A stretch of DNA of 64,000 nt from Gluconacetobacter sacchari. GTDB taxonomy: Bacteria > Pseudomonadota > Alphaproteobacteria > Acetobacterales > Acetobacteraceae. Location: the NCBI RefSeq assembly GCF_014174255.1, contig NZ_JABEQJ010000014.1, forward strand, positions 1 to 64,000, given 5' to 3'. The first letter of the stretch is position 1. Each line of letters begins with the position of its first letter. Under the pieces are notes generated by a model, which saw nothing but the letters and a program-made list of their open reading frames with translations, searched no databases and had not been told where the DNA came from. Positions 1 through 64,000 of the stretch are shown here, piece after piece. Made by a program: the position numbers and the translations under genes.

Positions 1-144
1 GTAGATCATCGGCTTGTCGTAGACCGGCAGCAACTGCTTGCTGGCCGCAAGCGTCATGGGGTGCAGGCGCGTGCCCGATCCGCCCGCCAGCAGGATGCCC
101 TTCATCGGGGGCTCGGTGTCCGGCGTGTCCGCGATCATGCTCAT
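1..144 (-). CDS. rfbA: Glucose-1-phosphate thymidylyltransferase, N-terminal part (runs off the window)
   Basis: Only the first 48 codons are present. They include [14 protein letters not shown] and [13 protein letters not shown], the nucleotide-binding loop and substrate segment of RmlA/RfbA, which makes dTDP-glucose from dTTP and glucose-1-phosphate. The ATG at 144 overlaps the rfbB stop as ATGA, so the two are translationally coupled. A second in-frame ATG at 105 begins at MKGILLAGG, where most family members start. The 13-residue extension makes the exact start uncertain. Product and order with rfbB are secure. Confidence 0.93.
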
Positions 145-1211
145 GGCGTGCCCTCCGCCGGGGCCATGCCCAGGCGCTTCGTGCTGTCATGCCGGTCCTG
201 GAGCGCGGTCCACCAGTCCCGATGCTCCAGATACCATTGGATCGTGCGGCGCAGCCCAGTTTCGAAATCATGACGGGGGCGCCAGCCCAGCGCCGTCTCG
301 GCGCGAGAGGGGTCGATCTCGTAGCGGAAATCATGCCCCGGCCGGTCGGTGACGTAATGGATCAGCCGCGCGCGCGGCCCGGCCGGATCGGGGCGCAATT
401 CGTCCAGGATCGCGCAGATGGTCCGAACGACCTGGATGTTGCTGCGCGGCTGCCGCGCGCCGATGGCGTAGGTCTCGCCCGGCCGGGCGCGCTCCAGCGC
501 CAGGACCAGGGCTTCGGCATGATCGTCGACGAACAGCCAGTCGCGCATGTTGCTGCCGTCGCCATAGACGGGCAGCGGGTGCCCCGCGATGGCGTTGATC
601 GTCACCAGCGGGATCAGCTTCTCGGGGAAGTGCCAGAAACCGTAATTGTTGGTGGTGTTGGTTACGAAGGTCGGCAGCCCGTATGTATGCTGCCATGCCC
701 GCACCAGATGGTCCGACGCCGCCTTGGACGCCGAATAGGGGCTGCGCGGGTCATAGGGCGTGTCCTCGGTAAAGGACGGATCGCCCGGCTGCAACGTGCC
801 GAACACCTCGTCGGTCGAGATGTGATGGAAGCGAAAGCGCTCCCGCCGCGCCGCGTCCAGTCCCGACCAGTAGTCCCGGGCCGCGTCCAGCAGGGTGAAC
901 GTGCCCAGCACATTGGTCGTCATGAACACGCCGGGGCCGTCGATCGAGCGGTCGACATGGCTCTCGGCCGCCAGATGCATCACCGCGTCCGGCTGATGGG
1001 CCGCGAAAAGGGCCCGCATCGCCGCCCCGTCGGTGATGTCGGCCCGGACATGCAGGTAGCGCGGATCCGCCGCGACGGCGGCCGTCGAGTCCCGGGTCGC
1101 GGCATAGGTCATGGCATCGATATTGACGACGGAATGGGGGGTGGCTCCGATCAGATGCCGTACTACCGCCGAACCGATGAAACCGCACCCGCCTGTTACG
1201 AGTATACGCAC
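141..1211 (-). CDS. rfbB: dTDP-glucose 4,6-dehydratase
   Basis: 356 residues, the usual length for RmlB, the second enzyme of dTDP-L-rhamnose synthesis (dTDP-glucose to dTDP-4-keto-6-deoxyglucose). The N-terminus has the Rossmann NAD motif TGGCGFIGS. The catalytic pieces STDEVFG (Thr-Asp-Glu) and YSASKAASD (YxxxK) are present. The start is a GTG at 1211, directly before RILVTGG, with a purine-rich AGGCGAGG upstream. It is followed by rfbA with a 4-base overlap. It sits next to the capsule genes, so it probably feeds surface-polysaccharide assembly, though rhamnose use is an inference. Confidence 0.95.
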
Positions 1212-1534
1212 ACGCCTGCCTCGCCTGTTGACGCGATCATGCTACAATCAAAAAATCATGTCGCAAGAAAATAAATGTCATGAGATGTTTCATCGGGTTT
1301 ATTTTTCCGGAATCGAAATTTTTATTATTTATTTAACCTTGGCATGTTTTGGGATGAGAAGAGCCGTTCTTCGATCGCAGCGGATGGTTATTGTATTTCT
1401 CCTGGCGCCGGGTCCGGTCCCTGTCATGCATCGCACGAGAACGGCTTCGGCCGTCATGCTCGCTTCTGACTGAAACGGCTGCCATCGTGACGAGTTGCGC
1501 GATCGGGGCGGCAAAGGCCGAAGCCGCCGCCCCG
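1212..1534. other. AT-rich intergenic region upstream of rfbB
   Basis: This 323-base gap separates the 3' end of the sulfatase-like gene from the rfbB start. About 1240-1400 is far richer in A and T than the rest of the window, with runs such as TTTTTATTATTTATTTAA near 1319-1336. No convincing coding frame, tRNA or terminator was seen. It probably holds the rfbBA promoter. Confidence 0.5.
1239..1266 (-). promoter_or_regulatory. Possible promoter of rfbBA
   Basis: On the minus strand TTGCGA (1266-1261) and TAGCAT (1244-1239) are separated by 16 bases and lie about 30 bases before the rfbB GTG. They fall in a conspicuously AT-rich stretch. Resemblance to a housekeeping promoter is moderate and no start site is known. 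Confidence 0.3.
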
Positions 1535-3061
1535 TCAGAACCGTCGCCCCGCGGCCGAGAGGCGGTCGGCCGCACGCGGCGCGCGCGGCATGGGAGCATG
1601 CTCCGCCAGACATTCGGCAAGGGCGCGACCGACCTGATCGACGCGGATATCGCAGCGTCCCGCTGCCGCGCGCGTGCGGTCCAGGATGAAATAATCGGTC
1701 GACGCGCCGATATGCGCGCCGTCGTTGAGCAGGATGGGCAGGCTGGGCTGATGGTCGCCATAGAGGGCGAAGATGCCGCCATCCTCGTTCAGCCAGCGGG
1801 AGCCCGCGAGCTGGCCGATCATCCGGTCGGTACCCATCAGACCGTCCAGATACCCGCCCAGCATCGGAGCGAAGGGGCTGTCGGTCGTCGCCTGGGCGGA
1901 CCAGGGACCATGATTGGCGACCGTGACGGCGAACACAAAGACGGGCCGGGCCTGGCGGTCGATGAAATCGTTGATCCAGGCGCCCAGCACCTCGTCGGCG
2001 ACCAGTTCGCCGCGTCGGGCCTCAAAGGCCTCGCCGCCGACGAAATGATCGAACCCGAGATTGGGCATGACCTTGTGCCGGCCATAGAACCGGCGGTCAT
2101 AGGGATGCACGCACACCGTCAGATAGCCCGCCTGCCGCATGCGGGCGGCCAGCGTGTCCAGCGGCCGGCGCGCGAAGGAATAATAGGGATTGAAGCGGTC
2201 CAGCCCCAGCGCGGCGGACGACACCCCGCTGATGGCCGCGAATTCGCTGCGCGTGGTGTTGGCCCCCCAGGAATCGACATCGACGCGGCCATGGCGGCAG
2301 GCCCGGGCGCGACAGGCCTGGTAGTGCATCAGGGGCGAGGGCAGGGCCGGGTCCAGCCGGCCGATATCGAAGAAGGACTCGGCCTGGACCAGCAGGACCG
2401 GGGGCTTGTCCGGCGGCGCGGTCACGATGCCGAAATGGCATGCGGCCTGCCGGGCCGGCCGTTCCTGGCGCGAGCAGACCGTGTGGGCGGCGAAGCTGCC
2501 CAGCATGCCGAGTGTCTTCGCATCCTCGACCGGGTCGCCGCTGGGGCGCAGCAGCCGGATCACGCGCGCCATGACGTTCAGCGACGGCCGCCAGAAATAG
2601 GCGGCGATCGGCACGATCAGCAATAACGCCCCGACGAGCCGCGACAGCACCGGATCGCCAGGCATGGACGGAGGCTCGATGGAAAACAGCGCCGCCGTCG
2701 CCACGACCAGCAGGCCGCCGATGCCGTAGAAGAGGGCGGGATGGACATAGGGCAGATAGAATTTCGGATGGGTGAAGACCAGCAGGAGTTCACTGGCATC
2801 GGCGAACACGATCGGTTCGCGCAGGACCTCGCGCTTGGTATGGTCGGCCAGCAGCAATCCGGCGGCCAGCACCACCCACAGCAGCGCCGACGAGACCGGG
2901 CGCCCGGTCAGCAGCGCAAGCGAGAGCCACAGGATGATGGCGACCGCCACGTCGGGCAGGTCGTTCCATAGCGGCCTGAACGGCCGGCCGCTGGTTATCC
3001 GGAGGATAACGAGTGCGAGGATCGCCAGACCGGCGACGGCGGCGATGGCCCAGTGCTGCAT
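1535..3061 (-). CDS. Membrane-anchored sulfatase-fold (LtaS/MdoB-like) enzyme
   Basis: 508 residues from the ATG at 3061 (MQHWAIAAVAGL), preceded by AGGGGA. A longer in-frame start at 3181 adds an arginine-rich, unlikely N-terminus. The first ~200 residues contain several hydrophobic segments. The C-terminal part is an alkaline-phosphatase/sulfatase fold: LLVQAESFFDI, NTTRSEFAAISG (likely catalytic Thr), and LYGDHQPSLP near the end. Such enzymes transfer phosphoglycerol or phosphoethanolamine onto glycans or lipids in the periplasm. It may decorate the surface polysaccharide made by neighbouring genes. Substrate cannot be told from sequence. Confidence 0.75.
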   Translation of the reverse strand: MQHWAIAAVAGLAILALVILRITSGRPFRPLWNDLPDVAVAIILWLSLALLTGRPVSSALLWVVLAAGLLLADHTKREVLREPIVFADASELLLVFTHPKFYLPYVHPALFYGIGGLLVVATAALFSIEPPSMPGDPVLSRLVGALLLIVPIAAYFWRPSLNVMARVIRLLRPSGDPVEDAKTLGMLGSFAAHTVCSRQERPARQAACHFGIVTAPPDKPPVLLVQAESFFDIGRLDPALPSPLMHYQACRARACRHGRVDVDSWGANTTRSEFAAISGVSSAALGLDRFNPYYSFARRPLDTLAARMRQAGYLTVCVHPYDRRFYGRHKVMPNLGFDHFVGGEAFEARRGELVADEVLGAWINDFIDRQARPVFVFAVTVANHGPWSAQATTDSPFAPMLGGYLDGLMGTDRMIGQLAGSRWLNEDGGIFALYGDHQPSLPILLNDGAHIGASTDYFILDRTRAAAGRCDIRVDQVGRALAECLAEHAPMPRAPRAADRLSAAGRRF

Positions 3062-3305
3062 CCTAGTCCCCTGTCGTCCGAGCACGGCGCGACCTGGGCA
3101 AATGTCGCGTCCTGGCTGTCGGGATCGTGCTCGGCAAAATTGCGGTTCTCGTCGCCAGATGATCGATGGGGCATGTCTCATACAGACAAGACGGAATTTG
3201 TGCCATGCCGGATGATCCGACCGGACTGCCGCACCATGAACGGCAAGCGTGGCATCGGTGTGGCGGGCGGCGCGGGTGGGCCGTCCGGTCTTTCTGGAGG
3301 TTCAG

Positions 3306-4313
3306 ATGCGTATTCTCGTGACCGGCTCGGCCGGATTTATCGGGTTTCATGTGGCCCGGCGATTGCTGGAGGACGGATGCACGGTCATCGGTATCGACGG
3401 CATGACCGATTATTACGACGTTTCGTTGAAGCGGCAGCGCCATGCCATCCTGCAAGCGCACGACAATTTCACCGCCCATGAAGTCATGATGCAGGACGCG
3501 GAGGCGCTGGAGGTGGTCTTCGCGCGGGCGGAGCCGGAAATGGTCATCCACCTCGCGGCCCAGGCGGGCGTGCGCTACAGTCTCGAAGCCCCCGGCACCT
3601 ATATCGGCTCCAACATCGTCGGCACCTCCACGCTGCTGGAAGCGCTCCGCCGGCATCGGCCCCTTCATTTCATGATGGCATCCACCTCCTCGGTCTACGG
3701 GGCGAACGCGCTATTGCCGTTTTCCGAGGCTCATCGATGCGATCATCCCCTCAGCCTGTACGCGGCGACCAAGAAGGCGACCGAGGACCTGGCGCATGCC
3801 TATGCCTATAACTGGACAATTCCGACCACGGTCTTCCGGTTCTTCACCGTCTACGGCCCGTGGGGGCGGCCGGACATGGCGCTCTTCAAGTTCATCGCCG
3901 ACATGTACGCCGGCAAGCCGATCGATGTGTACAATAACGGCGATATGGCGCGCGATTTCACCTATATCGACGATCTGGTCGAGGCCGTCCGCCTGCTCTC
4001 CCGCGTGCCGCCCCGCAGGGCGGGCGAGGCCGATCCGGGGGCCAGCCCCGTGGCGCCCTATCGCGTGGTCAATATCGGCAACAGCCAGCCCGTCAGTCTC
4101 ATGGCGTTCATCGAGGCGATCGAAAACGCGACCGGCCTGACATGCGTGCGCCGTTATCTGCCGATGCAGCCCGGTGACGTGCCGCGCACCTGGGCCGACT
4201 GTTCCGCCCTTCTGGCGCTGACCGGCTTCCGCCCCTCGACACCGCTCCAGGCGGGCGTCGACGCGTTCGTCGCCTGGTACAGGACCCATTACGCGGCGTC
4301 CCTCCAGCAATGA
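3306..4313 (+). CDS. NAD-dependent nucleotide-sugar epimerase (UDP-glucuronate 4-epimerase type)
   Basis: 335 residues from ATG 3306, placed by GGAGG seven bases upstream. An upstream in-frame start at 3249 lacks a site. The protein has the Rossmann motif TGSAGFIGFHVARRLL, MASTSSVYG and YAATKKATEDLAHAYAYNW (catalytic YxxxK). DYYDVSLKRQR near residue 40 and VRYSLEAPGTYIGSNIVGT are typical of UDP-glucuronate 4-epimerases (LspL/GalE-like). It probably makes UDP-galacturonate for capsule or LPS. It is transcribed divergently from the sulfatase-like gene and upstream of the capsule locus. Exact sugar specificity is inferred. Confidence 0.85.
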   Translation: MRILVTGSAGFIGFHVARRLLEDGCTVIGIDGMTDYYDVSLKRQRHAILQAHDNFTAHEVMMQDAEALEVVFARAEPEMVIHLAAQAGVRYSLEAPGTYIGSNIVGTSTLLEALRRHRPLHFMMASTSSVYGANALLPFSEAHRCDHPLSLYAATKKATEDLAHAYAYNWTIPTTVFRFFTVYGPWGRPDMALFKFIADMYAGKPIDVYNNGDMARDFTYIDDLVEAVRLLSRVPPRRAGEADPGASPVAPYRVVNIGNSQPVSLMAFIEAIENATGLTCVRRYLPMQPGDVPRTWADCSALLALTGFRPSTPLQAGVDAFVAWYRTHYAASLQQ

Positions 4314-4432
4314 CGCCATTGTTCGCAACGGACGATTTTTCGTGTCGGGGCAGACATGCTACCAGCCTGCCGGGATCGGGGGGTTAATATGCTGACAGGA
4401 ACAGTCCGGGGCGTCGGGGGCGGATACCGCGC

Positions 4433-6124
4433 ATGACGACATTACTGCGGATACCGCCTTTCCACCGGTCCATCCCTGTCCTGGCCCGCCGCTGCGGCCC
4501 GACGCCGCCCCCGTTTCCCGTCGCGGAGTCCGAGCGCGCGCAACTGGCCGGGCAGATCCGGCGCGAGCGGGTCGGCGGCAGCTTCTGGGCACCGCGTCCC
4601 GAACATGTTCGTCCGATCCTGGTCGTGCTGTCCGGCAAAGGACGCGAACGCCGGCATGTCGCGGCCCTGCTGGAACAGGTACTGGCGGCGCATGACGCGC
4701 GCGATGTCCTGCTGGTGCGGCGGGGGCCATGCCGGCCGACCGCCGCGCTGGCGCGGCGACTCGGCATCGCGCATGTGCCGTGGGAGCGCGATCCCCATGC
4801 ATTGCTGGACGGCGCGGTGCGCGTGTATGCCGACGCCGTGGGGGATATCGTCCGCCTGACGGCCCTGCGCGGCGTGCCCGCCATCCTGTTCGGGCCGGGG
4901 GGCATGCTGGACGATCAGGGAGAGGCGCCCTTCCTGCGCGCCGACGTGCTGGCGGATATCCTCGACCGCACGGCCTACCACAGTCCGTTTACCTCCGCCC
5001 CGATCCCGTGCGCCGAGGCGATCGCGTTGCTGGCCGACTGGCGGCGCACCATCGCCGTCAACCGCCAGGTCGGGGCCTGTCTGGGCATGTCGCGATGGAA
5101 ACGGCGGCGGATCGCCGATTTCCTGGCGACGGCACCCGGCGCGCCGCCCTTTCTCCAGGATTTCCGTCCCGGTCTGCCGGGCGCCGTGGCCGTCTGGGCA
5201 ACCCGCCAGCCGCCAGGGCTGGAGCAGGCGGCGCGCGCGTGCGGGACGCCCGTCTGGCGCGTCGAGGACGGCTTCGTCCGCTCCATCGGGCTGGGCAGCG
5301 CGCTGATGCCGCCCTCCTCGATCACCATCGACACGCGGGGCATCTATTACGACCCGGCGCGGGAGAGCGACCTGGAGCATATCCTGGCGACCGCCGCCTT
5401 TCCCCCGGCGCTGCGTGCCCGCGCCGCGCGGCTGGTCGACTCGCTGGTCCGGCTGGGCATTTCCAAATACGGCGCCACCCGCGCGGACCATGCGGCCGAA
5501 TCGTGGGATACCGGCGGACGGCGGACGATCCTGGTGCCCGGACAGGTGGCGGACGACCAGTCGGTGCGGTGCGGCGGCGGCCGGATCGGGGGCAACCTGG
5601 AATTGTTGCAGGCCGTCCGGGACCATAATCCTGACGCGTTCATCGTCTACAGGCCGCACCCGGATGTCGAGGCGACTCACCGATTGGGCCATATGGACGA
5701 TTCCCTTGTCATGCGACTGGCCGACCGGATCGATCGGGGGGGCGCGATTCTCGATACGATCGCCCGGGTGGACGAGGTGCATACCCTGACCTCGCTCGCG
5801 GGGTTCGAGGCTCTTATGCGCGGACGGCGGGTTGTGACATATGGCGTCCCGTTCTATGCGGGGTGGGGCCTCACGGTGGATCTGGGGGATGTTCCCGCAC
5901 GCCGGACACGGCGCCTGTCCCTGGAAGACCTCGTTGCCGGAGTGCTGATCCTGTTTCCGCGTTATCTCGATCCGCTCACCCGACTGCCATGCGGGCCGGA
6001 GATCCTGATCGACCGATTGCAGACCCCCGATCTCTGGCGGCCGACACCCTGGATGCGCGCGCTGGCCGTGCAGACGGCATTGCGCAAGGCCTGGGCCCGG
6101 CTACGCACGGTCCGGGCGGCATGA
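4433..6124 (+). CDS. KpsC-like capsule polysaccharide (beta-Kdo) transferase, with shortened first repeat
   Basis: 563 residues. The C-terminal ~350 residues match the KpsC/LipA family that builds the poly-Kdo linker on the lipid anchor of group 2 capsules: VWRVEDGFVRSIGLG, SITIDTRGIYYDP, ILVPGQVADDQS, FIVYRPHPDVE and, at the end, RYLDPLTRLPCGPEILIDRL. The segment near residues 180-210 (YHSPFTSAPIPCAEAIALL) looks like the same end-of-repeat motif. The N-terminal ~200 residues are therefore probably a reduced copy of the first repeat found in full-length (~670 residue) KpsC. ATG 4433 follows GGGGGCGG. The stop overlaps the next ATG (ATGA). Confidence 0.85.
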   Translation: MTTLLRIPPFHRSIPVLARRCGPTPPPFPVAESERAQLAGQIRRERVGGSFWAPRPEHVRPILVVLSGKGRERRHVAALLEQVLAAHDARDVLLVRRGPCRPTAALARRLGIAHVPWERDPHALLDGAVRVYADAVGDIVRLTALRGVPAILFGPGGMLDDQGEAPFLRADVLADILDRTAYHSPFTSAPIPCAEAIALLADWRRTIAVNRQVGACLGMSRWKRRRIADFLATAPGAPPFLQDFRPGLPGAVAVWATRQPPGLEQAARACGTPVWRVEDGFVRSIGLGSALMPPSSITIDTRGIYYDPARESDLEHILATAAFPPALRARAARLVDSLVRLGISKYGATRADHAAESWDTGGRRTILVPGQVADDQSVRCGGGRIGGNLELLQAVRDHNPDAFIVYRPHPDVEATHRLGHMDDSLVMRLADRIDRGGAILDTIARVDEVHTLTSLAGFEALMRGRRVVTYGVPFYAGWGLTVDLGDVPARRTRRLSLEDLVAGVLILFPRYLDPLTRLPCGPEILIDRLQTPDLWRPTPWMRALAVQTALRKAWARLRTVRAA

Positions 6125-7332
6125 CCGGCGGCCTGCGCCATCCCGTCCTGATGGATATCTCGCGCCTGCTCTCCCGCGCTGACAGCGCGGTACCGACCGG
6201 GATCGATCGCGTGGAACTGGAATATGCGCTGTATCTCATGCGCGTTCCCGCGTCGCAGGTCGCGTTCGTGGCCTATCATCCGGTCGGGCGGATCGGCATC
6301 CTGCCGCGTCGCGCGGCGGCATCGTTCCTGCGGGTCCTGGCGCGCGCCTGGGCAAGCGGGACGCGCCCGTCGCGCGCATCGTCGCTGCTGGCCGGCGCGC
6401 TGTTGCAGGCGGCGGCCTTCGGCGCGGTCGGCGATACGAAACACCGCCGGACATATCTCCTGCTGTCGCATCACCATCTGATGCGACAGGACGTGATCGC
6501 CGCGTTCCTGAAGCGGGCACATGCCGCGATGGCGGTCATGGTCCATGACCTGATCCCGATCGAATATCCCGAATATGCCCGGCCCACCGAACCCGACCGC
6601 CATCGCCGGCGCATGGACACAGTGGGCCGGCTGGCGGAAAGCGTGATCGTGCCGTCCCGGCCGGTGGGAGACTCCCTGCGGCATTATCTGGCGCCGCGCG
6701 GGCATTGCCCGCCGGTCAGCGTGGTGCATCACGGGTGCCTCGTTCCCTCCGGCATCCCGGCCTCAGCCGGCCCGCTGGCGCCCGACGCCCCTTACTTCGT
6801 CATCCTGGGCACCATCGAGCCGCGCAAGAATCATCTGCTACTGCTGAATCTCTGGCGCCAGATGGCGACCGAGGGCGGCTCGGCCCCGTTGCCGCATCTG
6901 GTGATCATCGGGCGGCGCGGGTGGGAAAACGAGAATATCCTGGACATGATCGAACGCTGCCCGGCGCTGCGGGGCATCGTGCATGAACATGCCACCCTGT
7001 CCGATCGCGGGGTCGCAGCCCTGATCGGCGGCGCGCGCGCCCTGCTGTTTCCATCCTTCGCCGAGGGGTTCGGCCTGCCGCTGCTGGAGGTCCTGGCGAT
7101 GGGCATCCCGTGCCTGTGCAGCGACCTGCCGGTCTTTCGCGAAATCGCCGGTGATTTCCCCGTCTATCTCGATCCCCTGGACGGGCCCGGCTGGCGGCGT
7201 GCGATCGCGGAATTGAGCGGGCATGACCGGCGGCCGGTCCCGGCCCCGTCATTCGCCGACTGGCCGACCCAGGTGGCGGCCGGCCTGGCGGCCCTGGGCG
7301 TGACGAACGGGAAGGTCGAGACGGCTTGCTGA
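6121..7332 (+). CDS. Glycosyltransferase family 4 protein
   Basis: 403 residues from the ATG at 6121, which overlaps the kpsC-like stop as ATGA. An in-frame extension back to 5863 lies inside the previous gene and is not used. The C-terminal half is a GT-B fold: YFVILGTIEPRKNHLLLL begins the donor domain and EGFGLPLLEVLAMGIPCLCSDLPVFREI is the family 4 nucleotide-sugar site (E-x7-E). It lies between KpsC-like and KpsS-like genes, so it probably extends the capsule repeat or linker. The sugar is unknown. Confidence 0.88.
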   Translation: MTGGLRHPVLMDISRLLSRADSAVPTGIDRVELEYALYLMRVPASQVAFVAYHPVGRIGILPRRAAASFLRVLARAWASGTRPSRASSLLAGALLQAAAFGAVGDTKHRRTYLLLSHHHLMRQDVIAAFLKRAHAAMAVMVHDLIPIEYPEYARPTEPDRHRRRMDTVGRLAESVIVPSRPVGDSLRHYLAPRGHCPPVSVVHHGCLVPSGIPASAGPLAPDAPYFVILGTIEPRKNHLLLLNLWRQMATEGGSAPLPHLVIIGRRGWENENILDMIERCPALRGIVHEHATLSDRGVAALIGGARALLFPSFAEGFGLPLLEVLAMGIPCLCSDLPVFREIAGDFPVYLDPLDGPGWRRAIAELSGHDRRPVPAPSFADWPTQVAAGLAALGVTNGKVETAC

Positions 7333-8519
7333 GTTTTCTGATGTTGCAGGGGAACGCCACACCGTTCTTCTCCGAACTGGCGATCGCGCTCCGGGCCGCC
7401 GGCCATCATGTCCGCCGCATCGCCTTCAATGGCGGCGATGTCGTCTTTTCCCACGACGCCACCTGGTTTCGCGGCCGCCAGGAGGCGCTGCCCGCCTTTC
7501 TCGAAAAGATCGTCGCCCAGGACAGGCCGGATGCGATCATCCTGTTCGGCGATTGCCGCCCGATCCACCTCGTGGCGACCGACATCGCCCGGGCGCACGG
7601 CATCGCCATCTGGGTGTTCGAGGAAGGCTATCTCAGGCCCGGCTGGATCACGCTGGAGCCGCACGGCGTCAACGGGTTTTCGGCCCTGCCGCGCGATGCC
7701 GACGCCATCCGCGAACGGGGCCGGGCCCCGTGGCCGGCCATGCACTACAACCCGCACCCCGATTTCCTGCGCCGCGCGGTCTATGACGTGTCCTATCACG
7801 GGCTGCGCGTGGCCCTGTCGGCGCTGTTTCCCCACGCGCGCTTCCATGCGGTGGTCAGCCCCTTCGTGGAATATGCGGGCTGGCTGCGGGACTGGGGCGG
7901 CCGTCTGGTCCGCAAGCCGAAACAGGCGCCCCTGCCGAGCGGTCCGTTCATGCTGGTGCCGATGCAACTGGATGGCGATTACCAGTTGCGGGTTCATTCC
8001 CCGTTCCGCAGCATGGCCGAGGCGCTGGAGCGTATCCTGGTCTCCTTCGCCACCCATGCGCCGCCATCGCTGTCGCTGCTCGTCCGCCGGCATCCGCTCG
8101 ATCCGCGCCTGACCGACTGGGAGGGGCTGATCGCCCGGCATGCCCGCGCGCTGGGCATCGCAACGCGGGTCCATTTCATGGCCGAAGGTCCGCTGGAGCC
8201 CGTCCTGGGCGCCAGCCAGGGGATCGTGACCGTCAACAGCACGGTCGGATTGCTGGCGCTGCGGCGCGACCGGCCGGTCAAGATCCTGGGCGAAGCCATC
8301 TATGATGTCGCGGGACTGACGTTCCAGGCCCCTCTGGACCGCTTCTGGCAGGAGGCGAGGCGGCCGGATGCCGAATTGCTGGATGCGTTCTGCCGCATGC
8401 TGATCCAGGAGGTCCTGGTCGAAGGCGATTTCTTCACCCCCGAAGGCCGCGCCCTCGCGGTCGAAGGCTCGGTGCGGCGGATCCTGTCCGCCTATTCCGA
8501 CAGGGCGCGGAGTGCCTGA
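7326..8519 (+). CDS. KpsS-like capsule polysaccharide (beta-Kdo) transferase
   Basis: 397 residues from a TTG at 7326. An in-frame ATG at 7341 (MLQGNATPFF) is the alternative. Signature stretches are QGNATPFFSELAIAL, FGDCRPIHLVATDIA, WVFEEGYLRPGWITLE and HPLDPRLTDW. These fit KpsS, which adds the first Kdo to the lysophosphatidylglycerol anchor in E. coli group 2 capsules. The start overlaps the glycosyltransferase stop by 7 bases. The last 28 bases overlap the 3' end of the convergent oxoamine synthase gene. Confidence 0.87.
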   Translation: MLSFLMLQGNATPFFSELAIALRAAGHHVRRIAFNGGDVVFSHDATWFRGRQEALPAFLEKIVAQDRPDAIILFGDCRPIHLVATDIARAHGIAIWVFEEGYLRPGWITLEPHGVNGFSALPRDADAIRERGRAPWPAMHYNPHPDFLRRAVYDVSYHGLRVALSALFPHARFHAVVSPFVEYAGWLRDWGGRLVRKPKQAPLPSGPFMLVPMQLDGDYQLRVHSPFRSMAEALERILVSFATHAPPSLSLLVRRHPLDPRLTDWEGLIARHARALGIATRVHFMAEGPLEPVLGASQGIVTVNSTVGLLALRRDRPVKILGEAIYDVAGLTFQAPLDRFWQEARRPDAELLDAFCRMLIQEVLVEGDFFTPEGRALAVEGSVRRILSAYSDRARSA

Positions 8520-9778
8520 CCGACCAGCGACGCGGTCTGCGCGATCTGCTCGGGCGTATGGGACGCGCTGACGAAGAAGCGCAGGCGCGCCGCCTTTTCC
8601 GGCACCGCCGGGTGGATGATGGGCTGGACATTCAGCCCGCGTTCGAACAGGGCCTGCGACAGCCGGCCGGCCAGCAGCGAACTGCCGGTGACCAGCGGCA
8701 CGATACCATAGCCCTCCGAGGTGCCGGTATCGAAGCCGGCTTCCTTGAACAGGCGCAGCAGATGCATGGCATTCTCGCGCAGGCGCGCGATGCGCCAGGG
8801 TTCCTCGCGGATGATGTCCAGCGCGGCCATCGAGGCCGCGGCGTTGGTCGGCGGCAGCCCGACGGAATAGACGAAGCCGGCGGCGGTACGCTTCAGATAG
8901 GTGACGATGTCGGCGCGCCCCGCGATATACCCGCCGCAGGAGATCAGGCTCTTGCTCAACGTGCCCATCCACAGGTCGATCGCATCCGGGGCCACACCGG
9001 CCTCTTCGGCGATGCCGTGCCCGCGCGCGCCCAGCACGCCGGTCGAATGGGCCTCGTCCACCAGGGTCATGCAGTCGAATTCGCGGGCCAGGTCGACGAA
9101 GGCGGCAAGGTCGGGAATGTCGCCGTCCATGCTGTAATGGCCTTCCAGGACCAGCAGCGCGCGCTTGTGGGCCCGGCGATGCATCCATAACTGCTCGCGC
9201 GCCGCCGCGACGTCGTTATGGGTGAAGGCGATGCGCCGCGCGCCAGACAGGATGGCGCCCTGGATCAGGCTGTTATGGGCCAACGCATCATGGACGATCA
9301 GGTCGCCCGGCCGCATGAGCTGCGACAGCGTGGTCACGTTGGTCGCATGGCCCGATACCATCACCACGCAATCCTCCGCACCGTGCCAGTCGGCCAGCGC
9401 GCCTTCCAGTTCGCGATGGAACGGGCGCTCGCCCGACACCATGCGGCTGGCCGATACCGTGGTGCCGAAGCGGTGGAGCGCATCCTCCACGCGGGCAATC
9501 ACCCGCGAATCGCCGTTCAGGCCCAGATAGTCGTAGGACGAGAAATTGATGTAGTCGTGCCCGTCGATCCGGGTCGTGGCCCCGGCCAGCCCGTCATGCT
9601 GGCGGAAGAACGGATCGGCGACGCCCAGCGCCGCCGCCCGCTTCTCCATGAACGCCATTTCCTCCACACCCGGCAGGGACCAGCCGCGGGTGCCCCCCGT
9701 CGCCGGCGCCGCACCCGCCAAGCTGGCCATCAGCTTGATGCGCTCGCCCAGCCGGCGGCCGAATTTGGGTCCCGTCAT
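8492..9778 (-). CDS. PLP-dependent alpha-oxoamine synthase (BioF/SPT/RkpG-like)
   Basis: 428 residues, fold-type I. FSSYDYLGLNGDSRV, GHATNVTTLSQL, VDEAHSTGVLGARGHG and the Schiff-base region MGTLSKSLISCGGYIAG are all present. The family condenses an acyl thioester with an amino acid, releasing CO2, as in biotin or sphingoid-base synthesis. The ATG at 9778 overlaps the stop of the giant polyketide synthase (ATGA). The synthase ends in a carrier domain and has no thioesterase, so this enzyme is a good candidate to off-load its chain as an amino-ketone. The rhizobial RkpG next to RkpA is the closest known arrangement. BioF itself is unlikely, since no bio genes are nearby. Confidence 0.88.
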   Translation of the reverse strand: MTGPKFGRRLGERIKLMASLAGAAPATGGTRGWSLPGVEEMAFMEKRAAALGVADPFFRQHDGLAGATTRIDGHDYINFSSYDYLGLNGDSRVIARVEDALHRFGTTVSASRMVSGERPFHRELEGALADWHGAEDCVVMVSGHATNVTTLSQLMRPGDLIVHDALAHNSLIQGAILSGARRIAFTHNDVAAAREQLWMHRRAHKRALLVLEGHYSMDGDIPDLAAFVDLAREFDCMTLVDEAHSTGVLGARGHGIAEEAGVAPDAIDLWMGTLSKSLISCGGYIAGRADIVTYLKRTAAGFVYSVGLPPTNAAASMAALDIIREEPWRIARLRENAMHLLRLFKEAGFDTGTSEGYGIVPLVTGSSLLAGRLSQALFERGLNVQPIIHPAVPEKAARLRFFVSASHTPEQIAQTASLVGQALRALSE

Positions 9779-12700
9779 CGAGTCATTTCTTCTTCGTTCG
9801 AAAGCGCGGGTTCGGGAATGTCCGCGGTTTCCGCCACGGCGTGGCGTTCCTCATCCGACAGGTGGCGCGCCATCACGGCTTCATCCGGCGTGGCGGCGGC
9901 GGTCTCCTGCCCACCCTTGTTGCCCAGCAGGGTGGATACCTGGCGCGCGACGCGGCGAACCGTCATTTCCTGCCAGGCAAAGCCGGGCAGCGACACGCCC
10001 AGCCGGCGCTCCAGCCCCAGCGCCAGTTCGACCGCCGTCAGCGAATCCATGCCCAGCTCGGCCAAAGGCTGGTCCAGCGGCAGGGCCTCGCGGTCGGTCT
10101 GCATGATGCGGGTCAGTTCGCCCAGGATCAGGTCGGCGACGATTTCCTCCCGCCGTTCCGTGCCGGCCGTGGCCAGCAGGCTCATCAGGTCGCCGGTATC
10201 GCCGTCCTCGTCCCGGCGGCGCGTGACGGCGCCGAACAGGGGCTCGCTCAGGATCGGCAGGCTGCCCGTGGCCTGCCAGTCCATTTCGGCCAGCACCGGC
10301 CACGGGTCGGACGAGGCCAGCAGGTCGGGCAGGGCGTCCAGCGCCGCCATCGATCGCATCGACCGCGCGCCCAGCCGCCGGTCCAGCGCCTCGCGCGCCG
10401 CCTCGTTGCGTTCCAGGAAACCGGCATCGGCGATCGGCCCCCAGCGGACGGCGCAGCCGGGCAGCCCGGCGTCGCGCCGGCGCTGGATCAGCGCCTCGAC
10501 CGCCGCATTGGCCGCGACATAGGCTCCCTGGCCGGGCGCCCCCAGCGTGATGGTGGCGGACGAGAAGACCAGGAACAGCGACAGCGGATCGTCGCGGGTC
10601 AGCCGGTCCAGCGACAGCGCGCCGGCCAGCTTGGCCTGGACCGATGCCGTCACCTGTTCCTCGGACAGGGTGGCGACCAGCCCGTCCGCCACCGTGACGG
10701 CGGCATGCACGATCCCGCCCAGCGGCGGCATGGTGGCCCGGATGTCGTCGAGCAGGCTCGCCAGCCGGTCATGGTCGGTCACGTCGCAGGCCCGGATTTC
10801 CACGGTCAGGGCCCCGGCATCCAGCAATGCGTCGCGCAACGCGGCGACGCCGTCGGCCGCCGGCCCGCGCCGGCTGACCAGCACCAGGTGGCGGGCGCCA
10901 CGGCTCACCAGCCACCGCGCGGCGCGCGCGCCGAAGCCGCCGGTGCCGCCGGTGACCAGCATTGTGCGATCGGCAGGCACCTCCAGCGCCGCCGGCACCT
11001 GGACCGGCCCCATCGTCAGCACGATCTTGCCGACATGGGCCGAACTCCGCATCAGCGCGAAGGCATCGGTCGCGGCGGAGGCAGGGAAGGCGGTATAGGG
11101 CAGCGGCCCGACCGCGCCGTCTTCCAGCAGTGCGTGCAGCCGGTCCGTCACGGTCGAGACCAAGTCCGGACGATGGCGCACCAGCGCGTCGACATCGATC
11201 GCATGATAGCTGACATTCTGCCGCAGCGGGCCGACGCCGACGCGGGTATTGGCCAGGAAGTCGCGCTTGCCCAGTTCCAGGAACCTGCCGAACGGACGTA
11301 CCAGTTCCAGGCTGCGTTCCATGGCCTCGCCGCTGAGGGCATTGAGCACCACGTCCACGCCCTGCCCGTCGGTGGCGGCCAGCACATCGGCGCCGAAGCG
11401 CAGCGAACGGCTGTCCAGCACGGTTTCGATCCCAAGCTCCCGCAGCGCCGCGCGCTTGGCGGGCGACCCGGCGGTGGCGACGATGCGCGCGCCGACATGG
11501 CTGGCATACTGGATCGCGGCCAGGCCGACACCGCCGGCCGCGCCATGGATCAGCACCGTTTCGCCGGCCCGCAGCGTGCCGACGGTCTCCAGCGCGTACA
11601 GCACCGTCAGATAGGTGACCGGAATGGTGGCGCCGGCCGCGAAGGACAGCCAGTCCGGCAGGGCGAAGACGCTGCGCCGGTCGGTGACCACGCGGCTGGC
11701 ATGCGCGGCGGCGGCCAGCGCCATGACCCGGTCGCCGGGAGCCAGGTCGGTGACCTCCGCGCCCACGTCCAGCACGGTTCCCGCGCACTCCATGCCCAGC
11801 GTGGCGCCGGCGAACCCGTCCAGCAGCAATTCATCGGGCAGCATGCCGATGGCCGACAGCACGTCGCGATAATTCAGTCCGCTGGCCCGGACGTCGATCA
11901 CCACCTCGCGCGGGCCGGGCGGCACCCTTGGCTCCGGCATCCAGCACAGCCGGTCCAGCGGACCGGGAACCGGCTGGATCAGCCGCACATCCGTCTTCGC
12001 TTCCGTGGCGCGGGCCGGCAGGCCCTCGCGCAGGCGGCGGACCAGCCGGCCTTCCGCCGTCCAGCGCACGTCGCGCTCGCCGTCGGTGGCATGGCGTTCC
12101 GCCTCCAGCGCGGCCGCGATGGCGGCCTCGGTCAAGGAGGCCGCCAGGTCGATCCGACGGCAGCGCAGGGCAGGGAATTCGTTGGCGATCGTCCGCCCCA
12201 GGGCGGCGCGCGCCGCCTCATGCGGGGTGGCGGCGGCGTCGCGGGTAACGATCGCCAGCCAGTCTCCGGCCTCGGCCGCCGCGCGGGCGTCCCGGGCCAG
12301 GGCCAGCACCGCGCGGATGGTACGGACGGCGTCGTCCGAATCCTCATCCTGCGCCGGGGCATGGGACAGGCGCAGCACCGGCGGCGCGGACACGGGCGCC
12401 GCCTCCGCCTCCGCCTCCGCCTCCGTTTCCTCCGCCTCGACCGCGACCGCCGCCAGCAGGGCGAGCGGGAAGGGCGCCCGGGCGGGAACGCTCTCGGCCA
12501 CCGCGCGCAGGCGATGCGGCAGGTCGCGCCATGCGGCGATCGTCAGCAGCGGCTCGGGCGACAGGTCGCGCAGGGCCGTCCAGCCCGCATCGTCGGCCGC
12601 CTCGGCAACCAGGATCAGCCCGCCCGGCGCCAGCCGGTCGGCATGGGCGAGCGTCACCGCCGGCACCATGCCGTGCAGGCCGGGAGCATAGGCCACCAGA

Positions 12701-15700
12701 ACGTCATACGCGCCCTCCGGCACGGTCTCGGCCATGACGATACCGGGCAGATGGGCCAGCACGGCGGGGCGCAGCCGGGCCTGCCGCTCGCGATTCGGTT
12801 CCAGGATCGTGTAGTCGAGGCGACACGCCAGGCCCGCCAGCCGCGGGACCAGCTGGCGGGTCAGGGCTGCCCGGTCGGCATGCAGTTCCAGCACGCGCAC
12901 CGGACGGTCCTCCGGCCAGTCGCGCGTATAGGCGGCGATGGTGCCGGCGATCTGCTCGGCCGCCAGTTCCACGCTGCGGCCCGACAGCAACTGGCGGAAC
13001 GCGATATCGGGAAAGGCATCGTCGCCGCGCGCGGCATCCGGCTCGGCGCCCGTCCGTTCGTCGACCCACGCCAGCAGCAACGCCGCGGGCAGCCATTGCG
13101 GCAGGTCGAGGAACAGCGTCTGCCACAGCCGGGCCGGGTCGGGCGCATCGGTGGCGGCAGGCGCCGGCTGCGCAGTGCGTCCGGCCAGGATCGTATGGGC
13201 CAGCAGCCCGGCATCCCGGTCGTCGTCATCGCCCACCGGCGTTTCCATGGCCGGCCGCAGGGCCAGGAACCGCTCGTCGGACAGCAGGGGCGGCGAGACC
13301 GGCGACGGCAGCCAGATTTCGTGGAAGCTGCGCTCGGCGACCGGAACGGGGCGTTCGCCCGGCATGCGGGTGAACCAGCAGCCGGTGGCCGACAGCACCG
13401 CCCGGCCGGCGGCGTCCAGCATCACGATGTCGGCCTCGGTCTCGCGCGGGCCCGACATCGTGACGGCGGCCTGGCCGCGCGCGGGCGGCCCGGCCGTCAG
13501 GTCCAGCCGGATGACGCCGAACTTGCGCGGCAGCGGCGCCTCGGCGGCTCCGGCGTCGGCATGGTTGACGGCCAGTCCGACCAGGGCCTGGAAGGTGCCG
13601 TCCAACGCCGTCGGATCCAGGGTCAGGCCCTCGATCGGCGCCTGGCCGGTCAGGCTGGCCTCGACATGCCCCGGCGCCATCGCGATCGCATCGACCCGGC
13701 GGAAAGCCGGTCCATAGGCCAGCCCGGCGGCGCGGGCGATCGCATACAACGCCTCGCCCGTCAGGCCGCTGCCGGTGGCGGCCGGCGGCAGGGCGGCGGG
13801 GGCAACGGAGGCCACGCCGGCGCGGGCGGTGGCATGGCGCGTCCAGACCGCGTGCGACAGCCGGGGCCGGCTGTCGATGGTCACGGCGCCATCCGCCGCC
13901 AGCCGGACCCGGATTTCACGCAGATGCGCCTGTTCGATGATGACGGGGCGCAGGATCTGGAAATCGCGCAGTTCCAGCAACGGCGCGTCCGGCCATGTCG
14001 CGCGGGCGGCGGTAAAGGCGAATTCGATCAGGCAGGCGGCGGCCAGGACAATGGTGTCGCCGACCTTGTGATCGGCCAGCCAGGGCTGCACCGCGCCGTC
14101 CAGATGCGCGGTCCATTCGTTGGATTCCCGCTTGCCATGGTCGCCCAGCAGCGGATGCGTGTCCTGCTGGTTCCACAATACCGCCAGCGCTTCCTCGGTC
14201 GGCTCGTACCAGTGCCGCTCGCGCTGCCACTGCACGCCGGGCAGGCCCCGGGCGCGGGCGGGGCCGGCGAAACGCGGCGCGGACAGGATGTCGCAGCCCG
14301 CGGCGAAACAGCTCAGCGCGGTGCGGGGGAACGGATCGGCGGTGATCTTCGCCGGCACCGCCGGCATGACGCGGGTCTGTGCGTCGCCACCTTTCAGGAT
14401 GTCGCGCAGATAATGTTGCAGCACCGGCCGGGGAGCGATCTCGACGAAAACCGTGCCGCCCTCGGCGGCCGCCCGGCGCACCGATTCGGCAAACAGCACC
14501 GGCGCGCGGACATTGCGCCACCAGTAATCGGCGTCGGGAAGGGTGGCAAAGGGCTGGCTGGTCACGGTCGAGATCATCAGCCGGTCCGGCAGGCGAGCGG
14601 TGATCTCGCCCAGGTCGCGGATCAGCGCCTCGGCGATCGGGTCCATCTGGCTGCTGTGATAGGCATATCCCACCTTCAGGCGATGGATCAGCAGCGTGGA
14701 AGCGTCCTTCGCCGCCTCAAGGCGATCGAGCGCTTCGGCCGCTCCGGCCACCGCCAGCGCGCTCGGGGCGTTGAAGGCGGCGATTTCCAGGCTCGGCGCG
14801 GCCTCGGCCAGCAGGCGCGCGGCCGCCTCGGCATCGCCATGGATCGCGGCCATGCCGCCGCCGGGCGCGGTGGCCTGATGGCGGCTGCGCAGGGCGACGA
14901 TGCGCGCCGCTTCGGCCATGTCGAGCATGCCGGCATGCACGCCGGCCGCGATTTCCCCGACGCTGTGGCCGACGACGATATCGGCCTTCAGCCCCTGATG
15001 CTCAAGCCCGCGCAGGGCGCCGATCTGGAACGCGAACAGCATGGGCTGGGCGATATCGGCCGGATCGGCCGACCAGTCGCCCGAGCGCATCGCCTCCAGC
15101 ACCGACCAGCCGAGATGCGGGCGCAGCGCGGCATCCGCCTCGGCCACGCCGGCGGCGAAGACGGGGCTGATCGTCAGCAGGTCCTGCCCCATGCCCGAGA
15201 ACTGGCTGCCATTGCCCGAAAACACGAACACGGTGCGCGCCTGGGCCAGCGCCTGCCCGGTCACGATGTCCGAATGGGCGCGTGTCTCGACCCAGGCGGC
15301 CAGCGCCGCGCGCATCTCCGCGGGGTCTCCGCCCGGCACGCCCAGGCGATGGGTCAACTGCGCGCGGCGGGTCGCAGCACCGCGCAGGTCGGCATCGGTC
15401 CAGGTCCGGGTGGACCAGACCCGCGCGAGGCTGGCCAGGCCGGCCTCGGACCGCGCGGACAGCAGCAGCGGCACCGCTTCGTCCGGTGCGGCGGTCGTGG
15501 TGGAGTCCGGGGCGGCCGCTGGCGCCGGCGCGCTGGCCAGGACCACATGGGCATTGGCGCCGCCGAAGCCGAAATTGTTGACGCCGGCGATCAGCGTCCC
15601 CTCCGCCAGAGGCCGGGCTTCGGTGACGATTTCCAGGTTGAGTTCGGCGAAGGGAATCGCCGGATTGGGGGTCGCGCAATGCAGCGAGGCCGGCAGGCGC

Positions 15701-16830
15701 CGGTTCTGGAGCGCCAGCATGGCCTTGAGCATGCTGACCAGGCCCGACGCCGGTTCCAGATGGCCGAGATTGGTCTTGACCGAGCCGATCGGCAGGGGCG
15801 TGTCGCGCAGTTGGCCCAGGGCGGTGCCCAGCGCATTCGTCTCCACCGGGTCGCCTGCCGGGGTGCCGGTGCCGTGCGCCTCGACGAAAGCGACCTGGTC
15901 GGGCGACACGCCGGCCTTGCCATAGACCTCGCGCAGCAGGGCCGCCTGGGCCTGGGCACTGGGAAAGGTCAGGCCCGGCGTCCGGCCGTCGGCGTTGATT
16001 CCACTGGCCATGATCACCGCGCGGATGTCGTCGCCGTCCCGCCGGGCCGCCGACAGGGGCTTCAGCAGCAGCACGACGCCGCCTTCGCCACGCACATAGC
16101 CGTCGGCATCGGCGCTGAAGGCGTGGCACCGCCCGGTCGGGGACAGCATGCTGGCGGCGCAGAAGCCGATGAAGGGGTAGGGCGACAGCAGCATGCTGAC
16201 CCCGCCGACCAGGGCCACTTCCGTCCGTCCGGCGCGCAGATCCTCGCAGGCCTCGTGCAGGGCGAACAGCGAGGACGAGCAGGCGGTATCGATGGTCATG
16301 CTCGGCCCATGCAGGCCCAGCGCGTAGGAGATGCGGTTGGAAAAGATGCTCAGCGTGTTGCCGGGCATGAAATAGGCATTGCCCGACGACGGGTCGGTCA
16401 GGCGCATATTGGCGTATTCGAGGCCCGACGCGCCGACATAGACACCGGCCGAGGCGATCTGGTCCGCCGTCGTGCCCGCGTCTTCCAGGGCTTCCCAGGC
16501 CAGTTCCAGCAGCAGCCGCTGCTGCGGGTCCATCTGCCGGGCCTCGCGGGCCGAAATGCCGAAGAAGGCGGCGTCGAACAGTTCGATCTCATCCAGCGTC
16601 GCCGCCCGGGTGGCATAGAACTTGCCGGTCTCGCCGCGCCGGGGGTGCCAGAAATCCCGCAGGGGAAAGCGGTTCGCCGGGATCGGGCGCACGCTCTCGC
16701 GTTCCTCGTCCAGAAGCTGCCACAGGCTGATAACGTCCGGCGCCCCGGGAAGGCGGCAAGATGCGCCGATGATGGCGATGGGCTCGTCCCGAGTAATGGT
16801 ATTCGGCTCGGACGTCGAACTGTTATGCAT
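9775..16830 (-). CDS. Highly reducing type I polyketide synthase (RkpA-like)
   Basis: 2351 residues if it starts at ATG 16830 (MHNSSTSEP). An ATG at 16908 would add 26 residues, and neither has a strong ribosome site. Domains in order: ketosynthase ~20-440 (Cys in DTACSSS ~184, EAHGTGTPAGDP, NLGHLEPASG); acyltransferase ~530-830 (GHSVGEIAAG, Ser ~623); dehydratase ~890-1130 (HPLLGDH; His ~921; DPTALDGTFQ); a methyltransferase-like region ~1250-1400 lacking a glycine-rich SAM loop; a KR-structural stretch; enoylreductase ~1630-1930 (HGAAGGVGLAAIQYA); ketoreductase ~1950-2150 (VTGGTGGFGARAARWL); carrier protein with LGMDSLTAVEL (Ser ~2263). There is no thioesterase. It probably builds a saturated chain iteratively for a capsule lipid. 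Confidence 0.9.
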   Translation of the reverse strand: MHNSSTSEPNTITRDEPIAIIGASCRLPGAPDVISLWQLLDEERESVRPIPANRFPLRDFWHPRRGETGKFYATRAATLDEIELFDAAFFGISAREARQMDPQQRLLLELAWEALEDAGTTADQIASAGVYVGASGLEYANMRLTDPSSGNAYFMPGNTLSIFSNRISYALGLHGPSMTIDTACSSSLFALHEACEDLRAGRTEVALVGGVSMLLSPYPFIGFCAASMLSPTGRCHAFSADADGYVRGEGGVVLLLKPLSAARRDGDDIRAVIMASGINADGRTPGLTFPSAQAQAALLREVYGKAGVSPDQVAFVEAHGTGTPAGDPVETNALGTALGQLRDTPLPIGSVKTNLGHLEPASGLVSMLKAMLALQNRRLPASLHCATPNPAIPFAELNLEIVTEARPLAEGTLIAGVNNFGFGGANAHVVLASAPAPAAAPDSTTTAAPDEAVPLLLSARSEAGLASLARVWSTRTWTDADLRGAATRRAQLTHRLGVPGGDPAEMRAALAAWVETRAHSDIVTGQALAQARTVFVFSGNGSQFSGMGQDLLTISPVFAAGVAEADAALRPHLGWSVLEAMRSGDWSADPADIAQPMLFAFQIGALRGLEHQGLKADIVVGHSVGEIAAGVHAGMLDMAEAARIVALRSRHQATAPGGGMAAIHGDAEAAARLLAEAAPSLEIAAFNAPSALAVAGAAEALDRLEAAKDASTLLIHRLKVGYAYHSSQMDPIAEALIRDLGEITARLPDRLMISTVTSQPFATLPDADYWWRNVRAPVLFAESVRRAAAEGGTVFVEIAPRPVLQHYLRDILKGGDAQTRVMPAVPAKITADPFPRTALSCFAAGCDILSAPRFAGPARARGLPGVQWQRERHWYEPTEEALAVLWNQQDTHPLLGDHGKRESNEWTAHLDGAVQPWLADHKVGDTIVLAAACLIEFAFTAARATWPDAPLLELRDFQILRPVIIEQAHLREIRVRLAADGAVTIDSRPRLSHAVWTRHATARAGVASVAPAALPPAATGSGLTGEALYAIARAAGLAYGPAFRRVDAIAMAPGHVEASLTGQAPIEGLTLDPTALDGTFQALVGLAVNHADAGAAEAPLPRKFGVIRLDLTAGPPARGQAAVTMSGPRETEADIVMLDAAGRAVLSATGCWFTRMPGERPVPVAERSFHEIWLPSPVSPPLLSDERFLALRPAMETPVGDDDDRDAGLLAHTILAGRTAQPAPAATDAPDPARLWQTLFLDLPQWLPAALLLAWVDERTGAEPDAARGDDAFPDIAFRQLLSGRSVELAAEQIAGTIAAYTRDWPEDRPVRVLELHADRAALTRQLVPRLAGLACRLDYTILEPNRERQARLRPAVLAHLPGIVMAETVPEGAYDVLVAYAPGLHGMVPAVTLAHADRLAPGGLILVAEAADDAGWTALRDLSPEPLLTIAAWRDLPHRLRAVAESVPARAPFPLALLAAVAVEAEETEAEAEAEAAPVSAPPVLRLSHAPAQDEDSDDAVRTIRAVLALARDARAAAEAGDWLAIVTRDAAATPHEAARAALGRTIANEFPALRCRRIDLAASLTEAAIAAALEAERHATDGERDVRWTAEGRLVRRLREGLPARATEAKTDVRLIQPVPGPLDRLCWMPEPRVPPGPREVVIDVRASGLNYRDVLSAIGMLPDELLLDGFAGATLGMECAGTVLDVGAEVTDLAPGDRVMALAAAAHASRVVTDRRSVFALPDWLSFAAGATIPVTYLTVLYALETVGTLRAGETVLIHGAAGGVGLAAIQYASHVGARIVATAGSPAKRAALRELGIETVLDSRSLRFGADVLAATDGQGVDVVLNALSGEAMERSLELVRPFGRFLELGKRDFLANTRVGVGPLRQNVSYHAIDVDALVRHRPDLVSTVTDRLHALLEDGAVGPLPYTAFPASAATDAFALMRSSAHVGKIVLTMGPVQVPAALEVPADRTMLVTGGTGGFGARAARWLVSRGARHLVLVSRRGPAADGVAALRDALLDAGALTVEIRACDVTDHDRLASLLDDIRATMPPLGGIVHAAVTVADGLVATLSEEQVTASVQAKLAGALSLDRLTRDDPLSLFLVFSSATITLGAPGQGAYVAANAAVEALIQRRRDAGLPGCAVRWGPIADAGFLERNEAAREALDRRLGARSMRSMAALDALPDLLASSDPWPVLAEMDWQATGSLPILSEPLFGAVTRRRDEDGDTGDLMSLLATAGTERREEIVADLILGELTRIMQTDREALPLDQPLAELGMDSLTAVELALGLERRLGVSLPGFAWQEMTVRRVARQVSTLLGNKGGQETAAATPDEAVMARHLSDEERHAVAETADIPEPALSNEEEMTR
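12401..12424 (-). repeat. Hexanucleotide tandem repeat inside the polyketide synthase
   Basis: Four perfect GCCTCC units on the plus strand, followed by degenerate copies. They encode an alternating Glu-Ala linker just after the methyltransferase-like region. Being six-base units, changes in copy number would keep the frame. Confidence 0.8.
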
Positions 16831-17205
16831 GAAGAGATATGTGCCCCAATGCGATGATCGGACTACGATGTAACGCGGTCGGGTCGGGGCGAAAAGCCAT
16901 ATCGGCATTGAAAAAATAGTTCAGCTCGTTTCATGCGCCCCTGCCTTCGCAAAGATCGGATCAAGGCTCCATGCCCATGTGCATGGAGCCGGAAGCACAG
17001 GTGAAAGACGAAACGTCACTCCATTATTCTGCCCGGATATCCCCATGACCGCCGTGCATGTCGCGTTTATTCACCCGCAATAGCCACGGTTTCTGCGTCT
17101 TTTTTATGTCCTTCGCCCCGCCGGGCATGAAAAACGGATGGCGGGTTCGAACGGCGGCCGGGGACGTAGCGCGATCGGGGCGGAAAACGCTCCGCGAGCG
17201 CAGGG
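16831..17205. other. Intergenic region between the polyketide synthase and tRNA-Arg
   Basis: This 375-base stretch must contain the polyketide synthase promoter and any terminator of the leuS-to-tRNA operon, both reading on the minus strand. The only clear structure is the inverted repeat at 16965-16990. T-rich minus-strand sequence lies near 16911-16916. A 34-codon minus-strand frame at about 17128-17024 has no recognisable similarity and was not annotated. Confidence 0.45.
16965..16990. promoter_or_regulatory. Perfect 10-bp inverted repeat upstream of the polyketide synthase gene
   Basis: GGCTCCATGC and GCATGGAGCC are separated by 6 bases. It lies ~60-135 bases ahead of the candidate synthase starts and ~215 bases beyond the tRNA 3' end. 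There is no adjacent T-run on the minus strand, so an operator is as likely as a terminator. Confidence 0.4.
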
Positions 17206-17510
17206 TGGTGTCCGCGGCGGGATTCGAACCCACGGCCCCAGGATTCATCCCACTTCGGCTTTCGCCGCCGCCATCCGGAAATGGCGTTCGTGGTCTGGAC
17301 TGTCCCTTCACCCTGGGCCCGAAAGCCGACAGGTGCCGCCCGTCCAGTCTCTACACCGTCCCGGCAGGGCCGGGCTTGGCTCGGGATCGGCACGACACAC
17401 GGTGTCAGAGCGTTCCCCGAATTTGAGCGGATCCGTCATGAGGTTTCCCGCCATGACGCCCAATTTGAAAACCAGGAATCCTGTGCTCTATCCTGCTGAG
17501 CTACGCGGAC
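17206..17510 (-). tRNA. tRNA-Arg(CCU), split by a group I intron
   Basis: The minus strand gives 5' exon 17510-17474 and 3' exon 17245-17206, which join to a 77-nt tRNA. Acceptor strands GTCCGCG and CGCGGAC pair perfectly, followed by discriminator A and an encoded CCA. The D stem is GCTC/GAGC. The anticodon stem is CAGGA/TCCTG with loop TTCCTAA, giving anticodon CCT (reads AGG). The T arm is GTGGG-TTCGAAT-CCCGC. The intron sits immediately after the last anticodon base. The gene lies 61 bases after holA on the same strand and may be co-transcribed with it. Confidence 0.93.
17246..17473 (-). ncRNA. Group I self-splicing intron in the tRNA-Arg(CCU) anticodon loop
   Basis: 228 nt, with no internal reading frame for a homing enzyme. 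Exon CCU at the 5' site pairs with GGG inside the intron, giving the expected U-G wobble at the splice site (P1, loop UUCA). The intron ends in G, before AATCC. Core features: GTAGAGACTGGACGG on the minus strand around 17355-17341, whose CTGGAC (17347-17342) pairs with GTCCAG (17300-17295) as P7. A terminal CGGC-GAAA-GCCG hairpin (17267-17256) has a GNRA loop as in P9. Such introns (IC3-like) are known in Agrobacterium tRNA-Arg(CCU) and Azoarcus tRNA-Ile. Splicing itself is inferred. Confidence 0.9.
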
Positions 17511-17571
17511 ACACTCCCCGCTTCTAACCGAGCGCGCGGCCCGGAGCAAGCGCCCGCACGGGGCAAAGGTG

Positions 17572-18588
17572 TCACCGCTCGCGGCGCAGGATCGCCGCGG
17601 TCGCGGCCAGCCGGGCGATGTGGCGGCGGCACAAGGCCAGGTCGGGGGCGCCGGTCTGCTTGCAGTCCTTCTCCAGCGCCTGGGTCTGTTCGGCGGCCTC
17701 CATCAGGCGCTCGCCGGTCCACAGCGATAGCGCCTGGCCAAAGGACTCGGTCCGTTTGAAGAAGACCGGCGGCCGCAATCCGCGCATCGCCTCCGCCCGG
17801 CTCTGCCCCGAATCCATCGCGATCCGTGCCCGGCGCAGCCGGTGCAGGTGCGACAGCAGCGCCCGCGCGACGGCGATCGGGCTGGTGCCCTCGGCCAGGG
17901 CGCGTTCGATCGCGGTATCCGCGCCGGCCCGGTCGCCGGCGGTGGCGGCATAGGCCGCGTCCTCCAGCGACACGCCGGCGGCGTCGCCGATGCAGGTACG
18001 CACGTCGTCCAGCGTCAGATGCCCGCCCCGGCCGGCATACAGGGCCAGCTTCTCGACTTCGCCGCGCATCGCCGCGCGATCGGGGCCCAGCAGGCCGGCG
18101 AACCAGGACAGCGCATCGGCGTCGATGCGGATCTCCTCCTCTCCCAGAACCTGGCGGATCGTGGCTTCCAGCGCCCGCCCTTCCTCCGGATAGCAGCCGA
18201 TCGCGGCGCAATGGTCCTGGGCTTCGGCCAGGGCGCGCAGCCGCGACCGGCTGGCCAGGCCGGGGGCCTCGATAATGACCAGCGTGTCGGAATCGCGCGC
18301 CAGGCTGGCCTTCAGCGGGGCGGTCAGGCTGTCGCCGCCGTCGCGCACCCACACCACCCGCCGCCCGCCGCTCAGGGAGAGCGAGAAGATTTCCTCTTCC
18401 AGCCGTTCCGCCGCATCGCGGTCCAGCACCGCGACGCGGAACGGATCGTCCAGTTGCGGGGCGATGGCGGTGGCGGCCTGGCGCGCGCGCTCGCGAATCA
18501 GGCCCGTATCCTCGCCATGCAGCACGATCGCCCGCAGCGCGCCGGGCTCGCGCAGGATCCGGGCGACCGATCGGGCGTCGATCTTCAC
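17572..18588 (-). CDS. holA: DNA polymerase III subunit delta
   Basis: 338 residues from a GTG at 18588 (MKIDARSVARIL). The GTG overlaps the lptE stop as GTGA. A longer frame back to 19308 runs through lptE and is not real. AIVLHGEDTGLIRERAR at the N-terminus, RIDADALSWFAGLLGPDRAAMRGEVEKL in the middle and the helical collar-like C-terminus match HolA, the clamp-loader subunit that opens the sliding clamp. The leuS-lptE-holA order is a common bacterial arrangement, which supports the call. Confidence 0.92.
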   Translation of the reverse strand: MKIDARSVARILREPGALRAIVLHGEDTGLIRERARQAATAIAPQLDDPFRVAVLDRDAAERLEEEIFSLSLSGGRRVVWVRDGGDSLTAPLKASLARDSDTLVIIEAPGLASRSRLRALAEAQDHCAAIGCYPEEGRALEATIRQVLGEEEIRIDADALSWFAGLLGPDRAAMRGEVEKLALYAGRGGHLTLDDVRTCIGDAAGVSLEDAAYAATAGDRAGADTAIERALAEGTSPIAVARALLSHLHRLRRARIAMDSGQSRAEAMRGLRPPVFFKRTESFGQALSLWTGERLMEAAEQTQALEKDCKQTGAPDLALCRRHIARLAATAAILRRER

Positions 18589-19334
18589 TGGCTGTTGACT
18601 GTTCCGTTGGCCGGCACGCCCCCCGCCGTCCCGGACGGATCGGGGGAGGACCGGCCGATGGCCATGCCGGGCATGCCGTCCTCGCCGACCGCCTGGCGCG
18701 GGATCTCGGTGCTGGAATTGGGCATGACGTTCGGGTCGACATAGGTGGCCTGCGGCATGGCCGCGTGCCGGGCGGGCGCTGCCCTGGTCCTGAACCAGAT
18801 CGCGAGCTGCTGTGTCAGCCGGTCGGCGACGGCCTGGGCCACCCGGCGCGCCAGCGTGGCCTGGTTCAGGTTCTGGGCGAAATATTGCTCGAACGTCTCG
18901 TTCTCGCCATCGATCACCTGGGCGTCGCCCTGGGTCAGCAGCGCGGGGACCGGCGCGACGGTATAGAGCATCCAGTGCGCGTGGGCCGAGGCCCGGGTGC
19001 GGCCGGTCGTATTGTCCGAATGGATGTCGATCGCTTCGTTCATCACATAGGAACTGACGCGCAGCGTATAGCCGGTCGGATCTTCCTGCCCGGCGCCGGC
19101 CAGGTTCTGTTGCAGGAACAGCCGCAATTCCTGCCCGTAGCGCTCGGGGATGCTGGCCACGTAGACCTGGCGCAACTGGTCGGGGATCGTGCCGCTCGCG
19201 GTGTCGCCCCCTCCCGGCGTTCCGTAGAGCGGCTGGAAGCCGCACCCGCCCAGCATCGTCACCATCGCCAGCAGCATCGCGCGGCACGGGCCGCGAGGCC
19301 GACGGCACGAGGTGGAAAGGGGCAGGGCGGGCAC
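18585..19334 (-). CDS. lptE: LPS assembly lipoprotein LptE
   Basis: 249 residues. A basic N-terminus is followed by a hydrophobic stretch and the lipobox LGGCGFQPLYG, the usual LptE lipidation site. The rest has the weakly conserved LptE pattern (VYVASIPERYGQELRLFLQQNL). LptE plugs the LptD translocon that inserts LPS in the outer membrane. It lies 4 bases after leuS and overlaps holA by 4 bases. Somewhat longer than typical because of a Pro/Gly-rich tail. Confidence 0.9.
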   Translation of the reverse strand: MPALPLSTSCRRPRGPCRAMLLAMVTMLGGCGFQPLYGTPGGGDTASGTIPDQLRQVYVASIPERYGQELRLFLQQNLAGAGQEDPTGYTLRVSSYVMNEAIDIHSDNTTGRTRASAHAHWMLYTVAPVPALLTQGDAQVIDGENETFEQYFAQNLNQATLARRVAQAVADRLTQQLAIWFRTRAAPARHAAMPQATYVDPNVMPNSSTEIPRQAVGEDGMPGMAIGRSSPDPSGTAGGVPANGTVNSQ

Positions 19335-19338
19335 GCGC

Positions 19339-21951
19339 TCAGCCCGCGATCACGAAATTGACGATACGGTTGGGCACATGGATACGCTTGACGATGCGCT
19401 TGCCCTCCAGCAGGCGCGCGACATTGGGTTCATGCTCCGCCAGGGCGATCACCGTCTCGGCCGGCGCGTCGGGCGCGGCGGCGACGGTGCCGCGCAGCTT
19501 GCCCATGATCTGGACCGCGATGGTCAGCTCGCGCGCCACCAGCAGGTCGGGCTCGGCCACCGGCCAGGCCCGATCGACGGCCGGCGCCCCGCCCGGCTCC
19601 AGCAGCGCCAGCATCTCTTCCGCCTGGTGGGGAACCATCGGCGCGGCCAGCAGGCACAGGGCCAGCGCGGCCTCGCGCCGCGCATGCGCCATGCCGGCAT
19701 CGGCCGCCGCGCGCTCGGCCTCGGCCAGGGCCGAGGTCAGTTCGTGCAGGCGGGCCACCGCGACATTGATCGCGAACCCTTCCAGCGCCTCGCTGACGGC
19801 GGCGATGGCCCGATGGGTGGCGCGGCGCAGCCCGTCGGCGGCGTCGGAGGGCGCGGCTTCCGGGGCGGATACGGCAACGCTCTCGGCCACCGTCCGCACC
19901 ACGCGATAGAGCCGTTGCAGAAAGCGCGCGGCACCGGCAACGCCGGCCTCGGTCCATTCCATGTCACGTTCCGGCGGGCTGTCGGACAGCACGAACCAGC
20001 GCGCGGTATCGGCACCGAACCGTTCGATGATCGCCACCGGCGCCACGGTATTGCGCTTGGATTTCGACATCTTCTCGACCCGGCCGATCGTCACCGGCGC
20101 CCCGGTGGCACGATGCACCGCGCCGTCGCCGCGCCGCTCGACCTCCTCGGGATACAGCCACAGCCCGTCGGTGTCGCGATAGCTTTCGTGATTGACCATG
20201 CCCTGGGTGAACAGCCCGTCGAACGGCTCCTCCAGGCCCAGATGCCCGGTCTCGCGCATCGCGCGGGTAAAGAAGCGGGCATAGAGCAGATGCAGGATCG
20301 CATGCTCGATCCCGCCGATATACTGGTCGACCGGCAGCCAGCCATCCGCCGCTGGGCGCACGGTCGGCGCGGCGGCGTGCGGCGCGGTGAAGCGGGCGAA
20401 ATACCACGAACTGTCGACGAAGGTGTCGAACGTATCGGTCTCGCGCGTGGCATCGGCGCCGCAGCGCGGGCAGGCGACATGTTTCCAGGTCGGATGATGA
20501 TCCAGCGGGTTGCCGGGCCGGTCGAACGTCACGTCCTCGGGCAGCGTGACGGGCAACCGGTCGTCGGGCACCGGAACGGGGCCGCACGCGGCGCAATGAA
20601 TAATCGGAATCGGGCAGCCCCAATAGCGCTGGCGCGAGATCCCCCAGTCGCGCAGCCGCCAGTTCTCCACGCCGCGCCCGACACCGAGCCCCTCCAGGCG
20701 ACTGATCGCCTCGGCCCGCGCGGCCCGGGTATCCAGCCCGTCCAGGAAGCCGGAATTGATCAGCGTGCCGTCGCCATCCCACGCCTTGGCGGTAATGGCG
20801 AAGGTCGCCTCGTCCTCTCCCGGCGGCAGGATCACCGGGCGGAAGGGCAGGTGATAGGCATTGGCGAAGTCCAGGTCGCGCTGGTCGCCGCACGGGCAGC
20901 CGAAGATGGCGCCGGTGCCGTAGTCCATCAGCACGAAATTGGCGATCCAGACCGGAAAGCTCTGGTCGGGCAGGAAGGGATGCGACACGCGCAGCCCGGT
21001 GTCGAAGCCGCGCTTCTCGGCCTTTTCGATCGCCTCCTCGGAGGTGCCCAGGCGGCGGCATTCGGCGATGAAGGCGGCGGCGCCGGCATTTTGCGCGGCA
21101 ACCTTCGCGGCCAGCGGATGATCGGCCGCGACGGCCAGGAACGCCATGCCGAACAGGGTGTCGGGCCGGGTGGTATAGACCTCGACCGAATCCAGGTCGG
21201 TGTCGAACCCCTCGGGCGGGCTATGCAGGCCAAAGCGCACGCGCGCGCCGACCGACCGGCCGATCCAGCGCTCCTGCATCACGCGCACCCGCTCCGGCCA
21301 GCGCGGCAGGTGCGACAGGCCCTCCAGCAGGTCGGGGGCGAATTTGGTGATGCGCAGGAACCACTGCGACAGTTTCTTCTTCTCGATCAGCGCGCCCGAC
21401 CGCCAGCCGCGCCCGTCCACCACCTGCTCGTTCGCCAGCACGGTGTGGTCCACCGGGTCCCAGTTCACCCAGCTTTCGCGCCGCTCGACCAGGTCGGCCT
21501 GGAGCATGTCCAGGAACAGCTTCTGCTGCTTGCCGTAATAGTCCGGCAGGCAGGTCGCGATCTCGCGGTCCCAGTTGAACGAAAAGCCCAGGCGCTTGAG
21601 CGTGCCGCGCATGGCGGCGATATTGTCCAGCGTCCACGCCTGCGGATGCACGCCGCGCTCCCGCGCCGCGTTTTCCGCCGGCAGGCCGAACGCGTCCCAC
21701 CCCATCGGATGCAGGACAGAAAAGCCCCTGGCCCGCTTGTAGCGCGCAACCACATCGCCCAGCGTATAGTTGCGCACATGCCCCATATGGAGCTGCCCCG
21801 ACGGATAGGGGAACATCTCCAGCACGTAATATTTCGGCCGGTCGGCCGGCGGCACGTCGGGCACGTCGAAGGTGCCGGCCCGCTCCCACTCGGCCTGCCA
21901 GCGCGGTTCGGCCGTGCGGAAATCGTAGGAAGCGGGGGTCATGTCAGTCAT
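19339..21951 (-). CDS. leuS: Leucyl-tRNA synthetase
   Basis: 870 residues, full length. [18 protein letters not shown] carries the HIGH-type signature and [10 protein letters not shown] the KMSKS loop. [17 protein letters not shown] and the editing-domain sequence [18 protein letters not shown] are also present, as are zinc-type CGACGPVP- and CPRCG-like pairs. It charges tRNA-Leu in the cytoplasm. It is preceded by the DUF3576 gene (49-base gap) and followed by lptE (4-base gap), forming one minus-strand operon that probably ends with the tRNA-Arg gene. Confidence 0.97.
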
Positions 21952-22000
21952 TGCAGGTCCAGGGGCCGAAACGAAGAAGGAATGCCGGGGCGGACGTGGC

Positions 22001-22522
22001 TTACTTGCCGCCGCCGCTGTCGGCGCGAAGCTGGCGCGCCCGGGCCAGGATCCGCGACGTGATGTCCGACACCGTGTTCGGCGCGACGGGCGTATCGACC
22101 CACTGGCCGTCGGTCAGGGCCTGGCGGAAGACCGATACGCGGATCGCGTCCGAGCGCAGGTTGCGCGACAGGACATAGGCGGTGATCTTGAACCGTTCGT
22201 TCTTGCTCGCCGGCGGGGCGTACCAGTCGGTCAGGATCACGCCGCCGATGGCATCGGCCGAGGCGAACGGCATGAAGGACAGCGTATCGATCGCGCCGCG
22301 CCACAGATAGGCATTGACGCCGCTCTTGCCGATCTGGTCGTCTCCGCCGCTGGCGGACCGATCCTGGCTGATCAGGTGGTTCTGTGGCGTCGCCAGTCCC
22401 GCGTCGGCGCGGCGCGGCGACGAACAGGCGGTCAGGCCAAGAAGCGGGGACAGCGCCAGCACGCCCAGCAGGCGGGCCGATGACGGAAGGCGGCGAATGG
22501 CGGATGGCGGTCGAACGGTCAT
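22001..22522 (-). CDS. DUF3576 lipoprotein
   Basis: 173 residues from ATG 22522, preceded by AGGGG. A longer start at 22615 lacks a site. A signal sequence ends in a lipobox-like LTACSS. The body ([33 protein letters not shown]) is typical of DUF3576, an alphaproteobacterial family of envelope lipoproteins commonly found before leuS. Function is unknown; the neighbourhood with lptE points to the cell envelope. Confidence 0.82.
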
Positions 22523-22794
22523 GGTGCCCCTGTGGTCCCCTCGGGTCTGGCCCCGCTGATGATGGATCGGCGGCCGTGGCGTTTCCTGCCCGTCCGGGGC
22601 CGGCGGTCGGACCACGGTTCAGCCGGTTGCAATGCCGTCTTCATATCCCGCCCCGGCATCCCCGCCAAGTCGGGCGGTGATTTTCTGCCGGGCCGGCGAA
22701 ATGGCGTGCGGCCCCCCGGATTCCGCGCCTTGCCTTCCCCGTTCCAGGGGGTTTCAAGAGAGCGGCCCCGCGCGGCGGCACAGGGGGGCGGCAC

Positions 22795-24720
22795 GTGACG
22801 AAATGCGGGATCGGGAGGCGCGGCGTGGCAGGGATCGCGGAAGGGTGGAAAGCATGGGGCGGCGCGATCGTCCTGGCCGTCCTGTCGCTGTCGGCGGCGC
22901 CTCGGCCCGGCATGGCCGCCCGCCTGACGCCGGCGGAGAAATTGACGCTGGTCCGCGCCGATGTCGCGCCCGCATCGGCCCGGGGCGTGTCGATCGTGAC
23001 GCTGCCGGGCGTGCCGCGCGCCGGCCTGCCCGCCCTGCGCATGGCGTTGGTCGACGGGGCATCCCAACCCTCGCCGCTGGCGCTGATGGCAAGCTGGGAC
23101 CGCGACCTGGCGCGGCGGGTCGGGCAGGCCCGGGCCCGCGCCATCCGGGCCGGCGGCCGCGCGCTCGCGGCCCTCGGCGGAATCGGCCCCCTGCCGGCCG
23201 GCCGCACGCGCGACGGCGAGGACCCGCTATTGTCCGGCCGGATGATGGGCGAGGTCGCGGCGGGGCTGATCGCGGGCCATGTGCTGCCCCTGTTCGGCGG
23301 GCTGGGCCAGCCCGGACCCGACGGGATGGAACAGGACCGGCTGCTGGCGCTCCATGTCGCGCTGGAGCATGCCGCCGGGGCCGGGATGCTGTGCCATGTC
23401 GCGACCGTGGCGATGCGGCCCTGCGGCGCGCTCGAGGGCATGGAACGCACGCTGCGCGACGGATGGCGCTATGGCGGCATGATCGCCCTGATGGCGGACC
23501 GCGCGACGCCCGAGGCCCCGCCGGCGATGCATCGCACGCTGGTGCTGTCCGCCCTGGCGGCCGGTGTCGATGTGGAGGGCGAGCCCGGAACAGCCGAAAC
23601 GGCGCTGTTCGGCGCGACCCTGCGCCAGGCGTTGAAGGGCGGTGCGGTGCCGCCCGTCAGGCTCGACCGCATGGCCGCCCACATCATGCAGGCGATGGAC
23701 GCGGCCGGCGTGACCGAGCATCCCCCGCCGTTCGGCGCGTTGCGCGCCCCGGCCCCCTACCAGGGGCCACTGGTCGGGGACGAGGTCGCCGAGGGCACGG
23801 TGCTGCTGCGGAACGAAAACGCGGTCCTGCCGCTTGCCGGTACGGCCGCCGCGCCGATCCTCGTCCTGGGGGCGGGGCCGGCCCGCACGGCCGCGCGCGC
23901 GATGGCCGACGCACTGGGCCGCGCCGGCCACGCCGCGCGACTGGCCGCCGACGCGCCAAATGGCACAGCACTCCCGCCCGACGTCGCGCAGGCCGGTCCG
24001 GTCGTCATTTTTTCCGCAGGGTCCGAGGACGATCGGCTGATCGGCGCGGTGGCCGACAGCGGCGCGCATGTGGTCGTCGTCCTGCTGTCGGACGATCCCG
24101 ACCGCCCCATGCCCTGGCTGGACCAGGTCGACGGCGTGGTCCAGGCCTGGTCGTGGCGCGACGGAGGCGAGGACGCGCTCGCGGCGCTCCTGGGCGGGCA
24201 GCGCGATTTCTCCGGGCGGCTGCCCGTGACCCTGACCGGCGGCGCGGCGCCGGCGCATCCGGCGGGCTACAAGGCATTCGACCGGGCGCATGTCGCGCCG
24301 CTGTTCCCGTTCGGGTACGGGCTGGCGATTCACGCGCGCTTCGCCTATGGCGACCTGAAGGTGACGCGGGACGGCTCCCGGCTGCTGGTCGCCTTCAGCG
24401 TGACCAATCGCGGCACCGCGCCCGGGCGCGACGTGCCGCAGATCTATCTCGACCTGCCGGACGGCAGTGGCGAGGCACCGAAACGGCTGATCGGCTGGCG
24501 CACCGTGCAACTCGCGCCCGGCCAGAGCGCGCGGCTGGCGGTGGGGATCGACGCGCGGATGCTGGGCCGATGGAATCCCGCGGCGCTGGAATGGGTGGCG
24601 CCGGCCGGCGATTACGGGGTCTCGCTGGGCGGTCATTCCGCCAACCTGGCCCGGCAGGTGATGATCCATCTGCCGGAACTGCACGTCCCCGCCGCCCTGC
24701 CGGAGGGCGAGGCCGGCTAG
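22795..24720 (+). CDS. Divergent glycoside hydrolase family 3-like secreted protein
   Basis: 641 residues from GTG 22795 after GGGGGG; a signal-type hydrophobic stretch spans residues ~20-42. The fold order follows GH3: N-terminal barrel-like part, the second domain with EGTVLLRNENAVLPL, FSGRLPVTL and PLFPFGYGL, then a fibronectin-III-like end. The catalytic barrel is poorly conserved. The usual lysine-histidine motif is not obvious, and the region of the usual SDW nucleophile reads MIALMADRAT, so an Asp is present. It may be a weak or non-catalytic beta-glucosidase relative. It converges on the lytic transglycosylase gene with a 7-base gap. Confidence 0.72.
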   Translation: MTKCGIGRRGVAGIAEGWKAWGGAIVLAVLSLSAAPRPGMAARLTPAEKLTLVRADVAPASARGVSIVTLPGVPRAGLPALRMALVDGASQPSPLALMASWDRDLARRVGQARARAIRAGGRALAALGGIGPLPAGRTRDGEDPLLSGRMMGEVAAGLIAGHVLPLFGGLGQPGPDGMEQDRLLALHVALEHAAGAGMLCHVATVAMRPCGALEGMERTLRDGWRYGGMIALMADRATPEAPPAMHRTLVLSALAAGVDVEGEPGTAETALFGATLRQALKGGAVPPVRLDRMAAHIMQAMDAAGVTEHPPPFGALRAPAPYQGPLVGDEVAEGTVLLRNENAVLPLAGTAAAPILVLGAGPARTAARAMADALGRAGHAARLAADAPNGTALPPDVAQAGPVVIFSAGSEDDRLIGAVADSGAHVVVVLLSDDPDRPMPWLDQVDGVVQAWSWRDGGEDALAALLGGQRDFSGRLPVTLTGGAAPAHPAGYKAFDRAHVAPLFPFGYGLAIHARFAYGDLKVTRDGSRLLVAFSVTNRGTAPGRDVPQIYLDLPDGSGEAPKRLIGWRTVQLAPGQSARLAVGIDARMLGRWNPAALEWVAPAGDYGVSLGGHSANLARQVMIHLPELHVPAALPEGEAG

Positions 24721-24727
24721 GACGTGC

Positions 24728-25924
24728 CTATTGGCCCGGACGCACGATCATGCAGTCCAGCCCCTGCCGATGCATCGACGAACAGGCGCTGGCGGCACTG
24801 GCGCGAGCCAGGCCCGCCAGCCGGGCGCGATAAAGCGAACGCCCGTTGAACGCGGGCACGGGCTGCACGATGCTGCGCGCGCCGTTCAGGGCGTCGAAGG
24901 CCGCCTGGCGCGCCATGGTGTTGGCGAAACGGGCCTGCCCTTCCGAGGTAAAGGCGCCGACCTGGATCGCCCACTGGCCGTAATTCACGCCCGACGCCGC
25001 GCCACCGGCCAGGGGCGGGCGCGCGGCAACAGGCATGGCTGCGGCTGGCACGGCGGCGACCGGCGCGGGTGGCGGCAGCGGCGCCGGCATGGGGGGCGCC
25101 AGCGGCTGGCACGGTGCGTCGGGATCGTAGGCCGCATCGGGATCATGCGCGCATTGTCCGGCGGGGGCCCCGCGCGGCACATAGGCGGCGTACTGCACCG
25201 GCTGGCCGCCAGTCGGGTCGGCGATGGTGGGAGTGACGACGACCGGCTGCGCGGCGGGGGCGGCCGATGCCATGGCCACCGGCAGGCTGGCCGGCGTGGC
25301 CGACACCATCTGGCTGTCGCTGCCATAGGCGGCCAGCGGGCCGCTGAGGGCGACCGCCGTGCCCAGATGCGGCGTGACCGAGGCCAGGTAGTTGATCGTC
25401 TCGTTCGGCAATTGCCGCCCGGTCTGAAGATAATCGTCCAGCCGCTGCGGGCCGGCATTATAGGCCGCGAGAAAGCCCGGCGCGCCGTAGCGGTCATACA
25501 TCAGCCGGATATAGGCGGTGCCGGCCAGGATATTGTCGTGCGGCTCGTACGGGTCCGGCCCCAGCCCGTTCTGCGCCTGCATGTCGGCATAGGTCTGCGG
25601 CATCAGTTGCATCAGCCCCATCGCCCCGGCCGAGGACGTGATCGGCTGGCCGTCCAGATATTCATGGCCGCCCGATTCCTGCTGGATCACCGCACGCACC
25701 CATTCCTGCGGGACCGAGAAGCGGGTCGAGGCATCGGCGATATAGGGCCGCCACGGGTCCCCGGGCGGCCCGGGCGCGCGATAGGCGCCGTTCCGGGCGT
25801 AATAGCGGGAATAGCGCGAGCCGGGCGTGCCGCCGCATGCCGCCAGCGAGGCGACCCCGATCAGGGCCAGCCCGATCAGGGCGGCCTGGCGGCCGCGCCG
25901 ACGGCCGGACGCTAGATCAGGCAT
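24728..25924 (-). CDS. Lytic murein transglycosylase with C-terminal SPOR domain
   Basis: 398 residues from ATG 25924; the same frame continues far upstream without meaning. A lipobox-like LAACGG ends the signal segment. The SLT domain (~65-180) has VIQQESGGHEYLD with the catalytic Glu, then SAGAMGLMQLMPQTYAD and AYNAGPQRLDDYL. A Pro/Ala-rich linker (~240-320) leads to a SPOR-type domain (WAIQVGAFTSEGQARFA) that binds denuded peptidoglycan at division sites. It would cleave murein glycan strands in the periplasm. The start overlaps the DUF1489 gene by 13 bases. Confidence 0.88.
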   Translation of the reverse strand: MPDLASGRRRGRQAALIGLALIGVASLAACGGTPGSRYSRYYARNGAYRAPGPPGDPWRPYIADASTRFSVPQEWVRAVIQQESGGHEYLDGQPITSSAGAMGLMQLMPQTYADMQAQNGLGPDPYEPHDNILAGTAYIRLMYDRYGAPGFLAAYNAGPQRLDDYLQTGRQLPNETINYLASVTPHLGTAVALSGPLAAYGSDSQMVSATPASLPVAMASAAPAAQPVVVTPTIADPTGGQPVQYAAYVPRGAPAGQCAHDPDAAYDPDAPCQPLAPPMPAPLPPPAPVAAVPAAAMPVAARPPLAGGAASGVNYGQWAIQVGAFTSEGQARFANTMARQAAFDALNGARSIVQPVPAFNGRSLYRARLAGLARASAASACSSMHRQGLDCMIVRPGQ

Positions 25925-26358
25925 AGCCCGGCCAGGTCCCGCCGCAGCGCCTCGGGCAGCATCCCGCTCTCGCCGCCACCGGCCGCCAGGTCGGCCGGCG
26001 CGTCGGCGGGCGACAGATAGCGCCAGCCCTGGAACGGCCGCATCGGGCGCGGCGAAACCGCGACGATCTCGGGCGCCAGCACCACCAGCGCGCAGGCCAC
26101 CCCGTCCTCGCGCGTGTCGGGGCGGATCTCGACCACCCGCTGGCGGCACAGGATCAGCCCGCCGATGACCCGGTAGAGCGAGCCGCCATCCACGATCTCC
26201 GCCGCCCGGCGCGGGAACATGCGGGTCCGCAACCAGGGGCGGCCGGATGGCTGCGTCCCGTCCAGCCCGTCCCCGGCGCCCTCCGCCATGGTGCGCTGCC
26301 GGTGCGCCAATTCCTCGACCGACGCGATTCCGACCGCGAGCTTGACCAGATGCAGCAT
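25912..26358 (-). CDS. DUF1489 family protein
   Basis: 148 residues. MLHLVKLAVGIASVEEL at the start and TRMFPRRAAEIVDGGSLYRVIGGLILCRQ in the middle are characteristic of DUF1489, a cytoplasmic alphaproteobacterial family of unknown function. The gene follows the nucleoside hydrolase gene after 3 bases and overlaps the transglycosylase start, so the three are one transcription unit. Confidence 0.85.
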   Translation of the reverse strand: MLHLVKLAVGIASVEELAHRQRTMAEGAGDGLDGTQPSGRPWLRTRMFPRRAAEIVDGGSLYRVIGGLILCRQRVVEIRPDTREDGVACALVVLAPEIVAVSPRPMRPFQGWRYLSPADAPADLAAGGGESGMLPEALRRDLAGLCLI

Positions 26359-26361
26359 GGA

Positions 26362-27498
26362 TCAGGGACGTCCCACGGGATGCACGTCGCTTTGCGCCTC
26401 GCGCAGGAATGTGTCCAGAAAGCGCGGGGCGTCGATCGACTGCACGATCCGCACCTTGCGGATCCCCGTCCCGGTGGGCGCGGTGGAATCGGGCCAGACC
26501 ACGACATGGCCGTAATGCGGCCCGTTGGCGATGTCGATGTCCATATAGGCCTCCAGCGAGGCGGTGATCAGGGTCGGATCGGCGGCGATCGCGGTCGCCA
26601 TCTCGTCCCACATCGGCAGCGGGTCGTAATAGGTGCCGATATAATCGGTCATCGGCGTGCGCTTCTGCCGGATGCGCTTCAGGTAGTCGCGCGTCATCAT
26701 CAGGTCGTTGGACACGTTGCCGACGACGGTAATCGACGGCCACGGCGCGGTCAGCGCGATATGCGCCGCCTCGGGGTCGAAGATCATGTTGAAATCCGAG
26801 GCGAAATCGACGTTGCCGGTCAGCGAGCGCATGCTGGTGTCCAGCAGCCCGCCCATGAAGATCAGTTCCTTCGCCGTGGCGGCGAAGGTCGGGTCGATCC
26901 GGATCGCCAGCGCCAGGTTGGTCATCGGCCCGGCCTCGACGATGGTCACCTGGTGCGGATGGGCATGGACCTGGCGGATCAGGAACAGGGCGGCGCATTC
27001 CGCCGCCGGTTTCATGGTCGGCGCGCCGTCCTTCATCGGCGGCAGCGGCGGCTGTTCGGCGGGCACCTTGTCCATCGACCCGAGCCCGCCCCAGGCGCCC
27101 TTCCACGGGATGGTGCCGAACTGCTTTTCGCGCAGGCGCATCACGGGCACGCTGTTGATCAGCGGATAGACGGCGCCGTCGGCCACCGGCACGTCGGTCC
27201 GGCCGATAATCTCCAGGAAGCGGCGCAGATGGGCGGATTCCTGGTTTTCCCAGCCGTCGCCGGTCGCGACGGTAAAGCCCAGCACCCTGACGGCGGGGTT
27301 GAACAGCAGCGGGATGATCGATTGCTGGTCGGAGCCGCCCGGCCCGAGGAAATCATTGTCCTCGATCACCAGGCGCGGTTCGGCCGCCTCGGCCACCGGC
27401 GGGGCGGCGGCCAGCAGGCCGACCCCCAGCGCGAGCGCCCGCAGCACGGCGGGCAGGAGGGGGCGGGGAGTCCTGGTGCGGGAGAAAGGGAAAGCCAT
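26362..27498 (-). CDS. Exported nucleoside hydrolase-like protein
   Basis: 378 residues with a clear signal peptide (hydrophobic segment, then APPVAEAAEP). The inosine-uridine nucleoside hydrolase fold is suggested by VIEDNDFLGPGGSDQQSIIPLLF, VLGFTVATGDGWEN, TIVEAGPMTNLALAIRIDP and DFNMIFDPEAAHIAL. The family's DTDPGxDDA calcium/catalytic loop is altered to DNDFLGPGGSDQQ, keeping spaced acidic residues. It may split the N-glycosidic bond of nucleosides in the periplasm, or have changed substrate. It is the first gene of the unit with DUF1489 and the transglycosylase. Confidence 0.8.
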   Translation of the reverse strand: MAFPFSRTRTPRPLLPAVLRALALGVGLLAAAPPVAEAAEPRLVIEDNDFLGPGGSDQQSIIPLLFNPAVRVLGFTVATGDGWENQESAHLRRFLEIIGRTDVPVADGAVYPLINSVPVMRLREKQFGTIPWKGAWGGLGSMDKVPAEQPPLPPMKDGAPTMKPAAECAALFLIRQVHAHPHQVTIVEAGPMTNLALAIRIDPTFAATAKELIFMGGLLDTSMRSLTGNVDFASDFNMIFDPEAAHIALTAPWPSITVVGNVSNDLMMTRDYLKRIRQKRTPMTDYIGTYYDPLPMWDEMATAIAADPTLITASLEAYMDIDIANGPHYGHVVVWPDSTAPTGTGIRKVRIVQSIDAPRFLDTFLREAQSDVHPVGRP

Positions 27499-27536
27499 GC
27501 CGGGTCCTGTCTGAATGGGGCCGAGCGTCCGGCGGC

Positions 27537-28733
27537 CTACAGCACCATGGCGCCGAGCAGGGCCTCCAGCCGGAGGCGGCCCGATGCCGTGGCGCGCAGG
27601 ACGGCCCCGTCCGTCGTCTCGTCGCGGACAAGATACCCTTCTTCCAGCGCCGCCGCCAGAATCACCGGATCGATCGCCTCGGGCATCGCCATCCCGGTGC
27701 GCCGCGCGAATCGCGCCTCGGGCACGCCCTCGGTCAGGCGCAGGCCCATCAGCAGCATCTCGCGGGCACGGTCGCGCGCGCTCAGCCGTTCGTCCTGCAT
27801 CAGGCCGCTGCCCGTCCGCTCCACCCGTTCGGCCCAGGGCTCGGGGGCACGGTGGCGGCGGGTGGCGTGCAGCCCGTCCGCCAGCGTCATCCGCCCATGC
27901 GCGCCGGGGCCGATTCCCAGATAGTCGCCATAGCGCCAGTAGGTCAGGTTATGGCGGCTTTCCGCCCCCGGCCGGGCATAGTTCGACACCTCGTACGCAT
28001 CCAGCCCGTGGCCGGCGGCGACGCAGGCTGTGTCCTCATACATCCGCGCCGCCGATTCGTCGTCGGGCAGCGCGAGCAGCCCCTGGCGATGCAGCCCCTC
28101 GAAACGGGTGCCGGGCTCGATGGTCAACTGGTACAGCGACAGATGGTCCGACACCAGGCCCAGCGCCCGGTCCAGTTCGGCCCGCCACGCGGCGGGCGAC
28201 TGGCCCGGCCGCGCATAGATCAGGTCGAACGAGATCCGCCCGAACAACGCGCGCGCGCTCTCCAGCGCCGCGATCGCCTGCCCGGCGGAATGCTGCCGCC
28301 CCAGCAGGCGCAGCGCATCGTCGTCCAGGCTCTGGATCCCCAGCGACACCCGGTTGACCCCGGCATCGCGAAAGGCGCGCAACCGCCCGATCTCGACACT
28401 GGTGGGGTTGGCTTCCAGCGTGATTTCCAGATCGGGCACGGCGGCGAACATGGCGCGCGCGTCGGCGATCAGCGCGGCCACCGTCTCCGGCGCCATCAGC
28501 GACGGCGTGCCCCCGCCGAAGAAGATCGAGCCCAGCCGACGCGGGCCATGGGCCGTCAGCCGGTCGGCCTCGTGCGCCAGTTCGCGCCGCAGGGCGGCGG
28601 CGAACCGCGCCTGGGGAATGGCGTCGCGGACATGGCTGTTGAAATCGCAGTACGGACATTTGGCCAGGCAGAACGGCCAATGGACGTAGAGTGCCAGGGG
28701 AATCGGGTCGGGAGCCGGGGCGTCAGATGGCAA
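27537..28733 (-). CDS. hemW: HemW-type radical SAM heme chaperone
   Basis: 398 residues if it starts at the TTG 28733, which overlaps the kup stop by 11 bases. The frame stays open back to an ATG at 28799 inside kup. [20 protein letters not shown] carries the CxxxCxxC cluster with the CPYCDF form of Hem[27 protein letters not shown] and the C-terminal HemN-like domain with [18 protein letters not shown] follow. HemW lacks coproporphyrinogen oxidase activity and delivers heme. No ribosome site is strong enough to settle the start. Confidence 0.85.
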
Positions 28734-30714
28734 GCCGCACGCCCAGTTCCACCACCCGGTCCGGCGGAATGCGGAAGAATTCGGTGGCCGGGATGGCATT
28801 GCGCGCCATCAGCAGGAACAGCGACATCCGCCAGCGCGACATCTTGGGCACCGAGGAGCGGACCAGCAATTCGCGGCTGGTGAAATACGAGGCCTGCATG
28901 GCGTCGAACTCGACCCCGTTGGCCTTCAGTTCCTCCAGGGCGCGGGGCAGGTTCGGCGTCTCCATGAAGCCGTAGCGCAGGATCACGCGATAGATGTTGG
29001 GGGCCAGTTGCTGCAAGGCGACACGGTGGCCGCGCGTGGCCTCCGGCTGGTCCAGGGTCTGGACGGTGACGAACAGCACATGCTCGTGCAGCACCTTGTT
29101 ATGCTTCAGGTTGTGCAGCAGGCAGGTCGGCACGAAATCCGGCGTGGCGGTCATGAAGACGGCCATGCCGGGCACGCGGATCGTGCGCGATTGCGGCAGG
29201 CGCGCCAGGAAGGAATTGACGGGCAGGCTGTCCAGCTTCTGCCGGGCCATGATCAGGCTGCGGCCACGCTTCCAGGTCGTCATCATCAGGGTCAGCGCGG
29301 TGCCCAGCAGCACGGGCACCCAGCCGCCCTGCGGAATCTTGAGCGCGTTCGATGCGAAGAAGACGCTGTCCATGACGAAGAAGCCGCCGAACGTCGCAAC
29401 CGAGGCGGTCTTCGACCAGTGATACTGGCGGCGGAACACCACCATCGCCAGGGCGCAGGTACACATGAAGGTGCCGGTCACGGCGATGCCATAGGCCGAG
29501 GCCAGGGCGTCGGAACTGCGGAAGGACACCACCAGCAGCAGCGCGCCGACCATCAGGAAGCGGTTGAATTCGGGCAGGTAGATCTGCCCTTCCTCGTCCT
29601 TGTTGGTGTGGGTGATGCGCATGCGCGGCAGGTAGCCAAGCTGGATCAACTGGCGGCACAGCGAGAACCCGCCCGAGATCCCGGCCTGGCTGGCGATGAC
29701 GGTCGCCATCGTCGACAGGACGATCATCGGGATCTGCATCCAGTGTGGCCCGAGCAGGAAGAACGGGTTGCTGATCGCCGACGGGTCCGAAATGATCAGC
29801 GCGCCCTGGCCCATATAGTTCAGCGCCAGGCACGGCAGCACGCAGAACAGCCACGCATAGCGGATCGGCTGGCGCCCGAAATGGCCCATATCGGCATACA
29901 GCGCTTCCGCCCCGGTGACCGACAGCACGACCGAGCCCAGCGCGATGAAGGACAGCCAGCCGTGAAAGATGATGAACTGCACGGCATAGATCGGCGAAAC
30001 CGCCAGCAGGATATGCGGATGGCGCAGGATCGCCAGCAGCCCGAGAATGCCGAGCATGCTGAACCAGACCACCATGACCGGCCCGAAGATCGTGCCGACC
30101 TTGCCGGTGCCGTAGGATTGCACGCTGAACAGCCCGATCAGCACGACGATCGCGATGGGAATGATCAATTCGCGCGCGGCGGGAAAGCTGACCTCCAGCC
30201 CCTCGACGGCCGACAGGACCGAAATCGCGGGCGTGATCAGCCCGTCGCCGAAGAACAGGCAGGCGCCGGCGATGCCCGCCATGCCCATGACCAGTTTCAG
30301 CCGGGTATCCTGTGACACTTTCTGCGCCAGCGCCATCAGCGAGATGATCCCGCCTTCGCCGTTATGGTCGGCGCGCATGATCAGCAGCACGTATTTCACG
30401 GTCACGATCAGGATCAGCGACCAGAGGATCAGGCTTTCGACCCCCATGACCTCCCAGGCATTGATCCGGTGATGCTGCGAGACGACGAGGATGGTGGAGC
30501 GCAGGGCGTAGAGCGGGCTGGTGCCGATATCGCCGAAGACCACGCCCAGGACCGCCAGCAGGGCCGCGAACCCGACCGGACCGGCCGCGTGTTCGTACTG
30601 GTCGGCACCGAATTCGGTAATCTTGGACGTCGTTTCCGAGTGGCCGCCGGTTTCGGCGGCCGCGTGGGCGGGCGGCGTCGATCCGGCAGGCAGGTCGACC
30701 GGGTCAGGCGTCAT
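28723..30714 (-). CDS. kup: KUP-family potassium uptake transporter
   Basis: 663 residues with about 12 membrane segments in the first ~470 and a cytoplasmic C-terminal domain. The family signature [13 protein letters not shown] lies near residue 60, and [24 protein letters not shown] and [18 protein letters not shown] are typical of Kup/Trk-D. It imports K+ with protons. The ~45-residue N-terminal extension is polar. It is followed by hemW with an overlap, probably co-transcribed. Confidence 0.95.
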
Positions 30715-30780
30715 GCGGGACGTCTCCGAAGACTGTTGGCAGGCAACGGCGCGCCGGCCGCGTTGTCTTCCGGCATAGCG

Positions 30781-31536
30781 TCATGATTCGGGGGCAGCAA
30801 GGCAAGCGGGCGGGATGGCGCCATTCGGTGGGCCGGCAGGTCGATGGCCGAAGATCGCGCTGCCCACGCGGACATGGGTGGCGCCGGCCGCGATCGCGGC
30901 CTCGAAATCCGCCGACATGCCCATCGACAGCAGCGCCAGGCCGTGCGTCCGCCCCAGCTCCGCCAGGTAGCGGAAATGCGGCACCGGGTCCGCCTCGGCG
31001 GGTGGGATGCACATCAGCCCGCGCACGGCATCGCCGAAACGCTGGCGGCATGAGTCGATGAACGCGTCGGCCAGCGCGCGCGGAACGCCGGATTTCTGCG
31101 ATTCGTCGCCGGTATTCACCTGCACCAGCAGATCCGGCAGGCGCCCGGCGCGATCGGCGGCGCGGGCCAGCGCGTCGGCCAGTGCCGGGCGGTCCAGGCT
31201 TTCGATCATGTCGGCGATCCGCACCGCCTCCAGCGCCTTGTTCGTTTGCAGGCCGCCGATGACATGCAGGCGCAGGGCGGGCCAGTCGCCGCGCAGGGCG
31301 GGAAATTTCTCCGCCGCCTCCTGTACGCGATTTTCGCCGAACACGGTCTGGCCGGCCCGCAGCGCGTCCAGCACGCTGGACTGGGGATGGAATTTCGAGA
31401 CCGCGACCAGCGTGACCGCGTCGGGCGCGCGGCCGGCGCGGCGGGCCGCCGCCGCGATGCGCCGCCGGATGCCGGCCAGGGCGGCGGCGATCGGGGGCGG
31501 GCAGGCCGGGTTACCGGCGGGGAACATCGTCGTCAT
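30781..31536 (-). CDS. YggS/PLPBP pyridoxal phosphate homeostasis protein
   Basis: 251 residues from ATG 31536; the frame is open far upstream by chance. VTLVAVSKFHP holds the PLP lysine. FGENRVQEAAEKF, HVIGGLQTNKALEAV, LLVQVNTGDESQKSG and LLSMGMSADFEAAIAAGATHVRVGSAIFG are all family motifs. The protein binds PLP and buffers vitamin B6 and amino-acid pools. No Shine-Dalgarno is evident at the chosen start. It is transcribed divergently from rsmB. Confidence 0.9.
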   Translation of the reverse strand: MTTMFPAGNPACPPPIAAALAGIRRRIAAAARRAGRAPDAVTLVAVSKFHPQSSVLDALRAGQTVFGENRVQEAAEKFPALRGDWPALRLHVIGGLQTNKALEAVRIADMIESLDRPALADALARAADRAGRLPDLLVQVNTGDESQKSGVPRALADAFIDSCRQRFGDAVRGLMCIPPAEADPVPHFRYLAELGRTHGLALLSMGMSADFEAAIAAGATHVRVGSAIFGHRPAGPPNGAIPPACLAAPES

Positions 31537-31674
31537 GGCGTTACGGTTGGCCGGGCACGCCCCCCGGTCAAGGGGCCTCTCGGCGCCTGGCCGAAAATGT
31601 GGGGGTGGCGGCGCAAAGGCTGGCATGCCATCAGCACGCGGCATAGGAACCAGGACGGGAGGAGCGGACGCACC

Positions 31675-32967
31675 ATGATTCAGGGCGCACCAGACGGGCG
31701 GAGACAGCGCGGGGCGGGGGCGGATCCGACGCGGGATATCGCCTTCGATATCGTGCAGGGCGTCCTGGAACATCGCCGCATGCTGGAAAACAGCCTGGAC
31801 CAGTCGCCGGCGGCGCGCGGCGCGGACGCGCGCGACCGTGCCGCCGCGCACCGGCTGGCCGCGACCGTGCTGCGCCATATGGGCACCGCCGGCATGGTGC
31901 TGGAACCGTTCCTGAAGAAGGAGCCGCCGCTGCCGGTGCGTACGGTGCTGCTGATCGGCGTGGCGCAGATCCTGTTCCTGGACACGCCCGCCCACGCGGC
32001 GGTCGGCACGGCGGTCTCCCTGGCCCGCCGGCGCGGCCTGACGCCGTTCGCGGGGCTGGTGAACGCCGTGCTGCGCCGCATCGCGCAGGCCGGCGCCGGC
32101 GCGCTGGACGGGCTGGACCAGGATCGGCTGGATGTGCCGCCCTGGCTGTGGGGGGCGTGGGGCGACCTGGCGCGCCCGATCGCCGGGGCCCTGGGGCGCG
32201 AGGCCCCGCTGGACCTGACATTGCGTCCCGGCGCCGAATACCCGCCCGGCGCCGACCCGCTGCCCACCGGCACGGCACGCCTGCCGGCCGGGACCCGGGT
32301 GGCGGACCTGCCGGGTTACGCCGAGGGCACGTTCTGGGTGCAGGACGCGGCGGCCTCGCTGCCCGCCCGCCTGCTGGCGGCGCGGCCCGGCGAGCGGATC
32401 GCCGACCTGTGCGCGGCGCCGGGCGGCAAGACGGCGCAACTGGCCTTCGCCGGGGCCGACGTCACCGCCGTCGAGCGCGAGCCCGCCCGCATGGCGCGGT
32501 TGAACGAGAATCTGGCGCGCCTCGGCCTGACGGACCGGGTGACGACCGTGCTGGGCGACGCCACCGCCTGGCGGCCCGACGCGCCCCTGGACGGCGTGCT
32601 GCTGGACGCGCCCTGCTCGGCGACGGGCACCGCGCGGCGCCACCCCGACGTGCTGTGGATCAAGCGCCCGCGCGACCTGCTGGCCCTGACCGAGGGGCAG
32701 GACCGGCTGCTGGCGGCCGCGCGCGACATGCTGCGTCCGGGCGGCCGGCTGGTCTATGCCGTCTGCTCGCTCCAGCCCGAGGAAGGGCCGGAACGCGCCC
32801 GCGCCGCGCGCGCGATGGGGCTGGAGCCCGATCCGTTCTCGGCCGAGGAACTGGCCATGCTGCCCGAGGCCCTGACCCCGGAGGGCTGGCTGCGCACCCA
32901 TCCGGCGCTGTGGGCGGATAGCGGCGGGATGGACGGATTCTTCGCCGCGCGCTTCCGCCGCATCTGA
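31675..32967 (+). CDS. rsmB: 16S rRNA (cytosine-C5)-methyltransferase, RsmB type
   Basis: 430 residues from ATG 31675, after GGGAGGAG. The N-terminal ~140 residues form a NusB-like RNA-binding domain (DIAFDIVQGVLEHRRMLENSL). The C-terminal Rossmann methyltransferase has DLCAAPGGKTAQLAF, the catalytic DAPCSATGTARRHPDV and a second Cys in VCSLQPEEG, both required by this mechanism. It methylates a cytosine in 16S rRNA. rpe follows 76 bases later. Confidence 0.92.
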   Translation: MIQGAPDGRRQRGAGADPTRDIAFDIVQGVLEHRRMLENSLDQSPAARGADARDRAAAHRLAATVLRHMGTAGMVLEPFLKKEPPLPVRTVLLIGVAQILFLDTPAHAAVGTAVSLARRRGLTPFAGLVNAVLRRIAQAGAGALDGLDQDRLDVPPWLWGAWGDLARPIAGALGREAPLDLTLRPGAEYPPGADPLPTGTARLPAGTRVADLPGYAEGTFWVQDAAASLPARLLAARPGERIADLCAAPGGKTAQLAFAGADVTAVEREPARMARLNENLARLGLTDRVTTVLGDATAWRPDAPLDGVLLDAPCSATGTARRHPDVLWIKRPRDLLALTEGQDRLLAAARDMLRPGGRLVYAVCSLQPEEGPERARAARAMGLEPDPFSAEELAMLPEALTPEGWLRTHPALWADSGGMDGFFAARFRRI

Positions 32968-33043
32968 CCTTCCCGTGATCGGCCGTGGCGGGCGGCATGC
33001 AACTGCTTGCATGCCGCCCGTGCTTTCCTGTTACACTGGCGCC

Positions 33044-33721
33044 ATGCCCACTCATTTCCCCCCCCTCATCGCACCCAGCGTCCTCTCGGCCGATTTTTCC
33101 CGCATGGCGGAGGAAGTCATCGCCGTCGAGCGGGCCGGGGCCGACTGGCTGCATCTCGACGTGATGGACGGCCATTTCGTGCCGAACCTGTCCTTCGGCG
33201 CGCAACTGATCAAGGCGCTGCGCCCGCAATCGGGGCTGGCGTTCGACGTGCATCTGATGATGACGCCGGTCGATCCCTATCTGGAAATGTTCGCCCAGGC
33301 CGGGGCCGATCACATCCATGTGCATGTCGAAGCCGGCCCCCATACCCACCGGACCTTGCAGCAGATCCGCGCGCTGGGCGTGAAGCCGGGCATCGCCCTG
33401 TGCCCCGCGACCCCGCCGCAGGCGGTGGAGGAGGTGCTGGACCTGGTGGACGTGATCCTGGTCATGACCGTCAACCCGGGCTTCGGCGGCCAGAAATTCC
33501 TGACCAGCCAACTGGAAAAGATCCGCACGCTGCGGCGGATGGCGGACGCGACGGGCCGCGACATCCGCATCGGCGTCGATGGCGGCGTCGATGTCGAGAC
33601 CGCCGCCCTGGCGACCGCCGCCGGGGCCGACATGCTGGTGGCGGGAACCTCGGTCTACGGCCAGCCGGACTACGAGCGGGCCATCGCCGCCCTGCGCGGG
33701 GCGGCCCGACGGCCCGAATGA
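33044..33721 (+). CDS. rpe: Ribulose-phosphate 3-epimerase
   Basis: 225 residues from ATG 33044 (MPTHFPPLIAPSVLSADF). All metal and catalytic motifs of the TIM-barrel enzyme are present: LHLDVMDGHFVPNLSFG, FDVHLMM, VMTVNPGFGGQKF and IGVDGGVDVETA. It interconverts ribulose-5-phosphate and xylulose-5-phosphate in the pentose phosphate pathway, central in acetic acid bacteria. Its TGA overlaps an ATG that opens a 21-codon frame leading to the next gene. Confidence 0.96.
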   Translation: MPTHFPPLIAPSVLSADFSRMAEEVIAVERAGADWLHLDVMDGHFVPNLSFGAQLIKALRPQSGLAFDVHLMMTPVDPYLEMFAQAGADHIHVHVEAGPHTHRTLQQIRALGVKPGIALCPATPPQAVEEVLDLVDVILVMTVNPGFGGQKFLTSQLEKIRTLRRMADATGRDIRIGVDGGVDVETAALATAAGADMLVAGTSVYGQPDYERAIAALRGAARRPE

Positions 33722-33782
33722 TCCAGGGCGCACCGTCATGCATGATGGGGACGGACCAGCCTCATGAAATGAGAGGGGCCTG

Positions 33783-35522
33783 ATGGTCCTGCGACGCTGG
33801 AGCCAGGACGCGCGCCTTTCGCTGGCCCGCCTGCCGTCGCTGGCGGGGCTCGGGCGGGTGCCGGCGGCGCCGGTCCACACCGTGCGCGACCTGTGGCCGG
33901 GCGACCCGGTCGCGGGGGCGCAACTGGCGCTCGGCAGCCTGACCCATCGCGGGGTCACGCGGCGCATCGGCCCCGGCCGGTGGGAGGACCCGTCCTATCC
34001 CGAGTCGTTTCGCGCCTGTCTGCACGGCTTCACCTGGCTGCGGGACCTGCGCGCGGTGGGCACCGACGCGGCGCGGCTCCAGGCCCGCGCGCTGGTCAAT
34101 GACTGGCTGGCCCACCCGCCGACCGACCCGATGATGCGCGACTGCGCGGTCACCGGCGCCCGGCTGGCCGCGTGGCTGGGCCATTACGATTTCTTCGCCG
34201 CCTCGGCCGATGACGGGTTTCGCCACCGCCTGATGCAGCGGCTGCTGGCCGAGGGGCGGACGATCGCGGCCCTGCTGCCGCCCGAGACGCATGACTGGCG
34301 GGCACTGATCGCCTTCAAGGGCCTGCTGGCCGCCGCGATCGCGATGCCGGACCATAGCGGCTTCCTGTCGCGGTTCATGCGCTATCTCGATGCCGAACTG
34401 GGGCGGCAGATCCTCCAGGATGGCTGCCATATCCAGCGCAGTCCCGAAATCCAGCTTCTGGCGCTGCGCGAACTGGCCGAGATGCGGGCGATGCTGAACG
34501 CGGCCCAGGTGCCGCTGCCGGATTCGCTGGCGCTGGCGCTCGACCGGATGAGCCCGGTGCTGCGGGCCATGCGCCATGGCGACGGGGGGCTGGCGCTGTT
34601 CAACGGCGGCAATGCCGGCACCGTGGCGACGATCGAGATGGTCCTGGCGCAATCCACCCGCTCGCGGGTGGTGGCGACCGCCATGCCCGACGGGGGCTTT
34701 ATCCGGTTGCAGGTCGGGCGGTCCCTGCTGCTGGTCGATGCGGCTCCCCCCCCGCCGCCCGGCTTCGATTCCCAGGCCCATGCGGGCACGCTGTCGTTCG
34801 AATTCTCGGTGGCCCGCCAGCGGGTGATCGTCAATTGCGGCGGCGGGCAGACGGCGGCCTGGCAGCGCGCGCTGCGGGAAAGCGCCGCGCACTCGCTGCT
34901 GGTGCTGGAAGGCCGGTCGTCCTCCGATATCGGGCCCGACGGCGCGATCCAGCGTCGTCCCGCGCATGTGACGGCGGAGCAGATGGGCCAGGACGGGGCC
35001 CATTGGCTCGACCTGTCGCATGACGGCTATCACGCGGCGTTCGGTGCCTCCTGGCGGCGCCGGCTCTATCTGGGGGACGGGGGCGAGGACCTGCGCGGCG
35101 AGGAAATCGTCGAGGGCGAACGGTCGCAATCCTTCGATCTGCGTTTTCACCTGCACCCCACGGTCGGGGCGGAATGGGACGCGGAAGGACAGATCGTCGT
35201 CCTGGACGTGGGAGGACGCATCTGGAAATTCCGCGCCGAAGGCGGCACCCTGGCGGTCGAGGAAAGCATCTATTGCGGCAGCGGAAAGCCCGAGCGCACG
35301 CGCCAGATCGTCATCCATGTGCGCCCGGGCGACGACGCGGCGCCCGAGGCGGCGGAACCCGCGCCCGCCGAAGCCGCCGCGCCGGACAGGGACGGCGATA
35401 AGCCGGAACCCGAAACCGACAGGCCGGAGCCTCCGCCCCCGCATCCCCGCGCCGCGCGAAGCGGCAACGCGGAACGGACGCGCCAGGTCATCCGCTGGGG
35501 ATTGATGCGGATGGAAGAATAG
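33783..35522 (+). CDS. Heparinase II/III-like protein
   Basis: 579 residues from ATG 33783, with GAGAGGGG just upstream. The N-terminal half is helical and the C-terminal half (from ~300) is beta-rich with RSRVVATAMPDGGFIRLQ and AHSLLVLEG, as in the heparinase II/III family of polysaccharide lyases. No signal peptide is visible. The C-terminal ~60 residues are Pro/Glu-rich and basic. Members next to rpe are common in this group, but the substrate is unknown. Confidence 0.8.
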   Translation: MVLRRWSQDARLSLARLPSLAGLGRVPAAPVHTVRDLWPGDPVAGAQLALGSLTHRGVTRRIGPGRWEDPSYPESFRACLHGFTWLRDLRAVGTDAARLQARALVNDWLAHPPTDPMMRDCAVTGARLAAWLGHYDFFAASADDGFRHRLMQRLLAEGRTIAALLPPETHDWRALIAFKGLLAAAIAMPDHSGFLSRFMRYLDAELGRQILQDGCHIQRSPEIQLLALRELAEMRAMLNAAQVPLPDSLALALDRMSPVLRAMRHGDGGLALFNGGNAGTVATIEMVLAQSTRSRVVATAMPDGGFIRLQVGRSLLLVDAAPPPPPGFDSQAHAGTLSFEFSVARQRVIVNCGGGQTAAWQRALRESAAHSLLVLEGRSSSDIGPDGAIQRRPAHVTAEQMGQDGAHWLDLSHDGYHAAFGASWRRRLYLGDGGEDLRGEEIVEGERSQSFDLRFHLHPTVGAEWDAEGQIVVLDVGGRIWKFRAEGGTLAVEESIYCGSGKPERTRQIVIHVRPGDDAAPEAAEPAPAEAAAPDRDGDKPEPETDRPEPPPPHPRAARSGNAERTRQVIRWGLMRMEE

Positions 35523-35605
35523 GGCGCGGTCGCCCCCCGCTCCTTCCGCAAGGGCGCGACGTGGTGCTAAGAGAGGCCCACGGCACGGAAGGCCCGCGAA
35601 CGACG

Positions 35606-36730
35606 ATGAAGATTCTTGAAGTAACCAACGTCGATTTTTCCCTACGGCACTTTATTCTCCCCCTGATGCGCGGCTTGCGGGACGCGGGGCACGAGGTCAT
35701 CGGCGCCTGCGCGGACGGCCCGCTGCTGGCCGAGGTGCGAGAGGAAGGGTTTCGCGTCGAGACGGTGCCGATGGCGCGCTCGTTCTCGCCGCTGGCCCAG
35801 GCCCAGGCGCTGACGGCTCTGATACAGCTCATCCAGCGCGAGCGGCCGGACATCGTGCATGCGCACATGCCGATCAGCGGCCTGCTGTCGCGGCTGGCGG
35901 GCAAAGTGTGCGGTGTTCCATGCGTGGCCTATACCTGCCACGGCTTCCTGTTCAACCAGCCCGGCGTGATTCCCAGGCGCGGCCTGTCGCTGGCGCTGGA
36001 ATGGATGGCCGGCCGGATGACCGACCGGTATTTCACCGTCTCCACGCAGGAGGCCGAGGATGCGCGGCGCCTGGGCATCCACCCCAATCCGATCGCTCTG
36101 GGCAACGGCCGCGATCCGGCCAGCTTTCATCCCGACGCCGAGGCGCGCGGCCGGATCCGGGCCGAACTGGGCGTGCCCCCCGACAGGGTCGTGATCATCG
36201 CGGTGTCGCGCCTGGTACGCCACAAGGGCTACCCGGAACTGCTGGAAGCCATGGAAGAGGTGCCCGGGGCGGAATTATGGGTGGTGGGCGAGCGCCTGGC
36301 CTCGGATCACGGCCCCTCGCTGGACGAGAATTTCGCCCGCGCGGAGCACGCGCTTGGCGGACGTCTGCGCCGCCTCGGCTATCGTCGGGACATTCCGGCC
36401 CTGATGGCGGCGGCGGATATCTTCGTCCTGCCCAGTCATTTCGAAGGCCTGCCGATGTCGGTGATCGAGGCGATGCTGACCGGCCTGCCGGTCGTGGCGA
36501 CCGACATTCGCGGCCCGCGCGAACAGGTCGTGACCGGCCGCACCGGCCTGCTGGTCCCGCCTGGCGAGGTCGCGCCGCTGGCCCGCGCCCTGCTGCGCCT
36601 GGTCCGCGATACGACCCTGCGGTACCAGATGGGCGAGGCCGGGCGGCAACGCGCCCGGAACCGGTATGATGAAGCGACGGTAACCGCCCGAACCGTCGCG
36701 TCCCTGCTGGATGCCGAGCCGCCTGCCTGA
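35606..36730 (+). CDS. Glycosyltransferase family 4 protein
   Basis: 374 residues from ATG 35606 (MKILEVTNVDFSLRHF). A GTG at 35561 would add 15 residues. GT-B fold: HAHMPISGLLSRLAGK in the acceptor half, then VVIIAVSRLVRHKGYPELLEAM and the donor site LPSHFEGLPMSVIEAMLTGLPVVATDIRGPREQV. Probably a cytoplasmic enzyme of surface-glycan synthesis. It stands alone between the heparinase-like gene and the tad operon, so the target is unknown. Confidence 0.87.
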   Translation: MKILEVTNVDFSLRHFILPLMRGLRDAGHEVIGACADGPLLAEVREEGFRVETVPMARSFSPLAQAQALTALIQLIQRERPDIVHAHMPISGLLSRLAGKVCGVPCVAYTCHGFLFNQPGVIPRRGLSLALEWMAGRMTDRYFTVSTQEAEDARRLGIHPNPIALGNGRDPASFHPDAEARGRIRAELGVPPDRVVIIAVSRLVRHKGYPELLEAMEEVPGAELWVVGERLASDHGPSLDENFARAEHALGGRLRRLGYRRDIPALMAAADIFVLPSHFEGLPMSVIEAMLTGLPVVATDIRGPREQVVTGRTGLLVPPGEVAPLARALLRLVRDTTLRYQMGEAGRQRARNRYDEATVTARTVASLLDAEPPA

Positions 36731-36931
36731 AAGCCTTGTCCGGCATGGGGCGCTTTTCTATGGGCGGCGTCTGGACACGCATGCCGCCGATCGGTAAAGT
36801 GTTAATATTGACTTAAGAAGTCGAAGGAAAAGCCAGCCCGTCTCAGGCTCCGAACATCCCAGATGCAATTGGTATCGAGTCTGTTCAGCGGATTTGTAGG
36901 CTCTCAAAGAATATAAGAGAGGGCGAATATC

Positions 36932-37162
36932 ATGCGTTTCCCGCGGGAAATTGTGACCCTGACGCGCGATCGTCGCGGCGTGACGATGCTGGAATACGGG
37001 CTGATCGCGGCACTGGTCGCCGTGGTGGCCATTACCGGCCTGACGACCCTGGGCTCGTCCCTCAACGGCACGTTCGGCAGCGTGGCAAGCAAGCTTCCGA
37101 CGAACACCACGGGCAATGGCGGTTCCGACGGCACGACGTCGCCGAGTTCCGGAGCCGGCTGA
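36932..37162 (+). CDS. flp: Flp-family type IVb pilin
   Basis: 76 residues, preceded by GAGAGGG. The cut site RRG-VTMLEYGLIAAL has the Gly before the cleavage and the Glu-Tyr pair of Flp pilins, followed by a ~20-residue hydrophobic helix. The Ser/Gly/Thr-rich tail is longer than in many Flp proteins. It is the main subunit of the Tad adhesive pilus and first gene of the operon. The 200 bases upstream hold a small palindrome (GACTT-AAG-AAGTC, 36810-36822) but no clear promoter. Confidence 0.93.
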   Translation: MRFPREIVTLTRDRRGVTMLEYGLIAALVAVVAITGLTTLGSSLNGTFGSVASKLPTNTTGNGGSDGTTSPSSGAG

Positions 37163-37208
37163 TCATGCCCGGCTTCGGCCCGTGTCTCGCAGGCCGGTCG
37201 CGCGGGTG

Positions 37209-37730
37209 ATGGCCCATGTGCTCGCCGACACGGCCCGGTGGCCGCTGGTGCCGGCCTGCATGGGTGCCGTGGCGGTTCTTCTGCTCCGGGCCGCGCTGCA
37301 TGATATCGCGACCCGGCAGGTCTCCGACCGGCTGGTGCTGGGTGTCGCGCTGCTGGACGGAATGCTGGCCTGGCTGGGCGGTTATCCCTGGCGCGGGCTG
37401 CTGTCCGGCCTCGGCCTGTTCGCCCTGGGGGTAACCTGCTGGTCGCGTGGCTGGATGGGGGGTGGCGACGCCAAGCTGCTGGGGGCGGTCGGCGTGGCGC
37501 TGCGGCCCGGGCAGGTCCCCGCGCTGGTCGTGGACATCGCGCTGGCTGGCGGCGTGCTGGCGCTGCTCTATCTGCTGGGGCGGGCCAGCCTGCCGCCACC
37601 TCACGGCGTGGCGACGCCGCGCACCGCTGTCGGGCGCGTCCTGCGGGTCGAGCGCTGGCGGCTGCATCGCGGATGCCCGCTTCCCTATGTCTGCGCCATA
37701 GCGGGAGGAAGCCTGGTCGCTCTCCTGTAA
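37209..37730 (+). CDS. cpaA: Prepilin peptidase CpaA/TadV
   Basis: 173 residues from ATG 37209; the longer frame to 37116 overlaps flp. About five membrane segments. The two catalytic aspartates of the GxGD family are visible: ALHDIATRQVSDRLV near residue 30 and GGGDAKLLGAVG near 85. It cuts and matures the Flp pilin and TadE/F pseudopilins in the inner membrane. Confidence 0.9.
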   Translation: MAHVLADTARWPLVPACMGAVAVLLLRAALHDIATRQVSDRLVLGVALLDGMLAWLGGYPWRGLLSGLGLFALGVTCWSRGWMGGGDAKLLGAVGVALRPGQVPALVVDIALAGGVLALLYLLGRASLPPPHGVATPRTAVGRVLRVERWRLHRGCPLPYVCAIAGGSLVALL

Positions 37731-37743
37731 CCGGGGCCACGTG

Positions 37744-38556
37744 ATGTTTCGTTTTATTGTCTTCGTTCTTTTGGCGATCGGGCTGGGGGGATTCGGAACC
37801 GCGGCCTGGATCGCGATCCACCCCCCGGCGGCCGGTCCGCCGGCCCGGAAAGCGATCATGGTCCAGGTCGTGGCCGCCTCCCGCGCGCTGGGTGGCGGAT
37901 ATCTGCTGAAACCGGCGGACATGACGACGATCGCCGTGCCCCGGGGGCGGGAAGGGCCCGATGCCATCGCGGCGTCGCCCGAGGCGCTGGCGGGCGCGAT
38001 GATGCTGCACGCCGTCAGCCCAGGCGCGATCCTGCGCGCCGGCGACCTGCTGCGGCCGGGCGACCGGGGTTTCCTGGCCGTCGCGCTCCATGGCGGCATG
38101 CGGGCCGTCACCATCGGCGTCGATACGATCACGGGCACGGCGGGCCTGATCTGGCCCGGCGACCATGTGGACCTGATCCTGACCCAGCTCTTTCCGGCCG
38201 AGCCGAGGCCCGAACGCCGCGTGGCGGCCGAGACGGTCCTGTCGAACGTGCGGGTCATCGCCATCGACCGCCGCCTGGTCCAGGGCGATGATGCCGCGAA
38301 GGAGCCCGCGGCGCGGACGGCCACGCTGGAACTGACCGCGCTTCAGGCCGAACAGGTGTCCGTGGCCACCCGCATGGGGCGGCTGTCGCTGGTGGTGCGT
38401 TCCGCCCGTTCGGATGACGAACCCGAACCGGCGCCGGGCGCCGCCTGGGCGGGCGATGTCTCGCGGATCGTGCGCGACGGCATGGTCGCGGCCCCCTCCG
38501 CCCGTTCGGTCACGGTCTACCAGGGCAGCGCGGAAGGGCAGGAGGTGCGGTTTTGA
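37744..38556 (+). CDS. cpaB: Flp pilus assembly protein CpaB/RcpC
   Basis: 270 residues from ATG 37744; a GTG directly before it is possible. One N-terminal membrane segment is followed by a SAF/AFP-like domain (GGGYLLKPADMTTIAVPRG, LRAGDLLRPGDRGFLAVAL). The RcpC part follows with GMRAVTIGVDTITGTAGLIWPGDHVDLILTQ. It is periplasmic and works with the secretin. It overlaps cpaC by TTGA. Confidence 0.9.
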   Translation: MFRFIVFVLLAIGLGGFGTAAWIAIHPPAAGPPARKAIMVQVVAASRALGGGYLLKPADMTTIAVPRGREGPDAIAASPEALAGAMMLHAVSPGAILRAGDLLRPGDRGFLAVALHGGMRAVTIGVDTITGTAGLIWPGDHVDLILTQLFPAEPRPERRVAAETVLSNVRVIAIDRRLVQGDDAAKEPAARTATLELTALQAEQVSVATRMGRLSLVVRSARSDDEPEPAPGAAWAGDVSRIVRDGMVAAPSARSVTVYQGSAEGQEVRF

Positions 38557-39932
38557 TCGCGCGCGACGGGGCACGGGCCCGGCTCGCCATGCGATTGCTC
38601 GCGGCCGGCGTCCTGTGCGCCCTGCCGGCGGCACGGCCCCTGGCCCAGGACGAAGCCGTCCACGGGCTCACCCTGGAGGCCGGCAGAGGGCGGATGGAAA
38701 GCCTGCCCGTTCCCGCGGCCCGGATCTTCGTCGTCGATCCCGGGATCGTGCGGGTTCGTCCCGCCAGCGGCACCAGCATCGCGCTGTACGGCGTGGCGGC
38801 CGGCCGGACGACGGTGATGGCGAGCGACGCCGATGGCCGGACGATCGCGCAGTTCACGGTCGACGTGGCGCCGTCGCGCTACGGCGCCTCGCGGGCCGAG
38901 GCCGAAATCGCGCGCCAGGTGCCCGGCAGCCAGGTCCGCATCCAGGCCGATCTGCACAATCTGGTCCTGACCGGCACGGTCGAGGCCCCCGAGGACGCGG
39001 CGAAGGCCGAGGACATCGCGCGGGGCTTCCTGACCGGCGGCCAGGGGGTCACCGACCGGATCGCCATCCGTTCGGCCACCCAGGTCACGCTGGCCGTGCG
39101 GATCGCCGAGATGGACCGCAACGTGGTGCGCCAACTGGGCATCGACTGGCAGGCGGTCGGCAATATGGGAAAATTCGGCAGCTTCCCCGCGCTGACCCTG
39201 AACATGAACGCCAGCACCGCCGCGTGCGTCGCGACGCGCAATCCGTTCTGCCTGGGCAGCAACGTCAATGGCGTGGTCGACGCGCTGGCCCAGGACAATC
39301 TGGTACGCCTGCTGGCCGAGCCGAACCTGACGGTGATGAGCGGGCAAAGCGCCAGCTTCCAGGTCGGCGGCCAGTATCCCATCCCCCTGGCGCAGCAGGC
39401 CGGCGCGATCTCGGTCGCTTTCAAGAGCTACGGGGTCAGCCTGACATTCCTGCCGACGGTCTTCAGCAACGGGCGGATCAACCTGCACGTGGTGCCCGAG
39501 GTCAGCCAGTTGAGCAACCAGAACAGCGTCTCGGTCACCGCCTCGGGCGCCACGTCCGTCATTCCCGCGCTGACGGTCCGGCGGGCGGAAACGACGGTGG
39601 AACTGGGCAGCGGCGAAACCTTCGCCATCGCCGGTCTGATGGAGGATTCGCTGACCGATTCGACCAGGGCGATTCCCGGCGCCGGCGACATCCCGGTGCT
39701 GGGTTCGCTGTTCCGGTCCGGCCATTTCAACAGACAGGAGACCGAACTGGTCATCCTGGTCACGCCCTACCTGGTGCGGCCGGTCGCCGACCGCGCCCGC
39801 ATGGCGGCCCCGACCGACCTGGCGGGCATCCCCGGCGAACTGGACCGCCTGCTGATGCTGCGGCAGGTCGCGCCCACGCAGCCCGCCCGACCCGTCCCCG
39901 TTCCCGGCAGCGCGGGTTTCTTCGTCGAATGA
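38553..39932 (+). CDS. cpaC: Type II/IV secretin CpaC/RcpA
   Basis: 459 residues from a TTG at 38553. GGAGG eight bases earlier and the TTGA overlap with cpaB support that start. A signal peptide ends near PLAQD. The N-terminal secretin-associated domain (IFVVDPGIVRVRPASGTSIALYGVAAGRTTVM) is followed by a BON-like part and the secretin core (QVTLAVRIAEMDRNVVRQLGIDW, EPNLTVMSGQSASFQVGGQYPIP, ETELVILVTPYLVRP). It forms the outer-membrane pilus pore. Confidence 0.93.
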   Translation: MIARDGARARLAMRLLAAGVLCALPAARPLAQDEAVHGLTLEAGRGRMESLPVPAARIFVVDPGIVRVRPASGTSIALYGVAAGRTTVMASDADGRTIAQFTVDVAPSRYGASRAEAEIARQVPGSQVRIQADLHNLVLTGTVEAPEDAAKAEDIARGFLTGGQGVTDRIAIRSATQVTLAVRIAEMDRNVVRQLGIDWQAVGNMGKFGSFPALTLNMNASTAACVATRNPFCLGSNVNGVVDALAQDNLVRLLAEPNLTVMSGQSASFQVGGQYPIPLAQQAGAISVAFKSYGVSLTFLPTVFSNGRINLHVVPEVSQLSNQNSVSVTASGATSVIPALTVRRAETTVELGSGETFAIAGLMEDSLTDSTRAIPGAGDIPVLGSLFRSGHFNRQETELVILVTPYLVRPVADRARMAAPTDLAGIPGELDRLLMLRQVAPTQPARPVPVPGSAGFFVE

Positions 39933-39943
39933 AGGAGCGCGGC

Positions 39944-40276
39944 ATGAGACAGTCCCGGCGCATCGCGCTTTCCTGTGTCCTCGCCCTTCTTGCCGGCTGC
40001 GCCGTGCTGGACCCTTATCGCAGGCCCGATGCATGGCATCCCTCCGGTGCCAACCAGGCGAACCTGGCGGCGATGGTGGCCGACCCGCGCGATCTGGCGC
40101 ACGGCCAGTCGGCGCAAGGAACGGACGCGGAGGCACCCGTCCTGGCCATCGACCGGATCCGGCAGGACAAGCCGAAGCGGCTGCCGGTCACCAGCGGAAT
40201 CACCACCGGGGTCATGGGATCGGGGTCCGCCATCGGCGGCAATGGCGGCGCGTCCGCCGCCGCGTACGGATATTGA
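39944..40276 (+). CDS. Small lipoprotein in the tad operon (CpaD position)
   Basis: 110 residues from ATG 39944, set by GGAG. A second ATG at 39929 overlaps the cpaC stop. The signal peptide ends in the lipobox LLAGCAVLDPY. It contains HPSGANQANLAAMVADPRDLAHGQ, which resembles the ending seen in CpaD-type Tad lipoproteins. It is about half the usual CpaD length. The Gly/Ala/Ser-rich tail is low in complexity. It probably helps place the secretin in the outer membrane, inferred mainly from position. Confidence 0.7.
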   Translation: MRQSRRIALSCVLALLAGCAVLDPYRRPDAWHPSGANQANLAAMVADPRDLAHGQSAQGTDAEAPVLAIDRIRQDKPKRLPVTSGITTGVMGSGSAIGGNGGASAAAYGY

Positions 40277-40279
40277 GCG

Positions 40280-41518
40280 ATGACGGGCGGGATGGACAGC
40301 GCGGGCCGGCATGACAGGCCGTTCCTGATGGGCTTCGTCGGCGACGCGGCGACCGAGGCGCTCATTCGCGAGGGTCTTGGCACCTTCGTCGGCCCCCCGA
40401 TCGACCTGCGCCGCGGTTCCGTCCGCACCGCCACCGCCGTACTGCGCCGGCAACCGACGCCGCGAATCCTCATCGTGGATATCGGGGACGAAAAGCAGCC
40501 GATCAGCGCCCTGCGCGAACTGGCCCATGTCGTCGAGCCCGACCTGTCGGTGCTGCTGGTTGGCAGCCTGGACAGCGCGGATTTCTACCGCGAGGTCACG
40601 CGCGGCCTGGGCGTGCTGGAATATCTGCCGCGCCCGCTGACGCGCGAGAAGATCGCGCGTGAATTCGGTCCCGTGCTGGTGGGGCAGAGTCCCGAGCGCG
40701 ACACCGGCGGACGATGCGTGACGGTGACCGGCGCCCGGGGCGGGGTGGGTGCCTCGACCATCGCGACCAATCTGGCGTGGCTGTTCGGCGTGGCGATGCA
40801 TCGCCATACGGCGCTGCTGGATGCCGACCTCTATCGGGGCATGACCGCCCTGCTGCTGGACGTGGAGGCCGGGACGGGCTTGTGCCAGGCGCTGGAAGCG
40901 CCGGAGCGGATCGACGTCCTGCTGGTCGAGCGCGCGGCCGTCCCGGTGGCCGAGAGACTGCACGTGCTGGCGGGCCGCCTCGATTTCATGGCCGACGTCG
41001 CCTGCGCGCCCGGCGCGACGGGCGCATTGCTGGGCGTGCTGCGGCATCGCTACAACGTCGTGGTGGCGGACGTGCCGTTCGTCCCCAACCGGTTCGGCCG
41101 CGACCTGCTGATGGAGGTGCATCAGCGGGTACTGGTCCTGGAGCCGACCCTGGCCTCGGTGCGCGAGACGCTGCGCCTGCTGGCGCTGCCGCCCGGCCCC
41201 ATGCAGAAACAGCGGCCGGTCCTGGTCCTGAACCGCACGGGCCGGCCGGGCGCGCTCAACCGTCGCCAGGTGGAGGACGCCCTGAAAAGCCATGTCGATC
41301 TCAGCATTCCCGACCTGCCGCGCCAGGTCGGAACGGCCGAAACGCTGGGCGAGGCGGCGGTGGCCACGCGCGGTCCGTTTCGCGATGCGATGCTCGAACT
41401 GGCACGCCAGGTCGATGGGGTGGGCATGCTCGATGGCGGGGCCGGCATGTCGGTGGCGCCCGGAAGGGGGGCGGCCGGCGGGCTGGGGCGCCGCCTGCTG
41501 TCGCGGGGCCGGCGATGA
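40280..41518 (+). CDS. cpaE: Tad pilus localisation ATPase CpaE/TadZ
   Basis: 412 residues. The N-terminal ~130 are a degenerate receiver-like domain (PRILIVDIGDEKQPISALRELAHVV). The C-terminal MinD/ParA domain has VTGARGGVGASTIATNLAWL with the atypical GGVGAST loop of CpaE and the switch ALLDADLYRGMTALLLD. It directs the pilus machine to its cell site. Stop and the cpaF start overlap as ATGA. Confidence 0.9.
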   Translation: MTGGMDSAGRHDRPFLMGFVGDAATEALIREGLGTFVGPPIDLRRGSVRTATAVLRRQPTPRILIVDIGDEKQPISALRELAHVVEPDLSVLLVGSLDSADFYREVTRGLGVLEYLPRPLTREKIAREFGPVLVGQSPERDTGGRCVTVTGARGGVGASTIATNLAWLFGVAMHRHTALLDADLYRGMTALLLDVEAGTGLCQALEAPERIDVLLVERAAVPVAERLHVLAGRLDFMADVACAPGATGALLGVLRHRYNVVVADVPFVPNRFGRDLLMEVHQRVLVLEPTLASVRETLRLLALPPGPMQKQRPVLVLNRTGRPGALNRRQVEDALKSHVDLSIPDLPRQVGTAETLGEAAVATRGPFRDAMLELARQVDGVGMLDGGAGMSVAPGRGAAGGLGRRLLSRGRR

Positions 41519-42918
41519 CGGGATTTCGCCCGCCCGCCTTCGGCCGCCGCGCGGTCGGCGGCGCCCCGCCGCCCGCGCCGGGTCCGGTTGCGCGGGCCGA
41601 CCGCGCGCGGACGTTTCCACGCCAGGACGCATCGCCCGAGCCTGGCGTGCCGCCGCCGATTCTTGCCGACCTGCGCGCGATCTGTCTCGACCGGCTGGAT
41701 CCGGCGGCCGTCGCCGTCATGGCGCCGGAGCGGCTTCTGACGGATATGGAGCGCCTGGTCGCCGAGATCGCGACCGAGCGGCGCATCCAGTTGAACAGCC
41801 GCGAGCAGCGGGCGCTGGCCGAGGGCCTGGTCTTCGACATGCTCGGGCTGGGGCCGCTGGAGCCGCTGCTCGACAACGAGGCGATCAGCGAAATCATGGT
41901 GAACGGGCCCGACCAGGTCTTCGTCGAGACCGGAGGCCGGCTGGTCGCGTCGGGAGTGCGCTTCCGCGACGCCGCCCACCTGGCGGCGGTCTGCCAGAGG
42001 ATCGCCTCCGCCGTCGGGCGGCGGGTCGATGAATCCAGCCCGATGGTCGACGCGCGACTGCGCGACGGCTCGCGCGTCAATATCGTCTTCCCGCCGCTGG
42101 CGCTGAATGGTCCCTACCTGACGATCCGGAAATTCGGCGGCGCGATCATCGATTTCGATCGGCTGATCGCACTGGGCTCGTTGAGCGCGCCGGTCGCGCG
42201 CGTCCTGCGGCTCGCTGCCCGGGCGCGGCTCAACATCCTCGTCTCCGGCGGCACGGGCGCGGGCAAGACGACGCTGCTGAACGCCCTGTCGCGCATGATC
42301 GATGCCGGCGAGCGGGTGGTCACGATCGAGGACGCCGCCGAACTGCGCTTGCAGCAGCCGCATGTGGTGCGCCTGGAAACCCGGCCGGCCAACCTGGAAG
42401 GCGGCGGGGAAGTCACCCAGCGGGACCTGATGCGCAACGCGCTGCGCATGCGCCCCGACCGCATCATCATCGGCGAATGCCGGGGGCAGGAGGCCTTCGA
42501 CATGTTGCAGGCGATGAATACCGGCCATGACGGCAGCATGTCGACGGTCCACGCCAACACCGCCCGCGACGCGCTGACGCGGATCGAGAACATGGTGCAG
42601 ATGGGCAATATGGGCCTGCCCCCACGCGCGATCCGCGCCCAGATCGTCGGCGCCGTCGACCTGGTCATCCAGATGGAACGCCACCGCGACGGCGGCCGGC
42701 GCATCGTCCAGGTCACCGAAATCTGCGGGCTGGACGGCGATATCGTGACCCTGAACGACATTTTCCGCTTCGAGATCCAGGGCGGGGAGGAAGATGGCCG
42801 CCTGGCGGGCCGCTATCGGGTCAATCGCGGGCCGCCGGCCTTTCTGCGGCGGCTGCTCTATTCGGGCCTGGAGCATGACTGGCAGGCGGCGCTCGAACAG
42901 GCCGGCGAGGCATGCTGA
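41515..42918 (+). CDS. cpaF: Pilus assembly ATPase CpaF/TadA
   Basis: 467 residues from ATG 41515. After a Pro-rich start come ALAEGLVFDMLGLGPLEPLLDNEAISEIMVNGPDQVFVE, Walker A VSGGTGAGKTTLLNAL, Asp box VVTIEDAAELRLQQPHVVRLETR, Walker B RPDRIIIGECRGQEAFDML and the His box DGSMSTVHANTARDAL. It is the secretion-type hexameric ATPase powering pilus assembly at the inner membrane. The frame is open upstream through cpaE by chance. Confidence 0.95.
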   Translation: MTGFRPPAFGRRAVGGAPPPAPGPVARADRARTFPRQDASPEPGVPPPILADLRAICLDRLDPAAVAVMAPERLLTDMERLVAEIATERRIQLNSREQRALAEGLVFDMLGLGPLEPLLDNEAISEIMVNGPDQVFVETGGRLVASGVRFRDAAHLAAVCQRIASAVGRRVDESSPMVDARLRDGSRVNIVFPPLALNGPYLTIRKFGGAIIDFDRLIALGSLSAPVARVLRLAARARLNILVSGGTGAGKTTLLNALSRMIDAGERVVTIEDAAELRLQQPHVVRLETRPANLEGGGEVTQRDLMRNALRMRPDRIIIGECRGQEAFDMLQAMNTGHDGSMSTVHANTARDALTRIENMVQMGNMGLPPRAIRAQIVGAVDLVIQMERHRDGGRRIVQVTEICGLDGDIVTLNDIFRFEIQGGEEDGRLAGRYRVNRGPPAFLRRLLYSGLEHDWQAALEQAGEAC

Positions 42919-43880
42919 TGGGCGGGCTTCCCGCGGCGCTGCCGTGGCTTCCGTGGGGCCTGTGGCTCGCGGCCATGATGGCCTGCGTGCTGCTGGCCCT
43001 GCGATCGCGGGCGCGCGACCGCAGGCGCGACGCACGGGTGGCGGCGGTGGCGCGCGCCGGCCGCCCGGCCCGGGCGACCGAACTGTCGGCATTCAGGCCG
43101 CGGCGTCGCGAGCGCCGTCCGCTGGCCGTGCGGGCGCTGGGGCTGCTGGGCGCCGATCTGGCGCGGGCGGATCTGTACCCCGTTCCCTGGTGGATCGTGC
43201 CGGCCGTCGCGGCCGTCGCGGCGGGCGCCTTCCTGACCGTGACGACCGACATTCCGGGCATTGTTTCCATTCCGCTTTCGATCGCCGGCGGCGTCCTGCT
43301 GTGCCGCGCCGCCTTCGGCTGGATGACCGAACGGCGGCAGGCGCGGCAGTTACGGCAGTTCCCCGACATACTGGCGGCGATCGTCCGTGCCGTCAGTGTC
43401 GGCATTCCGGTGCTGGAGGCGATGCGCGGCGCGGCGCGCGAGGCGCCGGAGCCGACTGGGCCGGAAATGTCCCGCATGCTGCATCAATTTTCCATCGGCG
43501 TGCCGCTCGACGAATGCCTGCGCGAGATGGCCGCCCGGTCGGGCCTGCCGGAATATCGGTTCTTCGCCACCGCCCTGGCATTGCAGGCCCAGACCGGCGC
43601 GTCGCCGCGCGCGACGCTGGAAGGGCTGGCCGATGTCATTCGCAAACGCCTGGCCCTGAAGGCCCGCGGCTATGCCCTGGCGTCGGAGGCACGGGCCAGC
43701 GCCGCCGTGCTGGCCGTGCTGCCGGCCGTGCTGGGCCTGCTGCTGTGGCTGACGAACCGGTCCTATATCCGCCTGCTGTTTTCCGACCCGGCGGGGCACG
43801 CGATCCTGTCCCTCGCCGCCGGATCGCTGGCGATGGGTGTCGTCACAATGCGCGCGATCATCCGCCGGACGCTGACATGA
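42912..43880 (+). CDS. tadB: Tad pilus membrane protein TadB
   Basis: 322 residues. Membrane segments lie near residues 12-32, 90-130 and 265-315. The central cytoplasmic T2SF-like domain has QFPDILAAIVRAVSVGIPVLEAMRGAARE and EYRFFATALALQAQTGASPRATLEGLADVIRKR. It is the platform protein that pairs with TadC. It overlaps cpaF by 7 bases and tadC by 4. Confidence 0.92.
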   Translation: MLMGGLPAALPWLPWGLWLAAMMACVLLALRSRARDRRRDARVAAVARAGRPARATELSAFRPRRRERRPLAVRALGLLGADLARADLYPVPWWIVPAVAAVAAGAFLTVTTDIPGIVSIPLSIAGGVLLCRAAFGWMTERRQARQLRQFPDILAAIVRAVSVGIPVLEAMRGAAREAPEPTGPEMSRMLHQFSIGVPLDECLREMAARSGLPEYRFFATALALQAQTGASPRATLEGLADVIRKRLALKARGYALASEARASAAVLAVLPAVLGLLLWLTNRSYIRLLFSDPAGHAILSLAAGSLAMGVVTMRAIIRRTLT

Positions 43881-44824
43881 CCGGCCTGCGCCCCGCGCTC
43901 TGCGTCGCGACCGGCGCCACGCTGCTGGCTGCCGCGCTGCTGGGCGCGCACGCGCGGCGGCAGCGGCGGATCGGGCGACGACTGCGCGACCTGCGCGGGC
44001 GCCCGGCGGCACGCCCCGCCGTGGCCGGCGTCAGGGAACTGGGCCGGTCGTCGCTGCGCTTGATCGCGGCGATGGGGCAATGGATCGTCCAGCGGGGCCT
44101 GCTGTCCGCCGGCACGCTGGACGAACTGCGCGCCTCGCTGGCCGCGACGGGCGTGCGGGGCGCCGGCGCCATCGGCCTGCTCATCGGGCTCAAGATCCTG
44201 CTGGCGACGCTGTCGCCGCTGCTGATGGCGCTCCTCCTCTCCCGGGTGGGGGGCGGCATGCCGCCGCTGCTCCACCGGGCGTTCGTGGCCGCCGCCGCGA
44301 TCGGCGGCCTGCTGCTGCCGGACACGATCCTGCGGGCGCGGCGCCGCCGCTACCTGCGGCAGGTCGAGCGCGGCCTGCCCGACGCGCTGGACGTGATGGT
44401 GATCTGCACCCAGGCCGGTATCGGGCTGGGGCCGGCGATCGCGCAGGTCGGCATCGAATTGCAGGATGCCTGTCCCGCGATCGCCGGCGAATTCGCCGTG
44501 ACGGCCGGCGAACTGGCCGTGACCGCCGATACGGGCCAGGTGCTGGCCAATCTGGGCACCCGCACCGGGATCGACGGGCTGAGGCGACTGTCGGCCACCC
44601 TGCTCCAGACGCAGCAATACGGCACCCCGCTCACCGATGCGTTGCGCGGGCTGGCGGCCGAGTTGCGCCAGGATATCCTGACCCGCTACGAGGCCGGGGC
44701 CGCGCGGCTCGGCGTACTTCTGACCCTGCCGACCGTGCTGTTCATCATGCCCTGCGTGTTCCTCATCGCCGGCGGCCCCGCCGGAATTCAGGTGATGCAT
44801 GTGCTTCACCATCAGGGCCGGTGA
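43877..44824 (+). CDS. tadC: Tad pilus membrane protein TadC
   Basis: 315 residues from ATG 43877, overlapping tadB as ATGA. A T2SF-like domain carries VERGLPDALDVMVICTQAGIGLGPAIAQVGIEL and LLQTQQYGTPLTDALRGLAAELRQD. Three or more membrane helices include the C-terminal LLTLPTVLFIMPCVFLIAGGP. It acts with TadB as the inner-membrane assembly platform. Confidence 0.92.
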   Translation: MTGLRPALCVATGATLLAAALLGAHARRQRRIGRRLRDLRGRPAARPAVAGVRELGRSSLRLIAAMGQWIVQRGLLSAGTLDELRASLAATGVRGAGAIGLLIGLKILLATLSPLLMALLLSRVGGGMPPLLHRAFVAAAAIGGLLLPDTILRARRRRYLRQVERGLPDALDVMVICTQAGIGLGPAIAQVGIELQDACPAIAGEFAVTAGELAVTADTGQVLANLGTRTGIDGLRRLSATLLQTQQYGTPLTDALRGLAAELRQDILTRYEAGAARLGVLLTLPTVLFIMPCVFLIAGGPAGIQVMHVLHHQGR

Positions 44825-44858
44825 GTCCGTGGATGGGAAATCCTTCGTGAAACGGGTC

Positions 44859-45611
44859 ATGAATACGAAATGGGCTGTCATGGCGCTCATGGCCGGGCTC
44901 CTTTCCGCCTGTGCCGGCGGCGGACAGGATCGGGGCGAGGGCGCCTCCCTCGACGTCGCGCGGGCGGCGCTGCGCGGCGGCGCGCCGCAGATCGCCCTGC
45001 GCGCCGCCACCGCCCGCCTGGCCGACGACCCGACGGATGCGGCGGCCTCCCTGATCCAGGGCGACGCGCTGACCGCGCTGGGGCGGCTGGAACAGGCCGA
45101 ATGGAGCTATCGTGCCGCCCTGCATCGCCGCCCTGACCTCGCCGCCGCCCATCTGGGGCTGGGCCGGTGCCTGCTGGCGACCTATCCGGCCGAGGCCGAA
45201 CGGCAGTTCCAGTCCGCGATCGACCGGGACCCGGGCAACGCCGCCGCATGGAACGATATGGGCGTGGCGCGCGACCTGCTGCGCCGCCATGACGATGCCC
45301 AGGCGGCCTATCGCCGGGCCCTGGCGGCAAACCCGCAGATGATCGGCGCGCAGGTCAACCTGGCGCTGTCCCTGGCGATGAGCGGCAATGCCGGCGCCGC
45401 CGAACGCCTGGTGCGCCCCTTCGCGGACGATGCCGGCGCGGGCGCCAAGCTACGGCACGACCTGGCGGCGGTGCTGGCGATGGGCGGCCAGCATGACGCG
45501 GCCGCGCGCATCCTGTCGTCGGACCTGTCGCCGCGACAGGTCGCCGATGCCCTGTCGGGCTACATGGCGGCGCGCGCCGCCGGAGCGCCGTCCCGCAACG
45601 CCACGCCCTGA
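44859..45611 (+). CDS. tadD: TPR lipoprotein TadD
   Basis: 250 residues from ATG 44859 (MNTKWAVMALMAGLLSACAGGG). The lipobox LLSAC settles the N-terminus better than an upstream ATG at 44799 inside tadC. At least three tetratricopeptide repeats follow (ALGRLEQAEWSYRAALHRRPDLAAAHLGLG; YPAEAERQFQSAIDRDPGNAAAWNDMG; DAQAAYRRALAANPQM). TadD-type pilotins help secretin assembly. Confidence 0.88.
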   Translation: MNTKWAVMALMAGLLSACAGGGQDRGEGASLDVARAALRGGAPQIALRAATARLADDPTDAAASLIQGDALTALGRLEQAEWSYRAALHRRPDLAAAHLGLGRCLLATYPAEAERQFQSAIDRDPGNAAAWNDMGVARDLLRRHDDAQAAYRRALAANPQMIGAQVNLALSLAMSGNAGAAERLVRPFADDAGAGAKLRHDLAAVLAMGGQHDAAARILSSDLSPRQVADALSGYMAARAAGAPSRNATP

Positions 45612-45613
45612 CG

Positions 45614-46861
45614 ATGCACGGCGAGGTGACCAGGGGCAGGGGCAAGGGCGGCAGGCGATCGCGCGGATCGGTGACGCTGCTGGTCGCGCTGGCCCTGCCG
45701 GCGCTGCTGGCCGTGCTGGGCCTCGGGATCGATATCGCCTACTGGGCGATGACGCGCCAGGAGGTGCAGCGCATCGCCGATCTCGCGGCCCTGGCGGGCG
45801 TCGCGCGCTACGGGGCCGGCGGCCAGGCGTCCGAGGCGCTGAACGTCGCGGCGTCGGTGGCCGAGCTGAACGGCCTGCCGGCCGGACTCCGGGGCGGGGA
45901 CGGCGCGACGACCCTGACCGACACGGCGGGGGCCTACGCGGCGACCATCACGTTCATCGCGCCGGCCACCCTCGCGGTCACGATCGTCAAGACCGTGCCG
46001 CGCCTGTTCAGTGCCCTGTTCCTGACCTCGGGCACCCAGCCGGTCGCGGCCCGCGCGGTGGCGCGGCTCCTGCCGCGCGCCCATGGCGGCCATGCCTGCC
46101 TCCTCGCCCTGTCCGGCGCGGGCGAAACGGTTCTGGACGACGGCGCCAGCCTGCGGATGGCCGGGTGCGACCTGCGCGCCAACGGCACCATGACCCTGGG
46201 CGCGGTTTCCGCCGTCGATGTCGCGAACCTGGTCGCGGGCGGCACGATCGGGCCGGAGGGCAACGATGTCTGCCCGGCGCTGACCTGCATCCAATACGCG
46301 GCGCAGGCGGCCGATCCCTATGCGGCTCTCTATGGTCCGCTGCTGGCCGTCCCGTCCCGCACCGTCGGCCTGCCGCGGGGGCAGACGATGCTGACGCCGC
46401 CCCCGGCCGGGGCGGCCTATGCGTGGCCGCCCGATGCCGGGTCATATACGCTGGCCCCCGGCATCTACGACATCGACGGAGATTTCAGCGTGCATGCGGG
46501 CACGACGCTGACCGGGACGGGGGTGACGTTCATCGTCAACGGCAACGTCACCATCGACGGTAATGCCGCGCTCCATCTGGCGGCGCCCGCCACGGGTCCC
46601 GCCGCCGGGCTGCTGTTCGCCGCGACCGGCGGGCTGTTCCAGCTCGCCGGCGGGGCGGCCACCGTTTTGACCGGCACGCTGTACGCCCCACGGGCCAGCC
46701 TGGTCCTCGACGGCGACAACGCGGCGGCGGGCGATTGCCTCTATGCCGTCGCCGCCTCGATAACGCTTCCCGGCGGCGCCGGCTTCGCCGATGCCGACTG
46801 TCAGGCGCCGGGCATGACGCCGATCCCCGACCTGCCGGGCGTCGCGAGCCTGGTGGAATGA
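45614..46861 (+). CDS. TadG-like minor pilin/adhesin
   Basis: 415 residues. GSVTLLVALALPALLAVLGLGIDIAYWAMTRQEVQRIADLAALAG is the N-terminal membrane anchor of TadG-type proteins. The rest is a beta-rich, Gly/Ala/Thr-rich exported part (YTLAPGIYDIDGDFSVHAGTTLTGTGVTFIVNGNVTIDG, then GTLYAPRASLVLDG) seen in TadG-related proteins without a von Willebrand domain. It probably sits at the pilus base or tip. It overlaps the next gene as ATGA. Confidence 0.83.
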   Translation: MHGEVTRGRGKGGRRSRGSVTLLVALALPALLAVLGLGIDIAYWAMTRQEVQRIADLAALAGVARYGAGGQASEALNVAASVAELNGLPAGLRGGDGATTLTDTAGAYAATITFIAPATLAVTIVKTVPRLFSALFLTSGTQPVAARAVARLLPRAHGGHACLLALSGAGETVLDDGASLRMAGCDLRANGTMTLGAVSAVDVANLVAGGTIGPEGNDVCPALTCIQYAAQAADPYAALYGPLLAVPSRTVGLPRGQTMLTPPPAGAAYAWPPDAGSYTLAPGIYDIDGDFSVHAGTTLTGTGVTFIVNGNVTIDGNAALHLAAPATGPAAGLLFAATGGLFQLAGGAATVLTGTLYAPRASLVLDGDNAAAGDCLYAVAASITLPGGAGFADADCQAPGMTPIPDLPGVASLVE

Positions 46862-47337
46862 GCGAGGTCCACAATCGCCGGCGCGGGGCCGGCGTGGCCC
46901 TGCTGGAATTCGCCCTGGTCACCCCGGTCCTGCTGGCCATGCTCGCGGCGCTGGCGGATTTCCCGCTGGCCTTCTGGTATCGGATGGTCGTGCTCTCGGC
47001 GGTCGAAGGCGGGGCGCATTATGCCTTCGCGGTGGAGCAGAACGAGTCGGGCACGCAGGCGTCGCTCTCGCCCGGCGCGGTCCGGAACGTGGTGCTGGCC
47101 ATCGGCGGCCTGCCGGGGATGCGGGCCACGGTCGGTTCCGCCACCACGAACTGCATCCAGCCGGGACCGGTCAGCCGCCTGGTCGCGGTCCCGGCGGACG
47201 GAACCTGCGCCGACGGGACCAGCCCCGGCACCTACATGTCCATCGCGGCCTCCTACAGCTACAGCCCGCTGATGCCGGTCTATGCGATGGTGGCGCCGAC
47301 GGACCTGACCGGGGCGGCGACGGTCAGGCTGCAATGA
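46858..47337 (+). CDS. TadE-like minor pilin
   Basis: 159 residues from ATG 46858. The N-terminus RRRGAGVALLEFALVTPVLLAMLAALADFPLAFWY is the TadE prepilin-like helix with the conserved Glu, cut by the Tad prepilin peptidase. A soluble domain with two Cys follows. It is a minor pilus component. Confidence 0.85.
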   Translation: MSEVHNRRRGAGVALLEFALVTPVLLAMLAALADFPLAFWYRMVVLSAVEGGAHYAFAVEQNESGTQASLSPGAVRNVVLAIGGLPGMRATVGSATTNCIQPGPVSRLVAVPADGTCADGTSPGTYMSIAASYSYSPLMPVYAMVAPTDLTGAATVRLQ

Positions 47338-47747
47338 AGCACGGGCGCGGCCTGGCACGCGACGGGCGCGCGGCGGCCGCCATCGAATTCGCCCTCGTGG
47401 CCGGCGTTCTCCTGATGATGCTGGTGGGCGGGATCGAACTGGGGCTGCAATGGTGGACCCGCGACTGCCTGCAAATGACGGCCGACCTGACGGCCCGCTG
47501 CGTGGCCGTGGGTCCGTGCCGCGACGATCCGCTCGCCTTCGCCTCGGCCCAGGCGGCGGACTGGGCGCTGCCGGGCGCGGTCGCGGCCCTGTCGGTGGAT
47601 GATAGCGCCCCGTCCTGCCACGGCGTGTCCATCCAGGGCGGATGGTTCGTCATCGTCCGCATCCGGTCGGACCTCTGGTCCGGCCTGTCCTTCCCGTTCG
47701 TGTCGCCGTCGCTGTCGGTTTCCGCCTGTTATCCGTCAGTGCCGTGA
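47334..47747 (+). CDS. TadE/TadF-like minor pilin
   Basis: 137 residues. RDGRAAAAIEFALVAGVLLMMLVGGIELGLQWW is a second TadE-type helix with the conserved Glu. Several Cys lie in the exported part. It overlaps the preceding gene as ATGA and ends the tad operon just before a strong hairpin. Confidence 0.85.
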   Translation: MKHGRGLARDGRAAAAIEFALVAGVLLMMLVGGIELGLQWWTRDCLQMTADLTARCVAVGPCRDDPLAFASAQAADWALPGAVAALSVDDSAPSCHGVSIQGGWFVIVRIRSDLWSGLSFPFVSPSLSVSACYPSVP

Positions 47748-47777
47748 CCGGGCGCCGCCCCAGGGGGCAACGCCCGG
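47748..47777. terminator. Terminator-like hairpin between tad operon and acoC
   Basis: CCGGGCG/CGCCCGG (47748-47754, 47771-47777) enclose an inner GCCCC/GGGGC stem. It starts right after the tad stop and ends 10 bases before the acoC stop. There is no T-run, so termination in either direction is plausible but unproved. Confidence 0.5.
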
Positions 47778-47787
47778 CCGTCCAGCC

Positions 47788-48909
47788 TCAGCGTGCCAGA
47801 AAGGCCCGGATCCGGCCGTTGACGTCGTCCGACCGCTCCATCTGCGGCATATGGCCGGTGTCGGGCAGGATCACCACCGTAACCGCCTCCGGCAGGCCCG
47901 CCGCGTGGCTGGCGGGCAGGATCTCGTCGTCCTTGCCCCAGATGATCAGGGTCGGCGGCGCGCTCTCCAGCACCGGCCGCAGGGTGTCGGTCTGCTTTCC
48001 ATCGGCGAAATTCGCCGCCGCGACCCGGCGCAGGGCATCGACGGCACCGTCCAGCCGCTTGTAGCGCAGCACGTCGTCCGCCATCTTGCGGCCGATCAGC
48101 CCCTTGTCATGGACCAGATAGGACAGGACCGGGATCAGCGTCTTCTGCCGGTCGGCGGTGATGAACCCGTCGATGAAGGCCATGTTGACGTCCGGACCCA
48201 GCCCGGCCGGCGCCAGCAGGGCCAGCGAGGCCACGCGCGACGGCGCGTTCTTCACGGTGGTCAGCGCGACGCCGCCGCCCAGCGAGTGGCCCACCAGATG
48301 GGCACGGTCGATGCCCAGCGTGTCCAGCAGGTCGACCACCACCGTGGAGAAGAACGCCAGCGTTCCGTCCCCGACATCCTTGCCCGACCCACCATGGCCG
48401 GGCAGGTCGAAGGCAATGACGCGCCGGCCTTCCGCCAGGGCGGCATGGTTGAACAGCCAGTTGCCGATATCGCCGCCAAAGCCGTGGATCAGCACGATCG
48501 GGTCGCCATCGCCATGCCCGATATCCAGCACCCGCAGCGCGCGGCCCTTGACGTCGATCACGCTCGGCTCGGGCGGCGCCTCCTCGGCGTCCTCGGCCGA
48601 CCCGGCCGAGAATTCGGCGTTGAACCGCGCGATAAAGGCATCGATCTCCGCGTCGGTGGCCTCGGCGTCGGCCAGCACGCCGATCAGCGCGCCGACCGCC
48701 AGCGTCTCGCCTTCCTGCGCCACCTGCCGGCGCAGGATGCCGGCCGCCGGGCTCTCATAGGCGTTGGTGATCTTGCTGGTCTCGATGTCGGCCAGGTCGT
48801 CGCCCGCGCGCACGGTCGCGCCGGGGCGCACCATCCAGCCGGCCAGCTTGCCCTCGGTCATCGCCAGACCGAATTTGGGCATGGTGATGGGGGTGATGGA
48901 AGCATTCAT
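47788..48909 (-). CDS. acoC: Acetoin dehydrogenase E2 component (lipoyl domain plus alpha/beta hydrolase)
   Basis: 373 residues. An N-terminal lipoyl domain (1-80) has the lipoylated Lys in DIETSKITNAYES. A short acidic linker (EDAEEAPPEP) leads to an alpha/beta-hydrolase domain with HGFGGDIGNWLFN, the nucleophile elbow GHSLGGGVAL and a C-terminal DTGHMPQME histidine. This fusion is characteristic of AcoC and replaces the usual E2 acyltransferase. It passes the acetyl group to CoA. acoB ends 3 bases upstream. Confidence 0.93.
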   Translation of the reverse strand: MNASITPITMPKFGLAMTEGKLAGWMVRPGATVRAGDDLADIETSKITNAYESPAAGILRRQVAQEGETLAVGALIGVLADAEATDAEIDAFIARFNAEFSAGSAEDAEEAPPEPSVIDVKGRALRVLDIGHGDGDPIVLIHGFGGDIGNWLFNHAALAEGRRVIAFDLPGHGGSGKDVGDGTLAFFSTVVVDLLDTLGIDRAHLVGHSLGGGVALTTVKNAPSRVASLALLAPAGLGPDVNMAFIDGFITADRQKTLIPVLSYLVHDKGLIGRKMADDVLRYKRLDGAVDALRRVAAANFADGKQTDTLRPVLESAPPTLIIWGKDDEILPASHAAGLPEAVTVVILPDTGHMPQMERSDDVNGRIRAFLAR

Positions 48910-48912
48910 GGT

Positions 48913-49941
48913 TCAGGCCGCCTCGGTGACGTTATGGTTCATGACGGCCTTCACGGCCGCCTCGATCTTCGCGGCGTCGGGCAGGTACAGCGCCTCCAGC
49001 ACCGACGCGAAGGGCACCGGCGTATGGGGCGGGATCACCCGGCGGATCGGCGCCTTCAGGGCGTCGAACGCCTCCTCCGCCACCAGGGCCGAGATATCGG
49101 CGGCCATGTTGCAGCGCGGGCTGGATTCATCGACGATCACCAGCCGCCCGGTATCGGCCACGCAGTCCAGGATGGTGTCGCGGTCCAGCGGCGAGGTGGT
49201 GCGGGGGTCGATCACGGTGCAACCGATGCCCTGGCGTTCCAGCCGGTCGGCCGCCTCGTTCGCCAGCTTCACCATCCGGCCGAAGGCCACGATGGTCACG
49301 TCGTCGCCCTCGCGCGTCAGGTTCGCCTCGCCGAACGGGATGGTATAGGCCTCGTCGGGCACCTCCTCCTCGTCGTCGTACATCACTTTGTGTTCCAGGA
49401 AGATCACCGGGTCGTCATCGCGGATCGCCTCGATCAGCAGGCCTTTGGCCTCGTAGGGCGAGGACGGGATGACGACCTTCAGGCCCGGAATATGCGTGAA
49501 CAGCGGATACAGCGCCTGGCTGTGCTGGGCGGCCGCGTTGAAGCCGGCGCCGAACATGGCGCGGATCACCAGCGGCGTGCGGGCCTTGCCGCCGAACATG
49601 TAGCGGAACTTGGCGGCCTGGTTCATGATCTGGTCCAGGCAGCACCCGACGAAATCGACGAACATCAGTTCGGCCACCGGGCGCAGGCCCGTGGCGGCGG
49701 CCCCGGCGGCGGCCCCGATATAGGATGCCTCGGTGATCGGGGTATCGAACACCCGCTCGGGACCGAATTCCGTATACAGGCCCTTGGTGACGCCCAGCAC
49801 GCCGCCCCAGGCATCCACCGTGCCGGCCGAGCCGCCCTGGCCGCCGGCGACGTCCTCGCCCATCAGGATCACGCGCGGATCGCGGCGCATTTCCAGTCGC
49901 AGGGCCTCGTTGATGGCCTGCCGAAAGCTCTTCTTGCTCAT
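48913..49941 (-). CDS. acoB: Acetoin dehydrogenase E1 beta subunit
   Basis: 342 residues of the transketolase-like E1-beta family. MGEDVAGGQGGSAGTVDAWGGVLGVTKGL, FDTPITEASYIGAAAGAA and VIDPRTTSPLDRDTIL are typical. With AcoA it uses thiamine diphosphate to cleave acetoin to acetaldehyde and an acetyl group. It sits in the operon acoA-acoB-acoC. No E3 gene is in the window, so the complex must borrow one. Confidence 0.92.
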   Translation of the reverse strand: MSKKSFRQAINEALRLEMRRDPRVILMGEDVAGGQGGSAGTVDAWGGVLGVTKGLYTEFGPERVFDTPITEASYIGAAAGAAATGLRPVAELMFVDFVGCCLDQIMNQAAKFRYMFGGKARTPLVIRAMFGAGFNAAAQHSQALYPLFTHIPGLKVVIPSSPYEAKGLLIEAIRDDDPVIFLEHKVMYDDEEEVPDEAYTIPFGEANLTREGDDVTIVAFGRMVKLANEAADRLERQGIGCTVIDPRTTSPLDRDTILDCVADTGRLVIVDESSPRCNMAADISALVAEEAFDALKAPIRRVIPPHTPVPFASVLEALYLPDAAKIEAAVKAVMNHNVTEAA

Positions 49942-50004
49942 GATTGTCTCATTGTCTCTTGTCTGGGTCTCTTTTCCGGCGCGCGGGAGAGGGCGGCGGG
50001 GCGC

Positions 50005-50970
50005 TCAGTAGCGGACATAGACGTCGGCGAGCAGGTCGGCGGCCTCGGGCAGCGGCGCCGCCTTGGCGGCGACGACCGAGCTTTCGATCTCGTCGCGGAC
50101 CGATTCGTCGATCGCGTCCAGTTCCGCATCGTCCAGCAGGCCGGCCTCGGTCACCTTCCGGCGGAACAGCACCAGGCAATCATGGTCGCGCCGGGCTTCG
50201 GCGACCTCGCCGGCGGCGCGATAGGACATGGCGTCGCCTTCGAAATGGCCGTACCAGCGAGCCAGATGCACATGCAGCATGACCGGCCCGTTGCCGGCGC
50301 GGGCATGGGCGATGGCCTCGCCGGCCGTCTGGTGGACCGCGAAGAAATCCGAGCCGTCGCATTCCATGTACGGCATGCCGAACCCTTCGGCGCGCGCCTT
50401 CTGCGTGCCCGCCACGGCGAAGGACGACCCGGTGGCCTCGCCATAACCGTTATCCTCGACCACGAAGACCACCGGCAGTTTCCACACCGTGGCCAGGTTC
50501 AGGCTCTCCAGCGTGCTGCCCTCGTTCGACGCGCCGTCGCCATAGAAGGCGACCGCGACGCCGCCGTCCTTCAGGACCTTGTGCGACAGGGCGGCGCCGC
50601 ACATCAGCGGCGGCCCGCCGCCGACGATGCCGTTGGCGCCCAGCATGCCGCGCGACAGGTCGGCGATATGCATCGATCCGCCCTTGCCCCGGCAGACGCC
50701 TGTGCTCTTGCCATAGATCTCGGCCATCATGCCCGAAACCTCGACCCCCTTGGCGATGCAGTGGCCATGGCCGCGATGCGTGCTGGAAATGGTGTCGCTG
50801 TCCGTCAGGTTGGCGCAGACGCCGACGCCCGAGGCCTCCTCGCCGCAATAGAGATGGACGAAGCCGGGGATCTCGCCGGTGGCGAATTCGACATGCAGCC
50901 GCTCCTCGAAGTCGCGGATCGTACGCATGGCGCGATAGGAGCGAAGCAATGTTTCCCGTGCGATCTGCAT
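50005..50970 (-). CDS. acoA: Acetoin dehydrogenase E1 alpha subunit
   Basis: 321 residues. HLYCGEEASGVGVCANL, STHRGHGHCIAKG, the thiamine-diphosphate motif YGDGASNEGSTLESLNLATVWKLPVVFVVEDN and YRAAGEVAEAR define the E1-alpha family. Presence of an AcoC-type E2 and an AcoR-like regulator favours acetoin over pyruvate as substrate. It is the first gene of the operon, with two palindromes upstream. Confidence 0.92.
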   Translation of the reverse strand: MQIARETLLRSYRAMRTIRDFEERLHVEFATGEIPGFVHLYCGEEASGVGVCANLTDSDTISSTHRGHGHCIAKGVEVSGMMAEIYGKSTGVCRGKGGSMHIADLSRGMLGANGIVGGGPPLMCGAALSHKVLKDGGVAVAFYGDGASNEGSTLESLNLATVWKLPVVFVVEDNGYGEATGSSFAVAGTQKARAEGFGMPYMECDGSDFFAVHQTAGEAIAHARAGNGPVMLHVHLARWYGHFEGDAMSYRAAGEVAEARRDHDCLVLFRRKVTEAGLLDDAELDAIDESVRDEIESSVVAAKAAPLPEAADLLADVYVRY

Positions 50971-50994
50971 TGGAAATCTTCCCTGTTATTCCGG

Positions 50995-51015
50995 GGATAT
51001 CGAATTCCGATATCC
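50995..51015. promoter_or_regulatory. Perfect palindrome in the acoA leader
   Basis: GGATATCG and CGATATCC are separated by 5 bases and lie 25-45 bases before the acoA start. The position, close to or within the transcribed leader, suits an operator. Confidence 0.5.
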
Positions 51016-51091
51016 GTCGTGCAGAGGGGAACGCCGATCGCGCCCGGCGACAAGAAAGACTGCCATTCACCTAACGAATATGTGACGCCAT

Positions 51092-51129
51092 CCGTCCGGC
51101 CTGTCGCGTTCCTGCGACAGACCGGACGG
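51092..51129. promoter_or_regulatory. Long inverted repeat between acoA and the divergent regulator
   Basis: Two 16-base arms, CCGTCCGGCCTGTCGC and GCGACAGACCGGACGG, are separated by 6 bases with one mismatch. The core TGTCGC-N6-GCGACA is a good candidate site for the Fis-type helix-turn-helix of the adjacent regulator. It lies ~120 bases from acoA and ~40 from the regulator start. Confidence 0.6.
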
Positions 51130-51168
51130 GTTAAACAGGCATCGACCGTAACCGTACGAAAGAGACGG

Positions 51169-52113
51169 ATGATGTCGCAGACCCTCTCCCTCCGAATGGC
51201 CGGCCCCGTTCCGGCCGCTGCCGCCCGGACGCTGCTCGCCGCGTCCTGGCAACGCTGCGAGGGCGATTACGCCCTCGACCCCGCCCAGTCGGGCCTGTCG
51301 GACCTGCTGTCATGTTTCGAACTGCGTCAGTCCTGCGACGAGGCCGGGCCGCTGCTGCGCTTCGCCGATGCCGAACTGGACCGGCTGCACGCGATCGTGC
51401 GCGACATGGACTACGCGGTCCTGCTCGCCGATCGGACGGGCACGGTGCTGACCCGCCGCACGGCGCGGGACACCGAGCGCGGCTGCCGGCGCTGGCACCT
51501 GTGGCCCGGCGCGCGGTGGGACGAGCGCGAGGAAGGCACCAACGGCATCGGCACCTGCCTGGCGGAGCAGCGGCCGGTCACGGTGCATATGAACCAGCAC
51601 TGGCGGGTGAACCTGCGCTATCTGACCTGTACCGCGGTCCCGGTCTATGACGCGCTGGGCCGCCTGGCCGGGGCGCTGGATGCCAGCTCGTACCACCCCG
51701 ATCCCGATGCCCGCGATGTGGCGTTGATCCGCAACACGATCACCGAGGCCGCCCGGCGGATCGAGGCACGCTGCTTCGGCGACCTCTATCGCGGCCATAT
51801 GATCGTGACGATGGGGGCGGATGACGGCAGTTCCGCCCCGTTGCTGGCGCTGGACGCCGACCGGCGGGTCGTGGGGGCCACCCATGCAGCGCGCCGGGAC
51901 ATGGGCCTGAAGGACGGCGACGCGCTGGAATTCTGCCTTCTGGACGAGCGGGGGCCGCGTCCGGACGGCTTCCGCGCGGCCGAAAAGGCGGTGGTCGAGA
52001 CCGCCCTGGCCTCGGCGCGGGGCAATGTCAGCGCGGCGGCGCGGCAACTGGGCATCAGCCGCTCGACCCTGCACCGCAAGATCAGGGCGCTGTCGATCGA
52101 GGCCGATCTATAA
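51169..52113 (+). CDS. AcoR-like regulator lacking the sigma-54 ATPase domain
   Basis: 314 residues from ATG 51169; ATG 51172 is equally possible after AAAGAGACGG. The N-terminal half is the AcoR GAF-type sensor: LLAASWQRC, a central GAF (~50-190) and DEREEGTNGIGTCLAEQRPVTVH. It ends in a Fis-type helix-turn-helix, ASARGNVSAAARQLGISRSTLHRKI. The ~240-residue AAA+ domain with Walker and GAFTGA motifs, normal in AcoR, is absent. It is divergent from acoABC and probably controls it, perhaps with sigma-70. Its last 6 bases overlap the end of purK. Confidence 0.87.
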   Translation: MMSQTLSLRMAGPVPAAAARTLLAASWQRCEGDYALDPAQSGLSDLLSCFELRQSCDEAGPLLRFADAELDRLHAIVRDMDYAVLLADRTGTVLTRRTARDTERGCRRWHLWPGARWDEREEGTNGIGTCLAEQRPVTVHMNQHWRVNLRYLTCTAVPVYDALGRLAGALDASSYHPDPDARDVALIRNTITEAARRIEARCFGDLYRGHMIVTMGADDGSSAPLLALDADRRVVGATHAARRDMGLKDGDALEFCLLDERGPRPDGFRAAEKAVVETALASARGNVSAAARQLGISRSTLHRKIRALSIEADL

Positions 52114-53259
52114 CAGGCCGCAATCTCCACCCAGCGGCCCCAGGGCGGCATCGACCCCGAATTCCCCCGGCAGCGCGCCGGCCGGGAACAGCACGTTGAC
52201 ATGCCCCATCTTGCGGCCGGCCCGGGCCTCCTGCTTGCCGTAATGGTGCGGCAGCAGGCCCGGAGTCGCCAGGATGGCCGGCCATAGCGCCATGTCGCCG
52301 GGGCCGACCAGGTTCTTCATCACCGCGTCGGAATGCCGCACGGCCGGCGGCAGCGGCAGGCCGGCGACGGCGCGCACATGCATGGCGAACTGGTCGACCG
52401 GGCAGGCGTCCATGGTCCAGTGGCCGGAATTGTGCGGACGCGGCGCGATCTCGTTGACCAGCACCCGCCCGTCGCGATCGACGAACATCTCCACGCCCAG
52501 CAGGCCCACCAGGTCCAGCGCGGCGGCGACGCGCAGCGCGATCGCGCGCGCCTGCTCGCTGACCGCCTCCGGCACGCGCGCCGGGGCGAGGCTGAGGTCC
52601 AGGATGCCGTCGCGATGGCGGTTTTCCGTCACGTCGAAAGTCACCGCCGCGCCGTCCAGCCCGCGCGCGACCATCACGCTGACCTCGCAGGCGAAATCGA
52701 CCATCCCCTCCGCGACCAGCGGATGCGGTGCCAGCGCGTCGAAGGCGTCCCGCATGTCCTCGTCGCGATGGACACGGCGCTGCCCCTTGCCGTCATAGCC
52801 CAGGCGCGTGGTCTTGAGGATGAAGGGCAGCCCGAGCCCGGCCCGGGCGGCCGGCAGGTCGTCCGGCGCGCCGATCGCGCGCCAGGGCGCCACCGGGATG
52901 CCGGCCCCGGCCAGGAACGTCTTTTCGGCCACCCGGTCCTGGCTGATGCGCAGGATATCGCCCGACGGGCGCACCGGCCGCAGGGCGGCCAGCAGTTCCA
53001 GCCCGTCGGCGCTGACATTCTCGAATTCGAAGGTCACGACATCCACCGCCGTCGCGAAGCGGCGCAAGGTGTCGGGGTCGTCATAGCCGCCGATGGTGAC
53101 GGCATGGGCGACCTGCGCCGCCGGGCCGTCCGGCTCGCTGGTCAGGATATGGGCGCGATAGCCCAGCCGAGCGGCGGCGATGGCGGACATCCGGCCCAAC
53201 TGGCCGCCGCCGACGATGCCCAGCACCGCGCCGGGCGGCAGGGGGGCAGGCGTGCTCAT
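52108..53259 (-). CDS. purK: 5-(carboxyamino)imidazole ribonucleotide synthase
   Basis: 383 residues from ATG 53259, which overlaps the purE stop as ATGA. An ATP-grasp fold: [47 protein letters not shown], and [18 protein letters not shown]. With PurE it carboxylates AIR in purine synthesis. It ends 6 bases inside the convergent regulator gene, so there is no room for a terminator. Confidence 0.95.
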
Positions 53260-53783
53260 CGGGCCGGGCCGTCCGCGACCGCATCCGTCTGCGCCTGGCG
53301 CCAGGCCGCCAGGCGGGCCGACAGGGCGGCATCGTTCAGCGCCAGGATCGAGGCGGCCATCAGGCCGGCATTGGTCGCGCCCGCCTTGCCGATGGCCAGC
53401 GTGCCCACGGGCACGCCGCCGGGCATCTGGACGATCGACAGCAGGCTGTCCATCCCCTTCAGGGCGTGGGATTCCACCGGTACGCCCAGGACCGGCAGGA
53501 TGGTCCAGGCCGCGCACATGCCCGGCAGATGGGCAGCCCCGCCGGCCCCGGCGATGATGACCGACAGCCCGCGCCCGGCGGCGGTCCGGGCATAATCGGC
53601 CAGCCGGTCCGGCGTGCGGTGCGCCGAGACGATCCGCACCTCGTGCGCGACACCCAGCGCCTCCAGCACCGACACGGCATGCCGCATCGTCTCCCAGTCG
53701 GACTGGCTGCCCATGATCAGCCCGACCCGGGGCCCGGACGGCGCGGCGGAATGGGGGGAAGGGGAGAGAGGCGTATCGGTCAC
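53256..53783 (-). CDS. purE: N5-CAIR mutase
   Basis: 175 residues if it begins at the GTG 53783; an ATG at 53876 would add 31 Pro/Arg-rich residues. [49 protein letters not shown] and [20 protein letters not shown] are the class I PurE motifs. Coupled to purK. The N-terminal ~15 residues are not conserved, so the start is unsure. Confidence 0.93.
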
Positions 53784-53836
53784 GCTGGCAGGCTTTCGAG
53801 ACGGCGGAGAGGGAAGGGGGCGGCGGACCGGCGGCG

Positions 53837-54037
53837 TCAGGCGATGCTGTCGGGGATCAGGTGGCTTTCCAGCCACGCGATCTCGTCCTTCAGCAGCAGC
53901 TTGCGCTTCTTCAGCCGCTGGAGCTGGAGCTGATCCATCGGATGCAGCGCCAGCCGGCTGATGACGGTATCAAGGTCGCGATGTTCGCTGCGCAGTTCGT
54001 GCAGCTTGCGAAGCACGGTGTCCCGGTCGGTCAGCAT
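53837..54037 (-). CDS. DUF465 (YdcH-type) small coiled-coil protein
   Basis: 66 residues. [22 protein letters not shown] and [26 protein letters not shown] are the two helices of the DUF465/YdcH family, with basic residues between. Function is unknown. It is upstream of purEK on the same strand and divergent from a second member of the family. Confidence 0.85.
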
Positions 54038-54212
54038 GGTACCCCGTCTGGCTGGTGGTCGGCGTCCATTCTATCGATTCCTGCCGGTATGGCGAGATCC
54101 CCGGGCGGCGCGCATGGCCACCTCCGCCAGTCCTGCGATTTTAACATGCGCCGTCCCGGCGCGGCTGGCTTAGGCTGCCGGGTGTCGGAAACGCAAACTC
54201 GCTGGAGGCATC

Positions 54213-54383
54213 ATGTCCCACGAACCCAGAATCCGTAGTCTGCGCCTGCGCCACGCGCGCCTCGATGACAGGATCGTCGACGAAGACCATCGCCCCGCGC
54301 CCGATCACGGCGTCCTGCACCGCCTGAAGGTGGAGAAACTGCGGATCAAGGAAGAGATCGAGCGGCTCTCCCATCCGGCGTGA
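54213..54383 (+). CDS. Second DUF465 (YdcH-type) small protein
   Basis: 56 residues from ATG 54213, with GGAGG five bases before. RIRSLRLRHARLDDRIVDEDHRP and LHRLKVEKLRIKEEIERL give the same two-helix pattern as the neighbour at 53837. It is short and acidic in the turn. Function is unknown. Confidence 0.75.
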   Translation: MSHEPRIRSLRLRHARLDDRIVDEDHRPAPDHGVLHRLKVEKLRIKEEIERLSHPA

Positions 54384-54423
54384 CCGGCCCGGGCGGGCAT
54401 GACATGCCCGCCCAGCCTCTCGA

Positions 54424-55002
54424 TCAGCCGGCCTCCTCGCCGATTTCCACCGGCAGGGGGACGGCCTGCCCGTCGCGGGTCAGGCGCTCGTTCGCCGCCT
54501 GGACCATCGCATTCAGGTCGGTCTGGCTGCACAGGCCCAGGATCACCGGGTCGCGCGGCTTGATGTTCGTGCTGTTCCAATGCTGGCGGTCGCGGACCTT
54601 GGCGATGGTATCCTTGGTGGTGCCCAGCAGCTTGACGATCTGCGGCTCGGAAAGCTGCGGAAAGTTGCGCAGGATGAAGGCGATCGCATCGGGGCGGTCG
54701 TTGCGCTTGGCGACGGGGGTATAGCGCGCGCCCTTGGCGCGGCGATGGATCGGGTTGGGCGTCGACAGCACTTTCAGCCGCAGGTCGGGGTTGGCCTCGC
54801 ACCGCGCGATGTCTTCCGGGCGTACCTGATGGTTGGCTACCGGGTCGTACCCGACGATGCCCTGCGCGACCTCGCCATCGGCGATGGCCTGGACTTCCAG
54901 CGGATGCATGCCGCAGAATTCGGCGATCTGGGTAAAGGTCAAAGCCGTCTTCTCGATCAGCCACACGGCGGTGGCCTTCGGCATCAGGGGCAGTGCATTC
55001 AT
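54424..55002 (-). CDS. DUF1013 protein, TrcR-like cell-cycle regulator
   Basis: 192 residues from ATG 55002 (MNALPLMPKATAVWLI); the frame is open to 55116. TALTFTQIAEFCGMHPLEVQAIADGEV is a helix-turn-helix-like region, and DAIAFILRNFPQLSEPQIVKLLGTTKDTIAKVRDRQHW a second one. This is the conserved alphaproteobacterial DUF1013 family, whose studied members (TrcR) act with RNA polymerase in cell-cycle transcription. That role is carried over from the family, not shown here. Confidence 0.87.
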   Translation of the reverse strand: MNALPLMPKATAVWLIEKTALTFTQIAEFCGMHPLEVQAIADGEVAQGIVGYDPVANHQVRPEDIARCEANPDLRLKVLSTPNPIHRRAKGARYTPVAKRNDRPDAIAFILRNFPQLSEPQIVKLLGTTKDTIAKVRDRQHWNSTNIKPRDPVILGLCSQTDLNAMVQAANERLTRDGQAVPLPVEIGEEAG

Positions 55003-55170
55003 GATAACGGGTCCTAACTGCGCTATGGTGGCGCCACGCAGGCACCCGTTCCATGTCAGCGTACCGAAACCCGGTCCACCCCTGCGTGCCTGCAAGACGC
55101 GCAATGACTTGACCATGGATATGGGGCCGTTCGGGGCGAGGGGTCAAGGGCGCCCGGGCCGTTCGTTCCA

Positions 55171-55201
55171 CGAAAAAGGGGCCGGACATGCATCCGGCCC
55201 C
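55171..55201 (-). terminator. Rho-independent terminator after the small heat-shock gene
   Basis: On the minus strand a perfect 9-bp stem, GGGGCCGGA/TCCGGCCCC with a 6-base loop, is followed directly by TTTTT. It lies 18 bases beyond the hsp20 stop. Confidence 0.88.
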
Positions 55202-55218
55202 AGTCGATCGCCTGCGTT

Positions 55219-55707
55219 TCAGGCCGCGTGTTCTGCCGTGGCGCCGTCATTGGCGGGCGCCGACGCGGCATCGGCCGGAAGCCTGGGCGCTCCGCTGCCG
55301 ACGGGAATGCGGCGCGGCTTCAGCGCCTCGGGCACGAAGCGCCGCACGGCGACGCGTAGCAGGCCGTTGGTCATGTCCGCGCTGTCGACCACGATATGGT
55401 CGGCAAGCACGAACCGGCGCTCGAACGCACGCGTGGCGATGCCGCGATGCAGCACCTCGCCTTCCGGCGTGGCGCTGGCCAGCCGGCCGGCCACCACCAG
55501 CATGTTGTCCTGCACCGTCAGCTCGATATCCTCGGGGCCGAAACCCGCGACAGCCATCGTCAGGACATAGCTGTCCTCGCCCAGTTTCTCGATATTGTAC
55601 GGGGGATAGGACGGCGCGGCCGGGTTCTGGGCCGCATTGTCCACCAGCCGGGCCAGACGGTCGAAACCGATGGCGGTGCGGAACAGCGGCGCGAAATCAT
55701 AGGTCAT
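55219..55707 (-). CDS. Small heat-shock protein (Hsp20/alpha-crystallin)
   Basis: 162 residues from ATG 55707, directly after a strong GAGGAGG. The frame extends upstream through the leader without support. FAPLFRTAIGFDRLARLVD is the bacterial IbpA-type N-terminus. YPPYNIEKLGEDSYVLTMAVAGFGPEDIELTV begins the alpha-crystallin domain and the conserved region ends with NGLLRVAVRRFVPEALKPRRI. It holds unfolding proteins for refolding. Probably controlled by the thermometer in its leader. Confidence 0.94.
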   Translation of the reverse strand: MTYDFAPLFRTAIGFDRLARLVDNAAQNPAAPSYPPYNIEKLGEDSYVLTMAVAGFGPEDIELTVQDNMLVVAGRLASATPEGEVLHRGIATRAFERRFVLADHIVVDSADMTNGLLRVAVRRFVPEALKPRRIPVGSGAPRLPADAASAPANDGATAEHAA

Positions 55708-55830
55708 GGTCAACCTCCTCGACAGCAAGGTTCGATTCAGCAGGCGCGATGATGGCCCCTCGACGAGCGGACCGGCGCCTGGCTGGCGGAAACCCGGATG
55801 GCGTTTCCGTATCCCTGATGTGAGAAACCC
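55708..55830 (-). promoter_or_regulatory. ROSE-type RNA thermometer in the hsp20 leader
   Basis: Just before the start, CCTTGCT-GTCG-AGGAGG (55730-55714) can fold so that TTGCT pairs with the ribosome site, including the G-G mismatch and unpaired C diagnostic of ROSE elements. Further GC-rich inverted repeats lie upstream (for example GGAAAC/GTTTCC). ROSE elements block translation of small heat-shock genes at low temperature in alphaproteobacteria. Confidence 0.75.
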
Positions 55831-55879
55831 CGCCCCCCGGTTCAAGGGGCAGGGTTCCGCGAACATGATAACGTGGCGG

Positions 55880-55896
55880 CGGGGGCGTCGCCCCCG
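55880..55896 (-). terminator. Hairpin after rpmE
   Basis: CGGGGGC/GCCCCCG with a 3-base loop begins 6 bases beyond the rpmE stop. No T-run follows, so this is a terminator-like stem only. Confidence 0.5.
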
Positions 55897-55902
55897 TGGG
55901 GC

Positions 55903-56133
55903 TTACGCCTTGGCGCGGCGGCCGAGGCCCCCGAACTTCTTGTTGAACTTGGCCACCTGGCCCCCGGTGTCGAGCATGCGCTGGACGCCGGTCCACGCGG
56001 GATGCGACTTGGGGTCGATGTCCAGGCGCAGCGTCGCGCCGGGCTGGCCGTAGCACGACCGGGTCTTGTATTCGGTGCCATCGGTCATGATGACGTTGAT
56101 TTCGTGATAGTCGGGGTGAATGCCGGATTTCAT
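55903..56133 (-). CDS. rpmE: 50S ribosomal protein L31
   Basis: 76 residues from ATG 56133 ([19 protein letters not shown]); an ATG three bases upstream is equally well spaced from [30 protein letters not shown] and the C-terminal [11 protein letters not shown] are typical of alphaproteobacterial L31 without zinc cysteines. A single-gene unit with a hairpin after it. Confidence 0.95.
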
Positions 56134-56330
56134 CATCAAACCTTCATGCTGGGCCCGCCGATGCCGACCGGGGGCGTTTGCATGGCCGTATAGATGACGC
56201 ACCGCGCCGGATCAACGCCTATCTGCCACGCGAAATATCGCGCTGCACGGTCTCGTACGGCATTTTCCCTTTCATATGGTATCGTCCGCGTTGCTATCAA
56301 TCGTCTGCCTGCAATGCACAAGGAGGCTTC

Positions 56331-56792
56331 ATGTCCGTCAAGGCCCCGTCCATCCATACCCCGGGATGGCTTCTGGAATTCCGCACTTTCCTGATGCGCG
56401 GAAACGTCGTCGACCTGGCGGTCGGCGTCATCATCGGCGCGGCCTTCACCGCGATCGTCAACAGCCTGGTCAAGGATATCTTCACCCCGTTCATCGGGCT
56501 GCTGATCGGCGGCATCGACTTCACCAACGTCTTCTTCACCCTGCGCGGGCCGCATCTGGCGACCCTGGCCGAAGCGCAGAAGGCCGGTGCGGTGACGATC
56601 AATGTCGGGCTGTTCCTCAACGCGCTGATCCAGTTCATCATCATCGGCTTCGTCATCTTCTGGGTGGTCAAGGTCGTGAACCGGCTGACCGCGAAGCCGG
56701 CGACCCCGGCCGCGCCGCCGCCGCCGCCGCGCAGCGAGGTGCTGCTGGAAGACATTCGCGACCTGCTGGCCGCGCAGAAGACCACGCCCTGA
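56331..56792 (+). CDS. mscL: Large-conductance mechanosensitive channel MscL
   Basis: 153 residues from ATG 56331, with AGGAGG six bases upstream. FRTFLMRGNVVDLAVGVIIGAAFTAIVNSLVKDIFTPFIGLL is the first transmembrane helix region. A periplasmic loop and NVGLFLNALIQFIIIGFVIFWVVKVVNRL give the second. The Pro-rich then acidic C-terminal bundle (SEVLLEDIRDLLAAQ) is also standard. It releases solutes on osmotic down-shock. Confidence 0.96.
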   Translation: MSVKAPSIHTPGWLLEFRTFLMRGNVVDLAVGVIIGAAFTAIVNSLVKDIFTPFIGLLIGGIDFTNVFFTLRGPHLATLAEAQKAGAVTINVGLFLNALIQFIIIGFVIFWVVKVVNRLTAKPATPAAPPPPPRSEVLLEDIRDLLAAQKTTP

Positions 56793-56803
56793 GACGGGGC
56801 GCC

Positions 56804-56831
56804 GCCGCCATCCGCCCTGGCGGATGGCGGC
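56804..56831. terminator. Bidirectional terminator-like hairpin between mscL and the dehydrogenase gene
   Basis: A perfect 13-bp inverted repeat, GCCGCCATCCGCC/GGCGGATGGCGGC, with a 2-base spacer lies between two convergent genes. There is no T-run on either side. Confidence 0.6.
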
Positions 56832-56838
56832 AGGGACA

Positions 56839-57570
56839 TCATGCCGTCAGGCCGCCATCCACGGCGATGCAGGCACCGGTGACGTAGCCGGCGCGCGGGC
56901 TGGCCAGGAACGACACCATCTCCGCGATGTCGGACACCGTCCCATAGCTGCCGGTGGCGGTGAAGCTCCGGATGAGGTCCGCCCCTTGCCCGTCCGCCGG
57001 GTTCAGGTCGGTGTCGATCGGGCCGGGCTCCACCACGTTGGCGGTAATGCCCCGCCCGCCCAGGTCCCGCGCCACCCCCCGGGCAAACCCGCCCAGCGCC
57101 GCCTTGGTGGCGGAATAGAGCGAGATCCCGGCAAGGGGCGCGCGCGCGCCGAAGGCCGAGCCGATATAGACCAGCCGGCCCCCGGCCCCCATATGCTTCA
57201 CGGCCTCCATGGTTTCCACCATCGCCGCGCGCAGGTTCAGGTGCAGAGTCCGGTCGATCTGCTCCACGCTCATCTCGCCGATCGGTCCGTACGGATAGGT
57301 TCCGGCATTGCACACCAGCACATCCAGCCGGCCCAGCGCCGCCACGGTCTGGCCGATCGCGTCGATATTGCCCTGAATGGTGGCGCCGTCGGCCTGGATC
57401 GCCACCGCCCGGCGCCCCAGGGCTTCCGCCCGGCTCACGAGCTGGGCGGCGGCGACGGCGTTGCTGGCATAGGTCACGGCGACGTCGAAGCCGTCTTCCG
57501 CCAGTTTCGCGGCGATGGCGGCACCGATTCCACGGCTGCCGCCGGTCACGAGGGCGACGCGTTGGGTCAT
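56839..57570 (-). CDS. SDR-family oxidoreductase
   Basis: 243 residues from ATG 57570 (MTQRVALVTGGSRGIG), with AAGGA upstream; ATG 57579 or 57609 are alternatives. Classical short-chain dehydrogenase: TGGSRGIGAAIA, the NAG motif CNAGTYPYG, YSATKAALGGFARGVARDL and a C-terminal YVTGACIAVDGG. It resembles FabG-like 3-oxoacyl reductases and glucose dehydrogenase-type enzymes. Substrate is unknown. Confidence 0.9.
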   Translation of the reverse strand: MTQRVALVTGGSRGIGAAIAAKLAEDGFDVAVTYASNAVAAAQLVSRAEALGRRAVAIQADGATIQGNIDAIGQTVAALGRLDVLVCNAGTYPYGPIGEMSVEQIDRTLHLNLRAAMVETMEAVKHMGAGGRLVYIGSAFGARAPLAGISLYSATKAALGGFARGVARDLGGRGITANVVEPGPIDTDLNPADGQGADLIRSFTATGSYGTVSDIAEMVSFLASPRAGYVTGACIAVDGGLTA

Positions 57571-57780
57571 GGATTTCATCCTTGGCATCAGGGTAGCAGG
57601 GAACGTCACGCAAACGCCCCGTCCTGTCGGGAGTTGACAGGGTACCGGCCCCGTCAGCCATCGTCCACCAGCATGGCCCGCGCGAAAACGACGAAACCCG
57701 ATGTCATCACTCAGGCCGCCTCTCTCGTCATAATGCGGCGCGGGTCATGGCAAATCTCCCGGCAGATGGTTTCGCAAGAT

Positions 57781-57996
57781 TTACCTCTTGCGGTTTCTGC
57801 CGCTGGGCTGATTTGTCCGATCGACTGGCGTCTCCGGGACGCGCCCGGTTGCCGCCGTGTAGATTTCGTTGCCGGGAGCGTACGGATTCAGGAGCAGTTT
57901 TTCGAGTTTCTTCTCGAATTTCTTGCGAATGCTGCCGTCCCGCTCATCCCACTCGCGCAAGTCGCGGTCATCGAACTCGATCGCGTATTCAGTCAT
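57781..57996 (-). pseudogene. Truncated RelE-like toxin fragment
   Basis: From ATG 57996, MTEYAIEFDDRDLREWDERDGSIRKKFEKKLEKLLLNPYAPG is the N-terminal half of a RelE/ParE-type ribonuclease toxin. The expected C-terminal strand (YKIKLR..YRLVYEV type) is missing. The following ~25 residues are unrelated, and no other frame continues the match. No convincing antitoxin gene was found on either side. It is probably a decayed toxin-antitoxin locus. Confidence 0.5.
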
Positions 57997-58339
57997 CCGG
58001 AAAACCATGTCGCGCGACGAGCGCGACGCCGACGACTGCCGCCGTAGCAAGATCCTCTCGGAGCGCGTGCGATGATTCTCGCCGGGGTATCAAAGCCGCC
58101 GGGGGCAGCGGTATCCGTCCGCCGGACGAGACATGACGATGGCGGAATTGCTTCCGTTGTCGCTGCTGCGGGCGATTGCCGCCGGTAGCGAAATTTATGT
58201 ACGACTGACCCGTCGCCCCGTGCTGCTGAGTTGGGCGACGGTACGCACTTGCAGCAGAAAACGATCGATCCCGTTACTGTCCGGCCAAGAGTGGACACGA
58301 ATTGGGGTCACGGACCGCCAAGAAGGAAGAAGATCACCC
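57997..58339. other. Gene-poor gap before the GH5 gene
   Basis: 343 bases with no supported gene. Open frames on both strands translate to Arg-rich, unconvincing peptides. An imperfect TGTCC-N10-GGACA repeat lies at 58278-58297, shortly before the GH5 ribosome site, and could be an operator. The neighbourhood looks like remnants of rearranged DNA. Confidence 0.4.
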
Positions 58340-59572
58340 ATGCGCACAGCACGCTTCGTCTGTCTCTGCCTCTCCCTGGCAGTCGGCCCGGTCCAGGCCG
58401 CGTCCGGCGCGCAAGCGCAGGCATCCGGCATCCTGCACGCGCAGGGCCGCGACATCGTGGATTCCGGCGGCCACGTCCATATGCTGCGTGGGATGAACCT
58501 GGGCGGTCTATTCGTCATGGAGCCGTTCATGTCGCCGATGGACCGCTCGCATCGTCTACAGGACAGCTATTCCGTAATGCGCGTCCTGGCCGCGCGGTTC
58601 GGGGCGGATCGGGCGCGGGCACTCGTCGCGGTCTATCAGGACAACTGGATAGACGACGCCGACATCGCCCAGATCGCGCGCTCGGGGTTCAACGCCGTGC
58701 GCATTCCGGTCTGGTGGGGGCAATTCCTCGATCTCGCCAACCCGACGCCCTCGGGCTGGCGCGACGACGGGTTCGCGGCCCTCGACAGGATAATCGCCGC
58801 CTGCCGGGCGCACGGGGTCGTCGCGATCATCGACATGCATGGCGTCGTCGGCGGGCAGAGCGGCAATCCCGATACGGGAGAGGCGGGGCAAAACCGCTTC
58901 TGGGCCGACGACCACGCGCAGGCGACGACGGCCTGGCTGTGGCGGCGCATCGCCGGGCATTATCGCGGCAATCCGGCCGTCGCCGGATACGATCTGATCA
59001 ACGAGCCCGCACCCCCGCCGGGCACGGGCAAGGACCAGGTCTGGCGCCTCTATGACCGCCTGTACCGCGCCGTGCGGTCGGCCGATCCCGACCACATGGT
59101 CTTCATCGAGGACACGTTCGGTTCATGGTCTCTCGACATGCTGCCACCTCCCGGCCAGTTCGGCTGGACGAACGTCGTTTATGAAAGCCACGTCTATCCC
59201 TGGCCGCACGATCATCCGGGTGTTGCGCAAGGTGTGGCCGCGTCCGCCAGCGCCCTGCGCGCGGCGAGGGATTTCGGGGCCCATGCCGCATGGAACGTGC
59301 CGGGCTATATCGGCGAATTCAATGCGCTCGATGCCCGGCCCGGCGCATTCGGCATGATGACCCGGCAATTCGATGCCGCGCGCCTCAACTGGACCGCATG
59401 GACCTACAAGGCGTCGAACGCGGGCGGGACCATGACGTACTGGGGCTTTATCGAGCCGAACGCGCCGATCGACCGGCCGGACCCCACACATGACGACGAG
59501 GGCGCCATTCGTGAACACTGGAAAAAATGGCGGACGGACGCCCGGTTTTCCCCCAACCCCGCCTTTCGATAA
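58340..59572 (+). CDS. Secreted glycoside hydrolase family 5 (cellulase/exo-glucanase type)
   Basis: 410 residues from ATG 58340, preceded by AAGGAAGAAG. A signal peptide is likely cut near VQAASGAQA. GH5 barrel: LRGMNLGGLFVMEPF, GFNAVRIPVWWGQF, the acid/base Glu in YDLINEPAPP, YESHVYPWPHDHP and the nucleophile Glu in GYIGEFNAL. It would cleave beta-glucans outside the cytoplasm. It stands alone and no cellulose synthase genes are in the window. Exact polysaccharide is unknown. Confidence 0.88.
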   Translation: MRTARFVCLCLSLAVGPVQAASGAQAQASGILHAQGRDIVDSGGHVHMLRGMNLGGLFVMEPFMSPMDRSHRLQDSYSVMRVLAARFGADRARALVAVYQDNWIDDADIAQIARSGFNAVRIPVWWGQFLDLANPTPSGWRDDGFAALDRIIAACRAHGVVAIIDMHGVVGGQSGNPDTGEAGQNRFWADDHAQATTAWLWRRIAGHYRGNPAVAGYDLINEPAPPPGTGKDQVWRLYDRLYRAVRSADPDHMVFIEDTFGSWSLDMLPPPGQFGWTNVVYESHVYPWPHDHPGVAQGVAASASALRAARDFGAHAAWNVPGYIGEFNALDARPGAFGMMTRQFDAARLNWTAWTYKASNAGGTMTYWGFIEPNAPIDRPDPTHDDEGAIREHWKKWRTDARFSPNPAFR

Positions 59573-59622
59573 GGCCCCGGGTCGGCGCGCCGGACACGTC
59601 GCGGCAGGAGGGTGACAATCCC

Positions 59623-59829
59623 ATGACCGGCCTTCCGACTTTTCAGACCGGCAGGCTTGTCATCCGGCCCCGCGTCATGGCGGATCTCCGGTTCTGCCTG
59701 GAGATGGACCGCGATCCGGAGGTGACGAGGTTCGTGCCCGGCCCCTGGCACGATCCCGACCGCCAACGGATCGTTCGTGATGACGCGCTTCGACCACATG
59801 GCCCGCCGGAACGGGGGAAAGCACTGCAA
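59623..59829 (+). pseudogene. 5' fragment of a GNAT acetyltransferase gene
   Basis: ATG 59623 after AGGAGG opens MTGLPTFQTGRLVIRPRVMADLRFCLEMDRDPEVTRFVPGPWHDP, the start of a RimJ/RimL-type GNAT. After ~55 codons the match stops. The frame runs on, without a stop, into the nucleotidyltransferase gene at 59830. The acetyl-CoA-binding half is absent here. The first-gene signals are intact, so a fused protein of 334 residues could be made. Confidence 0.65.
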
Positions 59830-60627
59830 ATGACATGTACTGACAGGGCAGACGGGGTGAAACGGACACTAGCCGAGGCCTTGGAGATTGCCTGCGCCAT
59901 CATCTTATCCCGCTACAGGGGTGCCGTGTACGCCTTCGTCGCGGGCTCGATCCCGCGTGGGGAAGGAACAAGGTTTTCCGACCTGGACATCGTCATCGTG
60001 TACGATCGGCTGGAGGCAGCGCGCCGCGAATCCTTCGTCGTTGACGGCTGTCCGGTCGAGGCGTTCGTGCATGACGAGGAAACACTGGCTTGGTTCGTCG
60101 ACGCCGACATGGCGCGTGGCCGCCCCTCCATCCTGAACATGGTCGCGGAAGGAAAGATCATCGGGCCCGCGCCCGAACGCGGGAAGGTCATGCAGGCGCA
60201 TATCGCAAGACGCCTTTCAGAGGGCGCGCCCGGCATGGAGAACACGCACCGCGACATTTTGCGGTATGAAATTACCGATGCAATCGACGATTTGCGTGGC
60301 GAGCGTGGTCCGGGTGAGATCATGGCGATCGGCACCATGCTCTATCCTCGGCTTGTCGAACTCGCGCTGCGCGGCCGTGGCCATTGGAATGGCGCGGGCA
60401 AATGGGCGCCCCGCCTGCTTGCCGCCGCGGATGCCGGACTGGCCGGACAGTTCGATCGCGCTTTCCGCGCGCTGTTTGGCTCGGGAATATGCGAACCCGT
60501 CATCGCATTGGCCGAACGGGAACTGGAACCGCACGGGGGTCCGCTTTTCGATGGGGATTGCCGGCAAGCGCCGTCGTCTTGGCGCGTGCGGGGTGGTATC
60601 GGCAGCGGCCAGACATCGCTGCGCTGA
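59830..60627 (+). CDS. Nucleotidyltransferase-domain protein
   Basis: 265 residues from ATG 59830 (MTCTDRADGVKRTL). YAFVAGSIPRGEGTRFSDLDIVIVYDRLEAARRESF is the GSx..SDLD catalytic loop of the polymerase-beta-type nucleotidyltransferases, with Glu/Asp metal ligands. The helical C-terminal half (HRDILRYEITDAIDDLRGERGPGEIMAIGTMLYPRLVELALRGRGHW) resembles stand-alone antibiotic-type transferases more than minimal toxins. The substrate cannot be inferred. It may be expressed as a fusion with the GNAT fragment upstream. Confidence 0.75.
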   Translation: MTCTDRADGVKRTLAEALEIACAIILSRYRGAVYAFVAGSIPRGEGTRFSDLDIVIVYDRLEAARRESFVVDGCPVEAFVHDEETLAWFVDADMARGRPSILNMVAEGKIIGPAPERGKVMQAHIARRLSEGAPGMENTHRDILRYEITDAIDDLRGERGPGEIMAIGTMLYPRLVELALRGRGHWNGAGKWAPRLLAAADAGLAGQFDRAFRALFGSGICEPVIALAERELEPHGGPLFDGDCRQAPSSWRVRGGIGSGQTSLR

Positions 60628-60707
60628 CCAAGCAGGTCGCCGTGCAGCATGGCTCGCCCCGGCAAGAGAGGTTTTGAATACGATCGATTGTGCTTTAGGC
60701 TCCGCCG

Positions 60708-61184
60708 ATGACGAAAACCCGGAACATGGTCGGACGACAAGGACCGGCGGTATCGCTGGTCGTGGCGGGATTCATCGGGCTCGCGGCGTGCCGGGCCGGG
60801 CCGCCGGCCGATGCCATCCAGCCGATCGACAGGCTGCCGCTGCCGTTGCAGGCCTATCTCAGCGTCGATGCCTATTTCATCGCCCAGGGCATGGTCCGCG
60901 GACGGCTGTCCGATGGCAGGCTGATGCATGACCAGGCGCGCGACCTGGTGGCCAGCACGCTCTATGCAAGGCAACTGACCGTCGCGAACATGCTGCACCC
61001 GACGGCCGGCGGCCAAAGGCGGGTACAGATGGCGATCGAGATGATGCTGGGCTGCGTCCAACTGGCCAACAGCGGATCGACCGCCGCCTGCCTGGGGCCG
61101 ATGTCCCCGCCGGTCAGCGGGGCGGGCGGGCATCCCGTCGCAGACGCTTCTCGCCCAGCAACAGCAGAATCGGCGCCGCGATAA
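60708..61184 (+). CDS. Hypothetical lipoprotein
   Basis: 158 residues. A signal segment ends in a lipobox-like GLAACRAG. LQAYLSVDAYFIAQGMVRGRLSDGRLMHDQARDLVAS follows; no family is recognised. The last 71 bases overlap the 3' end of the convergent secF, so the C-terminal tail (Ala/Ser/Pro-rich) may be non-conserved. Probably exported. Confidence 0.6.
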   Translation: MTKTRNMVGRQGPAVSLVVAGFIGLAACRAGPPADAIQPIDRLPLPLQAYLSVDAYFIAQGMVRGRLSDGRLMHDQARDLVASTLYARQLTVANMLHPTAGGQRRVQMAIEMMLGCVQLANSGSTAACLGPMSPPVSGAGGHPVADASRPATAESAPR

Positions 61185-62055
61185 AGATCGAGGACGAGGT
61201 CCCGACCACGATCCCGAACAGCATCACCCACGCGAAGCTGGACAGGCTGGCGCCGAACAGCGCCAGCGGCAGGGCCGCCAGGAACACGGTGGTCGAGGTA
61301 CCCAGCGTCCGGCTCAGCGTCTCGTTGATCGACAGGTCGATCAGTTCGGCCAGCGGCATGGTGCGGTATTTGCGCAGGTTCTCGCGCACCCGGTCATAGA
61401 CCACCACCTTGTCGTTGGTGGAATAGCCCAGGATCGTCAGGATCGCCGCGACCATCACCAGGTCGAACTCGAAATGCGTGATGACCAGGAAGCCGACGGT
61501 CTTGGTCAAATCCAGGATCAGGGTAATCACGGCGCTGACCGCGAACTCCCATTCGAAGCGGAACCAGATATAGCCCAGAATCATCAGCAGGCTGATCCCC
61601 AGTGCCAGCATGCCGTCGCGGAACAGTTCGGCCGAGACCGAGGCACCGACGGCGTCGGCGCGCAACACCTGGGCGCCCGGCAGCGTGGCGACCGCGTGCC
61701 GCACCGCATCGACCAGCGCCTGGGTGCGGGCCTCATGGTCGGCGCTGGCCGCCGGCGGCGCGTCCAGGCGGATCAGCACGTCGTCGGGCGCGCCGAAGGA
61801 CTGCACGCCGGCGGCCTCGACATGCTGGGTGGCCAGCGCCGCGCGCACCTGGCCGAAATCGGCCGGGCCCTGGGTGCGGATTTCGACGACGATGCCGCCG
61901 CGGAAATCCAGCCCCAGCGTCAGGCCGGGATGGAGGAACAGGATCACGGACGCGATCGACAGCACGGCGGAGGTCGCAAGGCCCATGAAACGGCCGCGCA
62001 TGAAGTTGATCCGGGTGCCGTTGGGCACGAAGCGCAGAAGGGGGCGAGAGAACAT
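61114..62055 (-). CDS. secF: Protein translocase subunit SecF
   Basis: 313 residues with six membrane helices. GLDFRGGIVVEIRT near residue 50, then AVITLILDLTKTVGFLVITHFEFDL, ILGYSTNDKVVVYDRVRENLRK and INETLSRTLGTSTTVFLAALPLALFG are SecF hallmarks. With SecD it uses the proton gradient to pull proteins through SecYEG. It follows secD after 11 bases. Confidence 0.95.
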   Translation of the reverse strand: MFSRPLLRFVPNGTRINFMRGRFMGLATSAVLSIASVILFLHPGLTLGLDFRGGIVVEIRTQGPADFGQVRAALATQHVEAAGVQSFGAPDDVLIRLDAPPAASADHEARTQALVDAVRHAVATLPGAQVLRADAVGASVSAELFRDGMLALGISLLMILGYIWFRFEWEFAVSAVITLILDLTKTVGFLVITHFEFDLVMVAAILTILGYSTNDKVVVYDRVRENLRKYRTMPLAELIDLSINETLSRTLGTSTTVFLAALPLALFGASLSSFAWVMLFGIVVGTSSSIFIAAPILLLLGEKRLRRDARPPR

Positions 62056-62066
62056 GGCGGGGCGCC

Positions 62067-63623
62067 TCAGACCGGCAGGACAGTGGGACGGGTGCGGGCA
62101 TACCAGCGCACCATCAGCATCCGCGACAGCAGCAGCGTGGTGAACAGCGTCGTGACGATGCCGATCATGATCGTCAGGGCGAAATTCTGTACCGGCCCGG
62201 TGCCGAAGGCGAACAGCATGATGTGCGCCAGCAGGGCGGTGGCGTTGCTGTCCAGGATGGTGGAGGTCGCGCGCTCGAAGCCCGCCTGCATCGCCGCCAG
62301 CGGCGTGCGGCCGCGTGCCACTTCCTCGCGGATGCGCTCGTTGATCAGGATATTGGCGTCCACCGCCATGCCCAGGGTCAGCAGCATGCCGGCCATGCCG
62401 GGCAGCGTCAGCGTGGCCTGGAACAGCGACAGGATGGCTACCATCAGCACCAGGTTGGCCAGCAGCGCGACATTCGCGTACCAGCCGAAGCGGCCATAGA
62501 ACAGCGCCATGAAGACGATCACCAGGCCAAAGCCGATGCCCAGGCTGATCATGCCGGCGCGGATCGAATCAGCACCCAGCGACGGGCCGATGGTCCGCTG
62601 CTCGATCACCGACAGGGGCGCGGGCAGGGCGCCGGCGCGCAGCAGCAGCGCCAGGTCGGTGGCCGATTGGGCGTCGAACCCGCCGCTGATCTGCCCGTTT
62701 CCGCCGGTGATGGCGCTGCGGATGACCGGCGCCTGCACCACCTTGTTGTCCAGCACGATGGCGAAGCGGCGGCCGACATTGGCCCTGGTCGTGGCCGCGA
62801 AGGCCCGCGCGCCCACGGAATCGAAGGTGAAATCGACCGCCCATTCCCCGGTCTGCTGGTCGATGGCGGCGGAGGCATTGGTCAGGTCGGAGCCATCGAC
62901 ATCGACATGGTCGGCAACCGGCAGCTTCTGGTCCGGCGCGTTCATCATCGGCAGCAGGCTCACGCCGGGGCCGGGCAATCCGCCCAGCGCGCTGTCCTGC
63001 ACCATGTGAAAGGTCATCTTGGCGGTGGTGCCCAGCAGGTGCTTGACACGTTCCGGGTCGCTGATCCCGGGCAGTTCGACCACGATGCGGTCGTCGCCCT
63101 GGCGGGTGATCTCGGGGTCGACCGCGCCGGTCGCGTCGATGCGGCGGCGCACGATCTCGATCGACTGGCTGACGGCCTCGGTCGCGCGCAGGCGCATGGC
63201 GGCGGCCGACAGCGTGATGGCGATGGAACCGTCGGGCCGCTGGGCGACGGCGAATTCATTGGGCACCGCCATCGGCATGGCGCGTAGCGCCTTCAGGTCC
63301 GCCTCGGTCTCGGACGGCGCGCGCGGGGTAAAGGTCACCGCGCCGGCATGCGCGTCGGTCGCGACGTCGCGATAGCCCAGTCCCGCGCCCAGCAGCGCCT
63401 GGCGCGTGCCGTCGGCCAGTGTCCGCAGACGGTCGGCGGTCACGCTGTTCATATCCACCTGCATCAGCAGGTACGACCCGCCGCGCAGGTCGAGCCCCAG
63501 GTGAATCTGGCGCCACGGCACGCCGGGTCCGGGCTGGCGCATGGCGTTGGGAAGGCAGAGCAGCACTCCCAGAAGGCAAACGGCGGCGATGGAGGCCAAT
63601 TTGAGCCGGCTGTAATACATCAT
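62067..63623 (-). CDS. secD: Protein translocase subunit SecD
   Basis: 518 residues from ATG 63623 (a second ATG follows). One N-terminal helix, LGLDLRGGSYLLMQVD, a large periplasmic P1 domain with DRIVVELPGISDPERVKHLLGTTAKMTFHMV, then five helices with GMAVDANILINERIREEVARG. It is translocated-protein driving, paired with SecF. yajC, often just upstream, is not between secD and the next gene here. Confidence 0.95.
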   Translation of the reverse strand: MMYYSRLKLASIAAVCLLGVLLCLPNAMRQPGPGVPWRQIHLGLDLRGGSYLLMQVDMNSVTADRLRTLADGTRQALLGAGLGYRDVATDAHAGAVTFTPRAPSETEADLKALRAMPMAVPNEFAVAQRPDGSIAITLSAAAMRLRATEAVSQSIEIVRRRIDATGAVDPEITRQGDDRIVVELPGISDPERVKHLLGTTAKMTFHMVQDSALGGLPGPGVSLLPMMNAPDQKLPVADHVDVDGSDLTNASAAIDQQTGEWAVDFTFDSVGARAFAATTRANVGRRFAIVLDNKVVQAPVIRSAITGGNGQISGGFDAQSATDLALLLRAGALPAPLSVIEQRTIGPSLGADSIRAGMISLGIGFGLVIVFMALFYGRFGWYANVALLANLVLMVAILSLFQATLTLPGMAGMLLTLGMAVDANILINERIREEVARGRTPLAAMQAGFERATSTILDSNATALLAHIMLFAFGTGPVQNFALTIMIGIVTTLFTTLLLSRMLMVRWYARTRPTVLPV

Positions 63624-63787
63624 GACTGAAAAGGGTGCTCCCTACGCCCGGCCCAGCCGGCTCCCTGTTCCGTGTGTCGATGCCGCCTGACGGCCGGCGA
63701 CGCGGGAACATGCCGGGCCGGCGCGCCGGATGCAACCGCCCGGCGCGGCTTGGCGGCACGAATCCCGCCGTTTCGTCCGGGTATTCG

Positions 63788-64000
63788 TCAGAACAGCGAC
63801 AGTTGCGCCTCCGGCGGCGGCGGGGGCGGGGCGAAGAGCGTGCAGTCCAGGGCACGCTCCCGCGTCAGGCCCAGCGCCCGCCGCGCCCGCGTGAACCGCT
63901 GGGCCAGCAGGTCGGCATGCACCCCCTGGCCCCGCCCGCGCCGGCCGAAGGTCGAATCGTTCAGCGCGCCGCCACGCACCGCGCGGATGCGCTGCAACAC
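63788..64000 (-). CDS. C-terminal end of a radical SAM protein (PA0069 type), partial
   Basis: The last 70 codons of a gene that enters from beyond the window. LQRIRAVRGGALNDSTFGRRGRGQGVHADLLAQRF matches the C-terminal end of the PA0069-family radical SAM proteins. The tail is proline-rich, ending EAQLSLF. The radical SAM cysteine motif would lie outside the window, so the call rests on this tail only. Confidence 0.7.
   Translation of the reverse strand: MLQRIRAVRGGALNDSTFGRRGRGQGVHADLLAQRFTRARRALGLTRERALDCTLFAPPPPPPEAQLSLF

Follow-up and report, generated by a model that had tools for sequence, protein, structure and literature searches.

The tRNA-Arg(CCU) gene and its intron

The window, a stretch of 64,000 nucleotides from Gluconacetobacter sacchari, carries a tRNA-Arg(CCU) gene that is interrupted in its anticodon loop by a group I intron (Table 1). 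The first-pass annotation had described two half-tRNAs 228 nt apart on the minus strand that join into this tRNA, and its coordinates were right, with ARAGORN and the empty sites of relatives agreeing on them. ARAGORN in its default mode called no tRNA in the window, as predicted for finders tuned to uninterrupted genes; when introns were permitted (run on loci L005 and L007), it placed tRNA-Arg(cct) at 17510-17206, interrupted by 228 nt. When the exon halves were joined in several registers, more than one scored as tRNA-Arg(cct), and the join retained was that of a 37-nt and a 40-nt exon, in which a U ends the 5′ exon and a G ends the intron. This join agrees with the boundary seen at empty sites: a sequence search of 60 related genomes found the exons directly abutting in 18 (12 of the same family and 6 outside it), an empty site being a match to query positions 1-37 or 6-37 that abuts a match to 266-305 or 266-296, with the table read manually. 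The intron boundaries are therefore fixed to the base.

A 901-base search with the Rfam group I model RF00028 gave a match over the full length of the model (1-253 of 253; window positions 17478-17275) with 36.3 bits and an E value of 1.8e-7. The gathering score of the model is 50, so a default Rfam scan returns nothing for this intron. The two computational checks suggested at first pass, a group I covariance model and a tRNA search on the spliced exons, thus both gave a match, the former below the gathering score; the full-length match and the folding of the spliced exons as tRNA-Arg(CCU) bear out that the anticodon loop is where a group I intron sits. The next feature downstream, at 9775-16908, encodes a polyketide synthase-like protein of 2,377 residues (Pfam).

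Table 1. Features of the interrupted tRNA-Arg(CCU) gene in the window
Feature	Position	Strand	Details or basis
tRNA-Arg(CCU) gene with intron	17510-17206	-	305 nt
5′ exon, 37 nt, last base U36	17474..17510	-	sequence, abutting exons, ARAGORN
Group I intron, 228 nt, terminal G at 17246	17246..17473	-	Rfam RF00028, intronless relatives
3′ exon, 40 nt including encoded CCA	17206..17245	-	abutting exons, ARAGORN
P1: 5′ exon CCU with intron GGG, U.G at splice site	17459..17476	-	sequence; consensus pairs 35-39/49-53
Hairpin after P1, GAAA loop, compensatory changes	17434..17458	-	consensus columns 54-79
P7, 5′ strand GACTG	17345..17349	-	partner 17302-17298
P7, 3′ strand CAGTC	17298..17302	-	partner of GACTG strand
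Variable hairpin near 3′ end, both-sided changes keep pairing	17269..17286	-	consensus columns 264-289
GAAA-capped hairpin (P9 of the first-pass annotation)	17256..17267	-	consensus columns 291-302

Fold and covariation of the intron

A consensus fold was derived from an alignment of 20 homologous genes. It contains 95 pairs, those of the exons and tRNA included, and at 34 of them at least one sequence is altered on both sides with the pairing kept. Three elements read from the letters at first pass are present in both the sequence and the consensus fold: the U-G pair of P1 at the 5′ splice site, the G that ends the intron, and the hairpin capped by GAAA (P9). GAAA loops cap two of the intron hairpins. 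The P7 pairing had been given as CTGGAC/GTCCAG; this register is possible in just 44 of 187 relatives and was dropped for GACTN/N′AGTC, both strands of which are present in 184 of the 187. The N-N′ pair is Watson-Crick in 183 of these 184 (A-U 105, G-C 51, U-A 27), with one exception. The window intron combines the splice-site U.G pair in P1, a G as its last base, a covarying P7 and intronless alleles, as expected of a bacterial tRNA group I intron.

Small introns of this type are known from other bacteria. Those of Azoarcus tRNA-Ile(CAU) and cyanobacterial tRNA-Leu(UAA) are group IC3 introns in the anticodon loop; they share with the window intron that they are group I introns in a tRNA gene, but the host tRNA differs, and the window intron is classed as group I by the general Rfam model, which assigns no subgroup. 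Introns of tRNA-Arg(CCU) were first found in Agrobacterium, in line with the first-pass annotation, and the Bartonella intron BbgpI splices in vivo and in vitro, with guanosine-dependent self-splicing, in a gene that was also unannotated (available text of PMC7717549). The window intron resembles these two in its small size, host tRNA-Arg(CCU) and position in the loop, and differs in its lineage, the Acetobacteraceae, and in being known from sequence whereas that of Bartonella is known from bench splicing. It adds a member to a known kind: the intron is real but ordinary, both the ribozyme and its host gene having been described before.

Distribution and residency

The same intron was found in all 14 genomes of the genus that were sampled, and a very similar one interrupts a tRNA-Arg gene of Gluconacetobacter azotocaptans (L168), which points to an acetic acid bacterium as the probable host. 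In a sample of 36 genomes of the family, 22 carry the intron, the gene is intronless in 12, and the remaining 2 were uncalled. The presence of the intron here had been held to be the main point; it is indeed present, but with 22 of 36 family genomes carrying it, it is not unusual. All 13 sister genomes of the genus match the window upstream of the gene, whereas downstream 10 match and 3 do not; the intron is inherited with its locus within the genus. A second, intact tRNA-Arg(CCU) gene, which would have spoken against the locus, was absent from the 44 tRNA matches across the whole window genome (4.83 Mb in 114 contigs).

With very high confidence, we regard the feature as a resident gene for tRNA-Arg(CCU) that a 228-nt group I intron interrupts after U36 and whose transcript is spliced to the mature tRNA. 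Its structure, boundaries and conservation were established computationally, and splicing is expected from the fold and by analogy with the Bartonella relative. A precursor tRNA-Arg(CCU) would be transcribed whole, and the intron would fold so that its guide pairs with the last bases of the 5′ exon, the U.G pair marking the splice site. Guanosine would then be used for the cut at this site, and the exons would be joined after the terminal G of the intron to yield the mature tRNA-Arg(CCU).

The window genome also has a tRNA-Arg(UCU), which could read AGG by wobble, so survival of the organism is no proof that the window intron splices. Together with the Rfam score under the cut-off, this would suit a decayed remnant in a dead tRNA gene, with AGG read by tRNA-Arg(UCU). 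The exons and the catalytic core are (nearly) invariant over 20 sequences, however, while the loops vary with compensating changes, which makes decay most improbable. A recent import of the window copy on an integrative element, as can be the case for its tRNA-Leu, -Lys and -Thr cousins, might be suspected because the same intron family occurs in element-borne copies elsewhere, including in the window genome itself (see below). It too is very unlikely: no split tRNA-Arg(CCU) copy was found in the scanned flanks of 42 tRNA-Arg(CCU) introns of cells and plasmids, and the upstream flank is conserved in every sister genome. For want of split tRNA-Arg halves and with that flank conserved, we rejected the window intron as part of an element and retained the resident gene; an ancient import is possible.

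The intron family in other genomes and phages

The intron-core pattern was found in at least 118 stretches of named genomes; among the 80 matches listed, many are from alphaproteobacteria, and other phyla occur too. Intron-bearing tRNAs were classified with a script of our own that rewards a U ending the 5′ exon and a G ending the intron, so that the agreement of 187 of 187 introns with both features is partly built in. At least 188 distinct intron-bearing tRNAs were classified, and 108 of 332 core matches stayed unclassified, several of which are clearly tRNA-Leu by eye. Among these classified tRNAs, the hosts are tRNA-Leu(UAA) (117), Arg(CCU) (43), Lys(UUU) (9), Arg(UCU) (5), Thr(UGU) (4), Met(CAU) (3), Thr(GGU) and Asn(GUU) (2 each), and Leu(CAA), Lys(CUU) and Ser(UGA) (1 each), counts that draw on lower-bound scans of named genomes and viruses and are not frequencies. 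The intron always follows a U, at loop positions 33 to 36, which again is partly built into the classifier. On a tree of 187 introns made with a quick method, the host label changes 22 times, the minimum possible being 10; with 95 of its 184 inner branches open, this weakly supported tree suggests that the intron moves between tRNAs.

At least 38 of the classified intron-bearing tRNAs lie on IMG/VR viral contigs. Group I introns were seen there in tRNA-Ser(UGA), Asn(GUU) and Arg(UCU) (contigs L319, L292, L287 and L301). A group I intron interrupts a tRNA-Thr(GGU) at L029 1432-1724 in G034, a genome of the window's bacterial family, and another was found in Magnetovibrio (L092). In Gordonia phage Daredevil an intron-core-like stretch (L085 1501-1642) lies between an integrase gene and a small gene, where no feature is annotated; the classifier found no host tRNA for it.

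A tRNA-Leu(UAA) relative on plasmids

A blastn search of plasmids with the window tRNA gene and its near flanks matched 1,272 of 72,556 records, all at 60-80% identity (best about 76%). In plasmid pCTX-M3 (L002 3760-4228) the match proved to be an entire gene for tRNA-Leu(UAA), interrupted by a group I intron (Rfam, 36.8 bits; tRNA identity by script). It lies near an AAA ATPase gene, named tmrB in the available text of published papers, and aac(3)-IId, and the same neighbours were found in L001, L003 and L004, these four records (L001-L004) being those in which plasmid annotation was viewed. Near-identical copies covering at least 80% of the gene occur in 1,257 of the 72,556 plasmid records, and the same plasmid-type copy is present in 624 of 5,426 complete E. 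coli genomes. A match was found in 658 E. coli records, and in the 20 of them that were listed no annotated feature lies under the plasmid-type gene; it is on these 20 that the description as unannotated rests, since the plasmid gene table holds no RNA genes. No paper on the plasmid tRNA-Leu(UAA) intron was found in the literature as partially covered, in which two tmrB papers, in their available text, concern other, group II introns.

Enterovirga aerilata (L140) and a Bradyrhizobiaceae genome (L094) have copies that share 95% identity with the plasmid gene and its intron. In 1,139 records, at least 80% of the sequence between the element end (described below) and aac(3)-IId is present in one place. 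In pCTX-M3 this end, with its CTTAAAA core, lies inside a small open frame, and the sequence before the core in L002 is no tRNA half, as if the end had been inserted at a secondary site. Searches with tmrB, DUF3883 and two small frames for the donor of the module were given up, tblastn having found none of them outside plasmids in the loci collected.

Elements that split a tRNA gene and carry an intron-bearing copy

In Enterovirga aerilata (G777, L140), the Bradyrhizobiaceae genome (G778, L094) and G782 (L189), the native tRNA-Leu(UAA) gene ends in the anticodon loop, and a complete intron-bearing gene begins about 157 to 177 bases after it. In G777 and G778 the contig also carries the missing 3′ half, in the same orientation and at a distance of about 58.3 kb and 34.6 kb, respectively; the pattern used for these two found none in G782. 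The sequence common to both element ends in G777 and G778 is CTTAAAA, which is exactly the 7-base loop. A tyrosine integrase with Phage_integrase and Arm-DNA-bind_3 domains is encoded near the far end in both (loci L250 and L243). No other intact copy of the split tRNA was detected in G777, G778 or G782 within two mismatches of the pattern.

Two further cases show both displaced halves. In G010, a member of the window's genus, the halves of tRNA-Lys(UUU) are about 39.0 kb apart, and the segment C3:114928-153927 is a contractile-tailed prophage with an integrase at one end and terminase, portal, head, tail sheath and baseplate genes; its intron-bearing tRNA-Lys(UUU) lies 123 bases from the 3′ half. 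In Thiobacillus (L135) the halves of tRNA-Thr(UGU) flank about 2.4 kb that hold an intron-bearing tRNA-Thr(UGU), and no integrase was identified there, just an unassignable fragment. The shared end stretch contains the loop in both but is longer, 9 bases in G010 and 15 in L135. Thus both halves were seen in four cases, twice for tRNA-Leu(UAA) and once each for Lys(UUU) and Thr(UGU). Neither half was called a tRNA alone in any of the four, and the joined halves were called Leu taa (twice), Lys ttt and Thr tgt.

The window genome (G000) itself carries a tRNA-Lys(UUU) 5′ half (C20:88008-88274), 235 bases before the contig end, and the sequence after it is the element end known from G010. The only full tRNA-Lys(UUU) found in it is intron-bearing (C30:54107-54389), and the flank after this gene resembles, by eye, that after the intact gene in G005. 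Its intron scored 30.0 bits with an E value of 9.3e-6 in a 601-base Rfam search; in a joint search of ten loci neither this intron nor that of G010 reached an E value of 0.001. Our own patterns and the tRNA matches yielded no other intact tRNA-Lys(UUU) in G010 or G000, and the only other lysine tRNA found in the window genome is Lys(CUU). If the assembly of this genome is complete, the only tRNA-Lys(UUU) of the organism is therefore made by splicing.

Breadth of the pattern and the integrases

The flanks of 186 intron-bearing tRNAs were scanned for a second, split copy in the same orientation. The strict scan found 16 loci, with none on the reverse-strand control; at a looser threshold, within 1.5 kb, there was a same-strand match at 18 loci and a control match at one other. 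A half is present at all of the 22 loci examined except the plasmid L002, and at none of these 21 did ARAGORN call an intact tRNA. In total the exact loop was found at 19 loci (16 examined loci, including G777, G778 and L135, together with L406, G010 and G000), four of them with both ends, the 15 further genomes, the window's included, having one broken half. L406 was counted by eye, its contig ending inside the intron, and L096, L112 and L141 have altered loops.

Several candidates were set aside. At L188 and L401 a tRNA-Leu(UAA) 5′ half is followed by a tRNA-like 3′ part, which in L401 scores as a tRNA (36.1 bits), so neither was kept as a broken-tRNA case; the element ends of both hold, besides the intron-bearing copy, a 5′ half and a 3′ part whose variable arm is very short. 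The upstream match of L173, which like L188 was among the 16 loci of the strict scan, was dropped, its anticodon identifying it as a neighbouring tRNA-Leu(CAA), and by eye the loop matches downstream of L099 and at L142 and L174 look like chance. Phage contigs were rejected as attachment cases, as no viral locus appeared in the strict scan and five loop matches near the 38 viral tRNAs are unlike tRNA halves. At L114 a match to tRNA-Asn over 25 of 32 letters was noted.

A recurrent layout consists of a tRNA half, an integrase of about 420 residues and an intron-bearing tRNA-Leu(UAA), with the integrase ending 23 to 71 bases before the tRNA. This integrase family adjoins 12 of the 186 intron-bearing tRNAs; one of these 12 members, a fragment at L174, ends 168 bases before the tRNA. 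All 10 members tested match PHROGs integrase families, while Pfam gave partial matches, mostly below cut-offs, and none for L402, L406 and L403. The G010 integrase is about 30% identical to the family, and that of G777 is barely alignable.

Among 385 genomes of the window's class, the family had 17 matches in 13 genomes, of which L415 was left out of the locus analysis. The loci that point at tRNA-Leu(UAA) are L399, L405 (the same place as L414), L406, L402 and L401, and all five have an intron-bearing tRNA or core: in L406 this is the intron core, L402 was judged by eye with the intron copy 2 kb off, and L401 has a complete-looking tRNA upstream. L402 is a likely further case of a split tRNA, having a broken tRNA-like 5′ part, an integrase and, about 2 kb further on, an intron-bearing tRNA-Leu. 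The neighbour is an intact tRNA-Met at six loci and tRNA-Arg(ACG) at one, the arrangement of classical islands, and no tRNA was seen at L411 and L413. At L407 a complete intronless tRNA-Leu(UAG) lies downstream of the integrase and a tRNA-Leu(UAG) 3′ part upstream on the other strand, so the intron is not always needed. The anticodon stem of this replacement differs from that of the split gene, a difference that might serve the same end as the intron.

A possible role of the intron in replacement tRNAs

According to the available text of PMC4383910, the Islander method describes islands with a tyrosine integrase, an anticodon-centred crossover (2,083 of its islands) and a displaced tRNA fragment; the split tRNA gene is made whole again by a fragment that the island brings, and the method starts from intact tRNA genes. 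The elements found here are alike in the tyrosine integrase, identified by Pfam or PHROGs in G777, G778, G010 and the L099 family, in the displaced tRNA halves and in the crossover at the anticodon loop. In the four complete cases, unlike in such islands, no fragment restores the split gene at its end: the two halves remain apart, and the element contains a complete tRNA gene with an intron. L401 and L188, set aside above, may differ in this respect. Island finders that start from intact tRNA genes, Islander among them, would be expected to miss these elements. The word "intron" is absent from the available text on Islander, and no account of intron-bearing replacement tRNAs was found in the partially covered literature searched, including PMC4383910, PMC11476347 and PMC10448857; the pattern seems to be new. 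The phage introns known at the time of a 2014 review lay in protein genes (available text of PMC3984707), a picture beyond which the G010 prophage and the IMG/VR tRNAs extend.

The complete cases have split target genes, a shared end stretch that contains the loop, an integrase in three of four, and a complete intron-bearing copy inside the element. We put at about an even chance the proposal that group I introns of this family act as armour for element-borne replacement tRNAs, that elements carried tRNA introns between bacteria, and that the spread on plasmids went by way of one element end. The integrase would cut the host tRNA gene at the anticodon loop without restoring it, and the element would bring a full-length gene for the same tRNA, in which the intron separates the two sides of the loop at the DNA level. 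The integrase would then be blind to the replacement, while splicing would still yield a working tRNA; the copy would thus have to be expressed and spliced, and would stand in for the broken gene under the protection of its intron. Such elements may have ferried tRNA introns from bacterium to bacterium, and the intron-bearing, foreign tRNA-Leu(UAA) that lies beside tmrB and aac(3)-IId on more than 1,000 sequenced plasmids may have arrived there with one such element end.

The intron could instead be a passenger, the elements having taken their tRNA genes from intron-bearing hosts, a possibility that we rate somewhat short of even. L407, where a related integrase adjoins a complete intronless tRNA-Leu(UAG) beside a tRNA-Leu(UAG) 3′ part, fits such an origin, as do the 170 of 186 introns of the family whose tRNA genes show no trace of an element in the flanks scanned. 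Against it, the intron recurs for three tRNAs with distant integrases (27 to 31% identity over part of the length, or no match), it interrupts the very loop that lies inside the stretch common to both element ends, and it is present at all five tRNA-Leu(UAA)-pointing loci of one integrase family in the 385 genomes. A protective role would offer a possible answer to an old question, that of small group I introns in the anticodon loops of many tRNAs across distant bacteria: replacement tRNAs split by introns and carried on elements would give the introns a means of transport as well as a function. Some bacteria, probably including that of the window, would then obtain an essential tRNA only through ribozyme splicing on a mobile element.

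The tRNA-Thr remnant element of Thiobacillus also contains two small adjacent frames (L135 4537-5141), which we take to resemble a ParD/ParE pair.
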